26,266 bases of DNA, taken from Pirellulaceae bacterium. GTDB lineage: Bacteria > Planctomycetota > Planctomycetia > Pirellulales > Pirellulaceae. This document shows, in pieces, positions 1-26,266 of the stretch. The notes beneath the pieces are model-generated. The model saw only the letters and a program-made list of their open reading frames with translations. It did no database searches and was not told where the DNA came from. The DNA lies in contig JADLDX010000994.1 of NCBI GenBank assembly GCA_020846515.1, positions 1 through 26,266 of the forward strand, read 5' to 3'. Both the position numbers and the translations under genes were made by a program. The stretch's first letter is position 1; each line of letters starts with the position of its first letter.

Positions 1-1517
1 AAATAAACGGTTCGACCTTCCAGGCCAGATTCGTCTGCGCCTTGAACTCCGTCGCCATTGATATCGTTCCAGACGTTGCCTTGAATAGTACCAACATTTT
101 CACGAACGCCAAAGTTCAGATCATGGCGACTCTGACCGTTGAGCAGCAGGATTTGCATCGCTCCATTGACTGGGTTAGTTCCTAACCACGTTGGAGGCAA
201 TAGAGTGCGAACGTTGGTGAATCCATAGGGTACATTCGAAAACGCGTAAGATCCTGACGCATCGGTGACAGACTGCGGTTCGTCCGCTTCGGCTATACCG
301 TTGGCATTGCGGTCGATGAAGACTTGCCAACCTGCGATGCCCGGTTCTGTGCCTGCGAAGACACCGTTTCCATCCAGATCATTCCAGAGCACACCGCTGA
401 TGGCGCCAGCGACTGGAATCAGGTTGTAGAAATCGACCCCATTGAGACTATTTCGAAAAACGGTTGTGGTAACCGCACTGGATCGATTGGCCGCTGAGAT
501 GTAACCGGCAGGCATAGTCTCGCGAACAACGTATGTGCCGGTGTGAATATTGGAAAACGCATAGGCACCATTGGCGTCCGTAATGCGACTAGGTTCATTC
601 GTATCCAAGGTGCCGTCGATATCGAGATCGACATAGACCGTAATACCAGCCATAGCCGCTTCATCAGCGCTGCGCTGGCCATCCCCATTGGAGTCACTCC
701 ACGTAGTGCCCGAGATCGTGCCGATTTGAGGAATCGAATTGGGATAGTCCGATCGGCTGGTGGCACCGACGACGACCGATACAACATGCTGAGTCGAAGC
801 GCCGGTGGTTGGGAAAAGTCCACCGACCGTGGGCATAAAGCCGCCGGTCGGAATCTCATAAACGGTAGCCGGTCCTGCGGGAACGTCAGCGAACAGATAA
901 TCACCATCGGTATCTGTGATGGCAGTTGGCTCGCCGCTTGTGAGAGAACCATCACCATTGGTGTCGATGAACAAGGTCCAACCGGACAGGCCATGCTCGC
1001 CTGAATCTTTGGTGAGGTTCTCGTTGTCATCTTCGAACACTGTTCCGACGATGTTGCCATTGACCGCTGGAGTGGTCACGTTAGGGAATTTGACGCGAGT
1101 TGTTTTGTTATTGCGAACATCTACGGATTGGTGATCGGTAAAGCCAGGTGTCGGGGAGAATTCGTCTTGGGGAATCTCGTAAACAGTTACCGTACCTGCA
1201 GGCACACCTGCGATACCGTATTTGCCCTTATCGTCGGTAACGGCAAACGGCTCACCTGGGTTGTAGGTGCCGCTGGAGTTGGTATCAACAAAAACGGTCC
1301 AACCTGGCAATCCATTTTCTGACGGGTCGTCGACCCCGTTGGCGTTGAGGTCGTTGAAGACGGTGCCGGTGATATCACCAGCCATGACCTGACGATTCTC
1401 GAGTACTTCGAGCAGAAAGGCGCGGCGTCGTTTGGTCGCAGCGGTAGGCAGCGGTTTGCGCTGGGACCAAAGTTTGTGAGCCAGTTTTCCCAATCGTCCT
1501 GCTGCTGTGTTCGTCAT
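1..1517 (-). CDS. SdrD/Cna_B-repeat surface protein, 5' part (partial)
   Basis: The reading frame is open from an ATG at 1517 to the window edge, giving about 505 residues with no stop, so the C-terminus is missing. The N-terminus is basic (about residues 1-32) and leads into LEVLENRQVMAG (residues about 36-47), which resembles the LExLExRxxLAG (LEPR-XLL-type) segment found before the mature part of many planctomycete secreted proteins. After it come four complete and one started repeat of about 105-110 residues, each opening GxIxGxVWxDxNGDG and containing GWxVFxDTNxxG, a TDxxGxYxFxxVPxG segment and a following beta region. This is the SdrD_B/Cna_B fold with Asp-rich calcium-type loops. The expected role is a calcium-stabilised extracellular stalk or adhesin-like protein. 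Neither a membrane anchor nor a dockerin can be judged because the end lies outside. Only a weak Shine-Dalgarno (AGGCAAGG) precedes the start. The ligand is unknown. Confidence 0.9.
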   Translation of the reverse strand, partial: MTNTAAGRLGKLAHKLWSQRKPLPTAATKRRRAFLLEVLENRQVMAGDITGTVFNDLNANGVDDPSENGLPGWTVFVDTNSSGTYNPGEPFAVTDDKGKYGIAGVPAGTVTVYEIPQDEFSPTPGFTDHQSVDVRNNKTTRVKFPNVTTPAVNGNIVGTVFEDDNENLTKDSGEHGLSGWTLFIDTNGDGSLTSGEPTAITDTDGDYLFADVPAGPATVYEIPTGGFMPTVGGLFPTTGASTQHVVSVVVGATSRSDYPNSIPQIGTISGTTWSDSNGDGQRSADEAAMAGITVYVDLDIDGTLDTNEPSRITDANGAYAFSNIHTGTYVVRETMPAGYISAANRSSAVTTTVFRNSLNGVDFYNLIPVAGAISGVLWNDLDGNGVFAGTEPGIAGWQVFIDRNANGIAEADEPQSVTDASGSYAFSNVPYGFTNVRTLLPPTWLGTNPVNGAMQILLLNGQSRHDLNFGVRENVGTIQGNVWNDINGDGVQGADESGLEGRTVY

Positions 1518-1919
1518 CGCCTTGCCTGCTTGTGAATAACCAAATCGTCATCTGCCAGGTCGACAATCGACAGCAGTCGTTACACTACAGAGCAGGATTC
1601 AGGCAAATGATCCGCCATTAATTCGAGTCAGAATCTAACTTGGCCAAGCACGAAAACATGTATGTTTCGTTAGGTGAATTGATTCAAGTTGTGCGAAGCG
1701 AAAACTACTTTATTGGTAAAGCAATTGTCGAGTTGAAGGGGCTTGGGGATCTGTTGGGAGCTGACCGTCGTATCGATCGCTTTTGCGCGCGGCAAAGCAA
1801 GCGACAATCGCAGCTGGCCCCGCCATTGGCGACTACTTAATCAATAGGAAATCGCGCGTCCTATGTGGGATTGGGAGCACTGGCTGTTCTCTCACCCCTT
1901 CGTTTAGACCCTGCTCACA
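1518..1919. other. Intergenic stretch, no convincing gene
   Basis: These 402 bases separate the start of the surface-protein gene from the end of the small membrane-protein gene; both neighbours are on the minus strand. An open frame on the plus strand (TTG 1640 to stop 1840, 66 residues, ATG possible at 1658) has no recognisable motif and no ribosome binding site, so it is not called. The promoter of the surface-protein gene should lie here, but no confident -35/-10 pair was seen. Confidence 0.5.
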
Positions 1920-2540
1920 TTAGTTTTCGGCATGGGTCAAGGCTCGTATTATGCGCAGAGCCCGACGCTCAAGTTGCTCCTGGTGCGTCAACTTGGACTG
2001 GGGGCGAGTCAGTTGTTCTAATTTGTCGTTCAGTAGCCGATAGAGGTCCAAGGTCAATCTGGCCTGATCGCGCAGGTCCAAACCAAGTTGTTCTTCCAAA
2101 CTGGCTTCGGTATCAAGTACCAACAGTCGCGTGTCATGCGGAGCTTGCTCCACTTGCTGAAACATATCTTCAATCGCATCGTGATTGTCCCGAAGCCATT
2201 GTCGAAACTCGTCGGCGCTGAACTCGACGGCGTTATCGATGCCCACCTCCATGCGACTGCGCGTGATGGCTTCCAGCTGTTCGCGGGCTTGGGGTGCTCG
2301 AGCCATGATTTGGTTGCTCCATTGCTGAGCGACGCGAGGGGCGCGCTCTTTGGTCTCATGCAGCCAGGTTGTCTTGAGCTCTGGGTAGCTGGCGATGACC
2401 GCTTTCTCAAGGCGTTTGATCAAGTGTGGTGGCTGTAACTCTCGTTCAACAATCCACCAGGTGTGGACCGACAAAGCCACGCATTGGCAGACCAATACCA
2501 ACACTAACACAGTTGATAGCCAAGACAACTTGCTAGTCAT
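1920..2540 (-). CDS. Single-pass membrane protein of unknown function
   Basis: This encodes 206 residues, ATG at 2540 to TAA. One strong hydrophobic segment (about residues 5-30) is followed by about 175 charged residues predicted from composition to be alpha-helical, rich in Glu, Arg, Gln and Leu. This suggests a bitopic inner-membrane protein with a soluble helical domain. I do not recognise the family. Its start overlaps the stop of the upstream gene by ATGA, so the two are almost certainly cotranscribed and translationally coupled. The order hydrophobic anchor, helical region, then a SLEEQL motif near the C-terminal third is shared with the upstream protein, so the two may be divergent duplicates. 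Localisation is an inference; no enzymatic motif was found. Confidence 0.8.
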   Translation of the reverse strand: MTSKLSWLSTVLVLVLVCQCVALSVHTWWIVERELQPPHLIKRLEKAVIASYPELKTTWLHETKERAPRVAQQWSNQIMARAPQAREQLEAITRSRMEVGIDNAVEFSADEFRQWLRDNHDAIEDMFQQVEQAPHDTRLLVLDTEASLEEQLGLDLRDQARLTLDLYRLLNDKLEQLTRPQSKLTHQEQLERRALRIIRALTHAEN

Positions 2541-3325
2541 GGTCCACCTGATGCATCGAACGTCGACCGACGGAGCGAGTCGTTAGTCGTAGCGAATTCG
2601 TTGGTTTGCATGGCTTTGAGCAACCAGTTGCGAGCCGTTACGGCTAGCTGTTCCTCCAACGATGGCTGGCCATATTCGGGCCGTCGTGCAGGCGGGATCG
2701 CCTGCCATAACTTTTCCGTGCGAGCTGCCTCGTGTCGAAACTGGTCCAAGTAATAACGCTGGACCAATTCATCGAAAGTGGCTTCGAACGCAGCCAGCAC
2801 GCGTTCGACATTTTGCCGCGTTGCATGTTCGGGAAACTCACTTTTGAGGATCTGCCGGTGCCGAACTAGATATTCGTGATAACGCGCCTTGACTTTAGCC
2901 CGAAAGGCTCGCTCGATATTGGTCAGATAGGCTGACCCTTCGCGCTCAAGCGTTTGGGCCAACAGAGGGTAGTCGTCTCGAACTTGCCTGACGAAGGCCG
3001 CTTCTACTAGTGGCCAGGTTTCTTCTGCTACCTCAACAACCTCCCGACGTATACCTGGTCCATGAGTTTCCAGACTCTGCGAGGCTTCCCTCAGCAACCG
3101 CCCTGTGTAGTCAGGATCCACACGTGGTAGGTAGAAGAAGTGTGCGTAGAGGGCCAAGCAACTGACGGTCGTAATCAGGGCCAACAATATTCCATTGGTC
3201 AAACTCAGGGCCAACGCCGAACCGGGATCTGGTCGGTCTGCATCCATGTGACGGCTCGCTATTGAGGGGGGCATGGGGCGTCGGGGCGGTATCGATCTGA
3301 TATCTTCCACTTCCCGCTCGACCAT
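2537..3325 (-). CDS. Single-pass membrane protein of unknown function, paired with the next gene
   Basis: The frame is open from a GTG at 3445. I chose the first ATG, 3325, giving 262 residues; ATG 3274 or 3247 are also possible, and 3247 would place the hydrophobic segment near the N-terminus as in the downstream partner. No clear Shine-Dalgarno settles the choice. With the 3325 start, residues about 38-65 form one transmembrane segment, preceded by a Pro/Arg-rich cytoplasmic tail and followed by about 190 charged, helix-forming residues. QPSLEEQLAVTARNWL near the C-terminus resembles SLEEQLGLDLRDQARL in the downstream protein. The two genes overlap by four bases (ATGA). Function is unknown; a heteromeric helical envelope complex is one inference. 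A repeat cluster lies directly upstream and may contain or separate the promoter. Confidence 0.78.
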   Translation of the reverse strand: MVEREVEDIRSIPPRRPMPPSIASRHMDADRPDPGSALALSLTNGILLALITTVSCLALYAHFFYLPRVDPDYTGRLLREASQSLETHGPGIRREVVEVAEETWPLVEAAFVRQVRDDYPLLAQTLEREGSAYLTNIERAFRAKVKARYHEYLVRHRQILKSEFPEHATRQNVERVLAAFEATFDELVQRYYLDQFRHEAARTEKLWQAIPPARRPEYGQPSLEEQLAVTARNWLLKAMQTNEFATTNDSLRRSTFDASGGP

Positions 3326-3489
3326 TCCCGTCAGGGCAACTCCTGCGCCAAGTGCCGTTCGCGCGGCGTTGTCGCTAGCAACTAGGCCTTTTGAGACATA
3401 CTCTCCCCCGGCCACATTCCAGGGAGAGTGAGCACCACCCTGCACAGTGCCCCCCGGTTGTACTTCCCGCCGGTTTGTCGATTCTCAAA

Positions 3490-4000
3490 CGGCGCGGGGA
3501 CCCAGGCAATGTGCGATTGTGCTAGCAATGACTGTGCATGGGGACACAGATAAAGTGGGCGGAGGGAAACGGCACGGGGACACAGGCAAAGTGATCTTTT
3601 TGCTTGCAATAGACGATTATGTGTGTCCCCGAGTGTTCGTGCGCTCGCGCTGTTCGTGTGCGCGCGCGGGGACCCAGACAATGTGCGATTGTGCTAGCAA
3701 TGAATGGGCATGGGGACACAGACAAATTGGACTGATGCTAGCAATGAACGAATGCCTGTGTCCCCAGGCGTTTGTGCTAGCAATAACCGAAGTGTGTGTC
3801 CCCCGTTGTTCGATTTTTGCTGTGCTAGCAATCGAGCTTGCGTCGCTCCATGGACATGGGGACACAGGCAATGTGCACTGGTGCTAGCAATCGCCGATTG
3901 TGTGTGTCCCTGGGGGCGCGAGTCTATGCTAGCAATGCATGATTGCCTGTGTCCCCGGGTGTTTGTGCAGGCAAAATGATCTTGTGCTAGCAATCGATGG
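3490..4000. repeat. Cluster of GGGGACACA / GCTAGCAAT interspersed repeats
   Basis: Nine copies of the core GCTAGCAAT (one of them degenerate, GCTTGCAAT) occur about every 30-110 bases, starting at 3521, 3602, 3693, 3737, 3776, 3824, 3883, 3928 and 3986. Between them, GGGGACACA or GGGGACCCA (3496, 3540, 3576, 3668, 3712, 3858) and the reverse complement TGTGTCCC(C) (3622, 3757, 3795, 3903, 3948) alternate in orientation. The usual order is GGGGACACAGGCAA, a short spacer, ATTGTGCTAGCAAT, then the next boundary. ATTGTGCTAGCAAT is a near-palindrome, one base from perfect dyad symmetry. The pattern is that of a REP/BIME-like family: palindromic units, variable spacing and mixed orientation. It fills the gap between the MATE gene and the membrane-protein pair; open frames through it are artefacts. 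Confidence 0.85.
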
Positions 4001-4052
4001 TGGTCGATTTCCCAAGCTGATTTTTGGGAGGTGAGTTCACTCGGCTGCGATG

Positions 4053-5603
4053 CTATAGGGGGTCCACCGGCGTGTGCTCGATGACTTGCATCGTTTTCCA
4101 TTTGCCTTGCCAGTAACGCCAGCCGAAGGCGATGGCCATGGCGAATACCCAAGCGGCAATGATGTACCACCACAACATCAGACTGGCTCCGTAGAGTTGT
4201 TCGCACAACAGCCCCAATCCCACCATGCCAAAACCCACGACCGCGGTAGCACCGAGCACAAACCAAGTGTCCCCTGCCCCTTTGATCGCGCCGACGAAGA
4301 CGATCTGAAAACCATCCAACACACAATAGACCGCGATCACTTGCAAGATGGGCATGAGCAACGGGCGAATATCTTCGAAGCGTTCCGTCGATCCTATCGA
4401 ATAGATACGCGTGACAAACTCGGGAAAGAAGCCCAGCAAAATCGCGCAACTGCCAGTGTAAAGGACCGATAAGCCAATCGCACAGGTGACCGTACGTTGG
4501 GCAAGATCGATGCGCCGCTCCAGCACATGCTTGCCTACCAATACGCCCACACCAATGCCCAAGCCCATCATCGGTACGAAGGCCAAAACGTTCAGTCCCA
4601 GGGCGAGCGTCGTGGCGGTCATTGGCAGACCACCCAAGCGACCTACCTGCAGCATGATCACTGTAAACGCCGCCGATTCGGCCAGCATTTGCAGGCCAGC
4701 CGGTGCACCATAAGCGATCAATCGTCGCAACATGGCCGGCTCCCAAGGCGTCGGTTGCTCCGCGCGGCTAGCCCGATGCAAAGCAGGTTGTCGACGTATG
4801 ATATAAGCGGCTATCGGCAGCTTGAGCCAGAAGGCAATCCCCGTGGCCATCCCAGCCCCCATCACGCCCAACGACGGTATCGGGCCAAAGCCAAAAATCA
4901 AGATATACGTCAGCACCAAATTGATCAGCGTACAAATGGCATCGACCACCAGCACCCAGCCGGTGTATCCCAAACCCGTCATCAGACCGCTTTGCGCGCT
5001 GTAAAAGAGAACAGCAATGCCCCCGACGATCAACGTGCGCAGATAAGTTGATTCCAGCGACTGCATCGTGCTGTTGTGCTCGAAGAACCAGAACGGGAAG
5101 TCGGCTAGCACAAACGCAATCATCAGCAGCGGCACCATGAGCCAAGCCAATCGCAGCGCATGACGATAGGCGACGACAACTCGTTCCGGCCGACCAGCTC
5201 CAATGTACTGCGACACGAAGGCGCTCAGGTAGCTGAGCATACCGGTGGGCAAACACATCAAGGCCCAGTAGAACGTGCCGGCCCCCATCGCCGCCGAAGC
5301 CGAATTCGTCTTGTCCCAATAAAACAGCAACGTTCGATCGGTGAACAACATGATCGACGTAAAGCCGGTCGAAATGAACAACGGTAAGGCCAAAGCAATC
5401 AGCGGGCCCGGCCCCCAATCGCTGAACCACCATTGTCCAAAAGTTAGCGGTGAGCCCCCAGCCGTTGGGGCGTGGGCACGTGCCTGGGTTCCCGATTCCG
5501 CGCCCGCGTCTATCACGGACGGATGTGGACCATTTCCTCCACTGGTCAGGCTCTCTGGATTGGTTATCGTAGGTTCGCTGTCAGACTCGCAGGGAGGTTG
5601 CAT
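4053..5603 (-). CDS. MATE-family efflux transporter
   Basis: This encodes 516 residues, ATG at 5603. A hydrophilic N-terminal tail of about 60 residues precedes the membrane domain. That domain has about twelve hydrophobic segments in two halves, starting with PLIALALPLFISTGFTSIMLFTDR and continuing through MGAGTFYWAL, AFVSQYIGAG and a second half with APAGLQMLAESAAFTVIMLQVG and GIGVGVLVGKHVLER. These are typical MatE-fold features: the GxGxxxG-like loops and the AFVSQYIGAGR segment match the conserved end of helix 2. The family exports drugs, metabolites or lipid-like compounds using a Na+ or H+ gradient; the substrate cannot be inferred. The gene is divergent from the dehydrogenase at 5632, with a spacing of 28 bases, so their promoters must overlap. 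No ribosome binding site is evident. Confidence 0.93.
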   Translation of the reverse strand: MQPPCESDSEPTITNPESLTSGGNGPHPSVIDAGAESGTQARAHAPTAGGSPLTFGQWWFSDWGPGPLIALALPLFISTGFTSIMLFTDRTLLFYWDKTNSASAAMGAGTFYWALMCLPTGMLSYLSAFVSQYIGAGRPERVVVAYRHALRLAWLMVPLLMIAFVLADFPFWFFEHNSTMQSLESTYLRTLIVGGIAVLFYSAQSGLMTGLGYTGWVLVVDAICTLINLVLTYILIFGFGPIPSLGVMGAGMATGIAFWLKLPIAAYIIRRQPALHRASRAEQPTPWEPAMLRRLIAYGAPAGLQMLAESAAFTVIMLQVGRLGGLPMTATTLALGLNVLAFVPMMGLGIGVGVLVGKHVLERRIDLAQRTVTCAIGLSVLYTGSCAILLGFFPEFVTRIYSIGSTERFEDIRPLLMPILQVIAVYCVLDGFQIVFVGAIKGAGDTWFVLGATAVVGFGMVGLGLLCEQLYGASLMLWWYIIAAWVFAMAIAFGWRYWQGKWKTMQVIEHTPVDPL

Positions 5604-5631
5604 ACATATTCACTAGAGGTTGCAGAAGCGC

Positions 5632-6648
5632 ATGACGGGCATAAAGCGTTCATTGGGTGGTTGGAATATCGTGTTGTGTTATCCCGTCGAGGAGCGACAT
5701 CGAGCGGCGATCGCCGCGGCGGCGCCTGGTGCCACGATAATAGACGCTGGCCAGGAGGGTATTGGCAAGGCCCTCTACGATGCGGATATCTTCATCGGCC
5801 ACGCGAAAGTCCCAGTGCCGTGGGACGAAGTGGTACAACAAGGACGGCTCAAGTGGATCCAAAGTTCGGCCGCCGGTCTGGATCATTGCTTGGTCCCCAG
5901 CGTGATTGCCTCGCCCATTCCAGTGTGCAGCGCTTCGGGCTTGTTCGCCAATCAAGTGGCCGAACAAACGCTCGCCCTGCTGCTAGGACTACTGCGTGGT
6001 CTGCCCACTTTTTTTCGACAATCCCAAAATCGCGAGTTTGTACGCCGCCCGACGGGCGATCTGCACGGTCAAACAGTGGGCATTGTCGGTTTAGGCGGCA
6101 ACGGACGACGCCTGACCCAACTCTTGGCGCCGTTTCGCACTCAATTGCTGGCCACGGACTACTATCCCGTGCGAAAACCAGCCGAAGTGGCTGAACTTTT
6201 GCCCGCCGATCGCCTCTTAGAGATGGCCGCCCGAGTCGATACGCTGATTCTATGTCTGCCGCTAAATGCTAGCACCGAGAAATTAATTGATGGTCGAGTG
6301 TTTTCGGCGATGCGTCCGGGAAGTCGGTTGATCAACGTGGCGCGGGGTCAAGTGGTTGACGAGACCGATCTGATCGCGGCGTTGCAAAGCGGACATCTTT
6401 CAGGAGCCGGTCTAGACGTGACCTATGTGGAACCACTGCCGGAGAATAGCCCGCTATGGTCCGAGCCGCAGGTGATTATTACCCCGCATGTGGGAGCCCA
6501 AGCGGCTTCGCGCGTTGATGATTCCACTCGCCTGGCCTGCGAGAACCTGCGTCGTTTTCAGCTTGGAGAACCTTTGTTGAATTTGGTGGATAAGGACTTA
6601 GGCTTTCCACACCCCGATGCGATGGCTGTTAATGTTTGGTCTGCCTAA
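5632..6648 (+). CDS. D-2-hydroxyacid dehydrogenase family protein
   Basis: This encodes 338 residues from ATG 5632; GAGG at 5616-5619 lies 12 bases upstream. An in-frame TTG at 5620 would add four residues but is too close to the GAGG. The NAD-binding domain carries VGIVGLGGNGRRL (residues about 149-161, GxGxxG) with Asp176 at the end of the second strand, which favours NAD. The catalytic trio is intact: Arg238 in INVARG, Glu267 in the LDVTYVEPLP segment, and His286 in TPHVGAQ. The family reduces 2-keto acids or oxidises D-2-hydroxyacids (phosphoglycerate dehydrogenase, glyoxylate/hydroxypyruvate reductase and relatives). No ACT domain is present, so SerA is unlikely. The substrate is open. 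The gene is divergent from the MATE gene. Confidence 0.93.
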   Translation: MTGIKRSLGGWNIVLCYPVEERHRAAIAAAAPGATIIDAGQEGIGKALYDADIFIGHAKVPVPWDEVVQQGRLKWIQSSAAGLDHCLVPSVIASPIPVCSASGLFANQVAEQTLALLLGLLRGLPTFFRQSQNREFVRRPTGDLHGQTVGIVGLGGNGRRLTQLLAPFRTQLLATDYYPVRKPAEVAELLPADRLLEMAARVDTLILCLPLNASTEKLIDGRVFSAMRPGSRLINVARGQVVDETDLIAALQSGHLSGAGLDVTYVEPLPENSPLWSEPQVIITPHVGAQAASRVDDSTRLACENLRRFQLGEPLLNLVDKDLGFPHPDAMAVNVWSA

Positions 6649-6796
6649 GGCTGCCTGAGTCAGGACAAACTTGGTTCGGGGGGCGATCCACAACTCGGAG
6701 TTACTCGGCGAGTTGCTATCGTCCGGCTAGTATCAAATTCCACGCTGGCGAGTTATAGTCACTGGTTAACACCCACACTAGCCAAGGACAAGGCGG

Positions 6797-7945
6797 ATGC
6801 CCACGACGACTATGATTGAGGAAGGACGCACGCGAGCGATCGACGGCTCGCAGCCTCTTCCTACGAATACCGATCTCATTAATCTCTATGACACATTGAT
6901 CGCTGACGGTCGAGTGCAATGGACCACGTACCATCGCCTCGAGCGGCAGTTGGGAAGTGGCGGTCAAGGCGTCGTGTTTCTAAGCAAGCGGCGTGGGGCT
7001 GATGGTTTCAACCAACCCGTGGCGATGAAGTTTTTTTCGCCCGAACGCTTTCCAACACCGCTGGCTTATGACAAAGCCATGTCGCGGCTGGCTCGCGTGG
7101 CGTCGCGCGTGGCCCTGATCCAGCATGACAATGTGTTGGATGTGCAGGACTTCGTCGATCGCAATCGCATTCGCATCATGGTCATGGACTGGATCGACGG
7201 TTATGACCTGCGCCAGTTGATGGATCCCAGGCAACTGGAGATGGTGCGTAATCGGTCGGCACCTAAGCGTTGGGAATATATCAACAGCGTCATCGCGACC
7301 TTTGGTCCGGATCAAACGCGTTTCAAGGCGGGCGTGGCTGTGGCCATCGTGCGCGATGGACTGGCTGCCCTGGCGGCCTTGCATCGCGAAAAGATTGTGC
7401 ACGGCGACATCAAGCCTTCGAACATCATGCTCAAACGCACCGGGCATGCCAAAGTCATCGATATCGGTTCGGCCTATGAATTGGACGATCTGCCCAATCA
7501 ACGCGCTTGTACACCCGCTTATGCGGCACCGGAAGTCTTGGAAGGTTCGTGCTGCACACCGCGGAGCGACCTGGCCAGTCTCGGATATGTGCTGATCGAG
7601 ATGCTGGCCGGTCGACCCTGTTTCACCGGCGATATGAATCTACGTGAATTGCTAGAGGCCAAGCGTCGTTTACCACATCAGCTGCATGAAATCCTGCCGG
7701 CTGAGGTGACGTGCAACGATCATTTGATGAATCTATGCAAACGCTGTATCGCCACCGACCCCGCCCGCCGCTTCCCCAGCGCCGAAGCCGCGGAGCTATT
7801 GGAAGATGGAGCGGCCCAGTTTCATCGTCAGTTGGTCTTTGGTGACCTGGCCAGCGAATATGATCACGACATTCGTGTGTGGCTAGAAGAGCTACGCCAA
7901 CTGGACGAAACAGGCGACGCCAGTGGCGATTCAAGCGTGCTGTAA
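6797..7945 (+). CDS. Cytosolic serine/threonine protein kinase (Hanks type)
   Basis: This encodes 382 residues; AAGGACAAGG stands just before the ATG at 6797. The kinase domain spans roughly residues 47-345. Visible motifs are the glycine loop GSGGQG (53-58), VAMKFF with catalytic-pair Lys78, HGDIKPSN (202-209) with catalytic Asp204 and Asn209, DIG (222-224) in place of DFG, TPAYAAPEVL (239-248) and SDLASLG (Asp258). All catalytic residues are kept, so activity is likely. HGD instead of HRD means it may not need activation-loop phosphorylation. An insert of about 35 residues after the hinge (about 140-175) is longer than usual. There is no transmembrane segment or PASTA/WD sensor domain, so it is probably soluble. 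Substrates are unknown. It reads toward the glycan operon and is convergent with it. Confidence 0.93.
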   Translation: MPTTTMIEEGRTRAIDGSQPLPTNTDLINLYDTLIADGRVQWTTYHRLERQLGSGGQGVVFLSKRRGADGFNQPVAMKFFSPERFPTPLAYDKAMSRLARVASRVALIQHDNVLDVQDFVDRNRIRIMVMDWIDGYDLRQLMDPRQLEMVRNRSAPKRWEYINSVIATFGPDQTRFKAGVAVAIVRDGLAALAALHREKIVHGDIKPSNIMLKRTGHAKVIDIGSAYELDDLPNQRACTPAYAAPEVLEGSCCTPRSDLASLGYVLIEMLAGRPCFTGDMNLRELLEAKRRLPHQLHEILPAEVTCNDHLMNLCKRCIATDPARRFPSAEAAELLEDGAAQFHRQLVFGDLASEYDHDIRVWLEELRQLDETGDASGDSSVL

Positions 7946-7957
7946 ATTCCACATGTA

Positions 7958-7985
7958 GACGAATCGCTCCGCGACTCGTCGATTA
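7958..7985. terminator. Probable bidirectional terminator hairpin
   Basis: GACGAATCGC (7958-7967) pairs with GCGACTCGTC (7971-7980) across a three-base loop with one mismatch, followed by the T-rich GATTATTCTT. It lies between the stop of the kinase gene (plus) and the end of the methyltransferase gene (minus), where a shared terminator is expected. Confidence 0.6.
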
Positions 7986-8007
7986 TTCTTCTGCATCTAT
8001 CCGCAAT

Positions 8008-8844
8008 TCACTGGGGCTTGCGTCCGATACCGATGATGGAACTGCCCCAGGGCAGTCTCGTGCCGCGTGCAATAAGCTGGTTCTCCCATTGCATGCAGCG
8101 CAGCAGCCAACGATTCAGCCACGGAGCCGGCAATTGCAGATCGTCGCTGGTACGGCCAGTGCTAGAGCCCGAGTTGGTACGGCCCGAGTTGGGGCGGCCA
8201 TTATTAAGATTGCCAGCGTTCAGTCGGAGTATCGAAGGCAAGCGTTTCATGACGATCAGTGGTAAGAGTCCGCACAGTCGATAAGACGCTCGCTGACACT
8301 CCAAGTTCAAATCTCGCATGAGTTGTCTTAGTTGGCCAAGCACATAGCGCTCACGCGTATGGACAGCCCGATCGTGTGCGCTGGTCAGCCAGCGATAGGC
8401 GGGCAAGTGCAGAATGAACTGTCCACCAGGCTCCAAGGCTTGCACCAATTGCTCCAGACCACTTCGCGCGGCAGCCAGACCTGGCACATAGATGACATCG
8501 CAGCAAAAGATCAGATTCAGCGACGCGCGATGTAGTTCCGGATGGCAGATATCGCTGGCGTAAATATCCGCAGTGGGGCACTTGATGCGGGCTGCTTGAA
8601 GAGCCAACGGTGAGAGATCAAAGCCACCGAGGTAACTGGGCTTGAGTTGCTCTTGAAAAAATTGCAGATTACCACCCGTTCCGCAACCGGCATCCAGGAC
8701 CCTCGGCTGGCCAGGCAATTGCAGATCTCGTTGTTGCCAACACTGGACGAGCAGGTGGCGAACCGCCTGGTACCACCAGTGATTCTGCTCCACACGATCC
8801 ATGATCTCGAATTGCTCTGGTTCCATTTGGTTCGATAGGCCCAT
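8008..8844 (-). CDS. Class I SAM-dependent methyltransferase (glycan operon)
   Basis: This encodes 278 residues, ATG at 8844. The Rossmann-fold SAM-binding motif VLDAGCGTGG is at residues 49-58, followed by the acidic strand end GFDLSP (motif II, about 74-79), CDVIY and LEPGGQFILHLPAY (motif for the fifth strand). An aromatic NHWWYQAVRH segment near the N-terminus is common in methyltransferases of polysaccharide clusters. Residues about 211-234 are a low-complexity insert of near-repeated NSGRT/NSGRP, encoded by a short tandem DNA repeat around 8155-8205. It is the last gene of the six-gene operon, 17 bases after the aminotransferase. A sugar or lipid-carrier methylation role is inferred from context; the acceptor is unknown. 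Confidence 0.9.
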   Translation of the reverse strand: MGLSNQMEPEQFEIMDRVEQNHWWYQAVRHLLVQCWQQRDLQLPGQPRVLDAGCGTGGNLQFFQEQLKPSYLGGFDLSPLALQAARIKCPTADIYASDICHPELHRASLNLIFCCDVIYVPGLAAARSGLEQLVQALEPGGQFILHLPAYRWLTSAHDRAVHTRERYVLGQLRQLMRDLNLECQRASYRLCGLLPLIVMKRLPSILRLNAGNLNNGRPNSGRTNSGSSTGRTSDDLQLPAPWLNRWLLRCMQWENQLIARGTRLPWGSSIIGIGRKPQ

Positions 8845-8861
8845 AAAGCATCGGGAACGAC

Positions 8862-10043
8862 CTAGGGTCGTGCGATCTGAAACCCAGAAGTAGATTTATC
8901 CAAGTAATCCAGTGCGGCCACAACACGATCCACTTGCGAATCAGTCAGTTCGGGATAGATCGGTAGAGACAGACCTTGCTGGCAGGCTTGTTCGGTGCTC
9001 GGTAACGAACCAGGTTCATAACCCAGGAATTGGTAAGCGGGCATTATGTGTACGGGTGATGCATAGTGGATACCGACATCGATACCTTGGGCAGCCAGAT
9101 ACTGGATCAAAGCGACACGATCTGCCACACGTACCACAAATTGATGCCAGGCGGCAGTATCGCCCGGGGCCGTGGGAGGCAATGGCCTCCAGTCGCTGGC
9201 CAGGCCATCTCGATAACGCTGGGCAATGGCTTGCCGACGCGCCAGGGCGGCCGGTAAGTACTTCAGCCGCACATTGAGAGCCGCAGCTTGCAATTCATCT
9301 AAGCGACAGTTCAAGCCTTCGCGATGAGCCACTCGATCGCCACGAAAGCCATAACAGGCTAGCTCGCGCAATCGCTCTGCCAGTTGCGGGTCATCGGTGA
9401 CGCACATGCCTGCGTCACCAAAGGCGCCAAGATTTTTCGTCGGATAAAACGAGAAGCAACCAATCGCGCCAAACGTACCGACGTGACGCGACACATGGTT
9501 GGCTGCGACGTAGGTCCCATGGGCCTGGGCACAATCTTCGATCAATACCAGACGATGTTGTTGGCAAAGCTCGAGCAGCGCGTTGATGTTCGCCGGGTAA
9601 CCATACAAATGGACAGGCAGGATACAGCGCGTCTGCGCGTTAATGGCTTGGGCGGCCAGTTGTGGCGACATCTGCAGCGTGTGCGCATCGATATCGACAA
9701 AGCGCGGCGTGGCTCCGACCGCTCTGATCGCTGCAATCGTTGGTACGGGGCCATTGGCCACGGTGATAACTTCAGCACCTGGGCCGATCTCCAGGGCGCG
9801 CAGGGCGATGATCAACGCGTCCGTTCCTGAAGAGACGCCTGTTGCGTGGGCAGCTCCCACGAACTGCGCAAAGGCTTGTTCGAATGCTCGAACCTCGGGG
9901 CCTAGGATCAGGCACCCAGAATCGAGCACTCGCTCAAATGCAGCCAAGATCTCTTGCCGCTGCGTGACCAAGGCACCGCGATATTCGAAAGCTGGAATCG
10001 GCGGTGCCGCAAGATTCTCTGGTGTCGCTCGGTAAGAGTTCAT
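8862..10043 (-). CDS. DegT/DnrJ/EryC1/StrS-family sugar aminotransferase
   Basis: This encodes 393 residues, ATG at 10043. Fold type I PLP enzyme features are present: SSGTDAL (71-77) for the cofactor phosphate, IEDCAQAHG with Asp170 contacting the pyridine nitrogen, and FSFYPTKNLGAFGDAG with Lys203 forming the internal aldimine. The C-terminal GIHYASPVHIMPAY and LSLPIYPELTD segments are typical of the family. Members transaminate NDP-keto-sugars (for example 3- or 4-keto hexoses) with glutamate or glutamine to give amino sugars. The partner is probably the epimerase/dehydratase encoded 20 bases upstream. Length matches the family (about 370-400). Which sugar carbon is aminated cannot be decided from sequence. 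Confidence 0.95.
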   Translation of the reverse strand: MNSYRATPENLAAPPIPAFEYRGALVTQRQEILAAFERVLDSGCLILGPEVRAFEQAFAQFVGAAHATGVSSGTDALIIALRALEIGPGAEVITVANGPVPTIAAIRAVGATPRFVDIDAHTLQMSPQLAAQAINAQTRCILPVHLYGYPANINALLELCQQHRLVLIEDCAQAHGTYVAANHVSRHVGTFGAIGCFSFYPTKNLGAFGDAGMCVTDDPQLAERLRELACYGFRGDRVAHREGLNCRLDELQAAALNVRLKYLPAALARRQAIAQRYRDGLASDWRPLPPTAPGDTAAWHQFVVRVADRVALIQYLAAQGIDVGIHYASPVHIMPAYQFLGYEPGSLPSTEQACQQGLSLPIYPELTDSQVDRVVAALDYLDKSTSGFQIARP

Positions 10044-10063
10044 GCAGTGCCTTTAGAGCTGAT

Positions 10064-11032
10064 TTATCTTAGCTCACGTGCGTAGTGAATGGTACGTTTC
10101 AAGCCTTCATCAAGGGTAACCAGAGGTCGCCATCCGGTCGCCTGATGAAATTTGTCATAACTGGCGTAGTAGTCACCAATATCGATGCGGCTGAGTTCCG
10201 CCGGAAAGGGCTGGCACTGATAGCTCACAGCCACATGTCGATTGAGCGTATCGAGGAACTCTCGCAAGCTGGAATGTTCATCGTGTCCCAGGTTGAACAG
10301 GTGGCCGCCAGTGCCATCCATTTGACCCGCCAATGCCAAGGCGGATACGACATCGCTGACATAATTAAAGTCGCGTTGCTGAGAGCCATCTCCGAACAAT
10401 TTGATGGGCTCGCCGGCCAACGCTAATTTAATGAATACGCCAACAAATCCCTTGCGAGGATGCAAGTCCATATGTGGACCGTAGGTGTTGGTTAGACGGA
10501 GTGAGACCGTCGACATGCCGTAGACCTGACTGTACAGACTGTAATACTGTTCAGCAGCCAGCTTGTGAATGCCATTGATATCGGTCGGTGCAACGGGATG
10601 AAGTTCGTCCACAGGCAAGTAACGCGCGCGGCCGTAGATTTGTCGCGTGCTGGTAAAGACAAGATGCGCCGTAGGTTGGTGATGTCGACAGCATTCCAAC
10701 AGCGCCAATTGCGCGCGGCAGTTGATCTCCAGGTCTGCTTGTGGCGCGTGCATGCTGTCGATGTGACTGGTCTGGCCAGCCAAGGAGAAGATGATCGATT
10801 GGCCGTGCACGCACTCTGGTAGTGCATCGCTATCGCGCAGGTCAACGTTACAAACCTTCACGCGATCGGCCACGCTGGCGATATTCTCCAGCCGGCCGCC
10901 GCCGCCGGGTATGAGTGAATCCACAACCGTCACTTGCGATCCACGGTTGGCTAGTTCGATGGCCAAATGACTGCCGATGAAGCCGAGTCCACCAGCGATC
11001 AAGACCGGGCGACCTGAGTAGAAGTCACTCAT
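10064..11032 (-). CDS. NAD-dependent epimerase/dehydratase (extended SDR)
   Basis: This encodes 322 residues, ATG at 11032 overlapping the upstream stop by ATGA. GGLGFIGSHLA (14-24) is the NAD-binding glycine motif, and VVDSL at about 36-40 binds the adenosine ribose. FTSTRQIYG (126-134) supplies the Ser/Thr of the triad. Where most family members have YxxxK, this protein has NGIHK (residues 153-157): the Lys is kept but Asn replaces the Tyr. I recall an NGINK variant in some bacterial surface-sugar SDRs, so this may be a genuine subfamily trait rather than inactivation. LRLTNTYGP (178-186) and the substrate loop GDGSQQRDFNYVSD are also present. It probably modifies an NDP-sugar before the DegT aminotransferase. 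Confidence 0.92.
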   Translation of the reverse strand: MSDFYSGRPVLIAGGLGFIGSHLAIELANRGSQVTVVDSLIPGGGGRLENIASVADRVKVCNVDLRDSDALPECVHGQSIIFSLAGQTSHIDSMHAPQADLEINCRAQLALLECCRHHQPTAHLVFTSTRQIYGRARYLPVDELHPVAPTDINGIHKLAAEQYYSLYSQVYGMSTVSLRLTNTYGPHMDLHPRKGFVGVFIKLALAGEPIKLFGDGSQQRDFNYVSDVVSALALAGQMDGTGGHLFNLGHDEHSSLREFLDTLNRHVAVSYQCQPFPAELSRIDIGDYYASYDKFHQATGWRPLVTLDEGLKRTIHYARELR

Positions 11033-12090
11033 GCTCGTTGCTCGCTGGGTTGCTGGGTTACTGGCTGGGTTGCTGGCTGATTGGCTTGCGCGCTTGACGA
11101 AACCTGCATGTTCCCAGCAGTCTGCGCGGCCCTGGCATGCATGACATCGCGAACGACATATTGGGGTTGGCCATTACTGGACAAGAACATGCGGCCGACA
11201 TATTCACCGATCATGCCCATCACCATTAACTGCACACCCGAGAAGAGCACCAGGCAAGCCAGTACCGTCGGGATGCCTGTGGTGACATGGGGTGTGAACC
11301 ACAATTTGTCGATCAAGATCAGGAGCAGCCAGAGCACGCTGGTCGCTGAAATGGTTAGCCCCAGTAAACTAGTCACGCGCAGCGGCAGGATCGAAAAGCC
11401 CATGAACATATTCAGCCACAGACGGATCAATCGCGTCAACGTGTAATTCGATCGACCAGCAGCCCGCGGCGCGTGTTGGACAGGCAACTGTCCTAAGCGA
11501 CGACTCACGCGACAGATCAAGCCGTCGATGTACGGATATGGGCCGCGATAAGCCAGGATCTGATCAACGATGAAGCGATTCATGACTTTAAAACTGGATA
11601 GATACAAATCGCGTGGCTTGCCCAACATGATATTGGCCATGCGATCGTTAAACCAACTACCCAGTTGACGCGACCAACTGTGCTTGCGCTGGACGTAGCG
11701 TCCATAGACTACATCCAAATTCTGGCGGACCAGTTCGTCGAAGAGACGCGGCAATTCTTCGGGTGGATTCTGAGCATCATCGTCCAGCACTGCAATCATG
11801 GCCCCACGCGTTTGGGCCAAGCCGGCCAACACAGCATTGTGCTCACCAAAGTTGCGAGACAATCGAACAAACGTGGTAACACCCTGACCACATAACTGGG
11901 CGCAGACCGCCGCGCTGTTGTCATGGGAGCCATCATCGACGAGAACAATTTCCAAAGATCGACCAACAAACGTTTGCTGCACGCGCGCGACCACGCTGGC
12001 GATGCTGTCGGCACCGTTGTAAACCGGAATGACCACCGAAATTTCGATGGCTCCGTTGACGCTATGGGAAGCACTGGAGGATGGAGACAA
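11029..12090 (-). CDS. GT2 glycosyltransferase, polyprenyl-phosphate type
   Basis: This encodes 353 residues. The start is a TTG at 12090; an in-frame TAG lies just upstream and there is no ATG before the catalytic domain, so a non-ATG start seems required. The GT-A domain shows SVVIPVYNGADSI (18-30), VDDGSHD (51-57) and the metal-binding DDD at 103-105 followed by QNPPEE. Two C-terminal transmembrane segments (about 235-262 and 275-300) end in the EYVGRMF motif. This is the layout of GtrB/ArnC/DPM1-like enzymes that move a sugar from an NDP donor to undecaprenyl or dolichyl phosphate. A Gln/Ala/Thr-rich tail follows (about 320-353). The product would feed the GT-C enzyme encoded at the start of the operon. 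Confidence 0.93.
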   Translation of the reverse strand: MSPSSSASHSVNGAIEISVVIPVYNGADSIASVVARVQQTFVGRSLEIVLVDDGSHDNSAAVCAQLCGQGVTTFVRLSRNFGEHNAVLAGLAQTRGAMIAVLDDDAQNPPEELPRLFDELVRQNLDVVYGRYVQRKHSWSRQLGSWFNDRMANIMLGKPRDLYLSSFKVMNRFIVDQILAYRGPYPYIDGLICRVSRRLGQLPVQHAPRAAGRSNYTLTRLIRLWLNMFMGFSILPLRVTSLLGLTISATSVLWLLLILIDKLWFTPHVTTGIPTVLACLVLFSGVQLMVMGMIGEYVGRMFLSSNGQPQYVVRDVMHARAAQTAGNMQVSSSAQANQPATQPVTQQPSEQRA

Positions 12091-12130
12091 AGATGGGTCA
12101 GCTAAAAGGCAGGCCGAATGAAGCTAGTGA

Positions 12131-12814
12131 TCAAGCAATGACAAGCGAAGCCGTTGGGTGATATTGGCTGGTGGGCGCGTGCACAAGCGGTTGACTGTGC
12201 GGTCGGGCTTTGATGGCGACATAGTCCATGCATCCGCTGAGCATTGGTTCCACGGACTCAACTTGAAAACAAGGTGCCAACAAACTTAGGTACTCGCCTG
12301 CTGGTCGTATGTGGTCGCCCACATCCAACTGATGTACCAGATGCCCCAGCCAATTGATTCGACCGCGTGTGGGTACATCTTCCCACATCAATAAAGTGCC
12401 CTCAGGCCTTAAGACTCGTTGAATCTCGCTTAACACCTGCTGCGCTAGTGAGCGATCCATGTGGTGCAAGACACCGGAAACAATTACCGCGTCAAAGCTC
12501 TGGCTAGCCAACTGCATGCGGCTGGCATCCATCTCTTGAAAGCGATAGCCGGCGTACCGCGCGCGAGCTCGAGCGATGTACGCTGGTGAGAGATCGATAC
12601 CTAAGTATGACGGTTGCGAAAAACAGGGTGCAAAGATGCCTGTACCACATCCGCAATCCAATACACGCGCAGGCGGGGTCGAGAAATGTCGCGCCAACAA
12701 TTGACGATGCTGTCGAAAACCACCTTCCAGCATCCAACGCAAACCATCGAACATCCAGGGTACATCGGCTAGACGATGAGTGCCGTAACGCAGTGGTGCA
12801 GTTAAGTTCAGCAT
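12131..12814 (-). CDS. Class I SAM-dependent methyltransferase, Methyltransf_11-like
   Basis: This encodes 227 residues, ATG at 12814. Motif I is VLDCGCGTGIFAP (51-63), motif II GIDLSPAYI (72-80), then FDAVIVSGVLHHMD (about 108-122) and VLRPEGTLLMWEDVP for the later strands. The HHMD and RPEGTLL signatures match the Methyltransf_11/UbiE-like branch. It sits between the GT-C and GT2 genes (75 and 40 bases), so the substrate may be a sugar, a polyprenyl lipid or a phospholipid head group. No membrane segment is present. The exact acceptor is not predictable. Confidence 0.9.
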   Translation of the reverse strand: MLNLTAPLRYGTHRLADVPWMFDGLRWMLEGGFRQHRQLLARHFSTPPARVLDCGCGTGIFAPCFSQPSYLGIDLSPAYIARARARYAGYRFQEMDASRMQLASQSFDAVIVSGVLHHMDRSLAQQVLSEIQRVLRPEGTLLMWEDVPTRGRINWLGHLVHQLDVGDHIRPAGEYLSLLAPCFQVESVEPMLSGCMDYVAIKARPHSQPLVHAPTSQYHPTASLVIA

Positions 12815-12889
12815 GGTAGTTCGTCGTCAATTCAACTAAGGGAATAAATAATAAGCCAATCAATCAATTGCAGGAAAAATGAGCGATCA

Positions 12890-14725
12890 TCAGTCGTCAG
12901 GTGCAAGCACTAATAAATGGTGAGTCTGCCCGGTGGCCCAGGCTGGCCATGGCAGTTGGGAATACGTATGCCAGCCAGGGCGTGGCCCACTGGCGATCGC
13001 CAGGCTGGCGCGACCTGACCACCAGGGACTGCTATCACCCGGGCGAGCAGAGGTGCGCGGATCTTCGTCCATGCGCAACCAAGCGTTCACGTCTCGGCCA
13101 GCATCGATCGAGTCAGCGCTGTGTCCCGCGGCCAAATGGGCGTTCACAAATTGCCAACGCGCGTTGTTCCAAGCCAACATGTCGTGCGTAAAGATGGTCG
13201 CGCCGGCTAGATTCACTCCCAGCCACAACAGGGCCCAGGCGATCGCAGGTCGCGTGAGTTGCCAACGACCGTGCGCGGCCATCAAGAGCCACCAAATCGC
13301 AAGCACGGGCATTAGGAACAGCCAGTAACGGTCCATGTGCGGTTCGACAAACAGCACGATGGCGGTAACAGACGCACCGATCATCACCAAGCATGCCAAA
13401 CCACACGCGATTAGTGGCTCCGTGTGACCAGTCAGCATGGTGGTCCACGCTTGAGATGTATTCCAGGCAGCCCACCAAGCCAGGCAGGCAGCGCCGACGA
13501 TCGACAGCACGCTCAGGCACTGCCACACCCAGGCGGGCCAGGCGACGCCACACAAATCTCCCCAGCGTCCCGGTAGGTCCATGTCGCTCAAAAAAATTGG
13601 ACCGAAGTGGGCGTTCTGAATAAAGGCACCAGTTGAATTGGTAATGTGCGCTCGGCCCGAGGTAGCCACCAACGGACTGAGACCCACCAGCAATACGAAA
13701 GCCGCTACGCACACACACAGACGACGCGAGCGGAGGGACAAGCTGCGCGAGGCCAAGACGGCTTGTCGATAGAACAGCGGCACCCAAGCCACCGCGAACC
13801 AACCTGCCAGCAAGAGCCAGCCGTAGGTCGCGATAGCCAACTGCTTCCAATAACCTTCGCCGGTCTGCGGCGCTATGTCCTTTACGCGTGAAGCACTCGA
13901 TGGAATCAACCATCCAGATTCCAGCAGGCCGACGGCACAGCCCACCAGGCTGAGCATCAGGCATAACGGCCAGAGTGGAGTACCATGCGATACAGTTGGT
14001 GAAGTCGATGCACTTGAGAGGCCACCGCTGGAAGGTAGGCTTTGGGTACGCAGGCTTCGATTGACCCAACCGGGTACAAACAGCAAGCACCAAGCGGCCA
14101 GCCCGGCCAACAAGATCAAGCCATTGGTTTGTCGAATCCAATACCCCCAGCCAGTCGCCAAAGCGCCGATGACCAGTAGCGGCACATGGCGTCGCATCAA
14201 GCCGGCCAAGAGACAGACTAAAGCAATGGCGGACCAGGCCGCGGCGGGGCCATCGGTCATAAAGGTAAAGCCATGACCGAAATACAACGGAAAGCAAATC
14301 AAGGTCAGCGCCGCCAAAACGCTCAAGCGGCGATCCAGCGATAGATGCCGACCGAGCCAATACAGCGCTGCAGCGCCCATCGCTTGTTGAAGTAAGCAGA
14401 CGAGAAATAAAGCACGATATCCAAAATCGCGTCCCCACACGGCCAATCCGCCGGTCACAATGTGCGCGACGGAACTGGCCGTTAGCTCATCGTATTGACG
14501 CACCAGTTGCCACCGACCGTCACTGGCCCAGAAGGCCAGTGGTTTGGCATAAAACGGATCGTCATTCAGCGGCCAGCCACCCAGTTCTGAAAACCAGTAC
14601 CAGAGTGCTAGCCAGGGTGCCGCAAGGCCGGCCCATGTGGCCAAAAAACGAACGAGAACTGGCCAAGCCAGAACTCGAGGCGCATTGCAGGTGCGCGGCA
14701 TCGTAGTGGAAGACAGGAACGACAT
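12890..14725 (-). CDS. GT-C membrane glycosyltransferase, GT39/ArnT-like
   Basis: This encodes 611 residues, ATG at 14725. About eleven to twelve hydrophobic segments are visible. Directly after the first, in the first external loop, is PLNDDPFYAKPL with Asp55-Asp56, matching the acidic catalytic pair of GT-C enzymes that use polyprenyl-phosphate sugars. FMTDGPAAAWSAI and GYWIRQTNGLILL later in the sequence are also seen in the GT39/PMT-like superfamily. The last 75 residues are a soluble tail. It probably transfers a sugar from the carrier made by the GT2 enzyme (11029-12090) to a lipid or protein outside the inner membrane. It is the first gene of the operon. Confidence 0.88.
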   Translation of the reverse strand: MSFLSSTTMPRTCNAPRVLAWPVLVRFLATWAGLAAPWLALWYWFSELGGWPLNDDPFYAKPLAFWASDGRWQLVRQYDELTASSVAHIVTGGLAVWGRDFGYRALFLVCLLQQAMGAAALYWLGRHLSLDRRLSVLAALTLICFPLYFGHGFTFMTDGPAAAWSAIALVCLLAGLMRRHVPLLVIGALATGWGYWIRQTNGLILLAGLAAWCLLFVPGWVNRSLRTQSLPSSGGLSSASTSPTVSHGTPLWPLCLMLSLVGCAVGLLESGWLIPSSASRVKDIAPQTGEGYWKQLAIATYGWLLLAGWFAVAWVPLFYRQAVLASRSLSLRSRRLCVCVAAFVLLVGLSPLVATSGRAHITNSTGAFIQNAHFGPIFLSDMDLPGRWGDLCGVAWPAWVWQCLSVLSIVGAACLAWWAAWNTSQAWTTMLTGHTEPLIACGLACLVMIGASVTAIVLFVEPHMDRYWLFLMPVLAIWWLLMAAHGRWQLTRPAIAWALLWLGVNLAGATIFTHDMLAWNNARWQFVNAHLAAGHSADSIDAGRDVNAWLRMDEDPRTSARPGDSSPWWSGRASLAIASGPRPGWHTYSQLPWPAWATGQTHHLLVLAPDD

Positions 14726-14788
14726 GCCAGGATCGCTGGGAGAGGTGATAAGCGGCTCATACGAACACTCGGAACGGCACGAAAGCTT

Positions 14789-14817
14789 ACTGTAGTGTAA
14801 TTCTAACGAGTGAGCAA
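14789..14817 (-). promoter_or_regulatory. Candidate promoter of the glycan operon
   Basis: Read on the minus strand, TTGCTC and TACAGT are separated by 17 bases, each matching four of six positions of the sigma-70 consensus. The pair lies about 65 bases upstream of the GT-C start. The rest of the 14726-14975 gap shows no gene or clear repeat. Planctomycete promoters are poorly predicted by this consensus. Confidence 0.25.
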
Positions 14818-14975
14818 TGTTTTTAAGAAGGTTTCCGGTTGATCGGAATCCATCAAATCCAGGCCCCGGCAGCAGAGTGGATCACCCGGCACGAGTGCTG
14901 GGGTGCCAAAGAATTAGGCGATACGGCATGGTAACCTGAGGAGAATGAAGGAGCCTTGCCTGCTTATTGTGGGGG

Positions 14976-15500
14976 TTATCCCTGAATCTGTGCCGAAATT
15001 TGCTGAAGCACCCAATTGGTGGCCTGCAGCATTCGCGTCGTCCTGGCTGAAACATCGAGTTGGTTTTGAGGCGGGGGAGCGGATAAGCGGCAGTGCGTTT
15101 GAAAGACAGTGGATGGGTGACGAGTCGTTAAGCTAAAGAAAACATGACCATCCAGATCATCTGGGCAACCGGGGCCTATATGGCCGGTCACGGCGGCTGC
15201 CAGGTCAGCCTCGGGGGTAGCTGCGAGCGCGTGTTGAGCCAAGAGCAACGTGACGGGTTGGCTGACCGGTCCTACTTGCGGGTCCTCCAAGAGATCGCGG
15301 GCGATGCCTAGCCATTGCGTTTTACTATCGTTGCGATAAATCACGAAGCTGCCACACAGCCAAGATGAGATGCCGGGAATGACGGCCAGTGCACCGGCGA
15401 CGTTACCAGCTGTGCAACTTTCCGCCAGCACAATTCGCCGTTGATGTTTAGCCAAGAGGCTGGCTAGCTGTTGTGCGTTCTGCAAAGTTGCTGGGTGCAC
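14976..15500 (-). CDS. pncC: CinA C-terminal-domain nicotinamide-nucleotide amidohydrolase (PncC)
   Basis: This encodes 174 residues. The start is a GTG at 15500, chosen because a strong GGAGG (on the plus strand CCTCC, 15510-15514) stands nine bases upstream. AESCTAGNVAGAL (26-38) carries the catalytic Ser of the family, YRNDSKTQWLGI (55-66) the conserved Asn/Lys region, GPVS (77-80) and VTGHIGPG (104-111) the later motifs. The length fits the free-standing C-terminal domain; the N-terminal MoaB-like ADP-ribose pyrophosphatase part of full CinA is absent. The enzyme deamidates NMN to nicotinic acid mononucleotide, recycling NAD. The C-terminal 45 residues are less conserved. Upstream are short palindromic repeats, so the gene is probably a single transcription unit. 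Confidence 0.92.
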   Translation of the reverse strand: MHPATLQNAQQLASLLAKHQRRIVLAESCTAGNVAGALAVIPGISSWLCGSFVIYRNDSKTQWLGIARDLLEDPQVGPVSQPVTLLLAQHALAATPEADLAAAVTGHIGPGCPDDLDGHVFFSLTTRHPSTVFQTHCRLSAPPPQNQLDVSARTTRMLQATNWVLQQISAQIQG

Positions 15501-15550
15501 TATTAATTACCTCCAAGGTTTGCCTGAGGCCAGCGGCTGATATGCCCCAT

Positions 15551-15577
15551 CGTTTAACAGTCAGCCGTAGGCGTACC
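15551..15577 (+). repeat. Single copy of the TTAACAGTCAGCCGTAGGCG repeat
   Basis: A 26-27-base sequence containing TTAACAGTCAGCCGTAGGCG is nearly identical to five copies clustered at 20028-20188. Here it occurs once, 50 bases upstream of the CinA-type gene. Confidence 0.85.
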
Positions 15578-15623
15578 TGACTTACCGGGGGCCGGCGTCT
15601 TGCGGCTGAGGTGGTAGTGAAAA

Positions 15624-15709
15624 AACCGCGGCTAACGCCCAGCGGCTGATTCAAAGCGGCGTTGTCCAGTTAGTCTGCCTGCTGTTATCAGCCGCAGGGC
15701 GTTAGCCCG
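15624..15709. repeat. Inverted pair of GGCTAACGCCC REP-like repeats
   Basis: CGGCTAACGCCCAGCGGCTGAT-type sequence (15629-15650) is followed at 15687-15709 by its near reverse complement (ATCAGCCGCAGGGCGTTAGC and on), giving arms of about 22 bases around a 36-base loop. The 24-base left unit matches the copy at 17341 at 22 positions. The region 15501-15884 between the divergent CinA-type and GT4 genes holds only this and the repeat at 15551; I see no gene. Confidence 0.8.
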
Positions 15710-15884
15710 CAGTTGCCACATCAGCCGGCCTGCGCCATGCCCACAATCGTTAGAACTGGTCATTGCCGGTCAGTCAAGCTGGCAGTTGTAGCGTACTTAG
15801 TCGGCTTGAAGCATGGGGGAATCCTAGAGTTGGACACGTTGATTGCCACCGAGTGGCCATTGCATTCGCCCATGGGAAAACCTA

Positions 15885-17123
15885 ATGCTCTCTACTCCGC
15901 ACGCTTCGGCTGACGCCAACGACAAGTTACCCTGCCTGGGTCTGACTGGGTTGCCGGCCGGTTCGCCAGTTGGTTTACCAGCTGGTTTGCCAACCGAGTC
16001 TAGAGGTCCTGAGGATGCTCGTCAGACTATTGGCGTGTTGCACGTCATCAACGGCGAACATTTCTCTGGTGCAGAGCGTGTGCAGCAGGTTCTAGGCCAG
16101 CAGTTAGAGAAATTCGGCTATAGCAGTCACTTCGCGTGCTTGAAGCCCGGCAAGTTTCCCGAGATTTGTGGTCTGCCGTCCGAGCGTGTGCATGCGGCGC
16201 CGATGCGTGGACGCTTTGATTGGCGAGCCATCGATGAGGTGGTTGACATCGCCACCCATTCACAATGTTATTTACTGCACGCGCACACGCCGCGCGCGGC
16301 GTTGGTCGCCGCCTTTGCAGCCCATCGTTTGCAAATGCCCTGGGTCTACCATGTCCATTCACCCACAGCCCGAGACAGCACGCGGGGCATGATCAATCGC
16401 ATCAACGACATGGTCGAGCAATTTGCGATTCGATCATGTGATCTATTGATTACGGTCAGTCGCAGCTTGCGTCGGGAAATGCTCAAACGTGGCGTACCAC
16501 GTAAACGCCTGGTCGCTGTCGCCAACGGTGTGGCTGCCATGGAACCAATTGAACCGGCTTCGCGTCTGTCGCAAGTCACCTGGCGCCTTGGATTAATCGC
16601 CTTGATGCGACCGCGTAAAGGTGTAGAAGTCGCGCTCCAGGCGATGGCCAAATTAAAGGCTCGCGGCGCCGCGATCACGCTCGATTTGATCGGTGGTTTC
16701 GAAACGCCGGCTTATGAAGCCACCATTGTGCAGATGATCGACGATTTAGGTTTGATGGACGTTGTGCATCTGCGCGGCTTCACACGCGATGTGGCTGGCG
16801 TCATGAGGCAATTGGATGGCCTGGTGTTGCCGAGTCTGTTTGGAGAAGGCATGCCCATGGTCGTTCTAGAGGCCTTGTCGGCCGGCGTGCCAGTGGTGGC
16901 GACGCGAGTAGAAGGCACACCTGAAGTCGTGCGCCATGGTGTAGAAGGCATGTTGGCCGAACCTCGCGATCCAGTGGATCTGGCTCAGCAGATCGAAAGA
17001 CTTTGCTTAGACCGAGCGGAATGGGCCAAGATGAGTCAAGCGGCCGTGGCTCGTCACCGCAGTCGATTTAGCGATCTGGAAATGGCTCGCGGTGTCGCCC
17101 GAGCCTACGATCGCATTATTTAA
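15885..17123 (+). CDS. GT4-family glycosyltransferase
   Basis: This encodes 412 residues from ATG 15885, preceded by GGGAAAA; an in-frame TTG at 15843 would add 14 residues. The first 45 residues are Gly/Pro/Leu-rich with a short tandem LPAG motif and look non-conserved. The N-terminal GT-B domain starts at IGVLHVINGEHFSGAERV and includes LLHAHTPRAALVAAF. The C-terminal domain has LIALMRPRKGVEVALQAM, VVHLRGF and LPSLFGEGMPMVVLEALSAGVPVVAT, holding the EX7E-type acidic motif that binds the NDP-sugar donor. Retaining glycosyltransferases of this kind build lipopolysaccharide, exopolysaccharide or glycolipids in the cytoplasm. It lies apart from the glycan operon and on the other strand. Acceptor and sugar are unknown. 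Confidence 0.93.
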   Translation: MLSTPHASADANDKLPCLGLTGLPAGSPVGLPAGLPTESRGPEDARQTIGVLHVINGEHFSGAERVQQVLGQQLEKFGYSSHFACLKPGKFPEICGLPSERVHAAPMRGRFDWRAIDEVVDIATHSQCYLLHAHTPRAALVAAFAAHRLQMPWVYHVHSPTARDSTRGMINRINDMVEQFAIRSCDLLITVSRSLRREMLKRGVPRKRLVAVANGVAAMEPIEPASRLSQVTWRLGLIALMRPRKGVEVALQAMAKLKARGAAITLDLIGGFETPAYEATIVQMIDDLGLMDVVHLRGFTRDVAGVMRQLDGLVLPSLFGEGMPMVVLEALSAGVPVVATRVEGTPEVVRHGVEGMLAEPRDPVDLAQQIERLCLDRAEWAKMSQAAVARHRSRFSDLEMARGVARAYDRII

Positions 17124-17160
17124 TCGAAGCACTTAATCGCAACATGTAACAGGATAGTGG

Positions 17161-20004
17161 TTACCAGCGGCATTCGGGGTAATCCGGCAACGACATAAAG
17201 ACCGGCACGTCGCGCAGCAGCAACGGCACTTCGTTGTCGGCCAAAGTGGGCGAGGGTTGTGTCTGTTGAGTTTGTTCTGGTTTGACGTCGTCTGTTGGTT
17301 CGGCGCTGGGAACCGGGGATAATGCGCTTCGGCTTGAAGAAACCGGGGCTAACGCCCATCGGCTAATGGGAGCGGGGGCCGGCACCGGTTGAGGACCCAA
17401 GTAACTGAGCAAGGCTGGCAAGGTAAACCAGGAGTGTGTCATGCAGAGGCCCACGCCCAGCAGCAGCACGATGCCCAGGCTTTGCAAGCCTCGATGATCG
17501 GCCAGGGCCATGCTTCCGAAACCCACCATGGTCGTCAGGCTGGTCAGTACGATCGCCAGCGAAGTGCTGGCGGATATTTGATATCTTGCTCGGCCTCGAC
17601 GGGCAAAGTCGTGGATGATGTGAACGCCATCATCGATACCGATACCTATGATCAGGGGAAGCACGATCATATTGGCCGCGTTTAGCGGGATGTTGAGTGA
17701 AACCAACATGCCGCACAACTGAATCGAACTGATAGCCACTGGAATCAGCGCCAGCGCGACCAAGCGTAGACTGCCCAGATCGATCATAAGTAAGGCCATA
17801 ACGGCCAGCAGCGCATAGATGCCCGCTTGATAGTAGCTGTTCTCCAGTTCGCCCGAGGCATACCAGGTTTGCACGGGATGGCCCGTGACACGTGGGTCGA
17901 CCGATTCTAATTCCTTAACGAACTGCCCTAAGTTTTCTCGCTGCCACAGATTCTCTTTCGCGAACACGCGCAGCAAGAAGGTATTTCCGTCGTTACTGAC
18001 CATGCGACTGCGCACGGCATCGGGAAAGTCCATCAGGGCGGGCGGTTCAGGAATCGACAATTGAGAAATCGAATTGGCCAACAATTGAATTTGCGATTTG
18101 AACTCTGGGTCAAGACTGCTGGCGGCCTGGTAACTGGCGGGCAGAACAAGCTGCAGGCTGGCCACTGGTGGTGCGCCGACGGCCAATTGTTGTACGGCCA
18201 GTGAGGTGATGCGCTGAATGAGTTCAGCCGCTTGTTGACGGCAGGTCGAGACAAAAAGTTGCGTATGTTCGCCGCGCGAGTCAGCGAGAACGCTACCCAG
18301 TTCTTCCACGCGAGCCACGCTCGGCAAACTCACCAGTCGCTGGTGCAGCGCCTGAGCTTCCTCGGGTGAGTTGGCCAGGCTGATCGCAAACCAAGCGCTT
18401 TGTCCGCTGCGTCTAGTCAGCTCGCGCTCGGCATGCACGCTGGGGACATCATCGGCTTGCAAGTTGAGCAGGTTATGGTCGTAACGCACATGACTGATCT
18501 TGGCAGCCGACATCAAGGTAACGCAGCCGGTCGAAAGCAGGACGGCCCAGCGCCAACGCAAGGTCGATTGGTTGGACCATTGCAAGCCCAGCATGATCCA
18601 CGCGTGAATGTGTGATAGGGAAAAAATATTTTCACTCGGTCGCCGTCGCGGCGGCATGCTGCGAGCTTGCCATACCAAGAGAGCCGGCAACACAGTCAGG
18701 GTGACCAGCATGCACGTGATCGTACCCAAAGCGCAGATCAAACCTAATTCGGTCATGCCGCGAAAGGGCGTCAGCAGCGCTACGGCAAAGGCGGCAGCCG
18801 TGGTAATCGCGCCGGTAAAGATACCTTTGCCACAATGGTCTACCGCGTTGGCCAACGCTTGCGGCAAGTCGTTGGGTGGGCAATGGAACTCGTCTGCGTC
18901 GATAGGTGCTTGGGCAGAGTCGGTATTCTGTGTTTGTAACCGCGACAATAAATGGATGGCGTAGTCGATGCCTAACCCAGCGATGATGGCCCCGAAGGCG
19001 ACACTAAATAGATTCAAGTGGCCCACAAACAGCGTGGCCAGACCGACGGTCCAGATCAAGCCCAGCGTTAAGCAGGTCACGGCGGCACAAGGCATGCGCC
19101 ACGAGCCGAAGCCAAACATGAAGATAAAGGCGACGCCCAGCAGGCTGAGCAGGGTTGCGTTTTGCATATCGCGCTGGCTGGATTGGCTTTCGTCCCATTC
19201 CAATACCGGCATGCCTGTCAACCAAATGTCGACATCCGGATACTGACCACGCATGGCTTGCAGATGTTGGTCCAGCGTGGCGATCAGGGCTGGTGCTTTA
19301 GTGGGTTGGTCGTCGACGTGCGGCAGTCGGACCAGGCAGACGCCCAACCGACCGTGGTCCTCCAGCAGGAGTGGCCCTTGGCGGGGTACTGATTGTTGGA
19401 GCCGATCCAGGCCTGTCTGAGCCTGGGTAATGGCCGCAGATAGTTGATTGATCAACGATTGTGTATCGGTGGTTGCTCTGGTAGTGGCCCAGGTTTGGGA
19501 TGGAATCTGAGAGGCGGTCGAAGCTGGGCTGCGCGAAGAATCGCCAACCATATCGAGTAGTTGGTGGCAGCTTTGGAGGAGTTGCACGAGCTGCTGGAGC
19601 TGGCCGGGTGGCATCAAGTGCAATGCTTTGCCGGCTACCTCGCCGAGTGACTTGCGGTACAGGACGCCCGATAGCTGCTGGTCGGCTTCCAAACGCTGGC
19701 CGACGGCGGTCAATACTTGGCTGACGCGCTGCGGGTCGGAGTGGGATATGACGACCACGGCATCGTCTTCGTTGCCGAAGCGGTCCAGGTAATTCAGCCA
19801 GCGCTGGTTATAGTTGGCCGAGGCGCTTAGCAAGTCCAGTCGGCTGGTACGAAACTCCAGGCGGGTAAACGCCAGGCCGGCAGCCAGGCAGGTAATGAGT
19901 CCAGCGGCCAGCAGAGTTTGCCCAGGCCGCAGGGCAGCTTGATATGCCAGCCGGCTCAAAAGCCGGGAGAGCCAGTCGCGGCGGTCCGGTGGAGAATCGT
20001 GCAT
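17161..20004 (-). CDS. RND/MMPL superfamily exporter
   Basis: This encodes 947 residues, ATG at 20004. The layout is the two-fold one of the family: transmembrane helix 1 (about 28-48), a periplasmic domain, five helices (about 280-450), a second anchor and periplasmic domain, and five final helices (about 735-865). Family motifs include FRTSRLDLLS after helix 1, GLGIDYAIHLLSRL and GIGIDDGVHIIHDF in the helices that follow each periplasmic domain. It is similar in kind to HpnN-like and Mycobacterium MmpL exporters of lipids or hopanoids; cargo is not determined by the sequence. Residues about 870-947 form a Pro/Ser/Gln-rich cytoplasmic tail, part of it encoded by a repeat (see 17311-17364). 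It is convergent with the GT4 gene (37-base gap). Confidence 0.92.
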   Translation of the reverse strand: MHDSPPDRRDWLSRLLSRLAYQAALRPGQTLLAAGLITCLAAGLAFTRLEFRTSRLDLLSASANYNQRWLNYLDRFGNEDDAVVVISHSDPQRVSQVLTAVGQRLEADQQLSGVLYRKSLGEVAGKALHLMPPGQLQQLVQLLQSCHQLLDMVGDSSRSPASTASQIPSQTWATTRATTDTQSLINQLSAAITQAQTGLDRLQQSVPRQGPLLLEDHGRLGVCLVRLPHVDDQPTKAPALIATLDQHLQAMRGQYPDVDIWLTGMPVLEWDESQSSQRDMQNATLLSLLGVAFIFMFGFGSWRMPCAAVTCLTLGLIWTVGLATLFVGHLNLFSVAFGAIIAGLGIDYAIHLLSRLQTQNTDSAQAPIDADEFHCPPNDLPQALANAVDHCGKGIFTGAITTAAAFAVALLTPFRGMTELGLICALGTITCMLVTLTVLPALLVWQARSMPPRRRPSENIFSLSHIHAWIMLGLQWSNQSTLRWRWAVLLSTGCVTLMSAAKISHVRYDHNLLNLQADDVPSVHAERELTRRSGQSAWFAISLANSPEEAQALHQRLVSLPSVARVEELGSVLADSRGEHTQLFVSTCRQQAAELIQRITSLAVQQLAVGAPPVASLQLVLPASYQAASSLDPEFKSQIQLLANSISQLSIPEPPALMDFPDAVRSRMVSNDGNTFLLRVFAKENLWQRENLGQFVKELESVDPRVTGHPVQTWYASGELENSYYQAGIYALLAVMALLMIDLGSLRLVALALIPVAISSIQLCGMLVSLNIPLNAANMIVLPLIIGIGIDDGVHIIHDFARRGRARYQISASTSLAIVLTSLTTMVGFGSMALADHRGLQSLGIVLLLGVGLCMTHSWFTLPALLSYLGPQPVPAPAPISRWALAPVSSSRSALSPVPSAEPTDDVKPEQTQQTQPSPTLADNEVPLLLRDVPVFMSLPDYPECRW
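17311..17364. repeat. Two tandem GGCTAACGCCC-family units inside the exporter gene
   Basis: Two 24-base units start at 17311 and 17341, identical at 20 of 24 positions, with a 30-base period. The second matches the intergenic unit at 15624-15647 at 22 of 24 positions. In the minus-strand reading frame they encode SRWALAPV and SRSALSPV, about residues 880-898 of the exporter tail. The period is a multiple of three, so the frame is kept. Confidence 0.8.
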
Positions 20005-20027
20005 GCTGGTAATGGATCCTGGGAACT

Positions 20028-20188
20028 CGTTTAACAGTCAGCCGTAGGCGTATCGTTTAACAGTCAGCCGAAGGCGTACTTGATGCTGTTGAAGTACGCC
20101 TACGGCTGACTGTTAAACGCGGTCAAATGCTAGGTACGCCTACGGCTGACTGTTAAACGAAGGGTACGCCTGCCGCTGACTGGTAAAC
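20028..20188. repeat. Five copies of a 26-bp repeat in both orientations
   Basis: Forward copies containing TTAACAGTCAGCCG lie at 20028-20052 and 20054-20079; reverse copies (GTACGCCTACGGCTGACTG and on) at 20094-20119, 20134-20159 and 20164-20188, the last degenerate. The second and third copies face each other across 14 bases and could form a 26-base-pair stem. The block lies between the divergent exporter and rplM genes, within 25 bases of the exporter start, so it occupies the region where promoters are expected. Confidence 0.9.
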
Positions 20189-20335
20189 AAAATCAAGGCT
20201 GGGGTTCATAACGACGATGTAGCTGTTGGAAGCTGCTTAGCACAAGGGGAATTCGACCTTGGCGGGCGATTCAGCCATGGGTTGGGCAAAATACGGCTTG
20301 CGGGCTAGTGGACAGCCGGCTAAACTTTTGGGCTT

Positions 20336-20364
20336 CCCGCAAAACAAAGCGTTTTCCGAGCGGG
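20336..20364 (+). promoter_or_regulatory. Hairpin in the rplM leader
   Basis: CCCGC (20336) pairs with GCGGG (ending 20364) and, inside it, AAAAC with GTTTT, with a CCGA bulge and AAAGC loop. It lies 38 bases before the L13 start. Ribosomal protein operons are often autoregulated through leader structures, so this is a candidate, but no match to a known L13 leader was established. Confidence 0.3.
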
Positions 20365-20402
20365 TGATATGTACTTGGCCAACGACCCCAGTGGGTTCTG
20401 CA

Positions 20403-20855
20403 ATGACTTTGATTCAAAAAACGTACGTCGCTAAGCCTAATGAATTGCCACAAAAGTGGTTTCACGTCGATGCCTCGAACCAGATTCTGGGTCGGCTGGC
20501 GAGCGATATCGCTATGATTCTGATGGGCAAACATCGCCCGACCTATACGCCGCACGTAGACACTGGCGATTTTGTGGTCGTGACCAACGCCGACAAAATT
20601 GTGATGACGGGCAAGAAGATGGAGCAGCGTCATTACGCCTGGTACAACGGCTATACTGGTCAAAAAATGGAAAGCTATCAGGCTCGATTTGATCGCAAGC
20701 CAGAAGAATTGATCATTGCCGCCGTTCGCCGCATGATGCCCAAAAATAAAATCGGTCGACATATGCTGGACAAACTAAAGGTCTATGCCGGTGCCGAGCA
20801 TCCTCACGCTGCCCAGCAGCCTGAGCCCATTGAACTAGGCAAGCAGGCCTCCTAA
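20403..20855 (+). CDS. rplM: 50S ribosomal protein uL13
   Basis: This encodes 150 residues. The frame is open from 20259, but the family start corresponds to ATG 20403 (MTLIQKTYVAKP); the upstream 48 codons do not look like L13. WFHVDASNQILGRLASDIAMILMGKHRPTYTPHVDTGDFVVVTNADKI is the L13 core and binds 23S rRNA during early large-subunit assembly. GKKMEQRHYAWYNGYTG and RMMPKNKIGRHMLDKLKVYAGAEHPHAAQ are the conserved C-terminal half. It is followed after 97 bases by rpsI, the usual bacterial order, and the two are presumably cotranscribed. Confidence 0.98.
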   Translation: MTLIQKTYVAKPNELPQKWFHVDASNQILGRLASDIAMILMGKHRPTYTPHVDTGDFVVVTNADKIVMTGKKMEQRHYAWYNGYTGQKMESYQARFDRKPEELIIAAVRRMMPKNKIGRHMLDKLKVYAGAEHPHAAQQPEPIELGKQAS

Positions 20856-20952
20856 GGGCTGTTGGCCACCATCAACGAGTGGCTGACGAGCCTAATGGCG
20901 GTTTCCTTCCCCCGACTGTATCTCCACACAATTAACTTGAGTTTGAAGCGTT

Positions 20953-21366
20953 ATGGTAGCGGTCAAGAAAGACAAAATCAGCGGTGATTCGTTAGGAACC
21001 GGCCGTCGTAAAAGTTCAGTAGCCCGCGTGCGACTACGTCCAGGCAGTGGCAAGATCACCGTCAATGGCCGCGATCTGAGCGAGTTCTTTAGCTGCATCC
21101 AGCATCAAAAGGCCGTGGTCGAGACGCTCGAGCATGTTGGCCAGCAAGGTGCTGTTGACGTGGTTGCCCGAGTTCAAGGCGGTGGCGTATCGGGTCAAGC
21201 CGGTGCCGTTCGCATGGCGATTGCTCGCGCCCTGTGCAGCTTGAATCAAGAGTTGTTCCAGCCGCTGCGTGATGACGGCTACCTGACCCGCGATTCCCGC
21301 ATGAAGGAACGCAAGAAGTACGGTCTGCACGGTGCCCGCCGCGGTACTCAGTTCAGCAAGCGCTAG
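20953..21366 (+). CDS. rpsI: 30S ribosomal protein uS9
   Basis: This encodes 137 residues, ATG at 20953. GTGRRKSSVARVRLRPGSGKITVNGRDLSEFF is the S9 N-terminal region, and GGGVSGQAGAVRMAIARAL with the C-terminal DSRMKERKKYGLHGARRGTQFSKR completes it. The Lys-Arg C-terminus, which reaches the P-site tRNA in the small subunit, is intact. A non-canonical 15-residue N-terminal extension (MVAVKKDKISGDSLG) precedes the family core. No clear Shine-Dalgarno precedes the start. It ends the rplM-rpsI unit, with a terminator hairpin 34 bases downstream. Confidence 0.98.
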   Translation: MVAVKKDKISGDSLGTGRRKSSVARVRLRPGSGKITVNGRDLSEFFSCIQHQKAVVETLEHVGQQGAVDVVARVQGGGVSGQAGAVRMAIARALCSLNQELFQPLRDDGYLTRDSRMKERKKYGLHGARRGTQFSKR

Positions 21367-21399
21367 TTGCTGTCGGCTTTCAGTCTTAAAATTCAAATG

Positions 21400-21431
21400 C
21401 GACCGGTTGGGTTCCAACTGGTCGTATTTTT
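21400..21431 (+). terminator. Rho-independent terminator after rpsI
   Basis: CGACCGGTTGG (21400-21410) pairs with CCAACTGGTCG (21414-21424) around a GTT loop, with one mismatch, and is followed by TATTTTT. It begins 34 bases after the rpsI stop. Confidence 0.85.
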
Positions 21432-21451
21432 GTTTGGTGCTTCGTGTCGAA

Positions 21452-21569
21452 CGGGAGGCCGACGCTCCGGCGGAGGCAAGCCGCAAAGCGCGACTGATTG
21501 GCCATGTCGGTTGGTGATGTTCATGGCACATGCGGTCCGCGATTGTAGAACAGTTGTCCTCAACTGTTC
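21452..21569. repeat. GGGAGGCCGACGCTCC unit plus GAACAGTTG hairpin
   Basis: CGGGAGGCCGACGCTCC (21452-21468) starts a unit of about 90 bases whose later part (TTGGCCATGTCGGTTGG and CATGGCACATGCGG) recurs at 22321 and 22461 in the same orientation. It is followed by a perfect hairpin, GAACAGTTG (21548-21556) and CAACTGTTC (21561-21569), with a four-base loop. No coding frame is supported here. Confidence 0.8.
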
Positions 21570-21628
21570 CGGCGTAGCATGCGTCCTTCGAGGTCACGTT
21601 GGATTGTGCCGGACGTGGCTTTGGTCGC

Positions 21629-21652
21629 AATAAATAGACCTGACCCCTTTTT
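21629..21652 (+). repeat. AAATAGACCTGACCCC repeat, copy 1
   Basis: A 24-base sequence with the core AAATAGACCTGACCCC followed by a T run. An identical copy in the same orientation lies at 22749-22772. I recall this type of motif near REP-associated transposases in other bacteria, but none is in this window. Confidence 0.8.
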
Positions 21653-21692
21653 CGACACACGCCGCAAAGAAGACAGCAGTTGGAAACAATTA

Positions 21693-22194
21693 GTCCTGTA
21701 AAGCTGTCATTTCATTCGCGCATCGATCAATCGAATAAACGCCCGGCATCCATCCAACCGGGTGCGCTCGCATCGAATGGTTTTTACGCCAACGGCGTTA
21801 GATTCCATAGCCCGGGGTTCGCGGCAACGCCGCGTACCCCGGGTTCGTGATGACACCGGCGTTGAACACCCCACCGGGGTTTTACAATGTCGCGCTGTCC
21901 GCGTACCAATCATGCGTCATACGCAATCGACCATGCCCACCGACCGATGGTCCAACCCCGTTGGGGTATTTACGTTCGGTGTGGGCCGCGACGTGTCGGG
22001 GACGAATCGGTAGGGCGGGCCGCCGGTACCCAGGGTACGCGGCTACGCCGCGAACCCTGGGCTAAGGAATCTAACGCCGTTGGCGTAAGTGCCATGGGTG
22101 GATTCGTTTATTTGCCTCCACGAAAGTTCAATCGATCTCGTCAGGTTGCTACCCAAAAGATACATGAGGCTCGCAAATGACAGCTTTACAGGAC
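21693..22194. mobile_element. MITE-like element with perfect 20-bp terminal inverted repeats
   Basis: GTCCTGTAAAGCTGTCATTT (21693-21712) recurs as its exact reverse complement at 22175-22194. Further out, CAGTTG (21677) and CAACTG (22206) also pair, and internally 60-base arms at 21784-21843 and 22030-22089 are near reverse complements (about 53 of 60 positions). Each arm is itself palindromic (GGTTCGCGGC-AACGCCGCG type). The element is about 500 bases, has no credible transposase frame, and looks like a non-autonomous palindromic element. The central part holds an ACCGGGGTTTTACAATG / CCCCGTTGGGGT segment. No clear target duplication was seen at the ends. Confidence 0.8.
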
Positions 22195-22275
22195 AACGTT
22201 CGGGACAACTGCCCTAACACCTCAACTCCACAATTATAACCGCGATACGCGAACACATTTGGTATGGATGTTATT

Positions 22276-22745
22276 CGGGAGGCCGACGCTCCTGTGGAGG
22301 CGCGCCGCAAAGCGAGATCGATTGGCCATGTCGATTGGTTATGCGCATGGCACATGTGGTCCGCGCAAGAGAACGACCCGAGCGGCATGGATAATCGGGC
22401 GGTAGGCACGCTTGTCTCCGCAGGAGCGTCGACCTCCCGGATGCCGCAAATCTCGCCTTATTGGCCGTGTCGGTTGACCATGTTCATGGCACATGCGGGC
22501 CACGCAAGAGAACGACCCGAGCGGTATGGCAGATCGGTAACGCTGTGAAGCATTTTAGAAGCGGAACGGCGCAAGCCGTCCGGTATATCCCGGTAGTTAT
22601 AGGAACCGGAGGGCTTGCGCCCAACCGCTACAAATGCCGGATTTCGCGAGCAAACATGCTTCACAGCGTTGGCAGATCGGGTGATTGGAACGCTTGTCTC
22701 CGCAGGAGCGTCGACCTCCCGGCACGCTGCAAAGCGCGATGGCAG
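22276..22745. repeat. Tandem array of about 135-bp repeats with GGAGCGTCGACCTCCCG cores
   Basis: A forward CGGGAGGCCGACGCTCC lies at 22276-22292; reversed cores GGAGCGTCGACCTCCCG lie at 22423-22439 and 22705-22721. Shared blocks, in order, are CATGTCG(A/G)TTGG, CATGGCACATG, CAAGAGAACGACCCGAGCGG and CGCTTGTCTCCGCAGGAGCG, present two or three times. The second unit is interrupted by the element at 22539-22670. Related to the unit at 21452. No gene was found. Confidence 0.8.
22539..22670. mobile_element. 132-bp palindromic element inserted in a repeat, with flanking direct duplication
   Basis: AACGCTGTGAAGCAT (22539-22553) is matched by its exact reverse complement at 22656-22670. Inside, GGCGCAAGCCGTCCGG and CCGGAGGGCTTGCGCCC form a long hairpin. 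The sequence TGGCAGATCGG flanks it at 22527-22537 and again at 22670-22680, consistent with a 10-11-base target duplication. The uninterrupted version of the host repeat is present nearby (22380-22440), which shows the insertion point. Confidence 0.85.
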
Positions 22746-22748
22746 CCA

Positions 22749-22772
22749 AATAAATAGACCTGACCCCTTTTT
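22749..22772 (+). repeat. AAATAGACCTGACCCC repeat, copy 2
   Basis: Same sequence and orientation as 21629-21652. Its T run abuts the stop codon (22772-22774) of the small gene that follows on the minus strand. Confidence 0.8.
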
Positions 22773-22984
22773 TAGAAACGCTCGAGTTCGAGCGAACTGA
22801 GCATCTCTTCGGTCTGCTTGCTGATGGGGACGACTGGCGTGACGTTGACTTTGGTGCGCTTGAGCTCTTCGATCTGGGCGGCCATGCGCTGCAACAGGTT
22901 CGCGATCTCCGTGCCTGCGGTTTCGCCAACATGCACGTTTAAAGCTTTGCGAGCTTGATAACTTAAGCCGAGATTGGTGGTCAT
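22772..22984 (-). CDS. Small protein of unknown function downstream of glmS
   Basis: This encodes 70 residues, ATG at 22984 (the longer frame up to 23092 overlaps glmS and is not used), ending in TAA. MTTNLGLSYQARKALNVHVGETAGTEIANLLQRMAAQIEEL-type composition suggests an amphipathic helix or short coiled coil followed by a less structured tail (about 47-70). No family was recognised. It is 61 bases downstream of the glmS stop, so probably in the same transcript. A weak AGGG precedes the start. The codon pattern and predicted helicity support a real gene, but this is a judgement. Confidence 0.65.
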   Translation of the reverse strand: MTTNLGLSYQARKALNVHVGETAGTEIANLLQRMAAQIEELKRTKVNVTPVVPISKQTEEMLSSLELERF

Positions 22985-23045
22985 GACAAAAGACCCTGTA
23001 GGTTGAGGGATAGTGTTATTCGACAGAGTGTTACTCGGCTGAGCT

Positions 23046-24914
23046 CTACTCGACGGTGACGCTCTTGGCCAGGTTGCGTGGTTTGTCGACATCGCATCCG
23101 CGCAGCGTCGCGATCTCGTAGGCCAGTAACTGCATCGGGATCGCTGTGACGATCGGCTGCAGGAACTCTTCGGTAGCCGGTACCGAAATCACTTCATCGG
23201 CCAGTCTGGCGACTTGCGGGTCGTGATGGTCGACGATCGCAATCACCGGTCCACCACGCGCTTTGACTTCTTGCAAGTTACTAAGCACTTTGTCGTACAC
23301 AACTCCGCGCGGAATAATGAACACGGAAGGCGTGTGCTCGTCGACCAAGGCGATAGGACCATGCTTCATTTCCGCCGCCGGGTAACCTTCGGCATGGATG
23401 TAGCTGATCTCTTTCAGCTTCAGGGCCCCTTCCAGCGCGGATGGGAAGTTCGTGTTTCGGCCCAGGTACAGGAAGTTGGTGGCATCGGCGAAACGCGCGG
23501 CGACCGTGCGGACCTTATCGTGGCATTCCAATGTTCGTTCGATTAGTTCCGGCAGTTCTTCCAATCGGGCAATGATCCGTTGCCCGGCTTCGAAGCTCAA
23601 GCCGCGCAGGCGACCAAAATGCAAAGCCAACAGGCTCAGGACGGTCAGCTGCGATGTGAAGGCCTTGGTAGAGGCGACGCCGATCTCCGGGCCCGCATGC
23701 AAGTAGATACCGCCATCGGCTTCCTGCGCAATGCTGCTGCCAATCACGTTGCAGATGGCCAGCGTGTGGTGGCCTTTGCGCTTCATCTCGCGCAGGGCTG
23801 CCAGCGTGTCGGCGGTTTCACCGCTTTGCGTGATACCGAAAATCAAAGTGTCGTGTTCAAGCGGTGGATTGCGATAGCGCAATTCGCTGGCATACTCCAC
23901 TTCCACCGGCAAACGCGCCAGTTCTTCAATGATGTATTCGCCGACCATGGCCGAATGCCAACTTGTACCGCAGCCGGTCAGCAGCAGGCGTCGCACACTG
24001 CGCAGTTGCTGTGGCGTCAGGTTCAAGCCGCCGAACTTGGCCGTGCCGTTGTCCTTGTCCAAGCGACCACGCAGAGCATTGCGAATCGATTCCGGTTGCT
24101 CGTAGATCTCTTTGAGCATGTAATGCGGAAAGCCGCCCAGGTCGACTTCTTGGGTCTGCGACGAGAGTTGTTGGACGTTGGGGCGGACCTTGCCTTCATC
24201 GCGATGGATAACCTGAATCGAATCTGCGCGCAGCACAGCCAATTGATGATCGGCCAGGTAAACAATGCGTTCCGTAAAGCCCACCAGTGGCGAAGTATCG
24301 CTGGCCAAGAAGTGCTCGCCACGTCCGACACCGATGACCAGTGGACTGCCCAGTCGCGCGGCAATGATCATGTCCGGGCGATCGCGGAAGACGATGGCCA
24401 GGCCATAGGTGCCGCGCAATTGTACGAGCGTTTGTTGTACGGCTTCGACATAGCGATCGACCGAGTCGGTCGTAGCATTGGGCGCAGCCGAGATATTCTT
24501 CAGGCACTCGGCCATCAAGTGCGCAATGACTTCGCTATCAGTGGCCGAATGAAACGTGTAACCCAAGGCCAACAGGCCTTGTTTGAGCGTTTCGTAGTTT
24601 TCAATCACGCCATTGTGGGTTAATGCCAGCACGCCATGGCCGCCGACATGCGGGTGGGCGTTTTCTTCGGTAGCCGGGCCGTGTGTGGCCCAGCGTGTGT
24701 GGCCAATGCCAGTGGTGGCCACTTGCGGCCGACGCGAGACTGCCTGGTCGAGTTGATCGACGCGACCGGCCACGCGCGTAATGCGGATGCCCTCGGGTGA
24801 ATTAATTGTGGCAATCCCGGCGCTATCGTAGCCGCGATATTCCAAGCGTCGCAAACCACCAACTAAAAATGGACTGGCTTGCTTACTGCCGATGTAACCG
24901 ACGATACCGCACAT
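23046..24914 (-). CDS. glmS: Glutamine--fructose-6-phosphate aminotransferase (isomerizing)
   Basis: This encodes 622 residues, ATG at 24914, close to the usual 600-610. MCGIVGYIG gives Cys2 as the N-terminal nucleophile of the class II glutamine amidotransferase domain (about 1-240); RWATHG and HNGVIENY are its glutamine-binding motifs. Two SIS domains follow, with LLTGCGTSWHSAMVGEYIIEEL, GITQSGETADTLAAL and SSIAQEADGGIYLHAGPEIGVASTKAFTSQ in the first, and GRNTNFPSALEGALKLKEISYIHAEGYPAAEMKHGPIALV in the second. DKPRNLAKSVTVE is the conserved C-terminus. The reaction makes glucosamine-6-phosphate for UDP-GlcNAc. No ribozyme-like leader was recognised upstream; no clear Shine-Dalgarno either. 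Confidence 0.98.
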   Translation of the reverse strand: MCGIVGYIGSKQASPFLVGGLRRLEYRGYDSAGIATINSPEGIRITRVAGRVDQLDQAVSRRPQVATTGIGHTRWATHGPATEENAHPHVGGHGVLALTHNGVIENYETLKQGLLALGYTFHSATDSEVIAHLMAECLKNISAAPNATTDSVDRYVEAVQQTLVQLRGTYGLAIVFRDRPDMIIAARLGSPLVIGVGRGEHFLASDTSPLVGFTERIVYLADHQLAVLRADSIQVIHRDEGKVRPNVQQLSSQTQEVDLGGFPHYMLKEIYEQPESIRNALRGRLDKDNGTAKFGGLNLTPQQLRSVRRLLLTGCGTSWHSAMVGEYIIEELARLPVEVEYASELRYRNPPLEHDTLIFGITQSGETADTLAALREMKRKGHHTLAICNVIGSSIAQEADGGIYLHAGPEIGVASTKAFTSQLTVLSLLALHFGRLRGLSFEAGQRIIARLEELPELIERTLECHDKVRTVAARFADATNFLYLGRNTNFPSALEGALKLKEISYIHAEGYPAAEMKHGPIALVDEHTPSVFIIPRGVVYDKVLSNLQEVKARGGPVIAIVDHHDPQVARLADEVISVPATEEFLQPIVTAIPMQLLAYEIATLRGCDVDKPRNLAKSVTVE

Positions 24915-25154
24915 GCCAAAGATTCCGATTCGAACGGGGGAGGAACTAGTATGGTTATCACCAACCTAGCTCGCAGAACGCACCCGCGCCGCCGCCATGC
25001 CTGAAGAAACCGTTAAGCCTGGAGAAAGAGGCCTTCGCTTGGGTGCCAGTTGCTGAAATCTTAGGCAGCCGCGATCAGGAAGGAAAGTTTCGAGAGAGAC
25101 TGCGGCATTGCAGTCGCGGGTAGAGTCCATCACGCAGGTGACGGCAAGCGGAGT

Positions 25155-25288
25155 CCACCGTCTGGCGACGGTGGCTACGGACAAAAGTCCACCCTACAAG
25201 TCAAGGCCACCGTCTGGCGACGGGTGGCTACGAGTCCACCGTCTGGCGACGGGTGGCTACAAGACCACCGTCTGGCGACGGTGGCTAC
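25155..25288. repeat. Four copies of a CCACCGTC hairpin repeat
   Basis: CCACCGTC, TGGC loop, GACGGTGG then CTAC occurs at 25155-25178 and 25265-25288; copies at 25207-25231 and 25236-25260 have one extra G (GACGGGTGG). All four have the same orientation; the last three are spaced 29 bases apart. Each can fold into an eight-base-pair stem. They fill the gap between the rpmJ stop and the glmS start region (24915-25301, otherwise without a gene), both genes being on the minus strand. Confidence 0.9.
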
Positions 25289-25301
25289 AGAGAAAGAACC
25301 A

Positions 25302-25454
25302 TTAGCGCTGGGTCTTACGGCTCTTGGCACCGCCTTGGCGGACCTTGTAGCGCGGATTGCTTTTGCAAATCACGTAAATACGACCGCGGCGACGGACGAC
25401 TTGGCAATCAGGGTGGCGAAACTTCAGAGCGCCGATCGACGATACAACTTTCAT
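25302..25454 (-). CDS. rpmJ: 50S ribosomal protein bL36, type B
   Basis: This encodes 50 residues, ATG at 25454, TAA at 25302-25304. [20 protein letters not shown] followed by [30 protein letters not shown] matches type B L36 (YkgO-like): the start MKVx[14 protein letters not shown] and ICKSNPR are typical. Only two Cys (17 and 30) remain, so the four-ligand zinc ribbon of type A is absent. It is a single gene, not in a ribosomal operon. AAGG about 12 bases upstream is a weak ribosome binding site. Confidence 0.95.
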
Positions 25455-25548
25455 GGCACTTTAGCCTTCAACTTAAGCAGTTTTCGGTTTTTGTTTTGTC
25501 AGTGAAAACGGTGCCCAAGTGTCTCCGACGGGCCTCCGGGAACTCCGG

Positions 25549-25576
25549 ATTTTAGGCAAGCGGGCAATTTACGCAA
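25549..25576 (-). promoter_or_regulatory. Candidate promoter of rpmJ
   Basis: On the minus strand TTGCGT and TAAAAT are separated by 16 bases, about 100 bases before the rpmJ start. The rest of the 25455-25778 gap (324 bases, between divergent rpmJ and helicase genes) holds no gene; TATTAT at 25680-25685 may serve the helicase. Confidence 0.3.
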
Positions 25577-25778
25577 CACCAGTTTGAGCAAAAGTCGATG
25601 GACAGTGGCCTGGAAGTGTTCATTTTACCACCCAACTGGAGTTCTTGACCCGATGCCTTACGTTTGACGGGCCGCTGGCATATTATCGCTGGGCTGTAGT
25701 TCCGGTTGGCTCGCCGCCGGCCCGCCGCCGCTCACCTCGTCGCCCATAGCGGCCGGACTCCACTCTCTGGGAACACGC

Positions 25779-26266
<488 letters not shown>

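Follow-up and report, generated by a model that had tools for sequence, protein, structure and literature searches.

A probable MITE with IS4-type ends and an inverted pair of REP-like sequences in an intergenic repeat of a Pirellulaceae bacterium

How a short inverted-repeat element came to lie inside one unit of a repeated sequence, and which enzyme could have moved it there, is the question raised by an intergenic region of a Pirellulaceae bacterium. The window, by which we mean the whole stretch of DNA that was analysed, comprises 26,266 nucleotides of contig C994 (JADLDX010000994.1) from a genome assembly of 6.48 Mb in 1089 contigs that is 81% complete. The element is situated between the ribosomal protein S9 gene and a gene whose GlmS-like product has SIS and GATase domains, the two genes being convergent, and no open reading frame (ORF) of at least 120 amino acids was found within 21661-23045.

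The element, its insertion site and its target duplication

The original prediction, made from the letters of the window, had described a 132-bp element at 22539-22670. The element exists, but its true span is 134 bp, with one more base on each side (Table 1), and it has no genes of its own. Its perfect 15-bp inverted termini, AACGCTGTGAAGCAT and ATGCTTCACAGCGTT, were found as described, each once in the window (at 22539 and 22656), and the hairpin core was likewise recovered: the single-strand DNA fold of the element had a z score of -9.2, and none of 200 shuffled sequences folded as well. Comparison of the window with Rfam gave no family at its gathering score.

The region from the S9 gene to the GlmS-like gene (21367-23045) is a repeat mosaic in which a 90-nt host repeat occurs three times. 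When the flanks of the element were joined with one duplication removed, 110 of 131 positions were identical to the unoccupied neighbouring unit, with one gap (84%). Because the joined flanks align to this neighbour, the comparison supports the view that the target was one unit of the host repeat, entered by insertion. The pair of sites before and after insertion that had been proposed for the window stands to this extent, but the neighbour is a diverged paralogue and not an identical empty site. The insertion with target duplication is further upheld by exact 9-bp copies on both sides. Other repeats are also found in this region: a 68-nt inverted pair (21777-21844 and 22028-22095) is nested in a perfect 20-nt inverted pair (21693-21712 and 22175-22194), and the minus-strand 21-mer AAAAAGGGGTCAGGTCTATTT is present at 21632-21652 and 22752-22772, flanking the repeat-rich stretch on both sides. 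A third copy of this 21-mer stands beside a RAYT gene of the same genome (L114, 1020-1040). It includes GGGGTCAG, a sequence compatible with GGGGWSAS, the motif reported at the ends of tyrosine-transposase elements (PMC3733652).

Table 1. Coordinates of the element and its host repeat in the window.
Feature	Position	Strand	Basis
Unoccupied paralogous host repeat unit	22321..22450	+	84% over 131 positions to joined flanks
Interrupted host repeat unit (two parts, 22460-22537 and 22681-22733)	22460..22733	+	
Left copy of target duplication, 9 bp, GCAGATCGG	22529..22537	+	Sequence, family frame
Whole element (probable MITE), 134 bp	22538..22671	+	Outermost bases T 22538, G 22671
Left terminal inverted repeat, perfect 15 bp	22539..22553	+	Sequence
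REP arm 1 (foot GAAG 22558-22561; hairpin GCGGAACGGCGCAAGCCGTCCGG 22561-22583)	22558..22583	+	Pairing, foot counts, conservation
Linker between REP arms	22584..22605	+	Mean divergence 3.9% among 28 copies
REP arm 2, inverted (foot GTAG; hairpin GCGGTTGGGCGCAAGCCCTCCGG on minus strand)	22606..22631	-	Pairing, foot counts, conservation
Spacer from REP arm 2 to right end, overlapping arm 2 foot	22629..22655	+	Mean divergence 4.7%, 28 copies
Right terminal inverted repeat, perfect 15 bp	22656..22670	-	Sequence
Right copy of target duplication, 9 bp, GCAGATCGG	22672..22680	+	Sequence, family frame

The predicted duplication of 10-11 bp was not borne out, the repeated sequence being 9 bp long. The motif TGGCAGATCGG, which had been noted on both sides of the element, does occur there, exactly twice in the window, at 22527 and 22670. 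Its right copy starts at the final base of the terminal repeat, and therefore the 11-bp figure includes bases of the element. It had also been asked whether TGGCAGATCGG belongs to every host unit; it does not, being confined to the two flanks of the element.

The element is one of many in its genome. We obtained 40 matches at 93-100% identity together with two partial ones (the best 40 of 177 candidates scored), and the 23-mer of the left end occurred 61 times with at most three mismatches, whereas a backward control occurred 0 times. The search of related genomes suggested in the original prediction gave no full-length element in 39 relatives, and short matches to the hairpin core in 5 of the 39. 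Among 69 loci examined in the own genome, 27 were without one recognised end (contig ends or damage) and 42 had both, one of these 42 being without a flank. Some copies are longer (174-217 bp), with additional hairpin units. The mean divergence from the consensus was 2.5% in 28 full-length copies, a count that excludes L057 and 13 longer copies, and divergence among the copies was near-star (ratio 0.94).

Duplication frames of 6-12 bp were tried on these copies with the element ends shifted by -1 to +3. In the 41 copies with both flanks testable, an exact 9-bp duplication was present in 21, including the window copy, and a duplication with at most one mismatch in 28, compared with 0.06% and 0.43%, respectively, of 1640 mismatched flank pairs used as a control. 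Duplications of 10, 11 or 12 bp were ruled out, no such frame giving 8 exact copies. Copies without flanking duplications, named beforehand as a challenge to the prediction, do exist to the extent that 13 of the 41 had 2 to 9 mismatches in the 9-bp frame. Some of these misses resemble slight displacements within repetitive targets and others resemble altered ends (L057, L078 and L080, whose left ends are altered and which were scored as misses). Exact duplications thus amounted to 51%, against 63% predicted from the divergence of the copies. On the right, the base just outside the inverted repeat was G in all 41 copies; on the left it was T (21), C (19) or A (1). The target preference leaned to CCYNNNRGG, which is loosely palindromic. 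The same 9-bp frame applied to 75 elements from other genomes gave 21 exact duplications and 18 with one mismatch, the control of 5550 pairs giving 0.29% and 1.42%.

The element is short, has terminal inverted repeats and no coding capacity, makes a fixed-length duplication across many loci, and has ends in common with an autonomous insertion sequence, which is found in another species (L180, described below) and not in the own assembly. Since it is one of dozens of copies with fixed 9-bp duplications far above the control, the element is, as judged from its sequence features, a MITE. MITEs, IS4 elements and REPINs are all established classes. The duplication is real, but to call it rare evidence for small palindromic repeats was an overstatement, as the ends identify the element as a MITE and duplications of this kind are known from MITEs.

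The inverted REP-like core

The first reading had overlooked that the core consists of two REP-like sequences in inverted orientation and that the same ends are present in many planctomycetes. Both arms are hairpins whose stem contains an internal loop and is closed by a GCAA loop, with GAAG or GTAG as the foot. Matches to the REP pattern numbered 171 in the own genome, part of them outside the element, versus 0-4 in each of 39 relatives. Across 155 arms of the own genome the foot was GTAG in 75 and GAAG in 68, and hairpin pair 7-18 was C-G in 77, G-C in 75 and unpaired in 1; pair 4-20 in 47 arms at other own loci was G-C in 38 and T-A in 9. Judged by these counts, each hairpin maintains its own pairing. 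The fit was less close in 208 arms from other genomes, of which 154 had a TTAG and 11 a GTAG foot, pair 7-18 being unpaired in 29. GTAG-foot hairpins in inverted pairs and at high copy number in the own genome are features of REPs and REPINs, but the entire element is not classed as a REPIN, because it has both inverted ends and a larger target duplication. The own genome also has a second repeat family without the MITE ends, observed at eight loci (L102, L106, L107 and L109-L113), each with one GTAGCGTAACGGCGCAAGCC REP and at least one tandem GAAG REP.

The REP arms are more conserved than their surroundings in two sets of copies. In the own genome, 13 of 1288 arm sites were changed versus 38 of 1315 sites in linker and spacer (Fisher p = 6e-4), two subfamily sites being excluded and sites in related copies not being fully independent. 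Among 28 elements of the type found in SM50, Stieleria and TBK1r, a set in whose selection REP arm 1 was used and arm 2 was not, divergence was 2.9 and 3.4% in the two arms and 1.4 and 2.4% in the ends, compared with 17.7% in the spacer and 17.9% in the linker. We infer that selection acts on the REP arms, which probably aid survival or spread of the element, since they are more alike among copies than the adjacent DNA. Rather unlikely, in our estimate, is the alternative that the arms are functionless and owe their low divergence to chance, to gene conversion between arms or to the selection of copies. The use of the element as query speaks for it, as do the role of arm 1 in assembling the second set and the partial dependence of sites, but the unselected arm 2 is equally conserved. 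In addition, pair 7-18 is not the same in the two arms of one own element, both of its bases having changed, and since gene conversion between arms would erase such a difference, conversion is disfavoured.

Shared ends and the partner transposase

When the genome collection was scanned for the element end where it does not continue into the interior seen in the own genome, at least 120 stretches were returned; the counts are lower bounds, the pattern having been designed to miss some end contexts. By title these were planctomycetes or 'bacterium' bins, save three (Poseidonia, Cocleimonas and Ruminococcus). Among the matches listed, 81 elements outside the own genome had the same ends, at least three of these rows being probable duplicates of one locus (L219/L348, L258/L343 and L269/L345). 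Of the 81, 45 had REPs of one of three types as an inverted pair, and 4 had one intact REP arm, their sequences suggesting that a further element had entered the other arm. The other 32 were without a REP pair of the types tested, including all 15 fetched from G006 and 5 of G022/HKST-UBA33, and REP arms are therefore dispensable for movement. The three REP classes are GGCGCAAGCC in the own genome, GCGAAASTCGCAGA in R. maiorica and CCGAATTC in G023: R. maiorica has seven elements with the unrelated second type, one with the first type and one with none, and the single element of G023 has the third. Many REP-bearing elements are 129-132 bp long, with one of the REPs near an end and some 25-35 bp of spacer at the opposite end, and a TBK1r element (L212) has a REP array between its ends. 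In L186, L187, L254 and L270, one REP arm is split by another inverted-repeat element with GGGCTGTCGATTTA-type ends, which suggests insertion inside an inserted element. A separate MITE burst was observed in G006, of the same genus (L331-L345), with near-identical ends, CAACGCTGTGCAGCA in most matches listed, and a core that is a long hairpin without a GTAG REP pair.

The original proposal that the element moves in trans, there being no transposase nearby, is borne out as probable: none of 8 ORFs scanned, among the 37 of at least 120 amino acids in the window, matched a transposase family. Pattern and family searches, which a diverged or unassembled partner could escape, gave no transposase gene with the ends of the element in the 81% complete own assembly. 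The four DDE_Tnp_1 genes of the own genome had at best one 13/16 match to the 16-base end in their loci, a pattern that excluded the MITE interior gave five matches, all within MITE copies, and the search for genes like that of L180 returned only weak matches to other IS4-type genes.

A candidate partner was found among loci L151-L300 in an uncultured Pirellula MAG. At this locus, L180, perfect element ends, identical to those of the window element over 18 bp, stand 1.6 kb apart and enclose a 517-codon open frame (486 amino acids from ATG), and the insertion has a target duplication matching at 8 of 9 positions. The protein scored 56 bits with Pfam DDE_Tnp_1, above the cut-off, and 87.6 bits with the NCBIfam IS4 model NF033592 (IS4_1), below the cut-off of 115; comparison with solved structures gave no transposase at E <= 1. 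It has DDE spacings of 99 and 100 and a full YREK motif, YKMRWLIEVEFRGLK. The IS4 family is defined by D(60-110)D(100-150)E and YREK motifs, and its IS4Sa subgroup by ends CA------T, a length of 1150-1750 bp and repeats of 8-10 bp, as given in the part of the source available (PMC2266710). The IS4 motifs are thus present in the protein, and with ends CA------T, 1600 bp and a 9-bp duplication L180 is in the range of IS4Sa.

These features point by analogy to mobilisation of the window element in trans by an IS4-type enzyme. A transposase of a family other than that of L180 is an improbable mobiliser. The own assembly is without an L180-like gene, the link consists of one complete element and the similarity of ends, and G006, which is 98% complete and has a large related burst, has as its sole homologue a 33% match with different ends. 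Against another family stand the 18 identical end bases, the fitting duplication length, and MITEs of G022 derived from such an insertion-sequence end, whose initial 77 bp are 78-80% identical to the end of L180. Moreover, G029 has a 36% homologue whose ends are related and whose 9-bp duplication, read from its flanks, is exact.

A RAYT gene is present in the own genome (NF047646, 174 bits; C184; L114, 1188-1800), where several REPs of a different type, GTAGGCCGGAACAAGCGTAGCG, lie beside it. Flanks of RAYT-family loci from relatives included the REP of the element in none of the 30 loci fetched, five relatives having more RAYT-family matches than were fetched, and a one-query search of the ORFs of L121-L350 gave matches only at loci fetched for RAYTs. 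That the element is a REPIN moved by RAYT, an HUH single-strand transposase, its terminal repeats being a pre-existing target palindrome entered by REP pairs, is very improbable. The REP form of the core speaks for it, as do the RAYT gene of the own genome, the REPs of the same class outside the element, and the REP dimers reported within palindromes in Anabaena variabilis (PMC3733652). Against it, 28 of 41 copies have their duplication beyond the terminal repeats, enzymes of the IS200/IS605 type give no larger target duplication (PMC2817692), the own RAYT has a different REP beside it, and the REP of the element was absent from the flanks of all 30 fetched loci of relatives.

Proposed mechanism and relation to known systems

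Taken together, our data suggest that the element is probably a MITE that combines IS4-family insertion-sequence ends with a core made of an inverted REP-like pair (BIME/REPIN-like) and that is mobilised in trans by a DDE transposase. Such a transposase would bind the Y-AACGCTGTGAAGCAT ends, a step modelled on established IS4 biology, and would attach them to the target at a CCYNNNRGG-like site whose strands are cut 9 bp apart, whereupon repair of the gaps would create the 9-bp duplication. A burst of copies in the own genome may then have been followed by independent decay of each. Both REP arms would be carried inside the element and would probably promote its survival or spread, candidate roles being transcriptional insulation, service as a RAYT substrate, and folding by which the two ends meet; of the first two, insulation, which would render insertions tolerable, seems a little likelier than recognition by a RAYT. 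A more far-reaching idea, which we put forward tentatively, is that the element is a hybrid of two working modules, IS4-type cut-and-paste ends and REP arms still recognised by a RAYT, so that MITEs would serve as vehicles of REP pairs and the REP type would be exchanged in a constant frame as hosts and their RAYTs change.

The route that takes REP pairs to new bacterial loci is not settled, and a REP-carrying MITE with a 9-bp duplication, whose REP arms are better conserved than the adjoining DNA, offers a concrete and testable one. Identical ends around differing REP types in several genomes allow the parts that changed to be compared with those that were kept.

Several known systems resemble the element in part. 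L180 agrees with published IS4Sa in ends, length, duplication, DDE spacings and YREK motif, as far as the available part of the source describes them (PMC2266710), and the window element shares the ends and the duplication length. It differs in having no transposase gene; L180 itself lies under the NCBIfam cut-off, and its subgroup is a matter of resemblance, not of a tree. With GTAG REPs and REPINs or BIMEs, as described in the available parts of three sources (PMC3733652, PMC3116915 and PMC2817692), the element has in common short inverted hairpins, a GTAG or GAAG foot and many copies per genome. In contrast, its pair is enclosed by terminal inverted repeats that are accompanied by 9-bp duplications, none of the RAYT loci examined had this REP, and the foot in other genomes is mostly TTAG. 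GTAG-15 dimers of A. variabilis are located in long palindromes, and the enclosing palindrome was not found without dimers; those dimers belong to another phylum and have other sequences, and the accessible text gives neither duplication nor transposase for them (PMC3733652). The present element suggests that published REPs inside palindromes could be re-read as possible composite MITEs. QMITE2 of Coxiella burnetii is a MITE with direct repeats of 7-9 bp, truncated copies of which are said to be REP-like, but its ends are 23-29 bp long and the part of the source at hand describes no GTAG REP pair (PMC10969869). The open-licence literature yielded no account of REP pairs in IS4-type MITEs or of such MITEs in planctomycetes, which is weak evidence of absence. 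Compared with these systems, the element apparently brings known pieces together in a new combination.
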